DNA of 64,000 bases, taken from the NCBI GenBank assembly GCA_014904985.1, contig MU128914.1:186001-250000 (forward strand), in the 5' to 3' direction. Below, piece by piece: positions 1 to 64,000 of this stretch; the stretch's first letter is position 1, and each line of letters starts with the position of its first letter. This stretch comes from Hydnum rufescens UP504 (Eukaryota > Basidiomycota > Agaricomycetes > Cantharellales > Hydnaceae). Both the position numbers and the translations under genes were made by a program. Under the pieces are notes generated by a model that worked only from the letters and a program-made list of their open reading frames with translations, was not told the DNA's origin and did no database searches.

Positions 1-48
1 TATCTACAACTGTTTTGATTCCCCCGATATTGAAGTCGACTCATGTAG

Positions 49-1746
49 TCCCCCGTTATATTCGAGTCGGCCTACTCGACACGTACGTTTGTCCTTAACC
101 GGCCGAAAGCTTTGAACGCACTCAACCACGAGATGCTCGACCTCCTCATTCCGAAACTCAAGGTAGTTCCTTACTGTATTCACCATCTCATTGAATTGAT
201 CATGAACACCGTTCCAAGGAATGGGACCAATCCGAATTGTGTAAAATAATTATTTGCCGCGCAAATGGACGAGCATTTTGTGCTGGTGGCGACGTGAAAC
301 GTATGTGATACTACACACTTGCATGCCACCGTAATAATGACGATAAATCCAGGTGTGAGAGAATTCTCTCTCAATCCCCAAACACTTAGTAGAGCCCTGG
401 GTTTCTTCCAAAAGGAGTCAGTCCTTGTTACACTCTTGAATTCCCGCCTTTAGTGCTCATCGTTCCTAGATTTCAACTGGATTATAATCTTGCAACACTT
501 TCAAAGCCATATGTAGCCGTTATGGACGGTATTACTTGTACGTGTGGTGGCTCCCTAGACCCCGCAGCTCCCTCCTGATAATACTCTGCACCAAATTATT
601 GTCACAGTCGGGGGCGGCGTTGGCATCTCGGCATATGCACCATATCGCATAGGAACCGAAAACACAGTGTTCGCAATGCCAGAAGTAAAACTCGGATACT
701 TTCCAGATGTCGGAGCCTCATATCTCCTTGCCCGACTAGACGGCGAGATAGGAACCTACCTCGCGCTCACGGGCAATTCAATATCGGGCTACGAAGTTTA
801 TCACCTCGGCCTCGCAACCCATTACATTCCATCTCGTCGCATTCCCTCCGTTCTGGAAAGACTCGGGGCTCTGGAAGCCCTGGGACCACATACGATCAAT
901 GAGACTTTGAATGAGTTCGATACAGAGCCGAGCTCGGCCCCAGAAGCGGAATCCCAACTATTGATCAGCCGAGGCGAGGTCCGCGTCGCCCTCGATCGTG
1001 CTTTCTCCCGCAAAGACGTCGAGAGCATCATTGCCGAGCTCGAAACGTTCGCTGCTCCCGAGTCTGTGCCGGTAGAACACCAAACTGAGGTGCAAAAGTG
1101 GGCACGGAGTACTCTGGATGCCCTGTGGTTGAGAAGTCCCACGAGCCTCAAGGTTACGCTCGAAGCTGTCCGCATCGCGCAGCGGGACGACTTCAGACTG
1201 AGCGATGCGCTACACATGGAAGTCGGTATTGCTACAGCTTTCGCCGTGCGCACTTTTTTTTTTTTCCCATCCTCCCGTTTTGTATGCTCACTCAAGCCTA
1301 TATATCTCATTTCTCATTTCCAAAAGTCAAGGGGCAGTCCGGATTTCGATACTGGAGTGAAGAGTGTGCTAGTGGACAAGGACCCAGCAGATAAACGACC
1401 TAATTGGAGCCCTTCCACAGTGGCCGAAGTGTCCCCGACGTATGTGCACGACACGTTCTTCAGCCAAACATCCCCATACGTCGTGTCCGCCCCTCGCGTC
1501 CACACGGAACGAACATCCGCCGAGATCAACTTGGGCTATTACGCCCTTCCCAGCGAGGATGATATTGGTACGTACGTGCTTGGGAATACCGGCGATAGTG
1601 GGGCGTCTGCAGTTTCGGCAGACGAAGTCGTTGCGCGTTTTGAAGCAAAGATGAGAGGGAAGAGCGGGGTGCGGTTCAAAGTGGAGGAGGTCCTTGCACG
1701 CCGATGCGAGACGATGAAGGAGGGGTGGTTGAAGTGGAAATACTAA
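49..1746 (+). CDS. 3-hydroxyisobutyryl-CoA hydrolase (enoyl-CoA hydratase/isomerase fold), 5' end missing
   Basis: Hydrolyses 3-hydroxyisobutyryl-CoA in mitochondrial valine breakdown. The gene is split by short introns. Exon 49-162 follows an AG at 47-48 and encodes RTFVLNRPKALNALN. Exon 219-300 encodes GRAFCAGGDVK. A small exon near 390-416 and exon 470-537 (LATLSKPYVAVMDGIT) follow. Exon 608-1245 carries GGGVGISAYAP, then TENTVFAMPEVKLGYFPDVG, the family oxyanion-hole and catalytic region. A final intron 1246-1326 (GTGCGC...AAAAG, 81 nt, a multiple of 3) can be read through without a stop; it separates GIATAFA from GSPDFDTGVKSVLVDKD, which are contiguous in relatives. The C-terminal RPNWSPSTVAEVS block is typical. 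Exon 1 with start codon and targeting peptide lies left of the window. One small exon between 301 and 416 is not placed exactly. Confidence 0.88.
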
Positions 1747-2948
1747 TCCACAATACCTCCGCATTTCTTCCATTTAGAGAGGACCGATTCAATTTTCGCA
1801 ATCGTGCCAGCTGGGCTAGTGGTCACTCTAGCATCCGTAAAATTAAGGGGGTGACTAGGATGAAAGCAATACTAAGTTTGAGAAATAGAAAGACCTCTAC
1901 TCCATGGCCCACCAAGACGTAATCCGATTCATTGACAACAGACTGGCGGAGTGCTTAACCGAGGGACGTGTCGCGGCACTTCCATTCAACTTCCTGAGAT
2001 GAACCTGCCATCTTCCTAGAGTTTGGTGTGTCCATTAATGGTTGAAAAAAGCGAGTTTGTCAAGGCGAAGAATGAATCCACAAAACAAAGAAAAAAAGTC
2101 AAATTCCTGGATGCTAGGTGCAACCCTCCTACACACTCTTCAGGGGAATGTGGGTATTATAACGGAACTCAAGGTATGACGGAGTGGAGTCACCGCTTTG
2201 GGAACGTTCTCCGGCATCCTCACAAGCACGATGCTAGGGCAAGAGGGACGGATTGTGAGGTGTGATTCTTTCTTCGGAGGGCCGGCGGTAGCGCTGAAGC
2301 CTGCCGCAGTGGTACGGTCCGGAATGCATGGCAGAGCCGTGCCTTGCTGGATGTGGGATTTGGGAGTGGGTGAGGGCCCTACTCCCTTGGGAAGCCAGAG
2401 TCAGCTTGCTCAATGCCACAATGCGAGAGGAACGGTAATGCTCGATCATTTGTGCCACCAGTTGTCGATGGGACTGTGTGGCATGGTGCGAGCACGATTT
2501 TATGCCGATGCAGAAGGGTGGTATGTGGAATTCAAACGCAAGGGTTGGCCACCGCCACAGAGCAAGACAATGCAAGGACACGGCAGTACTGTGATATTTG
2601 AAATGAGGTCAGAACAAGCCAGGCGCGGCGGGGGATGAATGCACACGCATGGACAGAGATGCCACTACAATGCAGTGGTAATACACAAGCCACCAGGAAG
2701 TTATCACCATGATAGAGATTGAATCATCAGAAAATCCACCCATATTGGGTAGACGGCGATGGCTAATATGGATTATTACCTGGCCCTGAGGGGTGGGATG
2801 TCTTTGAGGCAACGGATTGCGAACGAATGACTTTGGTTTCTATGGGCCATCGCCAATGCGAACTCAGAACAGGACGTACCAATTTCAATACTAGGGTTCG
2901 GTCGCGAACAATTCGCCCGCACGAGAAGGTAACGTAGCCTGCTTGTGG
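1747..2948. other. intergenic, no recognisable gene
   Basis: Downstream of the hydrolase stop. Short open frames exist on both strands (longest 146 codons at 2198-2638) but show no family motif, no coherent splice structure and no repeat. I see nothing assignable here. Confidence 0.5.
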
Positions 2949-4384
2949 CTATAGAGAGAACCGTACGGTCCGCAGGCCTTGAAGTATGATATCAACGCAT
3001 GTTATCCACAAATCAGATGAAGTACGCACGGGATTACCCCGCGGTCCCACCGTACGGTACGACGTATTTGACAAGAAAGAGCTAGCCTCAGCCCTCACGA
3101 GCGCCCTAGTCATGAACCATGTGTAAGGCGAAGGTCGGATTCCGGCAGCGTCACTCGTGTTTCCAAAACGGATGCACTGTGCCTCCAACACCCAACACTG
3201 GAAGTTATCGCATCATAATGGGAACGCCAGACAAGCAATAGTGAACAGATTGGACCCACTCAATCGATGCCGAGATCTTTGTTCCAGGACTACCTCTTTG
3301 AGCAACCGCGAAGAGCCAGGCTTCAAGATTCGGTTGCTCTGAATCACGAGTAGCCTCGCCCGTCGCTGTCGGGGTTTTCGGACCGGTCTCTGTGGCAGCA
3401 TCGACGATAGTGTTCATGGTGAGGTTGATCAGTGTCTCAATAGGGTCTTTGTACTCAATTGTGGCTGGAAATCAGGGCCTGTCAGTGTGAGAATAGTCGT
3501 CCAACCAATAGCGCAGACTAGAAACCTCGGTCCACATATGTCGATTGCTTGCTCCCGCGTCGAGGGGCTTCTCACAACTAACTTTGACGACCTCCATTGC
3601 AGTCTCTTTGGCTCAACCCTCCCGTCCGACTACGTTACTACCAAGGGACCATGAGAGAACACTCTTCTTTCGCACCACAAGCTGGTCATACTTCAATGAT
3701 TGGAACTTGGGATACGGGAGGATACGTTGCCAGGAGTCAGTATAGAGACACCAGTTTCAAGAAAACTGATCAATATCCCCTCGTTGGCAAAGGTTCTGGA
3801 GGAGTATCCCATCTCGCTCAAAAACTCGACCTCCAGAAACTGGGGTCCTGCAGCACAACCTAGAGCCATGATAAATCACAATTTCTGGGGGGGCACACTG
3901 GATAAAAGGCAATGGCACACGCACCAAATAGCATGTTTTAAACACCATTTCCGCGCTCCTCTTGATGAACCCTTGTGCCGTTCGAAGATTCTCGATAACT
4001 CCACCAGCAAGTCCTGGCGAATCGTGTAGAATGAGTCGATGGCTGTCATCTGAGGCGAGTTCTTGATCAATACCACGTTGAGTGGCGTGATCATCGGAGG
4101 TTCTCTATCGCATGCATTGGGATCACATAATGTGGGATTTAGGGAGGTAAGGAGCACGTACAGCGAGGGTTTTGGCGCGGAATACTGCATTGATCAAAGA
4201 AGACTCCCGCTCCTGACTGCGAATGCTCTACAATGAGTGAAATGCACGGAAAGGATGCATCACTCACTTTACCCACGAATACCCCGAACCTAACGACGCT
4301 ACCTGAGCACTGGTAGAGGCATAGATGACGAATGTAGCATACCCAGAATCGTCTAGGAGAGAGCTGGTGATGGGTCTGAGCCAC
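2949..4384 (-). pseudogene. decayed P-loop GTPase (G-domain) gene
   Basis: Reading on the minus strand, pieces of a septin/HSR1-like fungal G-domain protein appear in the right order but in different frames. Near 4220-4157 is SSLINAVFRAKTLAV, the segment just after a Walker A. Near 4040-3990 is a switch-II-like HDSPGLAGG, near 3945 HAIWCVCHC, near 3690 YDQL (G4 region), and near 3330-3250 AVAQR...KISASIE, a C-terminal feature of this family. The Walker A reads SGAG, then shifts frame before SSLIN: two bases of the expected Lys codon seem deleted near 4208. Several further frame changes and stops occur. It is head-to-head with the better preserved paralogue at 4970. Known: such GTPases form multicopy families in Agaricomycetes. 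Inference: a dead copy. Confidence 0.6.
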
Positions 4385-4969
4385 GGGGAGTCCTGCGATG
4401 CGTTGATAGGATTGGTTGATGCTGTTAGTTGAACTATCGCAGTCTGGCGCGAAGTTTAAGTATCTGGATCAGTAGACTCCGCAATATAAGAGGTAGCTGC
4501 ACAATCCGGAGGAAACCCGGTGTCCCCAACGGAGAACTTGAAAACGGCATTATTGGCTAACAAATAGAATCCAGAGACAGGGTGCATCCTGAAGACACGC
4601 CGAGGCCCGTGCACAGTCTGATTAATCAGAAAGGAAGGTACAGAAAGCTACGGAAGAGGTGGATCCTCGCGAATCGGTCACGTGAAAGGGATTGTCACAC
4701 GTGTTTGACCAGAATCCATCCTTGTCACTCAGACAAAATCGGGCCGTGGTGGTAGGCCAGACCTGTTCCCAGAAGGGCCCTATCTCGAGGAAGCGGCCAT
4801 GGAGAAGTTTGTGTTTTTCGGACAGAAGCTAATCAAGTTGACATAACAGGAATGCTCTTGCTGCATCCCTGGCTTGTGACATTTTGTAGCATGTGCACGA
4901 ATGTATTGACAATAACATTGTACACACACCACCTACACGCCCTCTCTCTCCTTCTCTAGTCCATCAACC
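4385..4969. promoter_or_regulatory. divergent intergenic region between two GTPase genes
   Basis: About 585 bp between head-to-head GTPase genes. The 80 bp before the plus-strand ATG at 4970 is pyrimidine-rich (CACCTACACGCCCTCTCTC-like), as is common upstream of fungal start codons. No TATA box or repeat stands out elsewhere. Confidence 0.35.
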
Positions 4970-6235
4970 ATGTGGAAATATCTTCGCAAGCATTTTAAGC
5001 TCCCCAACAAACTCACCAAGAAAGAAGTCCCCGACGGAGACAGGGCCACCAGGCGCTTCAGGGTCCTCGTACTTGGACCGGCGAACGCGGGAAAGACCAC
5101 GCTGCTTGAACGACTAACTGACAGCCCCGCCGGCGAGGCTATAGTGACCCGGAACGGAAAACGTGTAATTACTACAGATATTTGAGCTCAGTAGAGATGC
5201 TGTTCTAATTCATCCCTTTATCTCTCAGATCACGGAGATCCCCAGGGGATATGATCAAGTAAGAACCACCCTATCAAAGGCACGCTGCGGTTACTTGATG
5301 TTTTCATACCACCTAGCGAGGGATCCACAGCATCGACGATGAAATCACTTACGAATCAAACCCTGATCTCGTTTTCCACGACTCTGGTGGTTTCGAGGCG
5401 CGAGGGGTCGAGGAGGTCGAGGCCGTCTGGCAATTTATTCGAAGGCGCTCGTTAGCTTCCCCTTCACAGCAGTTGCATGCGATTTGGTGCGTTTACATGT
5501 TGGTTCATACACCCTCACACTTGGATTCATCGATTGCTCTAGGCTCTGCATCCCAACCGGTAATGACAGGCCCTTTGGATTCCTGCAGTCAGGCTTTTTC
5601 AACGAGCCCACAGCGTCAGGTACGTCCCATGAGTCGCAGCATTCGATCTTTTCTCTTACGCACTGGTGCATGTGTCCGCTCAGTGCCTGTGATCGGGATT
5701 TTCACTAAGCTGGATGGAAGAGAGACGAAAATTATGACTGAGGTTCTTGGCCCTGCTCCTAAACCATCCGATTTCCTCGATCGTGCCCCGGAGGTGGAGC
5801 AAAAAGTGGCTGAATTTGTTAATGGACTCGAGACACAATTTCGGAACCAGCCGTACCCACCTGCTGGTTTTCTCACGGTTGGAAGTATGTATATTCTATC
5901 TGAGTAGCAATGTTTTACAGTTAACTTTTGGCTTAAGACATGCATGAAGTTACTGAGCGGAGCATAGCATTGTGCAACCAACTTCTTCAAGTGACTATGG
6001 ATGCTCTTCCCCATGAGACCCAGACATCATTGCTTGGCCTCACGGTTTGGAAAAGAAACCGCCGGATTCATACCATGTATGTTTTACAACGGTGAGTATG
6101 GATGCCCAATAGATTGATATTGGCTTACAGTCATGTTTATATCATAGAGTCCTTGAAGGTGGAGTTGAAGGTGCTGTCTCAAGCTGTCTCAATGAGATGA
6201 TGGTACAATTTGACTATGTTCAGGGAACATCATGA
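4970..6235 (+). CDS. P-loop GTPase (G-domain protein), multi-exon
   Basis: Start ATG at 4970. Exon 1 encodes RRFRVLVLGPANAGKTTLLERL, an intact Walker A (GPANAGKTT), at residues about 30-45. A short exon near 5228-5259 (ITEIPRGYDQ) is followed by GTAAGA. The next exon, from about 5320, gives RGIHSIDDEITYESNPDLVFHDSGGFEARG (switch region and G3-like DSGGFE) and ends QQLHAIW. Then comes an exon with IPTGNDRPF...SGFFNE, then, from about 5683, VPVIGIFTKLDGRETK (G4 = TKLD). Later exons encode MHEVTERSIALCNQLL and, from about 6149, VLEGGVEGAVSSCLNEM, with stop TGA at 6233-6235. Introns are 40-90 nt with GTAAGA, GTACGT and GTGCGT donors. The stop overlaps by 4 nt (ATGA) the start of the microexon ORF downstream. 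Substrate and role unknown beyond GTP binding; exact exon borders are partly inferred. Confidence 0.72.
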
Positions 6236-9200
6236 CCAAAGCTCCAGGACCTGGGGAAGATGAAGAATCCCAGTTATGTGCAGATAGAAGGTTCAGGATT
6301 CTCATGGTGGGTGACTGCAGGTTGTGAGCAGTGTATTGACTATCTCATATGTTGTAACTGCAACAACTGGTGATACATCATTGGTTTGTTGGATGGCATT
6401 GACAACATAGGAGGTATAGCCACACTAACATTCAGTTTGTAATGACTGACTCACATGTTTCTTTGTGGCATTGACAACATAGTTGGTCAGTCTGGATCTC
6501 CAAATTTGATACACAGTGTCTAGCTGATGCATTTGTTGATGCCATTGGGAATGCAGTATGTGAGTGGATCTCCCACCATTGGATACATGGTCATTTGCTG
6601 ATACAGCTTCTGCTGGAATTTTCAATGCAGGGGGTGAGTTTACATCTCTTAGTTAATGTGAGGTTGCTGGGTGTATATCTTTTGGTGGCATGGATAACAT
6701 AGCATGTAAGTATGCATTTCCCACCTTTGGATCCACACTGTCCCTGGCTGATATATCCCTCTGTGAAATTGATACTGTAGGAGGTAAGACTACATCTCAC
6801 AGTTTGGTATATGTTCACTACCTGATAGAACATTTGGTGGCATGAACAACATAGAATGTGGGTTGGTTTCCCCTACTATTTGATGTGTGATGACTGACCC
6901 ATAGACCTTTTGGTGGCATGGACAATGCAGGATGTAGGTCTGCATGTCTTGGGATTTGATGCTTAGTTGCTGACTGGCAACCCTTTTGTTGGCATTCACA
7001 ATGTAGTATGTGAGTGTGGATTCAATATGAGGTCCATGGCTGACATATTATTGGATGGGATGGGTAAAATAGGAGGTGAGTCCAGGTCTCCCAGCCTTCA
7101 TGGGTGGTTTCTGGCCAGTGTGTAATTTGGTTGCATGGACAATGTAGTATGTAAGTGAGAATTTCCTATAACTTAGCACATGCTCACTGGTTGATCTGTT
7201 GTCTGATGGCATGGACAATGTAGGAAGTAAGGCCAGGTCTCTTTCAATTTGATGCACATGGGCAGGCTGATATTTCCTTCTCTGTCATGGACAATGTAGG
7301 CTGTAGGTCCAGGTCTCTCACAAATGTGTGGTCTCTCATTGATACATTGTCTGGTCAACAGCTGCAGCCTGTGAGTTTCAATATTCCCCAATTTGATGTG
7401 TGGCTGGCTAACACATTTTGGTGACACTGATAATGCAGGATGTAAGTCTGGATCTCCTCCCCCTTAATGCACTGTCACTATATGACACATCACTGGATGA
7501 TATCAACAATCAAGAATGTGGGCACCTATGGAATTTTGTGTGTGACCATTGACTGATCCATCTTCTGGTGGTATTCACCATGTAGCTGGTGGGCAGCTTC
7601 TCTTACAATTTCAAGCAGGATCAGTGACTGATACATCAATGGGTGGTATTCACAATGTAGGATGTGAGTCTGCATCCCCCACACTATCATTACTTGCTAG
7701 CTGATATATTTTTCAATGTTGTCCACAATGTAGGCTGTAAGTCTGGTTTTCCTCAATGCAATGCACATGTGCAGGCTGATACTTCTTTCTCTGACATGAA
7801 TAATGTAGCAAGTAAGGCTGGATGTCCCACAACATAATGCATGGTCACCATCTGATACATTGTTTGGTCCCATTGAAAATGTAGTATGTAAGTTCAGATC
7901 TCTTCTGATTCAAAGTGGGATCACTGGCCAATATATTCTTTGCTGACATTAATAATGTAGCATGTAAGTTGTGATCTCTGCTACCTTGCTGCACAATCAC
8001 TGGCTGACATATTTCTGGATGGCATTAACAACAAAGCAGGTAAGCCTGGCTTCCTTTTGATCCAGTGTGTGGTGATTGGCTGACTCACCAATTGGATCAA
8101 CAATGTAGCTGGTGGGCCATGACCCTGCACAATTTGATGCTGCTGGCTGATTCATCATGTGGTGGCATTGACAATTTAGGAAGTGAGTTGCATGCCCCAT
8201 CTAGTGTATTGTTGGCTGAGACATTGCCTGGGGATATCAAAAATGTAGGAGGTATGTTGGGATCTCTGGCAATTTGATGCAAGGTCACTGGCTGATACAT
8301 TGTTTGGTGGCATGGCCCATGCAAGGTGGTGAGTTCTCATTTCCCATCATCCATGGCCCTTGGTTGATATGCCTTTGGGTTACACTGTCACTACAGTATG
8401 TAAGTCCAGATCTCATACTGATCAATGCATGATTTCTGTCTGACTCATTGTCTGGTATCTCCAACACAGAGGGTAGGTCTGGAGCTTTGGATTCCATACA
8501 ACACTGCTGGGTGAATGATCTATTGGTGGTGTTAATAACATAGAAAGTAAGATGAGGTCTGTTAGAATTTGATGCAGGGTGCCTGGCTGATAGATTGGTT
8601 GGTCACCTGAACACTAGGATGTAAGCACATATGACCCTCTATCTGAAGAGTGGTTAGAAGTTGACACATCTTTGGGTGGGATTGATAATGTAGGAAGTAA
8701 GTGTGGATATCCCAGAATTTGATGCATTTTCCCTTGCTGATTCATCTTTTGGTGACCTTGACAACATAGCTTGTGAGTGTGGATGTCTCAGAATTCAATG
8801 CATTTCCCCTGCCTGATTCATCTTTTGGTGGCATGGACAACATAGCTTGTAAGTGTGGATTTGTTAGAATTCAATGCATTATCCCTTGCTGATTCATTAT
8901 TTGGTGGCATTGACAACATAGCTTGTAAGTGTGGATGTGGTAGAATTCAATGTATTGTCCCTTGCTGATTCACCTTTTGGTGGCATTGACAACATAGCCT
9001 GTAAGTGTGGATGTGTTAGAATCCAATGCATTGTCCCTTGCTGATTCATGGCATTGGCAACATAGGGTGTAAGTCTGGATGTGTTCAAATTCAATGCATT
9101 GTCCCTTGCTGATTCATCATTTGGTGCTATTGACAACATAGCTTGTAAGTGTGGATGTGTCAGAATTCAATGCATTGTCCCCTACTGATTCACCTTTTGG

Positions 9201-11433
9201 TGGCATTGACAACATAGTTTGTAAGTGTGGATGTGTTAGAATTCAATGCATTGTCCCTTGCTGATTCATCTTTTGTTGGCATTGACAACATAGCCTGTAA
9301 GTGTGGATGTGTTAGAATTCAATGCATTGTCCCTTGCTGATTCATCTTTTGGTGGCATTGACAACATAGCTTGTAAGTGTGGATATGTTAGAATTCAATG
9401 CATTATCCCTTGCTGATTCATCTTTTGGTGGCATTGACAACATAGCATGTAAGTGTGGATGTGTTAGAATTCAATGCATTGTCCCTTGCTGATTCATCAT
9501 TTGGTGCTATTGACAACATAGTTTGTAAGTGTGGATGTTTTAGAATGCAATGCATTGTCCCTTACTGATTCATCTTGTTGTGACATTGACACCATAGCTG
9601 GTAAGTGTGGATGTGTTGGAATTCAATGCATTGTCCCTTGCTGATTCATATTTTGATGGCATTGACAACATAGTGTGTAAGTGTGGATATGTTAGAACTC
9701 AAAGCATTGTCCCTTGCTGATTCATCTTTTGGTGTCATTGACAACATAGCGTGTAAGTGTGGATGTGTTAGAATTCAAGGCATTGTCCCTTGCTGATTCA
9801 TTATTTGGTGGCATTGACAATGTAGCATGTAAGTGTGGATGTGTTAGAATTCAATGCATTGTTCCTTGCTGATTCATCTTTTGGGGCATTGGTAACATAG
9901 CATGTAAGTGTGGATGTGTTAGAAATCAATTCTCAATTCATTGTCCTTTGCTAATTCATCTTTTGGTGGCATTGACAACACAGCATGTAAGTGTGGATGT
10001 GCTAGAATTCAATGCATTGTCCCTTGGTGATTCATCATTTGGTGGCATTGATAACATAGTTTGTAAGTGTGGTGTGTTACAATTCAATGCAGTGTCCCTT
10101 GCTGATTCATCTTTGGTGGCATTGACAACATAGCATGTAAGTGTGGATGTGTTAGAATCTAATGCATTGTCCCTTGCTGATTCATCTTTTGGTGGCATTG
10201 ACAACATAGCTTGTAAGTGTGGATTTCTTAGAATTCAATGCTTTTTCCCTTGCTAATTCATCTTTTGGGGGCATTGACAACATAGGATGTAAGTGTGGAT
10301 GTTTTAGAGTTCAATGCATTGTCCCTTGCTGATTCATCTTTTCATGGCATTGACAACATAGCCTGTAAGTGTGGATGTGTTAGAATTCAATGCATTGTCC
10401 CTTGCTGATTCATCTTTTGGTGGCATTGACAACATAGTGTGTAAGTGTGGATGTCTTGGAACTGAAAGCATCATCCTTGAAAACTCATCTTTGATGGTCT
10501 TGACAACGTAGAAGGTAAGTCCAGATGTCTTGCAATTCAATGCATCATCTCTTGTTGATTCATTTTTTGATGTCATTCCCAATGCAGCCAGTAAGTTCAG
10601 ATGCCTTAGGATTCAATGTATCACTGCTTCCTGATGTCTTACTTGGTGGTTTTGCCCATATAGGAGGTCAGCCCACATCTCCCACCCCTTCAATCATGAT
10701 CTCTCAATCTCTTCCTTGGTGGCATGTATGCCTTAGGATGTATGTCCACATTTCTGACTATTCAGTCTATGGTCCCTGGCTCACACAGATTTTTCTGATA
10801 TTTACAATTCAGCTTGTGAGTTCCTCAATCTATAAATGCAATCATATTCTGTTTTCCAACTGCTCTCCTTACAATTTCATTTATTGCAGTATAATGTAAG
10901 TCATATCTAATGTGGCAAACCCAAATGAGTCTGTCAATTGAAATCTTAATCATTGCTCACCTGTGGCTTCATTCTATCTGGTAAATATTGTCAATCATCA
11001 CTTCCAACCTTATCCCTATCTCACATAAGTTTTATTAGGTGCTCAAATATGCAGGGGAGCAAGGCCTGTGTGCCCTTCCTCAAACTATTGGTCAGTTTAG
11101 GTTTCATTAATTTCCCACCTCCAGAAGCATCTAAGCATTCATTATAGCATCACCAATCTATCCCATCCAATGAGAATGTTCAATATCTGGTGTTTATTTG
11201 TTGTCAGTGTTGAGACTGATTCTAAGTGCACAGGAGATTGCTTATCTTGGCTTGTTAAACTAGTGGTTGTCCTTTGGATTAGGGAGGGGGGGGTTGCACA
11301 TTTTCCTGATGAACACACAACTGCTAGCTCTATTGAGTACCAGATCAAGGATGATGGAGGTCTACAGGGATCTGCTTCATTCACCATTGCAAGGAAACTT
11401 GCTAAGATCATTGATGTATATACTGCCTTGTAG
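6232..11433 (+). CDS. microexon gene: 61 three-nucleotide exons in one predicted ORF
   Basis: Exon 1 (6232-6320) opens with ATG and encodes an acidic N-terminus, then RRFRILMVGDC, resembling the segment just before the Walker A of the neighbouring GTPase (RRFRVLVLGPANAGKTT). It is followed by 61 repeats of AG|NNN|GT in which every exon is exactly 3 nt, one 6-nt exon (10890-10895), a 36-nt exon (11055-11090) and a terminal exon (11148-11433, TAG). The pieces sum to 600 nt = 200 codons, with no internal stop, and the frame entering the array matches the 95-codon terminal exon. All introns sit in phase 2. The microexon-encoded part is very hydrophobic, with about 24 consecutive F/L/I/V/C/N-type residues; this partly follows from the third base of most microexons being T. 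The Walker A itself is absent. The product is unknown. The 159-nt intron 10896-11054 is the least certain join. Transcription and splicing are inferred. Confidence 0.5.
6324..8696 (+). repeat. diverged tandem intron-like repeats (33 units)
   Basis: Consecutive units of mostly 66-87 nt, each starting GTRNGT-like (GTGAGC, GTAAGT, GTGAGT, GTAGGT, GTAAGG, GTATGT and similar) and ending ATAG, GTAG, GCAG or CAAG, with CTGAY near the middle. The bodies differ greatly from one another, yet the spacing from the AG of one unit to the GT of the next is 3 nt in every case. Examples: microexons GTT 6321-6323, GAG 6411-6413, TTG 6483-6485, TAT 6557-6559, GGG 6631-6633, CAT 6703-6705. None is a stop codon in register. 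This older half of the array conserves only what a spliceosome would read. Confidence 0.8.
8697..10440 (+). repeat. homogeneous 76-bp tandem repeat (73-nt intron-like unit + 3-nt exon, about 23 copies)
   Basis: Unit begins GTAAGTGTGGATGTG, contains TTGCTGATTC (a CTGAY branch-point match about 30 nt before the end) and ends TGACAACATAG, followed by 3 nt such as CTT, CCT, CAT, TTT, TGT, CGT or GAT. Copies are near identical, so this half of the array expanded recently. At 73 nt the intron-like part is not a multiple of 3, so retention of any one copy would shift the frame. Confidence 0.85.
10441..11147 (+). repeat. diverged 3' flank of the intron array
   Basis: Five further units with diverged bodies and microexons AAG, CCA, GAG, GAT and CTT, then TATAAT (10890-10895). 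The grammar then changes to longer exons: a 159-nt intron (GTAAGT...ATGCAG), a 36-nt exon at 11055-11090, and a 57-nt intron 11091-11147 (GTCAGT...TATAG). The old-young-old arrangement suggests that expansion happened in the middle of the array. Confidence 0.65.
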
Positions 11434-11626
11434 GCATTAAGTACAATACCTGTATCAAATGTGGTGTCCTCCAATTTCATTGTGCTCAATCCTCATCTCT
11501 GACAAGCTTTATAATCAATAGGCATCATTTTCCCCTCAAGTGGAGATTGAAGCTGAAGTCATAGGTGATGCACTACATTACATGTAATGTCTCAAAGTTG
11601 AAATTGTGGACACAATGGTATATTTG

Positions 11627-11755
11627 GAAAGGGTGATAGCCTACTGGATTTGGTCACTGAAAACAGCCAAGTGGAATTATTCAGCAACAGACAGGGAAGC
11701 TCTAGGAGTGAAGGAAGCACTAGTGCATGTGCAACCCTTCATTGAGGGTGAGTGT
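11627..11755 (+). pseudogene. Ty3/gypsy-type RNase H fragment
   Basis: A continuous frame encodes ERVIAYWIWSLKTAKWNYS, then ATDREALGVKEALVHVQPF. The YS.TDREAL.V..AL pattern is the hallmark of RNase H in Ty3/gypsy polyproteins. No reverse transcriptase or integrase motif flanks it, so only a scrap of the polyprotein remains, directly 5' of an LTR-like segment. Confidence 0.65.
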
Positions 11756-11761
11756 TAGTGG

Positions 11762-12245
11762 TGTCAGGAGTCCCTTAAGCCATTTGGCAGCCCCATGGGC
11801 AGGACAGTCATAATTCTTCCCCTCCTTTTCCTTTTCTCTCTTTCCTTCCTTCTCACTTGACCCAGTGGAAAACTTCTCCACAGAAGTTTGGTGCTGCCCT
11901 AGCTTCTAGTTAGATTCACTCCTTATTACATAATCAACTAGGATAGCTAGCCATGGCAGAACCCAAAAATATATCTTTTCTATTGTCATCTGTCTGCCTT
12001 GCATGGCCACAGGCATGCAGACTATGTACTACACACTGCACACTGTGTGACCCCTTACAGTATATGACTAAGCCAACTCACTCTGCCCTAGCAGGCATGA
12101 ACATTTCAACCCTTCCAGGCCTACCCTCCTGTCAGGTCAACTGAAGGGGCCATAGTCCCCCTGCCTGGTCCACTTCCCTAGAGCGAGAGCCTCCACCCCC
12201 AGGTTCTGTCTCTTCCCTTAATCTGCATAGTACCAGATTAATGGT
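11762..12245 (+). mobile_element. LTR-like segment, 3' end truncated
   Basis: Begins TGTCAGGAGTCCCTTAAGCC, the TGTCAGGA start seen in basidiomycete Ty3/gypsy LTRs, right after the RNase H scrap, which suggests the remains of a 3' LTR. A pyrimidine-rich tract (11820-11860) and ATGGCAGAACCC at 11953 fit an LTR U3/R region. No matching CCTGACA end was found before the next repeat starts at 12246. Confidence 0.4.
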
Positions 12246-12846
12246 TGTAATCAGGATGGAGTTGAATCAATCCAGCTACAGTCCATGTCATTGAGTCAAG
12301 GACAAAGGAGGGGACCATGGAACTAATCTGAGTGTTCAGGTTCAAGTGAAAAGGGTCTTTTGGAACAGGGTGAATTGCTGTGAGCCAACAAAGCCCAAGC
12401 AATTAAGTGAGAATGTGTGTTCTTGTGAAATTACCACACCCTGAGGATCTCTTCTTAAGACCTTAGTCAAAGTGTAGCTATAATCTGCTTTTTGTACTGA
12501 GAAATCACCCAGGGACCAGCAGCAATTCAAGGAGCTTCAAACTGGAGGGAGGGGGGGGATTGCTGAATTTGTGTGCCAGCTGCACCTAATATACAATCCA
12601 GACTTTGACTCAATAGAACATGAAAAGGTTGGACATAAGGGACACATAGAGAAAAGAAATGAAGTTAGAATCTTTAAAACTGATGGAGATATTCCAATTT
12701 CAAGATAAAAGGGGAGATTGACACATTACATGCAATCCCCCCTTCAATTCTGGACAAGTTCCCTTAAAGAAAGGCAGAATAGGTCTCCCTGAAGGTCTTC
12801 TCCATCTGACATAAGAGGGCCAGAAGTAATTCACTATTTGTGATGG
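12246..12846 (+). mobile_element. 5' half of the LTR family also at 19509 and 38425
   Basis: From TGTAATCAGGATGG onward it follows the 38425 copy closely, including GAGCCAACAAAGCCCAAGCA, AATTACCACACCCTGAGGAT and CACCCAGGGACCAGCAGC. The match stops near 12846 (GGCCAGAAGTAATTC). The remaining 700-odd bp of the LTR are missing. Confidence 0.65.
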
Positions 12847-13229
12847 ACTGGAACAGATGACTTCCCACTGCAGATTTCCATTTTGAGATGCCATTTGCTC
12901 ACTTCAACCCTGCAAATAAGACATGGAAGTCCTGGGAAGCAAGGAATTGGAATGATGGGACTGTTGATACCCAGTTCATGATTCACTGCCCATGCAGTTC
13001 TGAGGATCACATGCCTGCAAGCCTTGGAAGTACTGTACTGGGGTCCATTGTGGGGGAATGAGTACTAGCCAGAAGAGGATGATTGATACACTGTTGTACT
13101 GACACTCCACAGGATGAACTAGATCTGATGTCCCAACTCCACCAACTGGAGTGGTCCTACCCCTATTGGCTTGGTTCAGATGAAGCAAACAGACTACAAC
13201 CTCCTAGGGATTTTCCCTTGTCCAAAGGA
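12847..13229. other. non-coding, no recognisable feature
   Basis: CpG-poor sequence between the truncated LTR and a transposon terminus. Short open frames only; no motif recognised. Confidence 0.4.
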
Positions 13230-13480
13230 CACCTTGGTCAGCCACAAAATCAGCCCTAGATAGGCCCAAAAACATGGCACTATTTGGGCCTAAGTAGGCT
13301 TTGGATCATTGGGCCCCAAGGAGTCTTTTGAGTGACCTTTGTATTTCAGCACCTTGATGGATATAAAGCCATATATAGGCTTAACACTGCTCTCTCAAAC
13401 CATTCTTTGGTCCATTGCCCCTTTGAATCTAAGTAGGCCTACTTCTCAAGGGGCCCCAATGGAGACTTTGGCCTGAGCAG
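13230..13480 (+). mobile_element. transposon terminus, KDZ-like tip + stem-loop type
   Basis: CCTTGGTCAGCCACAAAA is followed by an inverted repeat (AGATAGGCCCAAA ... TTTGGGCCTAAGTAGG) and then GGGCCCC motifs. The order tip, subterminal stem-loop, GGGGCCC repeats matches the termini at 15904, 25692 and 59482. Left-end orientation. No partner end was found. Confidence 0.5.
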
Positions 13481-13689
13481 ATATGTAGGGATTGAAATCA
13501 TTATATACAAACCAGATTATAAGAGGATCTATTTATTGAGTTTATCATGCAGTCAATCAAGACCAAGATTCAGGTCATCCCAAGGTAGCAGTTGTAGTGG
13601 CTAACTGACTGAACCCTGGTATGAAGATTGAGCACATATAGTCTGAATGACATCATCCCAGTCAAATAGTTGGGTTTCACCCAGAGCAA

Positions 13690-13965
13690 GCATTGAGGAT
13701 GGAGGAAAAGTTGATGATGGTGGAAAAGTTGATGATGGCAGAAAAGTTGATGATGGCAGAAAAGTTGATGATGGTGGAAAAGTTGACAATGGTGGAAAAG
13801 TTGATGATGGCAGAAAAGTTGATGATGGCAGAAAAGTTGATGATGGTGGACAAGTTGATGATGATGGAGAAGTTGATAATGGCAGAAAAGTGGATGACAG
13901 CAGAAAAGTAGATGACAGTGGAAAAGTTGACAATGGTGGAAAAGTTGATGATGGGAGGAGTGTAG
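13690..13965. repeat. 15-bp-based coding minisatellite
   Basis: Repeats of GGTGGAAAAGTTGATGAT and GGCAGAAAAGTTGATGAT, about 18 units with 15-bp spacing. On the minus strand, the likely sense for the family B copy, it reads as a Pro/Ser/Thr/Phe repeat (PPSSTF-like). The plus-strand reading (VDDGGK-like) is also open, because the unit length is a multiple of 3. Confidence 0.75.
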
Positions 13966-15008
13966 ATGACAGAGGCAGAGTGGATGAGGGTGGAGCAGTT
14001 GAAGGCAGAAGAGTGGATGAAGGTGGAAGAACAGATAATGGAAAATATGATGGTGTTGAGCCAGGTTTCAAGTCAAAATGAGTAACTCCTGTGTCTGTTG
14101 GAGGAGTGGGCAAGGCTGTAGGAATTGGCATTGTCTTGGGCAAAGACAAGTTTGATAGAGATGGATCAGGTTCATGGACTGAAGTTGCAGGTGTCACCAG
14201 CAGATCAGAGGCATCATCAATGTAAGGAAGGACTTTGGGGTTAGTCTCCCTTTCCCTTTCCTCTTTGCTGGCTTCAGCCCAGTGGAAACAGAAGGTGGAA
14301 GCACTTGTGACCCAGACCCTTCATCAGCATGCTCATTGGTAACCTTGGCCTCCACTATCTTACACTTCTTCCCCTTTTGGAGGCCTTCTGCCTGCTGCAC
14401 AGTGAGCAATGGCACATTGTTCATCCCAGTGACTAGAATATCATCATCACCCAGGTCTACCAAAAAACCATTCAGTAATCAAATCCAAGGACACTATAAC
14501 AGTAAGACATACCATAGTCACCAATTTGTTCAAAATGGAGAGTTGTGAACACATCAGTAGAGTGTATTGAATCATAAAGCAGTCACCAATGATGTGTCTT
14601 GAGGTCATCTGAACCAAATGTGCCAAGCAAAGGCATACCCTCAACATCTGGCCAACAGATGCAGCAGATTTGTGATGACCTCATTTTCTGAAGGATCAAT
14701 GACCAGGGCATAGTCTTGTAGTCCAATTGCAGTGATCCTGAGACATGAGGGAGGTTCATGAGAAATTTCAACAGTGGATCTTTCAAAGGATACATATGAA
14801 GCATCCTTAGTAAATCCACTGAGACAGCCTTCCATAAGGTGTACTGATCCTTCATCTCCTTAGCATGAGTAGTCTCATCCTGATCCTTGCAGAATTTAAC
14901 AAGGTCTTTAGCTGCCCCCTTTTGCTCTAGAATATATGTATACAGCAAGGCAAGGGGCCTCTTCATTTCAGGAGTGTCATGGGAATTCCATTCACAGTCC
15001 ACCCATGC

Positions 15009-15488
15009 TGTTATGAGTTGTACTCACAACCTCACAAGATTAACCATGGCTCTCCCACAATCATGTGACTTTGCCACCCATCACTTACAACTCCCAATCC
15101 TCCTTCTTTATTAATCCACTCCTTCCCACTGACATCTCCCCATCTGTTATTCATCCTTCCCTTCTTAGTAACCACCTTACCAATCCCACCTTGATCTCTC
15201 AGTATATAAGTAGCTACTTCTTGTAACCTTGCTCCTTAGAAGATTGAGAATATATTGTCTTCAGTTGAACTCTCACTCTCATGACTAAACCTTTCATCTC
15301 TCATGAACTCTCCTCTTGTGTTAAGCTTCATTGAGAATTAGTCTTCCACCTTGCTCCTCTTACACACTTGTCTTTTGTGACCTTACATAATCCTCATGCC
15401 ACAACTCCTCATCAATTGTCTTAAGGATTTCTCTTCATACTTGACCAATTACATAATGGACTCCTCATACTATGAATGACCCTTAACA
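15009..15488 (+). mobile_element. solo LTR, 480 bp, TSD CATGC
   Basis: Starts TGTTATGAGTTG and ends CCCTTAACA, flanked on both sides by CATGC (15004-15008 and 15489-15493), a perfect 5-bp target-site duplication. A TATA-like AGTATATAAGTAG near 15200 gives plus orientation. It lies inside family B copy 1, between two conserved blocks, and no internal retrotransposon domains are nearby. Confidence 0.8.
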
Positions 15489-15903
15489 CATGCCCTTAGT
15501 TCCTCACTGTTGAAGTTAATCGAGTTCTGGCCATGTGCTGCTGTTGAGGAGGTGAGGTCCAACACCATCAGGTACACAAGATGAACCCTGATCTGACAAA
15601 GTGCCTGTCCCTAGACATCAGCATGTCAGCCCATGTAGCACAGAATGAATAAATATGTAGAATAGTACATACCTCACTATCAATTTTTGATTGGGATAAG
15701 GCCATCTGATGGGCCACATTGCCTCCAGACCTGGCAATACAAGCTGTATCTGATGCCTTCTTTGTATTGAGATTGTCTATAAGGGTGTTGTGATGCTCAT
15801 GCCAGGCCTCAGAACTGGGCCCCCCAAGCTCATCATGCAGTTTGACATATGTTGGCTGAAGGTGTTGATGTATGATTGCACCTCCTTTTCCTATATAAGG
15901 CAC

Positions 15904-16010
15904 CCTGGTCAGCCACAAATGTATATCTAGTTAGATACAATGAGCCTTGCATTTAAATAGTCTAACTAGATGTTTTTAGGTGGGGGCCCCTGGGGCCTCT
16001 GGGGGTGATT
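15904..16010 (+). mobile_element. transposon left terminus of the first hairpin-intron element
   Basis: CCTGGTCAGCCACAAATG, then an inverted repeat (TATCTAGTTAGATAC ... AGTCTAACTAGATG), then GGGGGCCCCTGGGGCC. Same architecture as at 25692 and 59482 but with an unrelated stem sequence. The family B coding block ends exactly at this tip. Confidence 0.6.
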
Positions 16011-16456
16011 TTGGACCCTCAGACAAGGGGCCCCTGGCTCTGAACTTAGAAAATGACCAGGGAGAAGTCATATAGGAGGGGGGTATCAGGATAGGTCCCA
16101 GCAAGCCTGGGAAGGTCCCTGAATGGGTCAGCAGGCTACATGGGCTTATCAGCAATTATAATTATTTGCTTATGACTGTTTATTCTCATTATTAGACAGA
16201 GATCCCCCATAGTTATATTATCAATCTATTACTATTAGATACATATTATTGTACATATTTACATATTTATCTCCTGCCTCACCTGGGGCTGCATGTTTTC
16301 ATTCAGCAGGGTCTCATGGGTCATTGTGGGGGCTTGTTTGGTGGTTGGTCATTCAGGAAGAGGGGTGTAGGGCTCATTTGGCATGTGTTCATTTGGTGGG
16401 TTCTACTTCAGGCAATGTCCTAGAAGAATTAATAATATGTTAAAAATTATAACCAG

Positions 16457-18236
16457 TGCAAAAAGAGCAGCAAATGCTGCTCTTTTTGCACAGTTGCATA
16501 CACTATGTCTACTTGCCATATATATTGCCACACACCCACCACAGTGGGTGTGTGGTTGGTGTGGGTTCTTCATTTGGTGGGTTTTTGTTGGGTGGGTGTT
16601 CATTCAGTGGTTGTTTGTTTGGTGGATTATTGTTTGGGAGGAGGGGGGGGCTCGTTTGGTGTGTTTTCGTTTGGCAGGTGCTGGTTCAGGTGATGTCCTA
16701 GAAAAATCAATAAGATGTTAGTTAAAACTTATAACCAGTGCAAAAAGAGCAGCATTTGCTGCTCTTTTTGTGCAGTTGTGTACACTACTTACCTTATACA
16801 TGTATATTACCACAGACCCACTGAAGTGGGTGTGTGGTTTGGGTGGTTTTGTTTGGTGGGTGGCTGTTTGGTCAGTGTTCATTTGGTGGATTGTCATTTG
16901 GGGGAAGGGGGGCTTTCTTTGCATCTCTTCGGGCTGTGGCTCACAGCCTGGTCAGCCAATTATCGGTATCTAACTAGATACTTCAAAGGTTGCATTTATA
17001 TGCTCTAACTAGATATAAGACCCAGGGGGCCCCTGCAATTCAGTCAAGGGGGCTGGTCAAGCAGCTCAGGGGCCCCTGGGGCCCCTAGCCATTAGGATTA
17101 TTTATTAATTTATTATTTATTATGTATTTATTTATTATTATTATATACAGTAGGCTTGCCCAGTGGGGCTCACCCATGCACCCAAGAAGAGTAGCCTGTG
17201 GCTGCTCTTCTTGCACACTTGTACCAAAATGAAAATAACATACCATAAATGATCACCCCTGCCACAGCAGGGGTGTGGGCTTGCTTGGGGCCCAGCTTAT
17301 ATGCACATGTGAGGTTTGTTTGGGTATTTGTGTGGGGTCCGGTTCACCTGTTTGCATGTGGCCTTGGTTGCTCATTCTCATGGGGCAGGCCTAGCTCATG
17401 CATTCATGTGGCCCCATTTGCCCATTTGCATGGGGCAGTTTGTGCAGGTTCATGTCCAGGGGGTGGCTATTTTATCACCTAAAATAAAAGATGTGTTACT
17501 TAAATGTAATAAAGCACAAGAAGAGCAGCCCATGGCTGCTCTTCTTGTGCGATTGTAGCTCTAGAGAGAAAAACTTACCTTGAGAGTACCACACCTGCTG
17601 CAGCAGGTGTGGTACTTGCACATTAACAGTTTCATTCATGGGGTTTGGTTTCACTCAGTAGGTTTGGGGTTGCAGGGCTTTGGGTCATGGGCTTCAGTTC
17701 ATGGGGTTTCAGGTTGCAGGTTTGGTGTTGGGGGTTCGTGTGGGGTTCAAGATCTAGAAAAATAAGGGCATTAGTTAAACATTAAATCACAAGAAGAGCA
17801 GCTTACGCTGCTCTTGCACCACAAAAATAAAATAAAAAAACTCATCTTGGAGTACCACACACCCACCGCAGTGGGTGTGTGGCTCCCTATTTTCCTGTGT
17901 GGCCCAGTTCATGGGTTCACATTGGTTGTTGGTTGTTTTGCAGTTTCATTCATGGGGGCGGGCCTCTGTTCAGCGGGTTTGGCATCACAGACCTCAGTTC
18001 AGTGGGTTTGGTGTCACGGGCCTTTGGTCAGCAGGTTGGGCATCTTGGGTTTCGATCTGTGGGTTTGGCGTCATGGGGTTCAAGTTCAAGATCTAGAAAA
18101 ATGAGCAGGTTAGTTAAATATTAAAGCATCACAAGAAGAGCAGCTTATGCTGCTCTTCTTGTGCCACAAAAATAAAAAAATAAACAATAAAAACTTATCT
18201 TGAAGTACCACACACCTGCTGCAGTGGGTGTGTAGT
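16457..18236 (-). repeat. array of hairpin-bearing intron modules, element 1 (minus orientation)
   Basis: Intronic hairpins of the GCAAAAAGAGCAGC / GCTGCTCTTTTTGC type lie at 16457-16490, 16741-16770, 17183-17213, 17514-17550, 17790-17816 and 18130-18163. Exonic hairpins of the CCACACACCC / GGGTGTGTGG type lie at 16528-16555, 16810-16837, 17254-17275, 17586-17615, 17855-17882 and 18207-18236. On the minus strand each module reads exonic hairpin, GYAAGT-like donor, intronic hairpin, TTAAC/ATTAAT branch-point match, TTCTAG-like acceptor. Units 3-6 use AAGAAGAGCAGC and pair it with GCTGCTCTTCTT. No central palindrome follows. The array ends where a dispersed repeat begins near 18338. Confidence 0.75.
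16944..17140 (+). mobile_element. second transposon terminus inside the module array
   Basis: CAGCCTGGTCAGCCAATTA, then inverted repeats (TATCTAACTAGATA ... TCTAACTAGATATA), then GGGGGCCCCT and ATT-rich sequence. It lies between module 2 and module 3, so two elements with the same left-end structure are abutted or nested here. Confidence 0.55.
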
Positions 18237-18534
18237 TCCTGGGGCCACTTGTTGGCTTCACATTGTTTTGTGTCTTTGCTGGTGGGGTGGTCCTTCACTC
18301 ACAGGGGTTTCATTTGGCATGTGGCTTTTGGCATTATAGAAGAAGGGTTGGGAGCTCTGATGACTGTCAAATCAAAATCTGGTTCAGCCAGTGTGTAGAT
18401 GGGAGACTGTATTTCTGTTGTTATTCATTGGGCTGGTTCACTTCAATGGTTGATCACACTCTGCAAGATGTGTATGGTGTTCAGTGGAGAATCGGAAGGG
18501 ATATGGACTAGCTGTAGTCAATGATATATTGTTT

Positions 18535-18683
18535 GGGATGCTTGCAGAAAGGCTTATACATAGGGGATGCTTATAGAAAGGCTTATACATCTGGGATGCT
18601 TGTGGAAAGGCTTATACGTCGTGTAGGATGCTTATGGAAAGGCTTATACGTCTGGGATGCTTGTGGAAAGGCTTACACATTGT
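18535..18683 (+). repeat. 29-bp tandem repeat, 5 units
   Basis: Units of GGGATGCTTGTGGAAAGGC followed by TTATACGTCT, with variation (one unit 33 bp). The inverted copy near 59220 has only one unit, so this is a local expansion. Confidence 0.75.
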
Positions 18684-19416
18684 TCGTGTTGTGTTGGTCT
18701 GTTTACTGATATTTGTGTATACTTGTTTACATTCTCCTGGTCAAAATGCAGATATCTGTGGGTTATAGACTGGTCAGTGCTTGGTTAGTCTTGTTAGTAT
18801 GTTTCTTTCTTCTTTCTTCAAAACCTGATATGTATTTTGTTATGCTTACTTTTCCTTGGATGTCCAGCAACTCTAACCTTAGGTCCTGCAACTATCCTTG
18901 GCTTTAGTGATTCGCATAGAGGGCTACCAGTGGCTTTGTCTCAACAACCTTGAATATGACTTAGCTCCAGATGGCTTATAGATAGACTGTTCTTTAGAGG
19001 CAAGCAGAAAAGTTGACAGTGGTTGACAGTGATGATTTCCAGAGAGGAGATGATTGTGTGTGGATACAGGAAATCTACCAGCTTTTATACCTTTCTGAAG
19101 GTGGCTGTGTTTAAGAAATATGACTCCCCCATGGGTGAGTCATATGTGAGTCATAGGTGAGAACAAAAGAAAAATAACAAGATGATGTCATAATGTGGTC
19201 ATAGCTGAGTCACGCATAAAGAGAACAAAAGGAATCATGAGGGGTGATGTCATAGTGATGTCATTCATAAAGAGAACAAAAGGAATCATGAGGGGGGGTG
19301 ATGTCACCAATTTGCTGAGCATGTGGAATGCTTGGAGCATGTGGTCACTGACCATGTGGAGCATTCTGGAGGTGAAATGAAAGGATATCTCTGGGTTTTG
19401 GAGATTAATTTGAGCA

Positions 19417-19508
19417 TAGTCCAGTGGTTAAGGTGTTTTGTTGTTGGTTGATAATGGGGACAAGTGCATGGGATGGGATTCGATGCAGAAACAGCAGTTT
19501 GCATCCGT
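19417..19508 (+). ncRNA. tRNA-like SINE-type head (A box and B box)
   Basis: TAGTCCAGTGG matches the pol III A box TRGYNNARNNG exactly, followed by TTAAGGTG as in tRNA D arms. About 50 nt later, GGGATTCGATGC is one mismatch from the B-box consensus. The same pair is kept on the minus strand at 58440-58515. Not a functional tRNA: no acceptor stem. A tRNA-derived SINE or internal pol III promoter is the likely reading. Confidence 0.4.
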
Positions 19509-20724
19509 TGTAAGCAGGATGGTTATGAACCAATCCAACCACTGTCCACGTCGTTGAGGATAGGACAAAAGAAGGGAGCCATGGGGACAATTCGAATATT
19601 CAGGTCCAGGGAAATGAAGGTCTTTCTGGTTAATAGAAAATCCCAATGAACAGTGGTTGCTCAAGGGAATAGATCAGTGTCACAAAATTAAGATGTCAAG
19701 GCCACACCCTGAAGTCGTCCTCTTGACTATTCAGTCTTAATGCTGCTGTACACAGTCTTGACAAGTGGGAAATCTCCTCCAGACAGCAGCAATACTTCAG
19801 TGCCTCAAACTGTGATAGGGGGAAAAACCAAATATTTACATGCCCCCTCCCCTTTATATACATTCCAGACCACAATTAAAAATTTCGGAAGAAAAGCGGA
19901 GATAAGGGAAGCATAATGAAAAAGAAATGAAGTCAAAAGCTTCAAAACTGGTGGAGATATTCAAGAATCAAGTGAAAAAGAGACAAAAAACACTTTACAA
20001 GGCATTACTCCTTTGAAACTGGATAGATTCCCTTAAGGAATGGTGGAATAGGTCTCCCTGAGTGTCCTTTGCATCGGAATTAAGAGGGCCGGAACCAATT
20101 TGACATTTGTGTTGGTGGAGCAAAGGGGGAGTCATGAGGAAGGGGTTGTCTTGTGAAAAATGGAGTTCGCGTCCGTTCGTTTTGCCCTTGGTACCGTTAG
20201 ATGGGCATTTTTAACAGCTTTCAGGGCGTGGTACTCGCGAACGAATCCGATAAGAATTGGCTTCGAAAATCAAGAAATACTCCTTCAGAGTATGAATCAT
20301 GGAAAGATATTGTTACAGGGACCGCATTTTTGATCCGTTCGTTTCGTGCTTGGTACCGTTCGATAGGTACGATTCGTATCTTTCTGGGCGCGGTCGTTCC
20401 GAGTCGATCCAATCAAAAATGACGGAGAAATTCGAAAAATACTCCTTTAGAGTGACATAATCCCTTTTTGAATCATGTGACGGGTCCGCAGGTCCAGAAC
20501 GAAGGCTAGGCACAGTCCGCATCATTACATAATCACAATTCTTCGCCCTTAAGGCAAAGGAACGACGTGGAATGATGGGTTTTGGACGTATAGAATTTGG
20601 ACTGTTTCTCCAATGAATGAAGGGTGTGAAAATTAAGGATTGGATGGACATTCAGTCTGTTTGTTTGGTTGTAAAATTGGCCTCGGATGGGGTTTCTATG
20701 GTGTAGGGATTTATCCCTCCAACA
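19509..20724 (+). mobile_element. solo LTR of the 38425 family
   Basis: Begins TGTAAGCAGGATGG and ends TTTATCCCTCCAACA, the same ends as the copy at 38425-39806. It contains the shared GGTACCGTTAGATGGGCA and GATTCGTATCTTTCTGGG internal monomers, repeated twice. No clear target duplication: left flank TCCGT, right flank TATTA. It starts directly after the tRNA-like head. Confidence 0.7.
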
Positions 20725-20762
20725 TATTAGGCCTCAGCTGGGTCGTGGTCCCTCACAACAGG

Positions 20763-23700
20763 TCAAAAAGCATTTAATTCCATTATGCAAAGCACCGTGA
20801 CGTGACTAATTATGATGTGACAGCACATTTGGGCACTTGCCGGTTCCGAAAGACGTCTTGTTGTCTGCTCTGCTTTATTCACTGATCCAAATTGCAAGGC
20901 TGCAATCGGAGTCTCGTCTTCTTTGTGTGTAGGACCCATGACTCTCGGGTTCAAACGGCTTCGTTTGGCACTGGTCAAAATCAAAACCCAAAGTCTGAAC
21001 ACGGTATGTATGTCGCCCTCAAGGATAGCAGATCGGGGGCTTGATACATCGCCATAGTGTGGAATGGAGGTAAGTACCCCCCAGGAAAAGTCTTTTATCG
21101 GATGAAAGTACTCGTCTAACACAGATGTTTTGTTACGAGTCCTCAATAGATTGCTCCTTGAGGCACGCGTCAAGTCCATTGTATGCTGCAGTGGGACGCC
21201 AACAGTATCAGCTCGTTTGAACATCGTAAACATCAAGTCACCGAATGCCCTCATCAAAATCCTTGTACGCTGGGAACTCGAGCCAGGACAATGGTTACCA
21301 CGCTTAAATGTACCATGTAACGTTTTGTCAAGGTGGCAGTAACATCTAGCGCTTTTTGGGGGATCACAACAATGGACTCGGCACAACTCAGTGCGAACAG
21401 ATGATGACAAATATACCGGATCAATACCGGGGTTGTCAAGCATAGGCGAGTAAAGCTTTGTTATATTTGTCTCTCCAGGTTTACTAACATGGTTAAGCAG
21501 GTCCGCCGACTTTGTGCACTGCGGATAAGAAGGCTTCCAATGCTTAACACCATCGCTATCGCATGAAGATCAAGTCCTTGTCATCAGATTGGATGATCTC
21601 GGTGTTTTGACATGATCCAAGACAAAGGTGAGTGCCCTGTGGGTCAATTCTTTTGTCACAAGTATAGGATCATGAGTTGCCAATAGGTTGTTCTTCAAAG
21701 CACGCGCCACATGTATAGTAGGCTGCCATCGGATATCGACAGTATTGAGTCGCTTAAATATTGCAAACATCAAGACTCTCGGACTGGCCACATACACCTT
21801 AGCGTGCTGGAAACTTGTATCGCGATCCTCGCAGGTATGTTCGGACTCTACTATCTGCATTGCATGCAGCTCACACCATTCTTCTTTCTCCAGGATAACT
21901 CACAGTTCTTCAAGCACCTCACCCGAGATCACAACAATGGATGAGGACAACTTGATATGTTCGGATAAACGCAAATGTGTGGTTTCCTTGTACAAAGGTG
22001 AGTATGCCCTTGTTGAGCCTTTCTTTCTGAGTCTTCTAAGCTCCTTAAACAGCCTCATCGACTTTGCGTGTTGCGCATCAAAAATCATCATGTCTTCAAC
22101 ATCTGCATGGCTATTGCAACGGGAATTCAAAGATATCTTGTCACAAGTTGACAATAGGGTGTTCTTCAACATACGTGCCAAGTCTATGTAACGCCATTGT
22201 TGGTTGTCGACAATATCGAGTCCCTTGAACTTTGCGGACATCAAGGCACTGAACATCTTCATCAAGATCGCCATGTGCTGTAAACTCAAGTGGGCGATGT
22301 AGTAAACACACTCCAATTCGTTAGGCAATGTTTTGTACAAGGTCTGGGTCTCGTCTTTGTGCAATGTTGAGTCCGGAACTACTTGGGCAGGAACGGGCTC
22401 GTCAAGCAAAGGTGAGTACAACTTTGCTGTGGTTCTCTCTTCAGGTCTACTAAGACCCTTGAACAGACTCATCGATTTTGTGTGTTGCGGATGGGAAGGC
22501 ATCGATTTGTTGATATCGCGATGTCCATCACATGAATAGGAACTTCTTGTTAAATTTGCGCGACCGCAGACACATCCAGTATACGGCACTTCATTGAACA
22601 GTTCCGCAAGTACATCAATCAAGGTCTCGCATGTTTCCAACTGGGTGGATGAACTCGAATAATGGATTATTGTGCCTACTTCTTTGCCTGTAGGTGAGCG
22701 AGCCATTGTCAAGCTCCCCTCTCGATCTTTATTGAAACCTTTCAACAGGTTCCTTGAGTTTACGTGTAACGGATCAAGAATCCTTGTTCCCTCAACATCA
22801 ACATGTTTATCATGAGAACAAAGACTCCTTGCCAAGTCTGAACAATCGCCGGTGCATTCAGTGCATGTCACTTCAAGTTTCGTCTCCAGAACCGTACGCT
22901 TCACAGGTTCCTCACTATTTTTGAGTAGATCTAGAGGTGCGATAATCGAGCTATTGTTCATTCTCAGCTGCGCGGACAATGTTGGATAATGCAGACAGTG
23001 GGTTTTGACATGATCCTCCAACAGGATCAACTGGCCAACAGGTTCCGGGACTTGTGCTGTCAACACAGCAATCTTGCTGAGTTTGCTGAGATCTTTGAAT
23101 GAATTCATCGACTTTGCGCATTGCAGATCAAAGATCATCGCCTCTTCAACATCGATTTGCCAATGATGAGAATGGGCACTTGATAACAACTTTGGGCCAG
23201 CGTGGATGTGCTCAGATTCAATTCGCGACGCCTCAAACCTCCTCTGGTCCAAGGTTGTTATTTCATGTTCATGGAATATTGTCTGTGTCCTGAGTTCACT
23301 TGTATTTTTGACCAGATCTGTTGGTACATCAATCGAGGTGTGCGCAGGCAGGGCCAGGTACTTGTTTTCGACGTGAGGCTCATTGCCAGTAGGTAAGTGC
23401 AGGATTTTCAAGTTCATTTCTAGGTCTTTACTGAGATCCTCAAACTGGTTCCACGATTCAATGTGCGGCAAATTGGAAATCGTCATCTCCTTTTTGTACA
23501 ATATCGAGTGAGGAACTCCCATAGCAGCAACCTCAAGCACTTTTCTGGGGATCGCAACAGCAAGTTTGGCAGGCAATGAATCAAACTTCTGTCGATGTAA
23601 GGTGGGCATCTCTTTGTGCAGAACCTGCATTACATCCTTACTCTTGATTTTGAGGAACTCCGCAAGTACAGTAGAGGTTCTGCTCGACTCTTGCTGTTCT

Positions 23701-25370
23701 AAAGGAGGTTCTAAAGGAGGTAGGTGCAGCTTCATCCAGTTTATCTCTCGAGTTTTGCTGAAATACTTCTGCAGGATCTGCAGCTCAGCGTGCCATGGAT
23801 TGGAAGGCTTAACATCACCGTCACTATCCCGTAAACAAAGAATCGATAATGATTCTGCGCGATTGTAACTGCACTCAGGTCCGCGATGCAGCTCATCAAG
23901 ATTATCATATGGCAGATCTTCTTCAGCTGTAGGTGAGCAGGCCGTCGTCAAGTTCAGCACTCAATCTTTATTGAAACCCTTTAACAGGCTCCTTGAGTTT
24001 ACGCATAGCAGATCAAGAATTGTTGTTTCTTCAACATCTGCTTGTTTATCACGATAACAGAGACTTCTCACCATCAAATCCAGGCAGTTGCAGATGCACT
24101 TGAATCTGGTGCGTGTCATTTTGAGTTCCGTATACAAAACCGTGTGCTTTGCAGGCTTCGCATAGTTATTAATCGAGGCTTCGCCCATTTTCTTGTGTGT
24201 CGGTGGTACATCTGGCTCTCTAGGACTCAAGCAGATGTGCTTGTAGCATTCTTTCGACTCGTGTCTCCCAGCATTAGGGCTGTGCGGACTTTCTTGTATA
24301 ACCTCAGACTCATACAAGTCAGGCATGACTGGATTGTTGTCAAGCCTTGAGGTGTAGTTTTGTTTAAACTTTGAGGTGTCTGCACTACTGACGTCAACTT
24401 GTTCTTCAAAATGTGGTGTTTCTCTAGTCCTTGGCCATCCTTTCGGCCTCCAAGGCAACAATTCGAGCATCTTGGATACAAAACTCGTCCCTTTCAGAAA
24501 TCGTGATGGATCGGGCTCTGTATTTGGATTCTTGTAGGTACAAGTCGATAGTTCGGACTCGTCCATAAGCTCGTCAAGCTCTTTGTGTTTGGTACTCTTG
24601 AATCTCGTGGAACTGGTAGACGGCAACAGAGGAAACAATCCAAGTCTCGAAGGATTGGAAATCAGGGGTGAACAACCCAGATTGATCCTTGCCATAGAAA
24701 GGATTCTTCTGATGGTGGGCTTGTATTGGTCTTGGGAGATGATTGTGAATTGAAGCCCAAATCTTTTCTTTGGAACAATATTGCTGTGATAGAAAGCTCG
24801 ACACAGAGCTTCACGGATTGTGGATGATTCTGTGGTTCCATTCATAAATCGTGTGGCATTAATGTGAGACCTCAGCTTGAAAAAGCTGATCTTTCCCTCT
24901 CGGAAGGCTATCATAACACTGTAGACACTAAGGTCCATAACAAAAGGTGTGTCATGCTTTTCCATCAAAGACGAGTCTGGAAATTCTGGACTTATAATGC
25001 TCTGCAGATTGAAATCTTTAAGAGTTGTGGCAAATTTATCTCGTAGTGGATCCGGTTGCTTCGTTTCTACAAGGTTGCTGCATTTCCCAGTCGAAGGGAA
25101 GCTCGATATTAACATCATCAAGATCCTTGTCAAATGCCAAGTAATCATGCTTGCGCAGTTATGGATATGCCTAGATCTGGCATGTAATACTTCAAGTTCA
25201 TTCTTAAGTGACTTCGCAGGTTCATTGATGGATGCCATGTTCGACTTCAATTGCGCAAATAGGCTTGGGTACTCGATTTCAGTGCTATGTTCTTTGCAAG
25301 TAGGTACATGAGCTGTCATTATATGCATCTCATGCGTTTTGGCTTGATCTCGCAACAGGATCAACAGCAT
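20763..25370 (-). pseudogene. large repeat-protein ORF, broken by TGA and frame changes
   Basis: Two long minus-strand ORFs (25370-23961 and 23960-21900) are in the same frame and separated only by one TGA at 23961-23963, so about 1,156 codons were once continuous. Further pieces (21860-21570, 21443-20763) continue in other frames. The protein is internally repetitive: DVEGTRILDPLHVNSRNLLK, DVEEAMIFDLQCAKSMNSFK, DVEDMMIFDAQHAKSMRLFK and DVEETTILDLLCVNSRSLLK recur, as does a second motif (DIVDN...IDLARMLKNTLL; NTVDI...IHVARALKNNLL). In the unit at 22740, GFNKD is followed by CGA; at 23961 the same site is TGA. I do not recognise the family. Charged, no membrane segment; might be a structural or domesticated repeat protein. 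Confidence 0.5.
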
Positions 25371-25691
25371 GGTGCATCACAGAACTCCTGCTGTCGACAT
25401 AGGAATCAGAATTTCACAGCTATACGGTTCAAGGTTGCGTTCATTGGAAGACTCGACAAGTCTTTCATACTCGACATCTTTGAATTTCGTGGAGCAGATA
25501 GACATTGTAATAATGTCGTTGAAAGAACAAACTCAGCATAGAGCTTCATGGATCACAAATGACTCTAAGACATGGATCAACCCTTCAGAGGTAGCAACAT
25601 GAGGCCTCAGCTTTTTCAAGCTAAAGTCCCTCAGAGGGAAGATTGTCGTGATTCTCAGTATGACTTCAGATGTGTTCATCAGCGAAATGAC
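25371..25691. other. non-coding stretch before the KDZ element
   Basis: About 320 bp with similarity in wording to the repeat-protein region (GACAAGTCTTTCATACTCG-like) but no continuous frame. Probably the decayed 5' part of that gene. Confidence 0.3.
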
Positions 25692-25930
25692 CAGGCTGGT
25701 CAACCACATTGACTACCTATGTTAGGTACCAAATCTGTGCCATGAATTGGTACCTAAGTAGGTCCTACAATACTGGGGCCCCACTAGGGCCCAAATCCAA
25801 AGTTAAAGAGCAGTATCAATGCAATGGGGCCCAAAATGGGGCCCAAATGGGGCCCAAGTGGGGCCCAAATGGGACCCAAGTGGATACATTCAAACTGCCT
25901 GCACCAATGGGGCCCAAATGTGTGAACTTG
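25692..25930 (+). mobile_element. left terminus of the KDZ transposon
   Basis: Tip CAGGCTGGTCAACCACA at 25692, then a stem-loop 25711-25764 (GACTACCTATGTTAGGTACC pairing with GGTACCTAAGTAGGTC), then subterminal GGGGCCCAA repeats (at least six copies, 25775-25925). It lies about 105 bp beyond the transposase stop codon, the expected place for an element end. The right end was not found. Confidence 0.65.
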
Positions 25931-26036
25931 TCCCAAATCCACAGTAGGACACACGGAACTCAGATCTCTATTTTTTTTCCAAGTTAAACCAACCATAGTT
26001 TACAAAATACAAGATATTACATTCAAATAGAACAAT

Positions 26037-29000
26037 TCATGCATCATCCCCAACTAACTCCTCAAGAGCATCAAGAGCAGCTAAGAATGCAATGTCTTGC
26101 GGCACAGGTGCATCTTCTAATTCCCCATTTTCATCATCATCCGAGCTTGCAGCATCTGAGACCCCATCCACAGCCTCACCTGTCAGTGAGTTTGCCACAG
26201 GGGACACAGGCCCACACAGTATCTGAATCCTACCATAACAAAGGGGAGGAGGCCGCTCAGGAAGATTCATCCAGCCAATCTGGCCATCACTCCCAAGCAT
26301 TGCTGATGAATGCCTCTGCCAAGCCTCTACCAAATCATGCAGGTGATGCAACTCTAGTAATGCAAAGAACTTCACCTCTGCATCTAGCAGAATGAGGCTA
26401 ATTCAGTCAACCCCTATCATGACAGCCAAATGTAGATTACATACCACAAGAAAGAGTATATGCATGCCATGTGGCAGAACATTGGGTCATAAACCATGTA
26501 TGTAAGTTAGAGAATTCAGCCTTGCAACACTCCAGCTCCTGGCGGCAATTTAGAATCTCTTGGGCAGCTCGTATCCCATCCCGTACCCCCTTATCTCTAA
26601 GCCATGCAGGTACCTCTCCATCAGGAAAGTTTGCAAGATCCTCATGATGAGGTACTTGCCAGATATCTTCATCTACATCTAGCTTGTAGACAGACGAGGA
26701 TATCTCTGGGGGGATATAAGCATCCGCTGCAACACTCCCCTTCCCCCGAAGCTTCATCATCTCCCTTCGGATCTCCTCATATCGCTTTAGAGCCCCTTGT
26801 ACTCCAGAGACCTGGCTCTTCATTGCCTTTTCAACATGCTCCTTCATTCGGTGGTCAAGCTTGCGGCCAGTATCTGCATGATCCAATCCCGCAAGTTCAA
26901 ACTTCCGCGCTCGCAGTTTTATCAGAATTTGATCTCGAACAACACATATATTGAGCTGTAGGTTCACCCATTTATCGGTCTTAAGGCGATCCAACTCTTT
27001 ATGGGACATCCAATCAGAGAGATGCAGTTCCTCCGTCTTTTTCTTGATGTTACTCTCGATGCGCTTTATACTTGACCACATAGCCTCAATCTTTGCCCGT
27101 AGCTCATCCTCCACCACCACAGTGCTGCTATCAGTTGCAAGCTCTCCCAGCTCATCCACCGTTTCCTTGAGATGGATCCGCAGGGATTGCGCAGTCTGTG
27201 TCATGGACAAGATGTGCTCAATTGCACGAGCTCCTTTGGTTTTGACTGGCGGGGCATCAGTTTGCTTTGGAAAGCTTGTTGTGACTTGAACTGATCCAGG
27301 AGGTATGAGATAGACTGCCCACCAAGCCTTGCCGTCGCCTCTCCTTCCCGCTTGTGAGCAGATAAAGTGCGATCATGCAGCCATTTCGCCAGGCCCTGCT
27401 GCTTCAGTTCATCAATGTGCTCCACCTGGAGGTCAATGATAAAGAGTTGTCGGTGATAGCCCATAACCCTTAGAGAGGGAATAAGTCTTCGGAGTTCACT
27501 CCAAAACCTCTCACAGCCTTCACCATCAGAAAGGCCCCAGATCTCCGACTTCCAAGGATGATACCATAGCTGGCACGTCCATTGGTGGCCATACGCATGG
27601 AAGACCGAGACACCAAAGATGATGCGACTATGCCATTCAGGCATAAAGTTCCATTTTAGGAGACTTCGATGGATTTGACATGCAATGTCATACAATATCC
27701 CCACAGTCCACCATTCCGGCAACTCCTTGAAAAGAGCCGCGATGAGGGCAAATGCATAAAATTGTTTCTCGCCAGCTGTGCGCATGTTGGCAATGTAAAG
27801 GGCAATGTCATGGTGACACAGTAAGGCCATGAGCCCGGTATCATCAAACCGCTGGGTAGAAGCTTTAATGCGATCGCCATCCACTGCAATGAAAGAGTCG
27901 CCACACGTATCGAGAACCGAGTTCAGAACATTCATCCCAGGTTCCACTGCATCATCTTCACCTGGGACAGCTCGATCATCCTCCGTCATCTCAGTCACTT
28001 TTCGTTTTCGCCCCAAGTTGACACGGGTTTTGTTGTTGGTCGGAGCTCATTAACACGGGCTTCCATCATATCAAGCTCTACTTGGGATAGCTCCACCATT
28101 CTTGGCGAAAAGATCTCGGGGTCTCTAGCTCCAGTTTCGCCTTCGAAGCCCTTCCGCCGATCTTTGTCACGATTGTGTTTGATTTGGAAGTTGGCATCAA
28201 TACATGCTATGGTGCTGACACCTAGTCCGCTGGTGTGACTTCCCCCAAAACAAAGGGGACACCGGGATTGCAATATAAATGCTTGGCCCATCTTGCACAT
28301 GCCCCGCAGAATTGTGCGCATTAGTGTAGTTTCGAAAAGGTATTGGTGTCATTTCATCTAGCACTGGGTACGTCGGGGGTCCTGCTGATGTCGGGGCCGC
28401 AGAAGGTAGAGAAGAAATTGAGGGCACTGAAGGCCCTGAGGACCCAAGGGATGTTGGGGCCCCAGAGGGCAGTGATGTCAAGGAAGTTGATGACACTGAG
28501 GGCACCAGCGAGGGGTCACGAAAGGAATCTATGATTTTCGCCATCTCCGCGTTGACGAGACGGACAAGGACTTGATAGTGCGACAAAGCATTAGCAAATC
28601 GCCGACGAAGTGAGTCCGCAGTGGCGAATTCATGGCCACGAGCCTTGAGATACTTCGTCATGGTGGCCGCCCATGCCCGCTCATTGGGACCCATGCGAAC
28701 AAAGAGTTCCGATGCAAACTCTAGGACGTCCATGTTGACAGCCAATGTCGGAGACAAAGGTGCGCAGGGGAACAATCCTCGACGTACGAGCTGGGCTGCG
28801 GCAGGATTGCGTTTGCAGATGACGAGTTGAACACGCTCCAGGTACTCCATGTGGACACACACAACCCTCAGTACACGATGCTTTTCATTGCAGGTGCATA
28901 GCGATGGTGCTGGGTCCACCTTGTCCCCCGCGTCTCGCCCCCGTTGAAAGCTCATATAGGGTCGAATCAAAGACGGTAGCACCTCATCTCCCCAGTGCCG

Positions 29001-29369
29001 GGCTTGGGCATGCTTCCGTCGGGCATGACGAGAACGTTTATCCTGGTCGAGATGTATATGAACCTCAGGCGCAAGCTCGGGCTCGAAGTCGATATCCAAT
29101 GGGCGTGATTCAACGAAGGTCGACCGAACGACGGGACCAGAAGGATATCCTCCAATCCGGCTCGACTCAGTCATTATCACGCCACTCGGACCCGCACCGA
29201 CAACTTCGGCAGTTGGGAATTTGGAGCGATTGCGTCTTTTTGTTCGAATTGAGGGGTTAAGACGAGAACTGCTTGGGGACGATGAGGAAGGTGCTGAGGA
29301 AGTGGTGAGAGGAGGAGTGGGAACACGAGCCGCCCCCTGGCGAAGTAAACGTTTCGTCGTGTTGTTCAT
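26037..29369 (-). CDS. KDZ (Kyakuja-Dileera-Zisupton) transposase with cysteine-cluster N-terminus, frame interrupted
   Basis: Catalyses DNA transposition in the nucleus (RNase H-like DDE family). N-terminal block 29369-28320: Ser/Pro-rich start, then the cysteine cluster CTCNEKH...C.H..YL...QLVIC and LVRRGLFPCAPLSPTLAV, typical of KDZ proteins. Next block 28321-27995: RCPLCFGG, then ACIDANFQIKHNRD with the first catalytic Asp. Block 28016-27201: ASTQRFDDTGLMALLCHHD, AGEKQFYAFALI, YDIACQIHRS, FHAYGHQW and GLSDGEGCERFWS with the catalytic Glu. C-terminal blocks 27210-26437 and 26375-26037: SSVYKLDVDEDIW, an acidic tail, TGA at 26037. Blocks overlap in different frames near 28320, 28010 and 27205, so one to three are frameshifts rather than introns. 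It may be inactive, yet the catalytic motifs are intact. Confidence 0.85.
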
Positions 29370-30189
29370 TCCGTAGGCCCCAAGTGCGAGAAGATCGAGT
29401 GTTCGCGGAGGTACGTGTAGTTTATGACGAATATTCTAATCGAACCAGTGGGTATACGGCGGAGGTCACGCTGCACGACCTCACAAACGCTCGTCGTAAT
29501 CTGTACGCGTCGGGCATAAGAGACAAGACAATTAATCGCAAGAAACAACAAAATATACTAAATATACTCACCAAGGGACAAACTCAGGATGCAGCTGGAA
29601 CGTCGAGAACACGCACAACACAGGCAGGCTGGATGTACGCCTTCACGGTTCAACAGTATGCAGCAAATAGGACAACAGCACACAATCAAAGGCAAGCTTG
29701 TGATGCGCACTTCGTCCAAAACTGGCAAGGGTGCGGCAATTTGCACAAAATGGAGGCTAAATTCAGAAGAGAAAATAAATCAATCGATACAGGGAAAAAA
29801 TACTAAATGAACCCACAGAGGGATACAGTCCAGGATGCGGCGGGAACGTCGAGAACACGCGCAGCACAGGCAGGCTGAATGCACGCCTTCACAGTTCAAA
29901 AAAAGGGACGTGGAACGGCACAGTGGATCGGGAGACAGCGCAGTCGCAAGTTGTTCGTCCTCGAAGTCGGTTCGAGCCGGCTTCCGACATTTGCTTCCGC
30001 TTTCCCCTTCCATACCTAGACGGTACGTGCAGCGTAGAGTAGGGCACGACACCTGGATGATTTATGCCCTTCAAAATATGACTTCTACTAATATTTGCCC
30101 ATTTAGATCATTTATATTTGCCAACTTCTTGCGCGAATTCGTGGTGTCTTAGTTTACCTTTGACAATCGCGTCTTCCGACACTTTGGCG
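29370..30189. repeat. KDZ upstream region with a 90-bp direct repeat
   Basis: Two copies (about 29568-29660 and 29817-29905) share GGAACGTCGAGAACACGC, CACAGGCAGGCTG and ACGCCTTCAC.GTTCAA. They lie upstream of the transposase start at 29369, on its promoter side. No open frame across this part is convincing. Confidence 0.45.
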
Positions 30190-31180
30190 ATGATGGATGC
30201 CGACATGGAACTGAAAAGGCAGTATGCCCTCATTGACTCAATTCCTGGCATTAGTCTCCGCGCTGTCTCTTGTGGAACCTACGATGCCTTATGGCGCCAC
30301 TGTGTCCGGCATTTGATAGCATTTTGTCGCGTCATTAAGATGCCCGTTAGGGCAGTTTGGTGGCACCGAACGGTTAGTTCTATGTCTGGCTTTGCTCGTT
30401 CCAGCTCATTCAGTGACATTCATTAAGTCTTCTATCTATGTAGTGGAGTTGGCAGAGAAAAACTCAAAGACTGGGCGATACCGGCTTTCCGACATCGTTG
30501 CCGAAGATTTGGGTGGTTCGCGGCCGTCCTTCACGCGTATATTTCACTGCTCCCTTTCATGTGATGCTGACCTCCAAAGAAATGGTATGAGATAAGCCTC
30601 TCTCGTTTTGGAAAAGTTGCTCACTCCTGCCGCAACCGTAGGTCTCGTCAAATGCCCTATGATATGGTGCGAACCTTCCGACAGCACGAATTCCGCGACC
30701 GATAAGGATCATCCCTTATTTGCGGAAGCCCTCGCAAGAATAAAACCGCAGGTCGGCCTACCCCTCGATTTCATGAATCAGAACGAGTTTGTGAAGGGTG
30801 TGCCCTCCTCGTGGTACCGTGTTCGTGACGTTCAAAGGCCCAATCCGTTCTGGGCCTCCCTTGCTGGGGCCAAGCGAAAGTCCACTGACACCAGCGGTGG
30901 TACGCCGTCATTCAAAAAGTGGAAGCCAAATCCGCCTCAGGTAGATGCAGACGGTGACACGACTATGGGGCTAGGCAACTCCAGTGGTAGTGCTGGCTTG
31001 CCCAGTGCTGACGTCGGAAAGTCTACGAAGGGATCTCCATCGTTGGATTTCATCGAGCCAGGTCAACTGCCTGATGCTATCGACTCAGTTGAGGTCCAAG
31101 GCCGACCTGTGCTTGGCAGGGATTCATTTTGGGTGGGCCCTTATTCGCCAATGTGGAGTAATCGGTCTGCTCGTCCATAA
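30190..31180 (+). CDS. three-exon gene of unknown function
   Basis: Exon 1 from ATG 30190 to about 30372 encodes MMDADMELKRQYALIDSIPG and runs to VRAVWWHRT, then donor GTTAGT. Exon 2, from about 30443 (after TATGTAG), encodes ELAEKNSKTGRYRLSDIVAE, donor GTATGA at about 30583. Exon 3 starts after CCGTAG near 30640 and runs to TAA at 31180, encoding LVKCPMIWCEPSD, FVKGVPSSWYRVRDVQRPNP and a low-complexity tail with basic KKWKPNP. Introns of about 55-70 nt have a CTCAC-type branch match. No known domain is recognised. The KR-rich tail could serve nuclear localisation. Convergent with the gene ending at 31199. Confidence 0.45.
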
Positions 31181-31198
31181 GAGCGAGAATGATGTAGT

Positions 31199-31852
31199 CT
31201 ATGAATACATCCTCAATCTCGCTTTCAACTCTGCTACCTCCTCTTGAAGGTCCTTGTTCTGCCTTTCCAACACGTCGACTAGTCCCATCGCAGATGCCCA
31301 CTTTTCCTCGAGTATTGCCAGTTCCCGGTCAGCCCTCCACCTCAGGAAGTTGCCATCGTACCGGATGGACTGACCCCTATGTCGATCGTGCAATATGGGA
31401 CCCTCCGCACTTCCCTCCTCCTCCATGTCGTCGTCCCCCACACCTACTTCCTTGCCTTCATCTTCCTCGCCCCTGTCCTCATCACCGTTATCCTCGTCGC
31501 CGTCGTCCTCATCACCATCCTCCCCACCCCCATCTTCCTTTCCACTATTAGCGATCTTTTTGGAATCGCTCATTTCGTGATTGTTCATGTCGCTGTTCGG
31601 ATCATTGTATCCAATACGTAAAGCAGTGCGTGCTTGGGGAATCCCTTTTAGCTTTCCTCTGGTAGTACTTTAATTAACCCATGTAGTTAAATAGTATAAT
31701 AATTTGAGTAAAGACCTTCGTGATAGTGCATATCGTGCTCTTCTTTGGGCATTCTTGGCCTCTCTTTTGAGATCCGGGGAGTCATATTTACGGGGCCGAC
31801 CACGCCCACGTTTAGTTGACATGGGGTCAGAGCTCATATAGTTTGTCGCCAA
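31199..31852 (-). CDS. AT-hook / acidic coiled-coil protein, probably two exons
   Basis: The upstream piece (31852-31700) encodes STKRGRGRPRKYDSPDLK, a canonical AT hook (RGRPRK), then REAKNAQRRARYALSR, a basic bZIP-like stretch. The downstream piece (31588-31199) encodes a long Glu/Asp/Gly run and ends in a heptad-rich VLERQNKDLQEEVAELKARL coiled coil. Order basic region then coiled coil suggests a DNA-binding dimer, but the join between 31700 and 31588 is not resolved and the acidic run is unusual for bZIP. The same region, noisier, reappears at 35810-36150. Confidence 0.4.
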
Positions 31853-34800
31853 AAATGCCGCCGTGGTACTTTAATTCGGTGATCACCGGACTTGCCACAT
31901 GAGACCTTACAAGAATGACTTTGACCATTGCCACTGATCCACGTCACTTTGTAAAATTGATAAGGAACTCCCATGTCTGATAAACTAAAAGAACTTGTCG
32001 AAGTGCCGAAGACGCGGTACAAGGACGCACCTCCGGTATTGTTTCATCGTTCTTTTCATCATCGCAGGTCTCGATTATGTAATCGGTAGCGGCGACAAGC
32101 CACCAATCCCCGACTCATGCAGTTGGGACGGTGGGGTGATATATGGGGATTGTCTAAATTATTTTGAAGCATTGCCCCCAGTTTGGCCATTTTTTCTGTT
32201 TTTTCCTCATTTAAAGAGGGATGAATCCAAGGCGGGTAAATGATAAAATTGGGGTGTAATGTTTTCCACTGAAATTGTTGTAACATTATTGACATGTATA
32301 ACAAATGGAAGGCCCCAGTAGTCAAGTTCCTCTAGAAGCAGCCTTGGTGGGAAACCCATCATACTGGCGAAAACTGGCACGGTTCACGAAAAACCTTATA
32401 AAAAGGGCGGGTGGGGGAAGGGGTCCTTGCCCATGTTAACGGATTGGTCCTCGCCCGTAAAAATTCTTCAACAGGTTTTGTCCTTTGGAAAGAATCACGA
32501 CGAGGTGGTGCGTAAGAAACACGCGCGATTTGGGGAATTGCAAACTCACGCCATTTGTCTTACAAAAGGAAGGTTTGAAAAAAATTTAATGGATTTGGAT
32601 CTAATTGCCAGTTAAGAGAAAGAAAGTACTTACCTCCCACAAAGGAAAGGGTTTCCCCTTGTGGTCAGGGGGCAAAAAAGAGGACAGGCAATCTGCGTGT
32701 TGACAGAAGCAGGCCTTAGGAGGGTTTTGGTCCGACCCAGGTTGTGATTTAACGAAGGGCAAAATTTACATGGCCTTGGTTTTTCGATCTGGGGTTCGAC
32801 CCTTAAGCTTCAAGAGGAAAAAGAACTTGATGGGGTTCGGAAACTTGGGTTTGAAGCCCCGGGGGGTATTTTTCGGGTTCCCAGGGTTCGTAGAACGCGG
32901 GTTTCACCCGGGGTAGGAAAGCCGAGGCCCACCTTATCAGGTTCGGAAGGATGTCAATGGAATTCCTTTGTTGCCGGCCGTTGGAGGGAAAGCCCAATTG
33001 GGGAGGGTGTTGCCCCCTGGCCGAGAAAAGAAGACCCTGGCCCCCGAAAAATATCGACAGAGGACATGGTAGGCCCTTGTTCCAGGTTGCCTTTTCTGGG
33101 GAAGATGGGCCTTGGAAAGTAGGCCAAAGGGAACTCGGGAAAAGAAAAAAGAACCGATCTTGGTGGGCCGAGGGAGAAGGGCGGAAAGAAATCGGGATGT
33201 TGGGTGAACTGCTTGCTGAAAGCTGGGTAAAGCCCAGTGGGAGTTATAGAATAACGGAAATGGGTCAATCATTTGACAAAATGAAACGACGGTCGGAATG
33301 CGGGGAATTTGGGACAGGGAGGAATGGGTTTGATCAATTTTGGTGGTTAGGTGGGTTTGAAATGGCAAAAGGATTGGGTGGGCCACTTGCTGGTTTCCCC
33401 GTTGAAGGCTTTGCTGCCCAGCACCGAAGGGGGATCGTGTGGGCCGTGACAGGGGTTTTGTGGAAGGGGTTTGAAAAACACGGAGACCAAGGCCCAGCCC
33501 ATGGGGAAGGGAGGGTATTGAAGTGCTGTTTTGGTGGAAAATTATTTGCGGGGCCCATCTTCGTCCCGCTGGAACGATTTGGTCCCCGAGGGGAGGATGA
33601 AAGGTCGAAAGTCACCAGTCCCACAGAAGCCAAAGAACCTGAACCTTGAAGGATTCGAAACATTTAATGAACCCTTTGGGACAATTTTTGAATGATGGGT
33701 TTGAAAGGGTTCCCAAAACCGAACGGCCTTGATGGATAGGCTGCCTTTTTGGGGGATAAAGCCCTTTGTTTTATCCGTGGGAGTCCAGGTTGGCCCCCAT
33801 TTTTTAATCTCAGGTAATAAAGCGTGCCCAAAAGGAGTATCGGGGGAAAAGCCCTAAATCTTCTCAATGGGGAAGAAACAGCCCCCCAAGCGCAAAAAGA
33901 AAAAAGTGGAAGTTCGAATTGGTGAAAGTTGGGAGAGCCAAGGGGAGAATTCCCCCCCATGGTGAAGATGTAAAAATACTCCGACCCGAGAAGAGGGGCC
34001 CGGGAAGATTCCCCCGCCGGAAATTCCCAAAATATCCCCTTTTTAAGGCGTAAATGTCAATGTCCCCTTGTGGCTGGCCCCCTCTCCATCCCAACAGCCG
34101 CACCTGTTTCCGTTTTGGTCGCCGGGCAAGGTGTTTTTTTTTTGCCCCCTTGGCGATCCCCGGACGTTTTCTGGCCCCGTGCGTCTCCACTTGCCTGCCA
34201 CTCCCGGTCAGTTGGCGGGTGGAGGGGCCCAGCCAGCCCCTCAAAGCCCCGTAAACGTGGATCGACTTCCCTAGGGGAAAAATTTGGAGATGGCCCGCCC
34301 GGAGTTTTTCCTCTAATGCAACAATGGATAACTCCGGATTATATGGGCATGGGTCCGACGTTCCCCAAAAGAAAGGTGAAGTTTTGGGTAAACATTGTTT
34401 ATGCCCCTGACCGAACCGAAATTTTCTGATTACAAACAAAGATTTTTTTGGCTTCTGTGCAGGGCCGTCCCACATGAACGATGGGGCCCCACATCATAAT
34501 CTTTTATTACATTCCCGCCAATCCACACGGTGGGAGTGGGGCGGGGTCATTTGTTTCACAAAATAGCCCGCCCGACCCTTTCCAGCCCTTTCTCGTTACA
34601 GTTGGCCCCCTTCGACTTCAAACCCCTGAAAACTTTTACCGGGCAGGGAACAGGCTTTTTTTTTATCTCCGCCATTTACTTCTAACCCCCCAAGGACCGG
34701 CGTGTATGGCCATCCTTCCCGATTTTTACGCGGTCACCGATGGTTGTTATTCCAACCCAGATTCCTCCGTAATCCTCGGCTTTTAACAATCTCAACGTCA

Positions 34801-35768
34801 ACCCTTTCCCCGACCCCTTCCCCCCAGCTAAAGATGATATTGGGGTAACGGGGTTTTTTTTCCCAATTGGGTTCGGGTGGGTCAAGGCTAGTTACCAGTT
34901 TTTATCGGCCCGAACAACTTAAAGGAGGAAACTTTTGGTCCCTTCCCCGCCTTCGATTTATCCCCTTTAGAAAAAAAGGTTGGTTCGGCTGTCCCAAGCC
35001 TTGTAGAACCCCAGGGGCGCCTTTTCCTGGAAGGTAAATGTTGGGATCCTCCATTCCGAACGGAAAAAAAATCATCCGCCAAATGGCTCCTTTTTTCCCC
35101 GACGTTCCATGGGGCTAATCATTACACTTAACTACAGGATTCCGACGCGGTTTTGCCGTGGGGGGCCTCCGGTTTAAATTGGATTTTACTCGGTTTTGCA
35201 TAACGAATTTACCGGCCCTTTGCCAACGTTATTTGATTTGAATGCCCCCCCCCACTGGGTGTAATTCCCGATTTCGCATGGTCTTCTGAAATTCCAGACC
35301 CCGTGCTTATTTTTTGGGGGTGGTGGACCACGAATCTTTTAAATGGGGTCCCGTGGTAAAATGTCCAATTCAACGAAAGGTTTTTCCTTGCTCCAAGAAA
35401 CCTCCTCATCAATGGAGTCCACCCCTGTGTGGGGTTATCTGGCCTCGGACGGTGGGCCAATAAAGAATTGTAAAGCTTTAAATGCCAATGGGCCCCCTTC
35501 CGTCAGAAATTCTCCTGAAAATGGCAATCAGTCCCGTGGGCAATTCCCAAGAATGGAACAAAGGGACGATGGGGGGGTCCCACGCAACAAAGTTTATGTT
35601 TCCGGCTTCCTCGTGGAGGCCACGGGACTGTTCCTGGAATTCCCCCTTTTGGAAATCAATCGGCCTCGTTGTTATCTGGAGGTCCCTTCCTGAAATGAAC
35701 CCATGGAAGATATATCCTTGCGTACGTTTAATCCGGAACGATTCCCGAATTTTCCTGGGGAACCTGGG
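31540..35768. other. low-accuracy duplicate of 35810-40765 (probable assembly artefact)
   Basis: This stretch follows the sequence right of the gap block by block: 32040 with 36346, 33050 with 37205, 34050 with 38025, 34620 with 39850, 35700 with 40715. Accuracy worsens toward the gap, with doubled bases and stretched homopolymers (TTTTTTTTTT, GGGGGG), so every ORF is shredded. Truncated images of the Zn2Cys6 gene (33663-32803), of the 37859 ORF (34475-33864) and of gene A (34650-35760) can be seen. It should not be annotated as extra genes. The 1,382-bp LTR at 38425 is absent here. Confidence 0.8.
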
Positions 35769-35793
35769 NNNNNNNNNNNNNNNNNNNNNNNNN
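35769..35793. other. assembly gap, 25 N
   Basis: A run of exactly 25 N joins two segments that carry the same sequence. A fixed-size gap between overlapping contig ends fits better than real missing sequence. Confidence 0.95.
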
Positions 35794-36509
35794 GAGGAGA
35801 CGAGATCCACCCGCATTCTTCCTTTCACTAATATAGCGATCTTTTTGGGAATTGCTCATTTCCAATGATTGTTCATGTCGCTGTTCAAGATCATTGTATC
35901 CCAATCACGTAAAGCAGTGCATGCCTTGGGGAATCCCTTTTAGCTTTTTTTTTCCTCTGGTAGTACTGTTAATTTAACCCATGTCAGCTTAAAATAGTAT
36001 AATAATTTGAGTAAAGACTTTGTGATAGTGCATATTGTGCTCCTTCTTTGGGCATTCTTGGCCTCCTCCCTTTTGAGATCCGGGGAGTCATATTTTATGG
36101 GGCCCAACCACACCACGTTTAAGTTGAGGCATGGGGTCCAGGCTCATATAGTTAGACAAAAACACAGAGACATAATTCCGTGATCACCTGGACTTGCCGA
36201 ATGAGACCTTACAAGATGACTTTGACGAATTGCCCACCTGATCCACGTCACTTTGTAAAATTGATAGGAACTCCCATGTCTGATAAACTAAAGAACTGGC
36301 GAAGTGCCGAAGATGCGATTACAAAGGATGCAGCCTCCCGGTATTGTTTCATTGTTCTTTTCTCATCCATCGCAGGTCTCGATTATGTAATTGGTAGCGG
36401 CACAAGCACCATTCCCCGACTCATGCAGTTGGGACCGGTGGGGGTGATATATGGATTGTCTAAATTATTTGAAGGCATTTGCCCCCAGTTTGGCCATTTT
36501 TCTGTTTTT

Positions 36510-37716
36510 TCATACATTTAAGGGATAAGAATCAAAGGCATAGAATGATGAAAGTGGTATGTATTCCTGAAATTGTGGTACAATTATGGACATGTATAAC
36601 AATGAGTCCCAAGAGTCAGTCTCTAGAGCAGCTTGTGAAACTGTCATACTGTGAACTGGGCACGCATTGCGAAAACTTATAAAAGGCAGTGGGGAGGGTC
36701 CTTGGCCCATGTTATGGATGTCCTCGTCCGTAAATTTCTTCACAGGTTTGTCTTTTGGAAGATCACGATGAGTGTGCATAAGATACACATGCAATTGATT
36801 GCGACTCATGCATTGTCTACAAAGAGTTGCAAAATTAATGGATTGATACTAGTGGCCAGTAGAGGAAGAGTACTTACTCACAAGAAAGGTCTTCTGTGTC
36901 AGGGGCAGAGGACAGGCAATCTTGTGTTGTCGACAGAAAAAGCAGGCTAGAGTTGGTCGACCAGTGTGATTTATCGAAGGCATTACATGCCTTGTTTTCG
37001 ATGCTGGGGTCGACCTAGCTTCAGAGGAAGAACTTGATGGGCGCGACTTGGTTGAGCGGGGTAGTTTTCGGGTCCCAGGGTTCATAGAGGGACGTGGTCG
37101 GGTAGAATGGGCGAGGCCACTGTCAGGTTTGGAGGATGTCGTGATCTGTTGCGCCGTTGGAGGAGGCGTTGGGAGGGGTGTGCTGGCGAGAGAAGACTGG
37201 CCCGAAATATCGACAGAGGACATGGTAGGCTTGTCAGTGCTTTCTGGAGATGGCTGGGAGTAGGCAAAGGGAACATCGGGAGAAAAAGACGATCTTGTGG
37301 GCGAGGGAGAAGCAGAAGAATCGGATGTGGTGGAACTGCTGCTGAGAGCTGGGGTAGGGCAGTGAGCATAGATACAGGATGGGTCAATCATTTGATCATA
37401 TGAACGACGTCGGGACGTGGGGATTTGACAGGGAGATGGGGTGATCATTGGTGGTAGTGGTTGATGGCAAGATTGTGGCCACTGCTGTTGCATGAAAGGC
37501 TGCTGCAGCACCGAGGGGATCGTGTGCATGAGCGGGCGTTGTGAAGGGGTGAAAAAACACGAGACACAGGCAGCATGGAGATGGGTAATGGAGGTGCTGT
37601 TGCGGGTGGAAATTATTGTGGAGCCTCTCGTCCACATGATGATTGTCGAGGGGAGGATGAGAGTCGGAAGTCACAGTTCCACCAGAGCCAAAAGACTGAC
37701 TTGAAGGATCGAACAT
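36510..37716 (-). CDS. Zn2Cys6 fungal transcription factor, frame damaged
   Basis: Starts near 37716 (MFDPSSQSFGSGGTVTS); a frame change near 37580 leads into the 37637-36849 frame. A long Ser/Pro/Thr-rich region follows, then at the 3' end of this block GRPTLACFFCRQHKIACPLP, the first half of a binuclear zinc cluster (CxxCxxxxxxC). After a donor near 36880 the second half lies near 36820-36740: RQCMSRNQLH, then HTHRDLPKDKP. In the basidiomycete version the cluster is normally CFFCR.RKIACG...CNQC..R...C, so the architecture is right, but Cys residues in the second half are displaced. Frame changes may be sequencing errors near the contig end. Likely a nuclear DNA-binding regulator; target unknown. 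Confidence 0.55.
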
Positions 37717-37858
37717 TAACTGACTGGGACCATTGAATGACTGGGGGTTGAGGTCAAAAACCCGACAGCTGATGATAGCTGCTATTTTGGATAGCTGTTA
37801 TCCGTGTCAGTGGCATTTTTAATCTCAGTAATAAGCATGCAAGGACGTACCAGGAGCC

Positions 37859-38236
37859 CTAAACCTCCTTCATCAATGGGGAGAAACAGCCAAAGCGCAA
37901 AGATAAAGTGAGTTGAATGTGAAGTGAGGGCAGGAGATCCATGTGAGATGTACATACTTCGACGAGAGAGGGCGGGAGATTCCGCGGATCCAAATATCTC
38001 AAGTTGTATGTCATGTCCCTTGTGGCTGCCTCTTCATCCCACAGCGCACCTGTTTCCGTTGGTCGCATGGCAAGGGGTGTTTTTGCTGGCGATCCGACGT
38101 TTCTGGCCAGTGCATCCTCACTTGCTGCCACCTCCGGTGCAGTGGCGGGTGAGGGCCCCACCAAGCTCAAGCCCGTAACGTGGATCGACTCCCTAGGGAA
38201 TTTGGGAGATGCACCGGAGTTCTCTAATGCACACAT
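37859..38236 (-). CDS. hypothetical ORF, 125 codons
   Basis: Encodes an Ala/Pro-rich N-terminus and DEEAATRDMTYNLRYLDP, then NLPPSLVEVCTSHMDLL. Also present, shredded, in the noisy duplicate (34475-33864), so it is at least a stable sequence. No family recognised; it may be an upstream exon of the Zn2Cys6 gene or an independent small gene. Confidence 0.3.
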   Translation of the reverse strand: MCALENSGASPKFPRESIHVTGLSLVGPSPATAPEVAASEDALARNVGSPAKTPLAMRPTETGALWDEEAATRDMTYNLRYLDPRNLPPSLVEVCTSHMDLLPSLHIQLTLSLRFGCFSPLMKEV

Positions 38237-38424
38237 GGATACTCCGGATTATATGGCATGGTCTGACCGTTCAAAGAACAGTGAGTTTGGGTAGAACATG
38301 TTATGCTCGACGACGAAATTTTCTGACTTACAAACAGATTTTGGCTCTGTGCAGGGCGTTCCACATGATGATGGGCATGATCATGATTCTTTACATTCCG
38401 CCATCACACGGGTGGAGTGGGCGG

Positions 38425-39806
38425 TGTAAGCAGGATAGTTATTAAACCAATCCAACTACTGTCCACGATGTTGAGCCGGGGATGAAAGAGGGGATCACAG
38501 ATCTAATCCAGATGTTCAGGTTCAAGTGGGGGAAGGTCTTTTGAACAGGGGAAATTGCAGTGAGCCAACAAAGCCCAAGCAATTAAGTGAGAATGTGTCT
38601 TTCAGTCAAATTACCACACCCTAAGAATCTCTTCTTGAGACCTTAGTCAAAGTGTAGTTATAATTCGCTTTTTGTAGTGAGAAATCACCCAGGGACCAGC
38701 AGCTGTTCAAGGAGCTTCAAACTGGAGGGAGGGGGAGAACTCCTGAATTTGTGTGCTAGCTGCACCTAATATACAATCCAGACTTCGACTCAATATAAAG
38801 TGAAAAAGTCGGACTTAAAGGACACACAGAGAAAAAGAAATCAAGTTAAAATCTTCAAAACTGATGGAGATATTCCAATTTCAAGATAAAAGGGGAGATT
38901 GACACATTACATGCTATTCCTCCTTCAAACCTGGACAAGTTCCCTTAAGGAAAAGTGGAATAGGTCGCCCTGAGGGTCTTCTCCATCGGACATAAGAGGG
39001 CCGGAAGTAATTCGCTATTTTGAATGGTGGAGCAAAGGGGGAGTCATGGGGAGGGAGTTGTCTTGTGAAAAATGGAGTTCGCGTCCGCTCGTTTTGCCCT
39101 TGGTACCGTTCGATGCGCATTTTCAACAGCTTTCAGGGCATGGTCGTTTCGAGTCGATCCGATCAAAACTGACAGAGAAATTCGAAAAATACTCCTTCAG
39201 AGTATGAATCATGGCAAGATATTGTTACAGGGACCGCATTTTTGATCCGTTCGTTTCGTGTTTGGTACTGTTCGATAGGTACGATTCGTATCTTTCTGGG
39301 CGCGGTCGTTTCGAGTCGATCCGATCAAAAATGACGGAGAAATTTGAAAAATACTCCTTCAGAGTAGTGCAGCCCCTATCTGGATCATGTGATGGATCCG
39401 CGAGTCCAGAATTGGAACTAGGCCCGGTCTGCATCATTACATAATCACAATTCATCGCCCTTAAGGCAATAGGATGCTTGGAAGAGCAGGCAAGTCATCC
39501 AGACTTGAAGAAAGATGGCAAGTTGAATTGCCTTGTCCAAAGAAAATGGACTTGAAGTAGGGCATAAACTGCCCCTTTTTGATGAGGACTGTTGAAGTCC
39601 GATGGATAGTCAATGAATTGACTGGTAGACATGGTAAAGGAATGAGGCAATATTATGGGTTGGAAAGGGGTAGGAATCCAATTGATTTCTTGAATAAACG
39701 AATGGCGATAAAATTAAATGAGCGCAGTGACATATAATTGATTCGTTCGTAGGGAAAATGGCCTCGGATGAGGATTTCTATGGTGTAGGGATTTATCCCT
39801 CCAACA
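38425..39806 (+). mobile_element. solo LTR, 1,382 bp, insertion absent in the duplicate copy
   Basis: Begins TGTAAGCAGGAT and ends TTTATCCCTCCAACA. GCGG occurs on both sides (38421-38424 and 39807-39810; GCGGT if the first T is assigned to the target). The noisy duplicate near 34540 reads straight across the site (GGCGGGGTCATTTG), giving an empty site. Two internal monomers of about 190 bp share GGTACCGTTCGAT, GTCGTTTCGAGTCGATCC and AAATACTCCTTCAGAGTA. It ends about 135 bp upstream of the gene A start codon. Family members at 12246 and 19509. Confidence 0.75.
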
Positions 39807-41584
39807 GCGGTCATGTTCACAAATAGCCACCGACCCTTCCAGCTCTCGTTATAGTGCCCACTCGACTTCACCCCTGAACTTTACGGCAGGGAACAGGCTT
39901 TTTATTCTCGCCATTACATATCTACACACAAGGACGCATGTATGGCCCCCATCTTCGATTTTACACGGTCGCCGATGTTGTATTCAACCCAGATGCCGTA
40001 TCTCGCTTACATCTCATGTCAACCTTCCGACCCCTCCCCCCCAGCTGAAGCAGATATTGTACGGGTTCCCAATGTTGGTGTCAAGCTAGTTAACCAGTAT
40101 CGGCGACACTTAGAGATCTTTGTCTCCGCTCGATATGATTGCTTTAGAAAGTGGTGTTCGGCTGGTCAAGCTGTAGGACTCCAGGGCGCTCTGAGTAATG
40201 TGATCCTTCCCATTCGACCGGAAATCATCCGCAATGCCTCTTTTTTCGACGTTGCTTTGCTATCATACACTTACAAGAATTTCGACGCGTTGCATGGGCT
40301 TGTTATGGATTACATTTGGGTTGCATACGAATACGGCGCCTTTGCACGTATGATGATGCACTGGTGTATCGATCGCATGGTCTCTGAAAATTCAGACCCC
40401 CATGCTTATTTTGGTGTGGACGACGATCTAATGGGTGCCGTGTATGTTCATTCAATGGAAGGTCCTTGGCTCCAAGACCTCCTCCATCATGGAGTCCCTG
40501 TGTGGGGTATCTGGCTTGGACAGCATGGCATAGATGTTAAGCTTATGCATGGCCTTCGTCGCAATTCTCCTGATGGCAATCAGTCCAGTGGCATCCCAGA
40601 TGAAGCCAAAAGGAAGATGGTCGCTCACAACGTTTATGTCCAGCTCCTCGTGGAGCATGACTGTCCTGATCCTTGGATCATCGCCCCTCGTCGTTATCCT
40701 GGAGTCCTTCCTGATGAACCCATGGAAGATATAGTCCTGTGCTACATTATCGGGAACGATTCTCCGATTCTTGGGACTGGTTCTCTAGCTCCTAATCCAT
40801 CTATGATGTATCGCCTGAAGAGTACCTTCGGCTACGGTCCTTTTACTCCGGTTCGTGCTTCCAGGGATCATCCTGTGACGGGGACGGAGATATTCTCGGA
40901 AAGCTCACGGGATTCGGATCCTGAGGATGAAAGTTTGGGTTCTGATTCGCCCGTACATGTTCAGCCTATAAGAGGCGAGACAGACGCAGAGTACGATCAA
41001 TGGGTTGTCATTGCAACTGCGAAGAAGAGGAAAGTGAAGGAGGCTGCCAATAAGACACAAGAGGCGGCTCGCCAGTTGATGAAGCGAGCCCATAATGGTG
41101 ACGAGGAGGCTCTACTTGATATAAAGTGTCAGCAGGCAGCTGCCCAGGGCAAAAAGGCAAAATCTCTCAGCCCTTTTGATGCATGCCTCATTATAGAATG
41201 GAGGGATCCTCGCAATGCGCAAGCGAATGCGATTCAGAAGGAGAAGAAGCTTCGGGCATGAGCAAGGCGTTATGGTTGGGATGTTGATGAGACTCTTGGA
41301 GCTAGCACTAGCTCAGGCTTGGCGAGTGCACATCCAAGCACTCATCAGGCTGCCTCGTCCCATCATCCCCCTTCGAGATCTCCCCTTCGTGTCCTGATAC
41401 CCCCTCCTAGCGCACCTCCACCTCCACCTCGCGCACCGACACCACCTCGCATTCCTACGCCCCATCGCGAGTCTACACCCCCTCCTTGCATACCAACACC
41501 ACATCCCTGCGTGCCTATGCCCCCTCGCATGCCGACATCCCCTCCTCAGGAACTGACACCTCGGAAATCGACACTTGCACCTTG

Positions 41585-42110
41585 CAAGTTGACCCCCCCG
41601 CCTCGCGAGTTGACTCCCCCCCCTTGTGAGTTGACCCCCCTCCCACCTCGCGAATTGACTCCCCCGCCTCGTGAGTTGACGCCCCCCCTCGTGAATTGAC
41701 TCCCCCGCCTCGTGAGTTGACGCCCCCCCCCTCGTGAGTTGATGCCCCCCCCCTCGTGAGTTGACCCCTCCCCCACCTCGCGAATTGACTCCCCTGCCTC
41801 GTGAGTTGACGCCCCCCCTCGCGATGACTCCCCGCCTCGTGAGTTGACGCCCCCCCCCCTCGTGAGTGATGCCCCCCCCTCGTGAGTTGACCCCTCCCCC
41901 ACCTCGCGAATTGACTCCCCCGCCTCGTGAGTTGACGCCCCCCCTGCGAGTTGACCCTCCCCACCTCACAATTGACTCCCCTGCCTCATGAGTTGATGCC
42001 CCCGCCTCGTGAGTTGATGCCCCGCCTCGTGAGTTGATGCCCCTGCCTCGTGAGTTGACCCCCCCACCTCGTGAGTTGACTTCTCCGCCTCACGAGTTGA
42101 CGCCCCCACC
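41585..42110 (+). repeat. 21-bp coding minisatellite (PPPRELT)
   Basis: About 24 units of CCCCCGCCTCGTGAGTTGACG with variable C-run length (5-9 C). The varying runs break the frame several times. The antisense frames are open over long stretches (Gly/Arg-rich) and are shadows. Confidence 0.85.
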
Positions 42111-42404
42111 CCGCGAACCGAGTCCTCGTGTGCTGACCCCCCCTCGATGTCTGGACCGTGATGAGGAGCAGAGGGCTCATAAGAGGGTAGATAGTGAGTA
42201 CTATCCTTTTGTCTCGAGTGTTCTGTGGTACCAGGACAAAGTGCTTATCATTCATGCTTGGGGTCTCCAGGCAACTCTAGGTCAGACGATCACCCTCGCT
42301 CTCAGCTCTTCTCGCTCTTCTCATTCCCATTCTCGTCCTGCATCCCGTTCTCGTCCTCACTCCTGTTCTCCGTCGATATCGCATCCCGCTCCCCGTCGAA
42401 TCGC

Positions 42405-42555
42405 ACCCGCTCCCCATCGATATTCGCACCCACTCCCCTCGATATCGCACCCACTCCCCGCGATATCGCACCCACTCCCCTCGATATCGCACCCACTCCC
42501 CGCGATATCGCACCCGCTCCCCGCGATATCGCACCCGCTCCCCGCGATATCGCTC
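42405..42555 (+). repeat. 24-bp coding minisatellite (SHPLPAIS)
   Basis: Six to seven units of CCCGCGATATCGCACCCACT with CCCTCGATATCGC variants. Open in several frames of both strands because 24 is a multiple of 3. Followed by a Ser/Arg-rich stretch (SISLSPRSDPRSHPRSPSR). Confidence 0.8.
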
Positions 42556-44010
42556 TTGCTCTCGATCTCAATCTCGCTCTCGCCTCGTTCTGATCCCCGC
42601 TCTCACCCACGCTCCCCGTCTCGTCTCCATTTCCCTCGAAATCGGACTCGAACTCAATCCCCTCGGTCCCGTATGCGTGATCCTCGCGATCACGGGTACA
42701 GGAACCATACAGGGGGTCCCCAATCCCTTCCACATCCTAGGGGTCCGTCAAGCACATCGTATTGGCCTGCACCACACCCCCAGCCGGCTTCAACTTCCGT
42801 GAGGTGTTATGGGCGTTCGATGCCCGTTGTACAGAGAGGGAGAGGCGCATTGGTGCCAGAACTTTCTGCCCGTCATAGTGAGGGGCAGGGAAGTTCTCAA
42901 GGGCAGGGGAATTATCAGTGGCAAGGTGGTCCTTTTGGGGATCGGGGTCTTCAAGGTCGTGGTGGTCCTATGCCTGTGCATCCTGCTGGCCAGGGTCACG
43001 GATCTTGGGCCAGTGCAGTTAGTGGGTCCGCCGCTAATGTCTTGGTGCCTCAGCAACAGGTGGCAGCCCAGGCGACACCATACGACCCCGTTATAATTGG
43101 TCGTTTGCTCAATGCACTTAGTGGACCCGCCCCTAATGTTCTGATGCCTCAGCCACAGGCGGCGGTGTCAGGGATGCTTTACTCCCCCATCCCAGTGGGC
43201 CATTGGGCCATCATCTCTCTGGGCCCTGTTCCAGAAGGCTTCCAAACACCTGACGTATGGCTGGCTCTGTACCCACAGGTGATTGCAGCTCGCACGGAAC
43301 GCAAGAAGGGCAAGGTTTCGATTCAGCTTCTGTTCAAACGGAGCCGCCCACGCGATGAGCTGAAGGTGACTTTGGAGGGATGGGCTGCAACTCGTGCGGC
43401 CGAGGTCACGACTGTCACGATCGATGCTTCGCATGCGCCGTCTGAGCGTTACACTGGGTTGAGGGATTTAGAATATATCGATCAGGTATATGCTCATGCT
43501 CGCAGCCAGCAGGAACTGGACAATCTTTTGGCGATAGCACCTCCTTTGATTAAGGACAAAGATTCTAGGTCTCGATACGGGGAGTACTTCCTCAACTATG
43601 ACCAGTATCCGCCAATCGTTGGTCCGTTAATACCTAGGGACCAGCGCTTACGTCGCCTCCAAGTCGTCGAATTTGACACTGCGTGGTTGGTTGCCCGGCT
43701 CGCCCAATTGCCCATCCAAACTGTTGATCTTCATCTTCGTCGAATGGAGATGATGATCCGTGCCCATAGCAATCGCGTGATGAGTGTTGGGTTTGTGACA
43801 ATGATGTGGCCTACCTCGGGACCTGTTGATGCCATTATTCGTCGGATCTGTCGGTTGGTAAATGAGGGTCGCAGCACCACTTGGGCACCCAATCTACTTC
43901 CAGATGAATCCTTTGGATTTGCGAAGTCTCCTCCTGTTTGGCGTATCAAATTGGATTTGAACCTCGAGCACCCCGAATACTCCAAACCCGCTGAGTCCTC
44001 GGCCTCGTAA

Positions 44011-44505
44011 TTTTCGTCCTTCTCCACGTTCTTTTCCTTTGTGTATTCATAATAAAGTAAAGTTAATACCATATACGGTGTAAAGTTTATTCCTATACAG
44101 TTGCAATGCTATTCGGCATCTGCCAGTGTCGAGTCGTCGAACACTTACACCGCCCGCGTAGTTGAAGAAGTACTCAGCCTTGCGTTGGAGTGCTTTTTAG
44201 GCTACGTGCTTGATCCGTTACTGTGCGTATTTGTGGGCCCAGTAAAGTGATTATCGTCTCGTTCTCTTGTCTCGTTCTCTCGTCTCGCCATTCTCTTGTC
44301 TCCCGCTCTCTCATCTCGCTCTCTCGTCTCCATAACTGGCAGCTTTTGTTCGACTGGCGACTGTACATCTACCTTGCATACTTGTATTTAGCCTGTAGGA
44401 CTTCTCCCCCGAGTCACAATATCTTTGCGTAGCTGTGATTCAGGCTTTTAAGCTCCCTCACAATTTATTACAGTTGCTGTTCGTACTCGCAGCTACTGCT
44501 TAATC
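44011..44505 (+). promoter_or_regulatory. intergenic region and likely promoter of family B copy 2
   Basis: About 500 bp between the A and B ORFs. An AATAAAGTAAAG motif at 44050 could serve gene A polyadenylation. 44250-44335 is a CT-rich run of CTCGTTCTCTTGTCT type repeats, and 44400-44500 is pyrimidine-rich up to the ATG, common in fungal promoters. Confidence 0.4.
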
Positions 44506-47043
44506 ATGATGAATGGCCGGCGGACTCGCTCGAACCCTACGCTCATTACCCAGTCACCAGAACCTGAAGTCTCCCCGAAGCTCTCCACCCTTCGCTCTCA
44601 TCATTCTAATACCAGAAGTACCAAGGCCTTGGCTTCTAAATCTCGCACCAAAGCTCCACCCAAGATCGGCCCCAAGTCTAGAGTCCCTCAAAAAACACGC
44701 TCTATTGATCCCCCCGAGACCTCTTCCGAGTCCGACGAAGAAGATGCGGACCCGCCTACTACATTGAAAGATCCCAAGTCTCGCGCCAGGATTGGAGCTG
44801 GGCCCGCGGTGCCTCAGGGGGAATCCAGTGTCTCTCAGGGTGCCGGGAGTGATACCCAATCTCGTGATGGAGCTGATGATGATGCAACTCGGCGACCGTC
44901 GCGTCTTGTCGTCGAAATCGATTCGCGGTCGACTCGTCCTTCGAATCCGAACTCACATGTATCTGTGGGGCAGCAAGGTACTCCTCATCAGTCGAGTATG
45001 TCTCTGTCCCTCCAGCGTCGGGCCGAGTCCCAGAGCACACAAGCGCATGGCTTTTCACCTCCACCCTCGTCCTCTCGTACATCACCTTCCCCTCCTGTTT
45101 TGCTTCCTCAGTCGCCCCCTCCGCCCTCGTTCTCATCGCCACGTTTGACCACTCAGACTGCTCTCGACAATACTCGTAACATGGATCCCGATCATGTTGA
45201 TGATAATGAGGGCATGCACCTTGGTGGGCGGTTCAGTGCCGAACAGGTAGCCTGGGCTCAAAACCGATGTATCGAGTTCCTTGCGGACTTGGATGCAAAG
45301 GCAAAAGAGTGGAAACGAAGTCCTGAATCCGTTAGGCGCATTGCCTTGGCGGCAGCCCCGTCGAAATTCCAGCGAAATGGAAATGCGTGGAATGCCTTCC
45401 AGTCTTCGTATCGCCAGTCAAATCCAAACCTCGATTCTTCAGGTATGCCTACCCACATTTACATGGCCGTTCTTGCGCTGACAATCTTATACGCAGTCTC
45501 TGCCTCTGAATACACAAGTAATGTGGTTCGGCCGGCATACCTTAAGCTTATCGAGTCTTTTGGAGGCGAGGACTCTGATACTTGGGCAGCAGAAGCCACA
45601 AGGCTCATCGCGGAACATGATGGTGTGAAGGCTGCTGCTGCGAAACAGATTGCGCAGTCAGGAGGGGATATCGCTCGGATTATGTCTGCTCAGAAGGAAA
45701 AATGGACACATGATATGCAATGGCTTGCGACCATGGATGTGCATGCGATGTTTATTATGGTTAGCGGTAACGCTGCATCCCCTGCTGCTCATGCGCAAAA
45801 TGAATGCCGCCTGGGATCTATCGAGATGTCCGAATGGTTTAACGCCAAATTCTCGATGGCTGCCGAGATTTCTGATATATATCGTTTCATTCTTTCGAAA
45901 CGTTCTCAGCACGAGGCATTGCGCGAGTTTACGGCTGAGGAGTCCCAGAAGAAGAGAGCATTTGATCTCAGCAACGTCTACAAGACCCGGACAGCCGTCA
46001 AGGGCATGCTTGCTGCCCTATTCAGGCCATACGTGGAATTTTCGGTCTTCCCATGGACGAACTTGGCGAAGATTCTAATCGAGCACAAGCTCGTACTCAG
46101 GAATTTTTTGCCCAATGCCCAGTTTCCAAACTTCGGTTCTGAGTATAGTGATCACTATGGAACGTCACATTGGAAGGCCTTATACTTCGCGCTTCAGGAT
46201 ACCAATCCTGAGAGGAAGGTTACACTCAGCAGCCTCGATGATTGGCCAGAGGGGGATGCATCGGATATCCCGTTGATTGTTGATCACAATGGGGACGTGA
46301 TACTATCGCTGAAGGGGGCTAGGGATGCTGCCTCCAAGAAGGTCGCTGGAGGGAGCTCGGGTGGTGGTGCTAAGCGAAGGAATGCCGGTGATAGTCTCGT
46401 TGACGGTGGGGTGACAAAGAAGATACGAGAGTTGTCATCAGATCTAAGGAAGGGGACCAAGAGGGCCAAAGGAAAGCGGAAGTCGACACCGCTCTCTAGT
46501 GCCTATATCAACAGCGAAAGTGACAATGCTGTAGAGAGTGACCCCTCTGGGCCCTCCGAGGTACATCTTGGAAATGAACTGCAACCACAACCAAAGCCCC
46601 GGCCTCGTTTTTCCAACTCACAAGCCTCTCCCTCTGTCTCTGGTGTCACCTCAGCCCCTCCGCCTCCACTGATTGACCTCCCAAGGACGGACTGGAGAGG
46701 AGTGGACTTGTCATATTTCGATCCCGCCTCGTTTGATAATACCTTCAATGCATATCCTGGATCCGTGAATGGAACCATGGACCGCAATGCCGACATGATT
46801 CCGCTCCGTCAGACTTCTACCCTACAACACGGTGATTATCCTGGAACTGCACAACCTGATGACCTATTTGGGTTTTCAATGGGGCACCAACAAGGACATG
46901 CGGAGATTGGCATGCATGATTTTGGAGGTCCCAGTACCATGTCGGATGGTCTCAACTATGAGAATGGGGTTGCACGTAATTCTATGGATGTTACCTGGGG
47001 ACTTGACAGCCTTGGATTATCTACATCATTTCAACAGTGTTGA
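44506..47043 (+). CDS. family B protein, copy 2, intact (845 codons, 827 after splicing)
   Basis: One open frame. Residues 1-220: Ser/Pro/Arg-rich, disordered. Around 233 GGRFSAEQVAWAQNRC opens the conserved core, followed by GNAWNAFQSSYRQSNP, VVRPAYLKLIESFGG, AQSGGDIARIMSAQKEK, MDVHAMFIMVSGN and FSVFPWTNLAKIL, up to about residue 600. All have counterparts in copies 1 and 3. A canonical intron 45443-45496 (GTATGC...ACGCAG, 54 nt) is in frame; copy 3 has an intron at the same place. Residues 640-665 are a basic patch (KKIRELSSDLRKGTKRAKGK), a likely nuclear signal. The C-terminus is Pro- and Asn-rich. No known domain recognised. CpG content is normal here, unlike copy 1. Confidence 0.75.
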   Translation: MMNGRRTRSNPTLITQSPEPEVSPKLSTLRSHHSNTRSTKALASKSRTKAPPKIGPKSRVPQKTRSIDPPETSSESDEEDADPPTTLKDPKSRARIGAGPAVPQGESSVSQGAGSDTQSRDGADDDATRRPSRLVVEIDSRSTRPSNPNSHVSVGQQGTPHQSSMSLSLQRRAESQSTQAHGFSPPPSSSRTSPSPPVLLPQSPPPPSFSSPRLTTQTALDNTRNMDPDHVDDNEGMHLGGRFSAEQVAWAQNRCIEFLADLDAKAKEWKRSPESVRRIALAAAPSKFQRNGNAWNAFQSSYRQSNPNLDSSGMPTHIYMAVLALTILYAVSASEYTSNVVRPAYLKLIESFGGEDSDTWAAEATRLIAEHDGVKAAAAKQIAQSGGDIARIMSAQKEKWTHDMQWLATMDVHAMFIMVSGNAASPAAHAQNECRLGSIEMSEWFNAKFSMAAEISDIYRFILSKRSQHEALREFTAEESQKKRAFDLSNVYKTRTAVKGMLAALFRPYVEFSVFPWTNLAKILIEHKLVLRNFLPNAQFPNFGSEYSDHYGTSHWKALYFALQDTNPERKVTLSSLDDWPEGDASDIPLIVDHNGDVILSLKGARDAASKKVAGGSSGGGAKRRNAGDSLVDGGVTKKIRELSSDLRKGTKRAKGKRKSTPLSSAYINSESDNAVESDPSGPSEVHLGNELQPQPKPRPRFSNSQASPSVSGVTSAPPPPLIDLPRTDWRGVDLSYFDPASFDNTFNAYPGSVNGTMDRNADMIPLRQTSTLQHGDYPGTAQPDDLFGFSMGHQQGHAEIGMHDFGGPSTMSDGLNYENGVARNSMDVTWGLDSLGLSTSFQQC

Positions 47044-47204
47044 CTTAGTGTCATGCTCCTCTCGGGTTGATGCCCTTATGCACCTTTAACTTAGTCTCAT
47101 GTTTCTCGCTAACTTGCCTATAGTAACTTCTTAATGCTATAAGTCTACCCTTGCCATAAGTATATGTATAGGTTGGTGCATGTTGCAGGCATGAAGTTCA
47201 GAGA
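47044..47204. other. 3' flank of family B copy 2
   Basis: AT-rich 3' UTR-like sequence. Nothing else seen. Confidence 0.4.
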
Positions 47205-47335
47205 CTGGGGCCCCATTGGGGCCCAACTTGGTCTGGCCGATATGGGGTATTTGGCCCAATTGGGCCCCATGTCAGGAGGGCCTCCCTAGGTACCAAAAAG
47301 TGCCTGGGATTTGGTACCTAAGAAGGTCCTGATAT
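47205..47335 (-). mobile_element. KDZ-type right end lacking its tip
   Basis: GGGGCCCCATTGGGGCCC motifs, then AGGTACCAAAAAGTGCCTGG pairing with TTTGGTACCTAAGAAGG. This is the mirror order of the 25692 terminus (repeats first, stem-loop next), so it is a right end, but the CAGCCTG tip that should follow is missing. It abuts a truncated module array. Confidence 0.5.
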
Positions 47336-47348
47336 ATGGTGGTCCAAG

Positions 47349-47940
47349 GTGGGTAGTGGGTGTGTGGTTTGTGTCTTCGTTTGGCACATTGTTGCTCACA
47401 GGTCTTGCTTTGCGGGAGTTTGATCTCGGGGGGGGCTCACTCCACAGGTCTTCATTTGTGGTGATACCTAGAATAAAACATTATCAGTTAAAAAATTAAA
47501 ACCAGCACAAAAAGAGCAGCATTTGCTGCTCTTTTTGTGCTGCTGGGGTGCACAAGATTACTTACATTGTATAGAACCACACACCTGCTGCAGCGGGTGT
47601 GTGGTTCGCATGGCCACCTCTCGCGTTTTTGCTTGGTGTTGTTTCATTGGGTGTGGCATGGTTTTGTTGGGTTTGGCATGGGGGTTGGGTGTGGTTTCAT
47701 TTGGCTTCGTTTCGTTTCGTTTCGCGTGGTTTTGCGTATTTCCGCTGGGGCCCAGGCCACTCATTGGGCAGCCTGTCATTTGTTTTGGTTTTGGTCTGGA
47801 ATAATAAAGGCTATGTTAGTATCAAAATTCACAGCAGTGCAAAAAGAGTAGCTTGTGCTACTCTTTTTGCGCTATTCTATGTATTGAGACAAAACTTACC
47901 TTATGACCATGCACCCGCCTCAGCGGGTGTGTGGTCATGT
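47349..47940 (-). repeat. left arm of palindromic element 2: two hairpin-intron modules (minus)
   Basis: Intronic hairpins at 47505-47540 (GCACAAAAAGAGCAGC with GCTGCTCTTTTTGTGC) and 47839-47870 (GCAAAAAGAGTAGC with GCTACTCTTTTTGC). Exonic hairpins at 47575-47606 and 47903-47938, plus a half-hairpin near 47355. On the minus strand, donors GTAAGTAATC and GTAAGTTTTG follow the exonic hairpins. The array is cut off at 47349 inside an exonic hairpin, so the arm is truncated compared with the right side. Confidence 0.75.
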
Positions 47941-47957
47941 GGTCGTGGTCGTGCGCT

Positions 47958-47960
47958 AGG

Positions 47961-48024
<64 letters not shown>

Positions 48025-48028
48025 TGTT
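47958..48028 (+). repeat. CTG/TTG triplet repeat
   Basis: Seven consecutive GCT units, then mixed TGTTGC units, inside the first exon of the left arm. The symmetric position in the right arm (about 48745-48780) has only CCACAACCACAACAACG, so the expansion is one-sided. Confidence 0.8.
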
Positions 48029-48074
48029 GTGGTTGTGCGGTCGCCTTTCTGTTGCTGGGTGTGGCTGCGTAGTT

Positions 48075-48735
48075 GTGAAATTCAACGCCGGCAATTGCTG
48101 ATACTTAGGAAGTGCCCAAGTGCTGATGCCGCAAGCACAGCACACATCAATAGCAAGCATGTAGATATGGAATAGATAATATATAATAAATATTTATCCA
48201 ATAAAATGCAAAGAAGAAGAAAATAATGAGTCAGAGCTCAATAAGGCATGAGATGGCTAATTGCAGAGTGGATTGGGCCACTTCTATGCATCAGAATTGG
48301 CCCAAATTTAAATATAGCAATGCCACATATACACTCTACATGGGCGATTGATTATCTCAGATGATTCTCGCATTTTTCAAATTTTCACGCCTTCAATTCC
48401 CTATTTAGGGAATTGAAGGCGTGAAAATTTGAAAAATGTGAGAATCGTCTGAGATAATCAATCGCCCATGTAGAGTGTATATATGGCATTGCTATATTTA
48501 AATTTGGGCCAATTCTGATGCATAGAAGTGGCCCAATCCACTCTGCAATTAGCCATCTCATGCCTTATTGAGCTCTGACTCATTATTTTCTTCTTCTTTG
48601 CATTTTATTGGATAAATATTTATTATATATTATCTATTCCATATCTACATGCTTGCTATTGATGTGTGCTGTACTTGTGGCGCCAGCACTTGGGCGCTTC
48701 TTGAGTATCGGCAATTGCCAGCATTGAATTTTGCA
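48075..48735. repeat. 660-bp central palindrome of element 2
   Basis: Mirror centre at 48404/48405 (CCCTA-TT-TAGGG). Each arm of about 328 bp matches the other nearly perfectly near the centre, with scattered differences, many at CpG/TpG sites, toward the ends. Each arm leads outward into a module array with its sense strand pointing away from the centre. Confidence 0.92.
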
Positions 48736-48791
48736 TCTTCTTTTTCATCTCCACAACCACAACAACGAACCGCCCGAAAAGGCAAGTGTAC

Positions 48792-50045
48792 GACCACACA
48801 CCCGCCACAGCGGGTGTGTGGTCATAAGGTGAGTTTTTTTTGCTTGTAGATACAATGGTGCAAAAAGAGCAGCGAAGCTGCTCTTTTTGTGCCTCTTTGA
48901 ATCTTTTTACTAACATATCTTGTATTCTTCTAGATTGAGACCTGGGGTCTAAGGCACAACGAAAACCCGCAAAATGAGGGCCCAAATGGCAACACCCCGA
49001 ACGAGGATGCCCCAAATGACATGACATACGGCAATGCGCCCACCACACGACATACGGCATGGCACCAAGGACGCGACATACGGCACCATGCCCACAACGC
49101 GACACACGGCACCACACCAATGACACAACACACGGCACCACGCCAATGACACGACACACGGCACCATGCCAACGACACAACACATGGCAACACGCCAAAC
49201 AGCATGATACATGGCAACGCCAAACGACATGATACACGGCAATGCGCCAAATGAGGACGTGACGTATGGTAACATGCCAAACGAGGACGCGACCGTGCCA
49301 TATGAGGGCCCCAGGAACCACACACCTGCCATGGTGGGTGTGTGGTCCTATTTAAGGTGAGTCACTGCCCCTGTAGCTACAACCACACAAAAAGAGCAGC
49401 AAAAGCTGCTCTTTTTGCGTGGTACTTAATTCTTAACTAATTTATAACTTTCTATTATAGGTCTTTACTTCTCGCACCAACAAATACCGACACAACCCCC
49501 CCCCTCCTGACCCCACCTATCAACACCTGAGCGACAGGGTCCTGGGGGGACCCGCACAAACCGCCGTGCATGAGCCGGAGTACGGTCCCAGTACCCCACA
49601 CCCGCTGCAGCAGGTGTGGGGTACTACAAGGTATTTTTTATTGTTTCATTTCTTATTCTCGTGGCGCAAAAAGAGCAGCATATGCTGCTCTTTTTGCGTT
49701 GCATTGATTCATTTTTTACTAACCTATTGTTATTTCTCTAGATCCTGGCCAGAACCCACCCGAACCCCCAACCATAAACCCACGGAACGACATGCTGCGA
49801 ACGAAACCCACGAATGACCCCCCACAAACGAAAACCGCAGGGAGGACCTATACAACCCGCCGTATGTATGAACTGGAGTACAGGGCCTCAGTACCCGACA
49901 CCCGCTGCAGTGGGTGTGGGGTACTGCAAGGTCAGTTTTCTTTTTCTTCTTATTTTTTATTCTTGTGGCGCAAAAAGAGCAGCGTAAGCTGCTCTTTTTG
50001 CACTGCATTACTGTTCAACTAATCTTTCATTTTAAATTTCTCTAG
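48792..50045 (+). repeat. right arm of palindromic element 2: four hairpin-intron modules
   Basis: Introns 48829-48933, 49357-49460, 49631-49741 and 49931-50045 (104-115 nt), with donors GTGAGT, GTGAGT, GTATTT and GTCAGT, branch matches CTAAC/CTAAT and acceptors TTCTAG, TTATAG, CTCTAG and CTCTAG. Intronic hairpins at 48861-48889, 49386-49421, 49665-49698 and 49970-50001. Exonic hairpins at 48792-48823, 49318-49345, 49591-49624 and 49891-49924 end 5-11 nt before each donor. The exon 48934-49356 holds imperfect repeats of a CGACACACGGCACCA type. No frame stays open across all exons. Confidence 0.78.
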
Positions 50046-50149
50046 ATCCTGAACCAGAACTCGTGTACACCCCCAACCACAAACCCGCCAAATGACGCAC
50101 CGCAAACCAAAACCGCGAACAAGCACCCATGAATGAAAATCCGCTCCCT

Positions 50150-50490
50150 CGAGGGAGTGCCCAAATGGACCTGGCCCCGACCAGGGCATATGGACCCCAC
50201 TCGGGTGTGGTGGGTATATGCAGGTGTGTGACCTGCAGGAATTATGCCCCCCCCTGTGGTGGCAGACCCCAGGGGGGGATAATATGTATATAGCATAATA
50301 TGTATATAATTATAGTAGTAATAATAATAATAATAACAATAAATAAATATATAATCTAGCACAGCCATGGATTGGCTGAAATGAATCGGAATGGCCGTAT
50401 TTCGGCCATACTGTCTGGGGGCCTATTAGGTACCATTTTCTGCCCCAAAAATGGTACCTAATTAGGTCCCCAATTTGACTGACCAGCCTG
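50150..50490 (+). mobile_element. right terminus of element 2
   Basis: CTCCCTCGAGGGAG hairpin, degenerate exonic hairpin, CCCCCCTGTGGTGGCAGACC, a TTA/TAA-rich tract (50300-50345), the segment CAGCCATGGATTGGCTG, a stem-loop (TTAGGTACCATTTT with AAAATGGTACCTAATT at 50426-50465) and the tip GACTGACCAGCCTG ending at 50490. The whole block is the reverse complement of the left end of element 3 (59482-59870), so it is a true inverted terminus. Confidence 0.8.
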
Positions 50491-52023
50491 ATTGGCATGG
50501 TGCCCAAGACATTTACAATGAGGCAGGCAATGCTCCTCGGCCTAGTACCCGACCTGGCCCCCTCATTTCTCCCACCGACTTCACAACCATCCCCCATACA
50601 TTCAACAAATCAGCCCCATGGTATGCATATATCCCACGTTCCCACTTCAATCCACCTATGTCGGTTGTCCATAGTGTTGTTGGCCATCAATCTTACCTGG
50701 AGCTGAACTACATTTCCCAATGCCAGAAATTCTTCGAAAGATCGGAGACAGTTTACGAGGGATGGAAGAGTATTGCCACTGATTGGCTAAATGGTGCCAG
50801 TCTCCCCAGAACCCCTGTGAAGCCTGATTGGATGAATGATCAATCTATGCAAAATGCCTTCACATCCATCATTGATCAACCCTGGCCTCAATCACATGTC
50901 ACATCACTCCTCTTCTTTGCATATGAGTGCAACGGTTATGCTTCTTACCTCATGCATTGCTGTATCGATTGCCTTCTTGCACTATGCGAGGTTCCACGTC
51001 CTACATTTGGTGTTGATGACTGAGTTGTTGGTGCTGTCTTCAAGGATCCTCTTGGCTCTGAGGAGGTAAAATGGCGCGATGAGCTTGTAGGAAGGGGCAT
51101 TCCAGTTTGGGTAGTGCGGGCATTACGGACTCGTCAGGATATGTTCCCTGACCGACATGGCCCAGAAGATATTGCTTCGGCTCAGACACGTGTGGATCAA
51201 GCCAAAAGGTTGGCTAAGTCATTGATCCACCACCATATTCGTCTCCAAGTCCCAGTCACTCACGTGGAGCATCCAGTCCCATGGTGGATGCTCCCTCAAG
51301 CTTATTATGAGGGGGATAGGGATGAACCATTCGTCCAGTCCGTTTGGGATTCGTTTCTCTTTTCAGGATCTATGGGGACCCCTTACCTCACGAAAGTTCG
51401 GCTGGATGACCTTCGTACAGTCTTCGGTCCTGGGGTTTTCCCCAAGCCTTCCACTCCTGTCATTTCTCCACCTTCTGCCCCTCCAGCCCCTGAGATCATG
51501 ATGGGTGATCCATCTCAGTTGAATTTGCCTTCTGCCACTCTGGCACCAGAGATCAACATGGATGATCCATATCATTGGAATTCAGATGAAGAAGAAGATG
51601 AGGATGACTATGATGACGGGTATGGTGGAGCCAGGGCCAGACGAAGGATCAAGGCTCAAATTGCGGCTGCCCCTGCAAATGCATTGTTTCAGGAGGCTTT
51701 CGAAACTGACCACGACTTTCAGGAGTGTGTCGAAAAGAGGAAGAAAGAGGAAGTGGCAATTGCAAAGCAGCATGCAGCAGCCCAGGCACTTATGGATGCT
51801 GCATATGGCAGGGACATCGAGGCACAACTCTCACTGCAGAAAGTGCTGAGAGATGCTAAAGGAAAAAAAGATCCACACAATGCTCAAGGGAAACCAGCAA
51901 AAACTCCTTTCGATATTTATCTTCTCAACCATTATGATCGTGCCCGAATTAAGCCTCCTCGCCCTCGCCATCCTGTTGCTTCAAAGTCTGCCCCTACCCC
52001 TGCCCCTGTCTCTATTGAGCCGT

Positions 52024-52212
52024 CAACTTCTGCCTCTGCTGTTCCCTCTGCCTCTGCTGTTCCCTCTGCCTCTGCTGTTCCCTCTGCCTCTGCTGTTCCC
52101 TCTGCCTCTGCTGTTCCCTCTGCCTCTGCTGTTCCCTCTGCCTCTGCTGTTCCCTCTGCCTCTGTTGTTCCCTCTGCCTCTGTTGTTCCCTCTGCCTCTG
52201 TTGTTCCCTCCG
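52024..52212 (+). repeat. 18-bp coding minisatellite (SASAVP)
   Basis: Ten units of TCTGCCTCTGCTGTTCCC; the last three carry GTTGTTCCC. Both strands are open, so the antisense Gly/Arg and Glu/Ala ORFs are shadows. Confidence 0.85.
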
Positions 52213-52963
52213 CCACTTCCCCCATGCCCTCTACTCCCGCTGAAATCCCCCCCTCCACCAACACCAAGAGCCCTGTCGTGGGCCCCACTTCCCCTCTGCC
52301 CCCTACTCCCACTGCAATCCCACCCTCCACCAAGAGCCCCACCTCTGCCGCACCCCCTGCGCATGAACTGCAGTCTCGAGCCTCTTCTGAGATCTCGGAT
52401 GTTGCGAGCCTTGCACTAGATGGACAGGAGGCCTTTCCTCTGAGGCCTTTGCCCATACCTCGAACCTTGGCTACTTCAGCAGTTCAATATAGTGCTCCGA
52501 ACTTGCCCAGTAAGTCAAAAGAGATTGAAGGATCTGGTGCTCTTGCGAAGCAGACTAAATACCACCCCTCTGATCATGAACGTGAACAGGATGAGCGGGA
52601 ACGCCATGAATGGGAATGACATGACCATGATGACATGACCATGATGAACAAGAACGCTGTGACTGGGAACGACGTGATCGGGATGAGCAAGAATGGGGAG
52701 ACCGGGAACGATGTGATTGGGATGAGCAAGAACGGCAAGACCAGGAATGATGTGATCGGGATGAGTGAGATCGACGTGAGCGAGAGCATGAGCGGCGACA
52801 GATGAGGGAGTATGGCTGTGACCAGGTGGCACGAAGACCGGAGCAGGAGCCTCCTGCTCATCATTCTCATTCTCATGGGCAAGGCCAGATGCATATGTTG
52901 TATGATGACTCGATGCAATTTGGAGTCACTGGGTCTAGTCGGTATCCAGCAGGGGCCTATGCT

Positions 52964-53610
52964 TGTCAGGGTTCATCCGCTTCTTTTCCGATAACTCCGG
53001 TTTGCTTCCGATTTGTCTCCGGTGCTCTCCGGGCTCCGTCAGTTTATTTCTTCTTGTTTCCGTTTGATTCCGTTTGCTTCCGAGTTCATTCTGTCACGTT
53101 TCATTTCTCTTTCATTTCCTTTGATTCCGAGTTACCCACGCTAGTACCTGTCCTTGTTCCTGGCCGCTCCCCTGTTCCTGTTTCCACCTCCCTTGTAACC
53201 ACCCTCCCCCTTGATGATCACTCCCCTCGTAGTATAGCTGTCCTGTATAAGTAGTCCGGGGGCGAAGTCCAGAGGCCTCAGCTTTGGTCTCTCAGGATTT
53301 CCGCTATTACCCCGGACTACAGGTTTGTCCTTGTACTTCCTTATGTCTTCTATAAAAACTCAGGATTTCCACTATTACCCCGGACTACAGTTCCGAGTGT
53401 GGTCCAGCTGACTCCTCGAGCTTAAGGACCGTCGTACTCACCTCCGCCTAGACCCTTCCGGGCTGCTGGAGCTCTCCTCTGTTTTCCTCCGCTCCTCTTA
53501 TCTCAGCCTTGCCCGGATTCCTTCGGACTGAGCCGGACTTACGCCGGACCTAGTCGGACTTATCCGTGTTTATATTTGTTTGGTGCTCTCGTCGCAGCGT
53601 GGCCCTGACA
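52964..53610 (+). mobile_element. solo LTR, 647 bp, TSD ATGCT
   Basis: TGTCAGGG start and CCCTGACA end form the 8-bp LTR inverted repeat. ATGCT flanks it on both sides (52959-52963 and 53611-53615). TATAAGTAGT near 53247 and CCTCAGCTTTGGTCTCTCAGG-like R sequence fit a Ty3/gypsy LTR. A roughly 40-bp internal duplication (AGGATTTCCRCTATTACCCC, 53296 and 53363). Inserted into family A copy 2. Confidence 0.88.
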
Positions 53611-53852
53611 ATGCTACAGCAATGCCCCAACCTCCAACTGGACCACGGTCTTCATGCCCCGCAGGCCCTCCTGCATCAGCCTATGGTCAACAGCCTCCTA
53701 CAGAACCGCGTTCAGGTCATCTGACTATTGCCTCTTCTGCTCCTCCCATCCCTCCAGCCCCTCCTCTCATTGCATCAGTTATTGCGCCTTGTCTCAATGC
53801 TGTTCCTCTTAAGTCCTGGCACACTTATGAGACCCAGAAGACCCGGTTCTAA

Positions 53853-54538
53853 CAATGATTTCGATGCCTATTTGAGCCCACAGAGTGTGGAGATTTTGCA
53901 CTGATTGGTGTTGTGCTGAACTCCAATGACAGAGTCACCCACGCTATCCCTATTTACGAACTTTACACTGATGGATATCAATCTGGACTTGTGCCCACAC
54001 CGTCCTTATGTATGATGGCTTTGCATGCACTAGTGCCATTCTGACTCTGCTGATGGTGTCACCCTCACCCTCACTATCTCTATCTATGAAGGTATTCCAC
54101 GGCTCAATATATGTTTTGGCTCTGCCAGTGGAACAATGACCTTCAAGTGAGAGGAGAGTGTCGAGCTGGGACTCGAAATGTGTAATCTAGAAGGGTGACT
54201 TTTTCCCCTCATTCTCACTATCTCACAAGCACCCCTTTCCTCTGCATGGCTACTTACCTGTGATGTGAAAAATAATTGTAACAGCTCAACTGTTCATTAT
54301 GTATCCGTCTTTACTTCAACATACGCCTAATGAATTACTTGTTTAGACTGACGTGTTGGTGTTGAGTCGTTTTTGCTTCCATAGTCAGCAGTTTCCTCAC
54401 TGAACCGCAACCACACCACGACCAGCTGGCTTTGAGACAGCAAACGTGCGCTGTTGCATTTGTTTTTCATACCTGCTTTGGAGAGGGCTTTTCAGTTGGC
54501 CTGCATTGCATTCTCAAATCTGCTTTCTTAATAAGCAG
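53853..54538. other. intergenic, no recognisable gene
   Basis: Mostly short frames. Possibly the decayed 3' part of family A copy 2, but no block of its C-terminal domain could be matched. Confidence 0.35.
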
Positions 54539-54770
54539 GGAGTTGATCACCTAGGAACATGCTCCAGTGTGTTCTTGGCTTTTACTCCATTACAAGTACA
54601 AGGGACAAAACAAGAGTTGATTGTCTGGGGCGCACTTCTGCGTTGCTCACTTTCACTCTATCTCAAGCACCAGGACTACGAGTTGATTGTCCGGAACATA
54701 CTTTTTTGTGTTCTTTGCTTTCGCTCCCCCTCAAGTAATAAGAACACAGGTTGATTGTTCAGGGAACTCG
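54539..54770 (+). repeat. 65-72-bp tandem repeat upstream of family B copy 3
   Basis: Three full units and one partial unit, each starting GAGTTGATTGTC/GAGTTGATCACC and containing a GTGTTCTTKGCTTTYRCTC-like core and CAAGTA/CAAGCA end. Located in the promoter region of the gene at 54810. Confidence 0.6.
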
Positions 54771-54809
54771 CTTAGTTGACCTCCCTACCCTTGCTCTGTT
54801 CTCCTAAGC

Positions 54810-57017
54810 ATGGGAAACTCGAAAACTTACAAGAAACCTAGAGGCCCTGGGTCCAATAAATCTCAACACACAGCCGACTCGTCAGAGCAGCTGCCCCTTC
54901 CACCCCGTGTTAACCGTGCTGTTGTCGAGCTAGAACTAAGGTCTCGCCCTTGCCAAGCTGCCTTCAAGGAGCATACTAACCCCCCTCATGGTGCAAAGCA
55001 TCTAGATGAAGTTACACAACAAGGCACGAAAAGCCAAGCTTCTCATCATCCTTCACCTCTGGTCCCTATTCCACTATCGTCTCGTGCTTCCAGTCCCCCA
55101 CCACCCATGTTTTCTCACACTCTCACACAAACTAAATCGCCCTCCCCAATCGTTGCAACATCTTCATCCCCAGCTCATTTTCCCATGGTCGATGACAGAG
55201 CTCTAGAGGATGAAATAAATGCCCCTGAGCATCCATTGTTTTTGTCGGACGATGGGTACAAGTCCGACAGCGATGATCCTGTGGCAGATCAAGACTATGC
55301 AGATGATCTTGTCGATGCATCTGTGGCAGATCAAGAGGACGTCAATAATCTCATTAATGGTGATAATGATGACCATGACCATGATCTGGATGAGGAGGTT
55401 GTGTCCTCCATGATGACAGGGGGTCGCTTCACCTGGGAACAAGTGCTAGAGGTCAAGGGTCTCACCAATGACCTGATGGCAGGTCTTAGGCATTGCGCGA
55501 AGGCCTGGGAACGTCCTCTTGATGCCATGATGCGGATTGTGAATTTGGTCATTGCCACTAAGGAGCGGCGGGCTGGTGGCAATGCATGGAATGCATACCA
55601 GAATGCATTTCCTGAAGATCCTGAGAAGGCAACTTGTAAGTAATACATTATCTCTCTTCACTCCAGACATCTTTCTAACATTCATGGCCTTTCCAGGACC
55701 ACGTCATGAATATGTGGCAGAGGTGATCAAGCCAATGTATCTTGCCCTCATTTCTGAACATGGGGGGCCACAATCCGAGGCATGGAAATGAAAGGCGAAG
55801 GAGCTGGTAGCAGAGCACATGAAACGCAAAGTCGTGACTGCCCAGAAGATCTCATTGAATGCAGCTGAGTTAGGGAGCCAGATGAAGAGCCTGAACAAGA
55901 AATGGTCCGACAATGTTAAATGGGGTGCCAAGCTCAATATGCACATTATGTACATCATCATATCTGGGAATCCCGACGTTGCTGCATCCAAACATAACAC
56001 AATGGTGTGTGGGATGAGTGCCATGCAAAAATGGTGTAAAGTGGAATTACCAGTCCAAACATCGCTTCTACTGAAAATTCATTTGTACATCATTGCCACA
56101 GAGGGGCTAACGGGAATACAGCCAACACAAGCCCCAAAGCGGATGCCCCCTGACATGCATGCCAAGTGGACCGTGTGTACAGCTGAGCTCACACGGCTTT
56201 TTGAGGAATGTAGCAGAGCAACTGTTGGATCAAAGTTTCCTTGGGGCACGATCCCTGCATTCCTTATATGACATCACCTATGGATCAAAAACTGGCCTGC
56301 GACCCGAGAGTTTCCTGATATGCTTGGATTTACTGTCTCTTCTGTACAAACGGAGCACTGGACCAACCTGTGGAACCGACTGTTCACTGTGGATGATAAC
56401 AAACGTCTCACTGTGAAACGGCTTGAACCACCAGAAGATCAGGCTCTACAGCCGACAACAATGCTTGTCCATAATAGTGATGACTTGACGTTACATGTCG
56501 CAGATTGGGAGGGCGAGGTTGCTAAGAAGAAACCATCAGCTGAAGATGGGTCTGTTCCATCTGAGCAAGGTGGAACTTCGGGGGATCCAAATCCAGATGA
56601 TGGGGCTGATGGGACTACTAGGCCAAACCCCAAGAGGAGGAGGAAAAATGAGGTCACAGATGGGAGTGGAACTAGAAGGGGGCAAAGAGGAAGGTGGTCT
56701 CAAATCCGATCATAGAAGATGAAGATGAGGGCCCTCAGGCCACGTCCACTCACTCAATAGGCCCAGCATTGTCATCTACCTCTACTCCACCATCCCCATT
56801 GCCCGTGTTTGGAGTTGGCACTATGGGCCCCCCAATGGCTGATGTTGATGTGACCTCAGTGGCATTGTCTACGTATCATTCAACCTTCAAATTTATGCCT
56901 ATGGACATAAATGACTTTCCAACGTCCAATGTTGATGTTGATTTCTCACAGTTCCCAGGCCTGGATATTTTCGAGAATCAGGATCTACTACTGGGCACTC
57001 CTGCTGGGCTCTTATGA
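54810..57017 (+). pseudogene. family B gene, copy 3, two TGA stops
   Basis: Exon 1 54810-55635 encodes 275 residues: KR-rich start (MGNSKTYKKPRGPGSNK), Pro/Ser region, acidic run, then GGRFTWEQVLEVKGL and GNAWNAYQNAFPEDPEK, matching copy 2. Intron 55636-55696 (GTAAGT...TTCCAG, 61 nt) sits where copy 2 has its intron. Exon 2 encodes VIKPMYLALISEHGGPQSEAW, then TGA (55789-55791), ELVAEH, MHIMYIIISGNPDVAAS and FPWGTIPAFLI, then TGA (56269-56271), then the same frame on to 56715 (TNLWNRLFTVDDNKRL and a basic PKRRRKNEV patch). A frame change near 56700 gives the last block, to 57017. Both stops are TGA. Confidence 0.65.
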
Positions 57018-57360
57018 GCATGTTGCTCTCATCCAGTCCACCCTTAATTTCCTTTTTGTTTAATTTCATTCCATAGATTTTGTTTGGTAGATTTTGTTAA
57101 GTACATGATTAGAGCAACCTTAATAAATAATCATTTTTAACTATGGCCTTATAATCAACACTATAATTTAGAGATAAGGTATCGCTCTATGTAATATTGA
57201 TTTTGGACAAATCACTAAGGTCAAATTTGATGATTGTCAATTGACATCAAAGAAAATTAGCCCTTGTTAGGCCAGCGAAATGACCTCAAATGGTACTCCT
57301 TTTGAGGTCAGCGCAAGTGGCTGACCGAGGTGGACAATTAATTAATCGGCACCTTGGAGA

Positions 57361-57897
57361 TCACTTTTTCATTTCCAAGTGATTGGTTCCATATTCGGCT
57401 GAGTTAATCAAGATGTCATCACTCTTTGCATGTGTGGCCTCTGGTGTAACCAACAATCGCTGAGTCTTTGAACCAATATGTAGGCTCTTGCCAAGCTCAA
57501 AGGAAGATCCGAGGATATCACCGAGTCCGATTGTCATGTCTTTGTTCATAATGGGCTTGAACAAAGGCTTGACATTCACATTCTCTTGAAGCTCGCTCAC
57601 AGAGCGAAAGGCTGGGGAAGATCTCTTTTGTGTGTGGTCTTTCTTATCGCAGATGGTTACATCTTCTAACATCATCTTGTCTTTGGATTTAGATGTCAGC
57701 AGTTCCGTCTCCGTAATGGCTGGTCTGTGAACTCGTGGACCATCTGTAACTTTGTTGTGCATATCCGCGTCCTCATTGGGCATATCTGAAACTCGAGCGT
57801 TGTGTTCCAGGTCCATAGTTGGCTGGTTGACTGGCACCTGCTGGGGCCATTCAACATACATGTGATTAGGACATTCTGCTGTGGAAGATAAAAACAT
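57361..57897 (-). CDS. hypothetical ORF fragment, 178 codons
   Basis: Open frame with charged, repeat-free sequence. It contains MLEDVTICDKKDHTQ and GDILGSSFELGKSLHIG, which faintly resemble the DVE..MIFD and FK units of the 21-25 kb repeat protein. If related, it is a distant scrap. No known domain. Confidence 0.3.
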   Translation of the reverse strand: MFLSSTAECPNHMYVEWPQQVPVNQPTMDLEHNARVSDMPNEDADMHNKVTDGPRVHRPAITETELLTSKSKDKMMLEDVTICDKKDHTQKRSSPAFRSVSELQENVNVKPLFKPIMNKDMTIGLGDILGSSFELGKSLHIGSKTQRLLVTPEATHAKSDDILINSAEYGTNHLEMKK

Positions 57898-58059
57898 CCA
57901 GTATCAGAAAATGCGAATATCCATTGATCCCAGCCATTGGAATGATCATGTGACCTATTACGAAATCAATTACGGCTACACACAGAAATCGAATTTGTTC
58001 TATAACTCCGTCAGTTTGGATCGGAGAGGTACGCCCATATAACTCTAGGAAAGCCACGA

Positions 58060-58421
58060 TTCATACCTTTCGAATGGTACCAAACACAAGTCGAACAGAC
58101 CAGAAATGCACTCTCCAGATCAATATTACTGTCAAAATCTGGGATTTTCAGTAAAAAATGAATTTCTCTATCAGTTCGCATCCAATCCTCTCAGAACAAC
58201 CACGCCTGGAAAGATATACAAAATACACATCCAACGGTACTGAGCACGCGAAGAACAGATCAAAACTGAACTCTACAGAACGATATTACTATCAGAATCA
58301 ACACCCATCAGTAAAAACGAATTTCTCTGTCAGTTTACACTGGATCTGCTCGGAACCACCGCGCCCAGAAAGCTGTTAAAAATCCGCATCGAATGATACC
58401 AAGAACGTCTATTACGGATGC
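58060..58421 (-). mobile_element. degenerate monomers related to the 38425 LTR family
   Basis: On the minus strand, GGTATCATTCGATGCGG, ACAGCTTTCTGGGCGCGG and ACAGAGAAATTCG occur two to three times at 130-150 bp spacing. These match the internal monomers of the LTRs at 19509 and 38425. Confidence 0.5.
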
Positions 58422-59450
58422 AAACTGTTGTTTCTGCATCGAATCCCATCCCATGCACTTGTCCCCATTATCAACCAGCAACAAAAACATCTTAACCACT
58501 GGACTACAAACAAATTAATCTCCAAGAACTCGGAAATATCCTTTGATTTCATCTCCCATTGCCACAAATAACTTCTAGAACCTCACAGATAAGAAAGATA
58601 ACACCCCCATGACTACCCTTTTGTTCTGTTTATGAATGACTCACCTATCTTGCAACCGCTTTATGAAAGATAACACCTTCTTAGCAACCCTTTTGTTCTG
58701 TTTATGAATGACTCACCTATCATGCAACCACCTTATGAATGACTCACCCTCCTTGACAACCCTATTGTTTTCACATATGACTCACTTAGGAGTGAGTCAT
58801 ATTCTTTAAACACAGCCACCTTCAGAAAGGTATAAAAGCTGGTAGATTTTCCTGTATCCCCCATCATCTTCTCACTACTGGAATATACTACTGTCTACAA
58901 ATCTGCTTGCATCTTAAGAGAGTACTGATCTAAAGCCATCTGGAGCTAAGTCATATACAAGGTTGTTAAGACTAAGTCACTGGAAGCCCTCTACGCGAAA
59001 TACTGAGCCAAGGATAGTTGCAGGACCTAAGGTTAGAGTTGCTGGACATCCAAGGAAAGGCGAGTGAAAACAAAGTTAAGTCAGAAGAAGAGAGAAACAC
59101 ATTGACATACTAAATCAAGCTTAAACTAGTCTAGAGTCCTCTTTAGAATCCGCATTTTGACCAGGAGGACACAAATAGGTACCCACAGATAGCAGTAAAC
59201 AGTTCAACACAACACATATAAGCCTTTCACAAGCATCCCACGATATATCATTGACTATAGCTAGTCCATACCACAATCTTATCCTCCACTGAATACCATA
59301 CCTAACTTGTTAGAGAGTGATCAACCATCAGAGTGAACCAGCCCATTGAATAAAAACAGAAATACAGTCTCCCATCTACACACTGGCTGAACCAGAGTTT
59401 GATTTGACAGTCATCGGAGCTCCCAATCCTTCTTCTATACTGCTGTTTGT
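58422..59450 (-). repeat. inverted copy of the 18338-19508 repeat
   Basis: The reverse complement carries, in order, the CCTTCTTCTATACTG end, the AAGGTATAAAAGCTGGTAG block, direct repeats of CTTTTGTTCTGTTTATGAAT (58610-58700) and the tRNA-like head (58440-58515). It ends 31 bp from the tip of element 3. Confidence 0.7.
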
Positions 59451-59481
59451 CCTTTCGACTCCTTTGTGTTACAGGGCTCAA

Positions 59482-59870
59482 CAGGCTGGTCAGTCATGGG
59501 GGGGACCTAATTTAGGTACCACTTTCGGGGCAGAAAATGGTACCTAATAGGTCCCCCAGACCTTACAGCCGAAATCGGGCAATTTCAATTCAGTTTTTGC
59601 CATCTGTCAGCCAATCCATGGCTGTGCTAGATTATTTATTATTATTATTATTTGTTTACTATTTATTATTATTATTATTATTACTATTATTATATACATA
59701 TTATCCCCCCCAGGGTCTGCCACCACAGGGGGGGGGGGGGGCGTGGTTCCTGCGGGTCACGCACCTGCATATACCCACCACACCCGCTGCAGCGGGTGGG
59801 GTTCATATGCCCCGGTAGGGGCCAGTTCCATTTGTGCGCTCCCTCGAGGGAGCGGGTTTTCATTTGTTGT
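59482..59870 (+). mobile_element. left terminus of element 3
   Basis: Tip CAGGCTGGTCAGTCA at 59482, stem-loop (CCTAATTTAGGTACCA ... TGGTACCTAATAGGTCC), CAGCCAATCCATGGCTG segment, TTA-rich tract 59635-59700, CCCCCCCAGGGTCTGCCACC, degenerate exonic hairpin 59778-59801 and CTCCCTCGAGGGAG. Mirror image of 50150-50490. Confidence 0.82.
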
Positions 59871-60019
59871 CCTTCGTTTGTTCGTGTGTAACCGGGTGTG
59901 GGGTTTCATTGGGGTCCTGGCATCCACGGGTTTGGGCTCGTGGCTGCGTATCTTCGCGCGTTGGGGTGGGACATCTTGACCTAGAATAGTAAATATGTTA
60001 ATTAAAAATTAAAACTCAC

Positions 60020-60972
60020 GCAAGAAGAGCAGCGACTGCTGCTCTTCTTGCACGGTTGTAGCTATTAAAAACAATATACCTTATATGGCCACACACCCGC
60101 CGCAGCGGGTGTGTGGCTTATCCACCCATGTTGGGGGCCTGGGCTCCAGTCCCTCAAGGGGGTGTCGTCGAAGGCCCCATTCGTGGGGTTGTTCGTGGCT
60201 TTCGTTCACGGCATGTTCACGGATTCGTGGTGGGCTGGGCTTGGGTTCTAGTCTAGGATCTAAAGAAACCAATATTAAGTTAGTTAGACATCAATGCAGC
60301 GCAAAAAGAGCAGCTCACGCTGCTCTTTTTGCGCCACAAGAATAAAAAATAAAACAAAAAAACAAAACTAACCTTGTAGTACCCTGCACCCGCTGTGGCG
60401 GGTGCAGGGTACTGGGGCCGTGTACTCCGGGCTCGTTTGTAGGGCGGTTTGCACGGATCCCCATCGTTCGGGTGTGGACAGGCGGGGCTGCTGGGGTTTT
60501 CGCGTCCGCATTCATTCGCGTGGGAAGGGATGACCTACAGTACAATGTTATATGTTAGTTAAAAGTTAAACACCACGCAAAAAGAGCAGCTTTCGCTGCT
60601 CTTTTTGCGCGGGTGTAGCTACTGGGGGGCGGGACTCACCTTGAATAGTACCACACCCGCCGCGGTGGGTGTGTGGTACCTGGGGTCCTCATTTTGCGCG
60701 TTGGTGCGTGTCGTGTTGGCGCGTGTCGTGCTAGCGCGTGTCGCGTTAGCGCATGTCGCGTTGCTGTGCGTCGCATTGCCGTCCGATCCCTTGTTGTTTC
60801 GTGGGCTTCCGTCGTACCCTGGACAAGTCAACCTAGGATAATAAACGAATCATTAGCATAAAAATTCAAAGCAATGCAAAAAGAGCAGCTTTCACTGCTC
60901 TTTTTGCGCCGTTGTATCTACTAAAAAAACACTCACCTTGTGACCACACACCCGCAATGGCAGGTGTGTGGT
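60020..60972 (-). repeat. left arm of palindromic element 3: four hairpin-intron modules (minus)
   Basis: Intronic hairpins at 60020-60051 (GCAAGAAGAGCAGC with GCTGCTCTTCTTGC), 60299-60334, 60576-60609 and 60876-60907. Exonic hairpins at 60088-60117, 60378-60413 (ACCCTGCACCCGC with GCGGGTGCAGGGT, paired changes), 60648-60679 and 60943-60972. Minus-strand donors read GTTAGT, GTGAGT and similar. An acceptor such as TTTCTTTAG lies at about 60262. The sense direction points away from the palindrome centre. Confidence 0.78.
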
Positions 60973-61030
60973 TGTGTGGTTGCCTTTCCAGGCGGTTGCC
61001 TGTTGTGGTTGCGGAGATGCGGAAGGAGAT

Positions 61031-61684
61031 GCAAACTCAATGCCGGCAACTGCCAGGAGTTAAAAAGTGCCCAAGTGCCATGCTACAGGCAAAATCCATA
61101 TTAATAGCAAGTACCTAGACGTGAAATAAATACTATATAATATATATTTGTCCAAAAATGCGAAGAAGATGACGATAATAAGTCAGAGCTCAAACAAGGC
61201 ACGATATGCCTAATTGAGAATGGATTGGGCCACTTCTATGAGTCATAATTGGCCCAAATTAAAATATAATAATATTAAATGGGTACCCCCACATGGGCGA
61301 CTAGTTATATTGGACGATTCTGGCACTTTTTAATTTTTCACGCCTTCAATTCCCTATTTAGGGAATTGAAGGCGTGAAAAATTAAAAAGTGCCAGAATCG
61401 TCCAATATAACTAGTCGCCCATGTGGGGGTACCCATTTAATATTATTATATTTTAATTTGGGCCAATTATGACTCATAGAAGTGGCCCAATCCATTCTCA
61501 ATTAGGCATATCGTGCCTTGTTTGAGCTCTGACTTATTATCGTCATCTTCTTCGCATTTTTGGACAAATATATATTATATAGTACTTATTTCATGTCTAG
61601 GTACTTGCTATTAATATGGATTTTGCCTGTAGCACGGCACTTGGGCACTTTTTAACTCCCAGCAATTGCCGGCATTGAATTGCG
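61031..61684. repeat. 654-bp central palindrome of element 3
   Basis: Centre at 61357/61358 with the same CCCTA-TT-TAGGG core and TTCACGCCTTCAATT stem as element 2. The flanking arm sequence differs between the two elements (AAATTTTC against TTAATTTTTC), while each arm matches its own partner. Confidence 0.92.
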
Positions 61685-61730
61685 CAACTACGCAGCCACA
61701 CCCAGCAACAGCCCAGAAAGGCGACCACAC

Positions 61731-63871
61731 GACCACACACCCGCTGTTGCGGGTGTGTGGTCATAAGGTGAGTTTCTTTTTTAGTATATAATATGGCGCA
61801 AAAAGAGTAGCGAAGGCTACTCTTTTTGCGTTGCTTTGAGGTCTTGTACTAATGTGGTTTTGAGTATTTTAGATTATGGTCTGAGGCCCGGGACGAAAAC
61901 CCGCCACACGACGAGGGGCTGCACAGCAAGAACAAAACCAAAACAAACAATAGACCACCCAATGGGTGGCCCCAGGAACCACACACCCACCACAGCGGGT
62001 GTGTGGTACGATTTAAGGTGAGTTCCCCCCCCTCCAATCGATACTGTAGCGCAAAAAGAGCAGCGAAAGCTGCTCTTTTTGCGCTGCATTAAACTTCATC
62101 ACTAACACCCTTTATTATTATTTTAGGTCCTAGCCCTGGGTCCAGGTGACAAATGATGAGACCCCACCAGAGCCCCCATGGCAACACGCCAAACGAAGCC
62201 CCCCGAAACAGAACGACGCCAAACAAAGGCCCGAGAGGTGGCAACACGAACCACACACCCGCTGCGGCGGGTGTGTGGTTCTATATAAGGTAAGTAAGGC
62301 TGTACACCCTCAACAGCGCAAAAAGAGCAGCGAATGCTGCTCTTTTTGCGCTGGTTTTATTTCTCTAACTAATACATCTATTATTCTAGGCTATCGCTAT
62401 AAACGAAGACCCGTGAAACAACCCCCCCCCCCCCCCGAAATGATGACCTGTCGAAACCCACGACGATGACACGCGGAACGAAGACACGAAGCAATGCCGG
62501 AACCCTCATGAACCACACATCCACTACGGCGGGTGTGTGGTTCTATACAAGGTAAGTAACGTCGTGTACCCACAACGGCATAAAAAGAGCAGCAGATGCT
62601 GCTCTTTTTACGCTGGTTTTAATTTTTTACTAACATGTTATTTATGATACTAGGTTATCGCCTCACTACCAACAGCAAAATGAAGACCTGCCAAAGGAAC
62701 CGCCCCCCGGTGGAAATGACAATGCCCCGGCCAAACGAAAACCAACAACGCGACCCGCCAAAGCAACGAGTGCCAAACGAAACCCACCAACAATGACCGG
62801 CCAATGATCACCCACCAAATGAAACCCCCGAACAAGAACGTACGGTGCAAGACCACGGGACCTGATGAACCACACACCCGCTTCACGGGTGTGTGGTAAT
62901 TTTAAGGTAAGTAATATCTAGGTATAAATGTGATTGCCCCAAAGGAGCAGCATAAGCTGCTCCTTTGGTGCAGCTTCTTTTTTCTTTTTTACTAACATGT
63001 TATTTATTTATTTATTATCCTGATTTCTAGGTTCTCATCTGAACCCACGACCCCACGAACCCCCTAACCATGACAATCACCACACCCGACCAGCGAACCG
63101 AGGAGTGAAACCGGGCCAGACCACACACCCGCTGCAGCGGGTGTGTGGTCATCTAAGGTGAGTCCCGTTCCCCATAGATATAGCAGCGCAAAAAGAGCAG
63201 CGACAGCTGCTCTTTTTGCGTCACTTTTAACTTTTTACTAATCTAAATTTTTTCTTCTAGATCTCGCTCCCCCTCAACGAGTACATGCCCGAAAACCTGA
63301 CAGTGGGAGGTATGTGGCCGCGGGCCAAAACGAGTACCATACACCCGCCAAAGCGGGTGTGTGGTACTATAGGTATTTTTTTAAATTTTTTACACATACA
63401 GCGACGCAAAAGGAGCAGTGCAAGCTGCTCCTTTTGCGTCACTTCGAATTTTTTTTTTATACTAATGTATGCTATCATTCTAGGATCGAATCCGAAGCTC
63501 CCGAAACAACGACCCACACAACGGTGAACCACCAAGCCATGCCCCCCCAAATGGCCACCAATGAGCCGGGTGAACGCCCGTCCGAGTCCCCAAGGCAGCA
63601 ATGCCCGGTACCACACACCCCCCTCAGCGGGGGTGTGTGGTACAGAAGGTCTTTTTTTGTTTCCGTTTAGCAGGTGGCGTAGAAAGAGCAGCAGGAGTTG
63701 CTCTTTCTGCGCTACTTTTTGTTCAGAGCTAACATATATTTTATTTATCCTAGGTTATCATGTAACAGATGCCACCTGCGACATCCCCCCCCCTTTGACC
63801 CTTTGAAAACCAGCTGAACCCGATGAAGTGACGGAAGGCACCACACACCCGCCCTAGCGGGTGTGTGGTGC
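61731..63871 (+). repeat. right arm of palindromic element 3: eight hairpin-intron modules
   Basis: Introns 61768-61872, 62018-62126, 62290-62389, 62552-62653, 62907-63030, 63158-63260, 63373-63483 and 63649-63753 (100-124 nt), with donors GTGAGT, GTAAGT, GTATTT and GTCTTT, branch ACTAAC/ACTAAT and acceptors TTYTAG. Intronic hairpins at 61797-61830, 62049-62084, 62315-62352, 62581-62610, 62939-62968, 63187-63220, 63403-63440 and 63677-63712. Exonic hairpins at 61731-61762, 61978-62007, 62249-62280, 62511-62542, 62869-62897, 63119-63150, 63334-63367, 63608-63643 and 63838-63871. Exons 2 and 3 could join in one frame if an acceptor at 62133 is used, but later exons have stops, so coding is not supported. 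Confidence 0.8.
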
Positions 63872-64000
63872 TACTAAGTGCTTTTTTTTTTTAAATTTCT
63901 ATGGACGGCACCACACACCTGCCCTAGTGGGTGTGTGGTGCTACTAAGTACTTTTTTTTTTGATTCTATGGATGGCACCACACCCGCTATGGCGGGTGTG
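63838..64000 (+). repeat. short tandem of exonic hairpins without introns
   Basis: GCACCACACACCCGC hairpins at 63838-63871 and 63908-63941 and a partial one from 63976 repeat at about 70 bp. Each is followed by TACTAAGTRCTTTTTTTT instead of a donor. The donor GT is mutated and the intronic hairpin is gone. The array continues past the window edge. Confidence 0.75.

Follow-up and report, generated by a model that had tools for sequence, protein, structure and literature searches.

A fungal family of putative P-loop GTPase genes with predicted arrays of about 60 single-codon exons

Introduction

Can a gene contain dozens of consecutive exons that each hold no more than one codon? This question is raised by a stretch of 64,000 nucleotides from Hydnum rufescens UP504 (the window, here meaning the whole stretch that was analysed), in which the original prediction had placed some 60 such exons in a row within a single gene. 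A comparison with paralogs in the same genome strongly supports a gene of this kind at the level of sequence. We are largely confident of the following explanation as a whole: about 50 P-loop GTPase paralogs would carry some 60 near-C-terminal codons as single-codon exons, handled by the mechanism set out in the Discussion.

Results

The array in the window comprises 60 3-nt exons (6411-10815) and a single 6-nt exon, with introns of 63-80 nt between the array exons; a 76-bp tandem repeat makes up part of the array. The unbroken 3-nt spacing of the original prediction was borne out: between 6301 and 10900, AG-NNN-GTRNGT occurs 48 times, compared with a mean of 0.68 and a maximum of 3 in 200 dinucleotide shuffles, and each of the other spacings from AG to GTRNGT between 0 and 12 nt occurs only 0-3 times. 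A chain finder of our own, a scoring script for 3-nt exons only, found 61 junctions on the plus strand of the window and no chain of at least 6 on the minus strand or elsewhere outside the array. The script favours GTRAGT donors and steps of 74-77 nt, so that its junction counts lean toward these; units that do not fit appear as gaps, and the nine gaps in the nine arrays described below were inspected.

The hand-built gene model runs from an ATG at 4970 to a TAG ending at 11433 and comprises 71 exons and about 446 codons in one open frame, the first of which encode a putative P-loop GTPase domain. Its parts are as follows.

4970..5164, plus strand: exon 1, with the start codon and the P-loop motif GPANAGKT (hand-built model)
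5229..5258, plus strand: exon 2 (hand-built model, phase 0, GT-AG)
5317..5486, plus strand: exon 3, DxxG-like motif HDSGG (hand-built model; repeated across the genome)
5543..5619, plus strand: exon 4 (hand-built model)
5684..5884, plus strand: exon 5, TKLD motif (hand-built model)
5938..6091, plus strand: exon 6 (hand-built model)
6148..6170, plus strand: exon 7 (hand-built model)
6224..6306, plus strand: exon 8, ending in ..FRILM; donor GTGGGT, in paralogs mostly GTGAGT
6411..8696, plus strand: single-codon exons 1-32 with introns (conserved head, ELYGHENDYEYEAPDNLDAQYHQLEEVYRKDE), from the chain and paralog comparison
8770..10438, plus strand: single-codon exons 33-55 with introns (hypervariable middle; mostly near-identical 76-bp units)
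10512..10815, plus strand: single-codon exons 56-60 with introns (tail KPEDL)
10890..10895, plus strand: 6-nt exon, flanked by AG and GT in all nine arrays compared
11039..11090, plus strand: 52-nt post-array exon (VLKYAGEQGLCALPQTI..), its AG and GT borders present in each of the nine arrays
11264..11433, plus strand: last exon, most likely starting at 11264, with TAG at 11431-11433; an alternative in-frame acceptor lies 30 nt upstream (exon from 11234)

This model retains the array and the hexamer (10890-10895) of the original prediction, with 60 triplets in place of 61, and departs from it at both ends. Rather than starting with an exon at 6232-6320, the gene begins upstream at 4970; AG GTT GTGAGC at 6319 is no exon border, and the exon ends at 6306 (ATG/GTGGGT), the same ATG/GT end being found in 28 of 29 loci. 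Downstream, the exons placed at 11055-11090 and 11148-11433 give way to 11039-11090 and to a last exon that most probably spans 11264-11433, with 11234 as the other candidate start. The triplets are read in phase 0 as whole codons and not as split codons. With the frame, the first exon and the last exons all wrong, the 200-residue protein proposed earlier is not the product. For the last exon we had first chosen the acceptor at 11234, where AG is present in only 5 of 9 arrays and an in-frame TGA follows in 4 of 9; the acceptor at 11264, whose AG is common to all nine without an in-frame TGA, was picked after these problems were seen. Using this shared acceptor, the frame is open in 9 of 9 arrays from the array through the 6-nt and 52-nt exons into the last exon.

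P-loop GTPases carry the motifs GxxxxGK[ST], DxxG and [TN]KxD. Read by eye, the model protein contains GPANAGKT, DSGG and TKLD, the last of these, in exon 5, being typical of GTPases. Pfam matches stay below the curated cut-offs (Arf, 18.4 versus 22.3 bits; MMR_HSR1, 17.5 versus 21.9), and the best PDB matches are G-alpha chains (E 1.9e-5), followed by EngA and Arf-like proteins. ANK was absent among the Pfam matches of the window protein up to E = 0.1, as were NACHT and NB-ARC, the domains of fungal STAND/NLR receptors. Judging from these motifs and matches, the gene product seems to be a P-loop GTPase or GTP-binding protein.

About 50 related loci are present in the same genome, and arrays were checked at 31 of them. 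The sequence of exon 3 recurs at 49 genomic places (E 2.9e-21 or better) and that of the last exon at 53. Genome-wide, a two-unit array pattern gave 1015 matches as opposed to 2 for the reversed pattern, and among the roughly 100 of these matches listed, all places but one (on C7) lie in the GTPase family. A similar pattern occurs in at least 120 stretches of viral contigs, with one match per listed stretch and a longest listed chain of 6 junctions, which we read as chance. Two DUF6533 matches, with 0 of 14 control genomes having any, and the style of the genes point to a probable basidiomycete, in line with the source of the DNA.

Triplets from different loci align as a conserved head peptide, ELYGxExxYEYKxPDNL..., the conservation being that among paralogs of one genome. 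The head alignment comprises 28 of 29 loci; L044 was excluded, its donor having been missed by the exon-end pattern. Of the 16 junctions in the head, fifteen are preserved in all 28 loci or in 27 of them, and the sixteenth scored 0 of 28 owing to an alignment gap within the donor (six printed strings begin AGTATGTGAG). Identity reaches 99.5-100% in the AG and GT columns, compared with 78% in the intron bodies. Changes at positions 1 and 2 of the head codons are distributed far more unevenly than those at intron dinucleotides (P about 0.00025), and rigid and fast codons adjoin each other in the array head. Head codons were sorted into conserved and variable ones post hoc; the dispersion test is independent of this sorting.

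Nine arrays have introns of 55-83 nt and contain no stop triplet at 599 canonical junctions, where 14.1 would be expected. This count is without L036 and L037, where irregular stretches occur and each array shows one apparent stop triplet, and without L030 and L035, which gave only short or broken chains; L068, L069 and L070 are represented without the first part of their arrays. Ten units of the nine arrays were missed by the chain: seven with a GCAAGT donor, one 6-nt exon and two with a broken acceptor (AA in L070 and probably AC in L033). Seven of the nine broken junctions are GT-to-GC donor changes, which spliceosomes tolerate. CTGAY is found in 66% of introns versus 1.9% in reversed sequence, about a third of the introns being without it. 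C439 was dropped as irregular, apparently indel-rich and poorly assembled, and C123 has a gap of 6773 bases, so that array lengths are uncertain. Given the conserved peptide head, the invariant AG and GT next to drifting introns, the absence of stops and the GC donors, it is very likely that the single-codon exons are spliced and translated.

Variability in the middle of the arrays was assessed on units whose length is exactly 76 bp and which share at least 80% identity with the majority string of their own array. When units of one gene that have identical 62-nt intron cores are paired (76 pairs), their codons differ at position 1 in 57%, at position 2 in 50% and at position 3 in 4% of the pairs, and in several arrays the third base T is as uniform as the intron, with bases 1 and 2 varying. 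Exceptions are L034 (7 units), where conservation at position 1 is roughly that of the intron, and L037, in which all ten identical-intron pairs have the same codon.

The loci C123 and C339 form a near-identical pair that differs in 4 of 29 triplets (4 of 87 bases, one change being synonymous) as against 26 of 2453 other sites. This excess of codon differences is suggestive only.

Discussion

We propose that each intron of 63-80 nt would be recognised as a whole, by intron definition, and spliced out, the codons being joined one by one. Since every small exon is one in-frame non-stop codon, any subset could be omitted without loss of frame, and stepwise or alternative splicing would thus be tolerated; alternative splicing may itself diversify the protein. 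Units of intron plus codon would undergo tandem duplication and exchange, changing the array length and homogenising the introns, and diversifying selection (or a focused mutation process) would keep the codons different. The array design probably serves to diversify a part of the protein. By analogy, the likeliest role of the middle part would be that of a recognition surface, because the logic matches the repeat domains of fungal non-self receptors.

Whether every codon reaches every mRNA is evenly balanced in our judgement. The exons may be spliced with variable inclusion, each mRNA carrying only part of them, which would yield a combinatorial set of C-termini; every subset preserves the frame and lacks stop triplets, and alternative splicing has been reported for truffle NACHT-ANK genes in the accounts cited below. 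The conserved head codons speak against this and suggest a regular inclusion of at least the head. More tentatively, the arrays might constitute a genomic codon library, in which a focused process (extreme diversifying selection or targeted mutation) rewrites bases 1 and 2 of mostly NNT codons far faster than the introns change, unit duplication sets the length and splicing picks subsets. The NNT form cannot give a stop. If true, such a library would generate diversity codon by codon in fungi and would have arisen independently of the truffle NACHT-ANK genes.

Near-identical introns could also have been inserted, as introner-like elements, into an older exon of the ordinary kind, separating its codons, and identical introns do flank different codons here. 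We nevertheless consider this origin improbable: it leaves unexplained the exact 3-nt spacing and, in several arrays, the uniform third base T beside varying bases 1 and 2, and among the roughly 100 pattern matches listed all but the one place on C7 fall within the GTPase family. Searches of the same genome for an uninterrupted copy of the head peptide, by protein and by DNA pattern with at most one mismatch, found none; these are weak negatives, made without a positive control.

It is more doubtful still that most members of the family are dead or dying, with arrays that expand without function. Broken acceptors in 2 of 9 arrays, the irregular L036 and L037, and the TGA in 4 of 9 arrays upon use of the upstream last-exon acceptor would fit such decay. 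Against it, the window gene is open from ATG to stop, all nine arrays stay open as far as the stop when the shared acceptor is used, 0 of 599 triplets are stops and there are rigid codons in the head.

We reject the view that the array is a minisatellite within one large intron, its splice-like motifs being repeat relics, and give it a very slight probability. The 76-bp tandem repeat in part of the array is what a minisatellite would look like, but AG, GT and the 3-nt spacing are kept in diverged units while the remainder drifts, and relic repeats explain neither the lack of stops nor the GC donors nor the conserved peptide. Least probable of all are functional introns in a tandem small-RNA host, for which the tandemly repeated introns of the SNORD115/116 locus offer a precedent (PMC11608373): codon conservation and absent stops oppose it, and a snoRNA-like intron cluster was rejected after an Rfam search over 4900-11600 gave no match up to E = 1.

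If confirmed by RNA, about 60 consecutive 3-nt exons in one gene, with similar arrays in some 50 genes of the same genome, would be a hard test of the spliceosome, since such exons are too short for exon definition. The many natural arrays would make selection on single codons measurable, with the introns of the same array as the reference. Genes with codon-sized exons would probably escape gene predictors.

Several known systems resemble the present arrays in part, as far as the excerpts of the cited papers describe them. Isolated 3-nt exons occur in RPS24 (PMC12686416) and in lipS of Dactylellina haptotyla (PMC5639578), but as one or two per gene and not tens in succession. Fungal introner-like elements and repeated stwintrons form families of near-identical introns (PMC4457414, PMC9860276, PMC9024468), as seen here in a fungus; those are spread over many genes, whereas the present introns stand in tandem with one codon between them. 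The WD-repeats of Podospora het-d and het-e are homogenised both inside a locus and from one locus to another, and a few of their positions vary under positive selection (PMC1805685, PMC9815663); they share with the present arrays the combination of homogenised repeats and variable positions. There the unit is a protein repeat, whereas here the homogenised part is the intron and the variable part a whole exon.

The closest counterpart is the NACHT-ANK immune-receptor family of the truffle Tuber melanosporum, reported to have tens of codon-sized microexons that are alternatively spliced (Iotti 2012, as cited in PMC4986451, PMC3689799, PMC10197012, PMC9815663); the initial statement that no such gene had been described does not hold. 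Going by these citing accounts, both are expanded fungal families of P-loop NTPases whose genes carry dozens of 3-bp exons in succession, the array lying in the C-terminal part here as in the truffle nank type, and diversification of a recognition domain has been proposed. The likeness is one of descriptions, not of exon sequences, and the present protein differs in being a putative GTPase with TKxD and no NACHT or ANK match, probably from a basidiomycete. As these accounts stand, the arrays are not unprecedented; what is new is an unrelated GTPase family with the same design. A second, unrelated family built in this way would suggest that codon-by-codon exons evolved convergently as a means of protein diversification.

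A probable chain of single-codon exons in a predicted GTPase gene

The window lies at C6:186001-250000 of a 63.2-Mb genome in 539 contigs, the assembly being a draft that contains gaps and stretches of poor quality. Here, 60 triplets flanked by AG and GT span 6411-10815, separated by introns of 63-80 nt. Across the array region, AG-NNN-GTRNGT with a spacing of exactly 3 nt occurs 48 times vs 0.68 expected (maximum of 3 in 200 shuffles), and among the remaining spacings between 0 and 12 nt, none is found more than three times. A 76-bp tandem repeat lies within the array (8667-10577, 85% matches); the first 2.3 kb are more diverged, with the spacing nonetheless retained. Ordinary exons flank the array on both sides, as judged from alignment of the flanks at seven loci (5') and nine loci (3'), and we built a gene model by hand.

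Features of the window
559-1746 (+), Enoyl-CoA hydratase family (ECH_2) gene upstream of the array gene
4970-11433, predicted array gene from ATG to TAG (71 exons, GT-AG introns, no stop in between)
10890-10895, 6-nt exon after the 60 triplets
41587-42116, minisatellite with a 21-bp unit
49018-49251, minisatellite with a 26-bp unit

The original prediction let the first exon end at 6320, which proved wrong: the exon entering the array, exon 8 in our model, ends at 6306, where ATG|GT is present at 28 of 29 loci (the donor mostly being GTGAGT), and the triplets are thus whole codons. The predicted protein has 456 residues with a last exon from 11234 and 446 residues with one from 11264. We prefer 11264, since an in-phase AG acceptor is found there in all nine arrays compared, whereas 11234 carries AG in only five of nine and a TGA is entered in four of nine. 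The N-terminal domain is a predicted P-loop GTPase, with the motifs GPANAGKT, HDSGG and TKLD. Scores of the window protein against the GTPase-domain profiles of Pfam all stayed under the cut-offs, and its PDB matches, i.e., G-alpha, EngA and Arf-like proteins, were all weak.

A minus-strand stretch at 3757-4104 is similar to the G-domain exon of this same gene (33% identity, E 2.75e-5). Distant G-domain matches also lie head-to-head with family members on contigs C273, C133 and C32; divergent GTPase pairs may therefore be common.

The arrays form a gene family

The pattern CTGAT..TAG-NNN-GTRAGT..CTGAY matched 1015 times in the genome vs 2 times when reversed. A distinct, near-identical dispersed repeat (CTGACTCTAAAAGAAYGTATGT) on several contigs of the genome matches our first search pattern by chance, outside the arrays. 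With two exons counted per gene, the pre-array exons matched 79 times. The 71 matches of the last exon fall at 53 places, and the G-domain exon was located at 49. Together, these numbers suggest a family of about 50 members. Arrays were confirmed at 31 separate loci. A chain of consecutive junctions was present at 28 of 30 loci, three of the 28 being repeat views of the same genes; six further loci complete the count. Among the 30 loci checked, no chain was found at the two shorter ones, L050 and L059. Contigs C123 and C339 may be alleles of each other.

Splice signals are conserved

Across the first 16 triplets of 28 loci, identity amounts to 78% in intron bodies, 99.5-100% in AG and GT and 96.5% at donor position 5, with 2.1 parsimony changes per body column vs 0-0.06 in AG and GT. 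Nine arrays hold 599 canonical junctions with introns of 55-83 nt; 68% of the donors read GTRAGT, and CTGAY occurs in 66% of introns (1.9% reversed) at a median of 29 nt from the intron end. Stop triplets are absent from all 599 (14.1 expected from base frequencies; 6.2 when the expectation is limited to the 188 with a final A or G).

As the chain takes 3-nt exons only, units of other kinds show as gaps. The nine gaps in these arrays represent ten hidden units, seven of them with an AG-NNN-GCAAGT junction; the others are a 6-nt exon (paralogous locus L034), an AA acceptor (L070) and, as best fit, an AC acceptor (L033). GT-to-GC is a donor change tolerated by spliceosomes, and the GC bias among deviant junctions thus points to functional arrays.

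Conserved and hypervariable codons

Translation of the triplets in the window and at three paralogous loci gave the following peptides.

Window: ELYGHENDYEYEAPDNL
L029: ELYGCEKDYEYGERKWL
L032: ELYGNENLYEYGPDNL
L033: ELYGCENDYEYKASDNL

A head of about 32-36 codons, ending in LExxYRRDE or similar, precedes a middle whose length varies between arrays; most arrays then have a tail such as KPEDL or QPEDL, followed by the 6-nt exon and VLKYAGxQGLCALPQT or similar. If the shared last-exon acceptor is used, the frame is open from the triplets to the stop in nine of nine arrays.

Changes at positions 1 and 2 of 16 head codons number 0, 1, 1, 1, 11, 1, 8, 7, 0, 2, 0, 6, 9, 11, 8 and 6. Certain codons are almost frozen, while others outpace the introns, and the variance is 17.1 vs 5.3 in adjacent intron bases (P about 0.00025, resampling). 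Judged by these substitutions, the pattern is like that of a real protein and unlike a repeat. As the mean is nearly equal in codons and introns (4.5 vs 4.1 per two bases), it is this unevenness rather than a general slowdown that supports coding.

In the near-identical units of the middle, codon positions 1 and 2 of most arrays are far more variable than the intron, and position 3 is almost as uniform as the intron.

Identity among mid-array units
L036 (35 units): body 0.96; positions 1, 2 and 3, 0.26, 0.45 and 1.00
Window (19 units): body 0.89; positions 1, 2 and 3, 0.49, 0.29 and 0.80

Exceptions are L070, with a variable position 3 as well (0.57), and L034, where position 1 (0.71) is near the body (0.77; 7 units). 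Identical 62-nt cores are shared by 76 within-gene pairs, of which 57, 50 and 4% differ at positions 1, 2 and 3, respectively; body columns, each left out in turn, differ in 2.5% on average (maximum 35%). These pairs are non-independent and were hence recounted as 20 clusters of 53 units, for which the minimum number of changes is 8, 7 and 2 at positions 1, 2 and 3 vs 0.5 per body column (maximum 5). Ten clusters from L037 contain no codon differences; without them, the same 8, 7 and 2 changes fall in 10 clusters. In one L036 cluster, ten identical cores accompany seven different codons, every one with a final T. None of the 599 triplets has C as its third base, and 2.6% of intron T sites show a T-to-C change. 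This contrast suggests a constraint on the exon end as a component of the donor. The codon hypervariability is compatible both with strong diversifying selection at the amino-acid level and with a focused mutation process.

The middle of each gene seems to have an amino-acid flavour of its own: in L070 (G000:C127:37200-44000), Q, E, D and L (CAA, GAA, CTT, GAT) abound, unlike in its close paralogs L068 and L069. In L037 (G000:C47:37000-46500), a run of some 30-35 single-codon units is present in two copies, with irregular junctions in the second; this reflects a large unit duplication or else an artefact of the assembly.

Possible mechanism and known parallels

We infer that the short introns would be recognised singly, the ordinary reading being intron definition; exon size would then not be limiting, provided that neighbouring introns are not assembled simultaneously. 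Since each exon is one phase-0 codon, neither the order of splicing nor the omission of exons would disturb the frame. A pre-existing intron is described as multiplying in tandem together with its flanking exon bases (PMC4974935). Such multiplication could yield an array of an intron plus three bases.

The source paper for the microexons of truffle NACHT-ANK genes is reportedly Iotti 2012. For this Tuber melanosporum family, later papers describe alternative splicing of 'tens of codon-sized microexons' or 'dozens of 3 bp mini-exons' (PMC3689799, PMC4986451, PMC10197012, PMC9815663). Among the matches listed from the open-access literature, we found no codon-sized exon arrays in a GTPase family or a basidiomycete. 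The design is therefore known, and the present case appears as a variant of it, with the arrays residing in a GTPase family instead of the NACHT-ANK family of the truffle.
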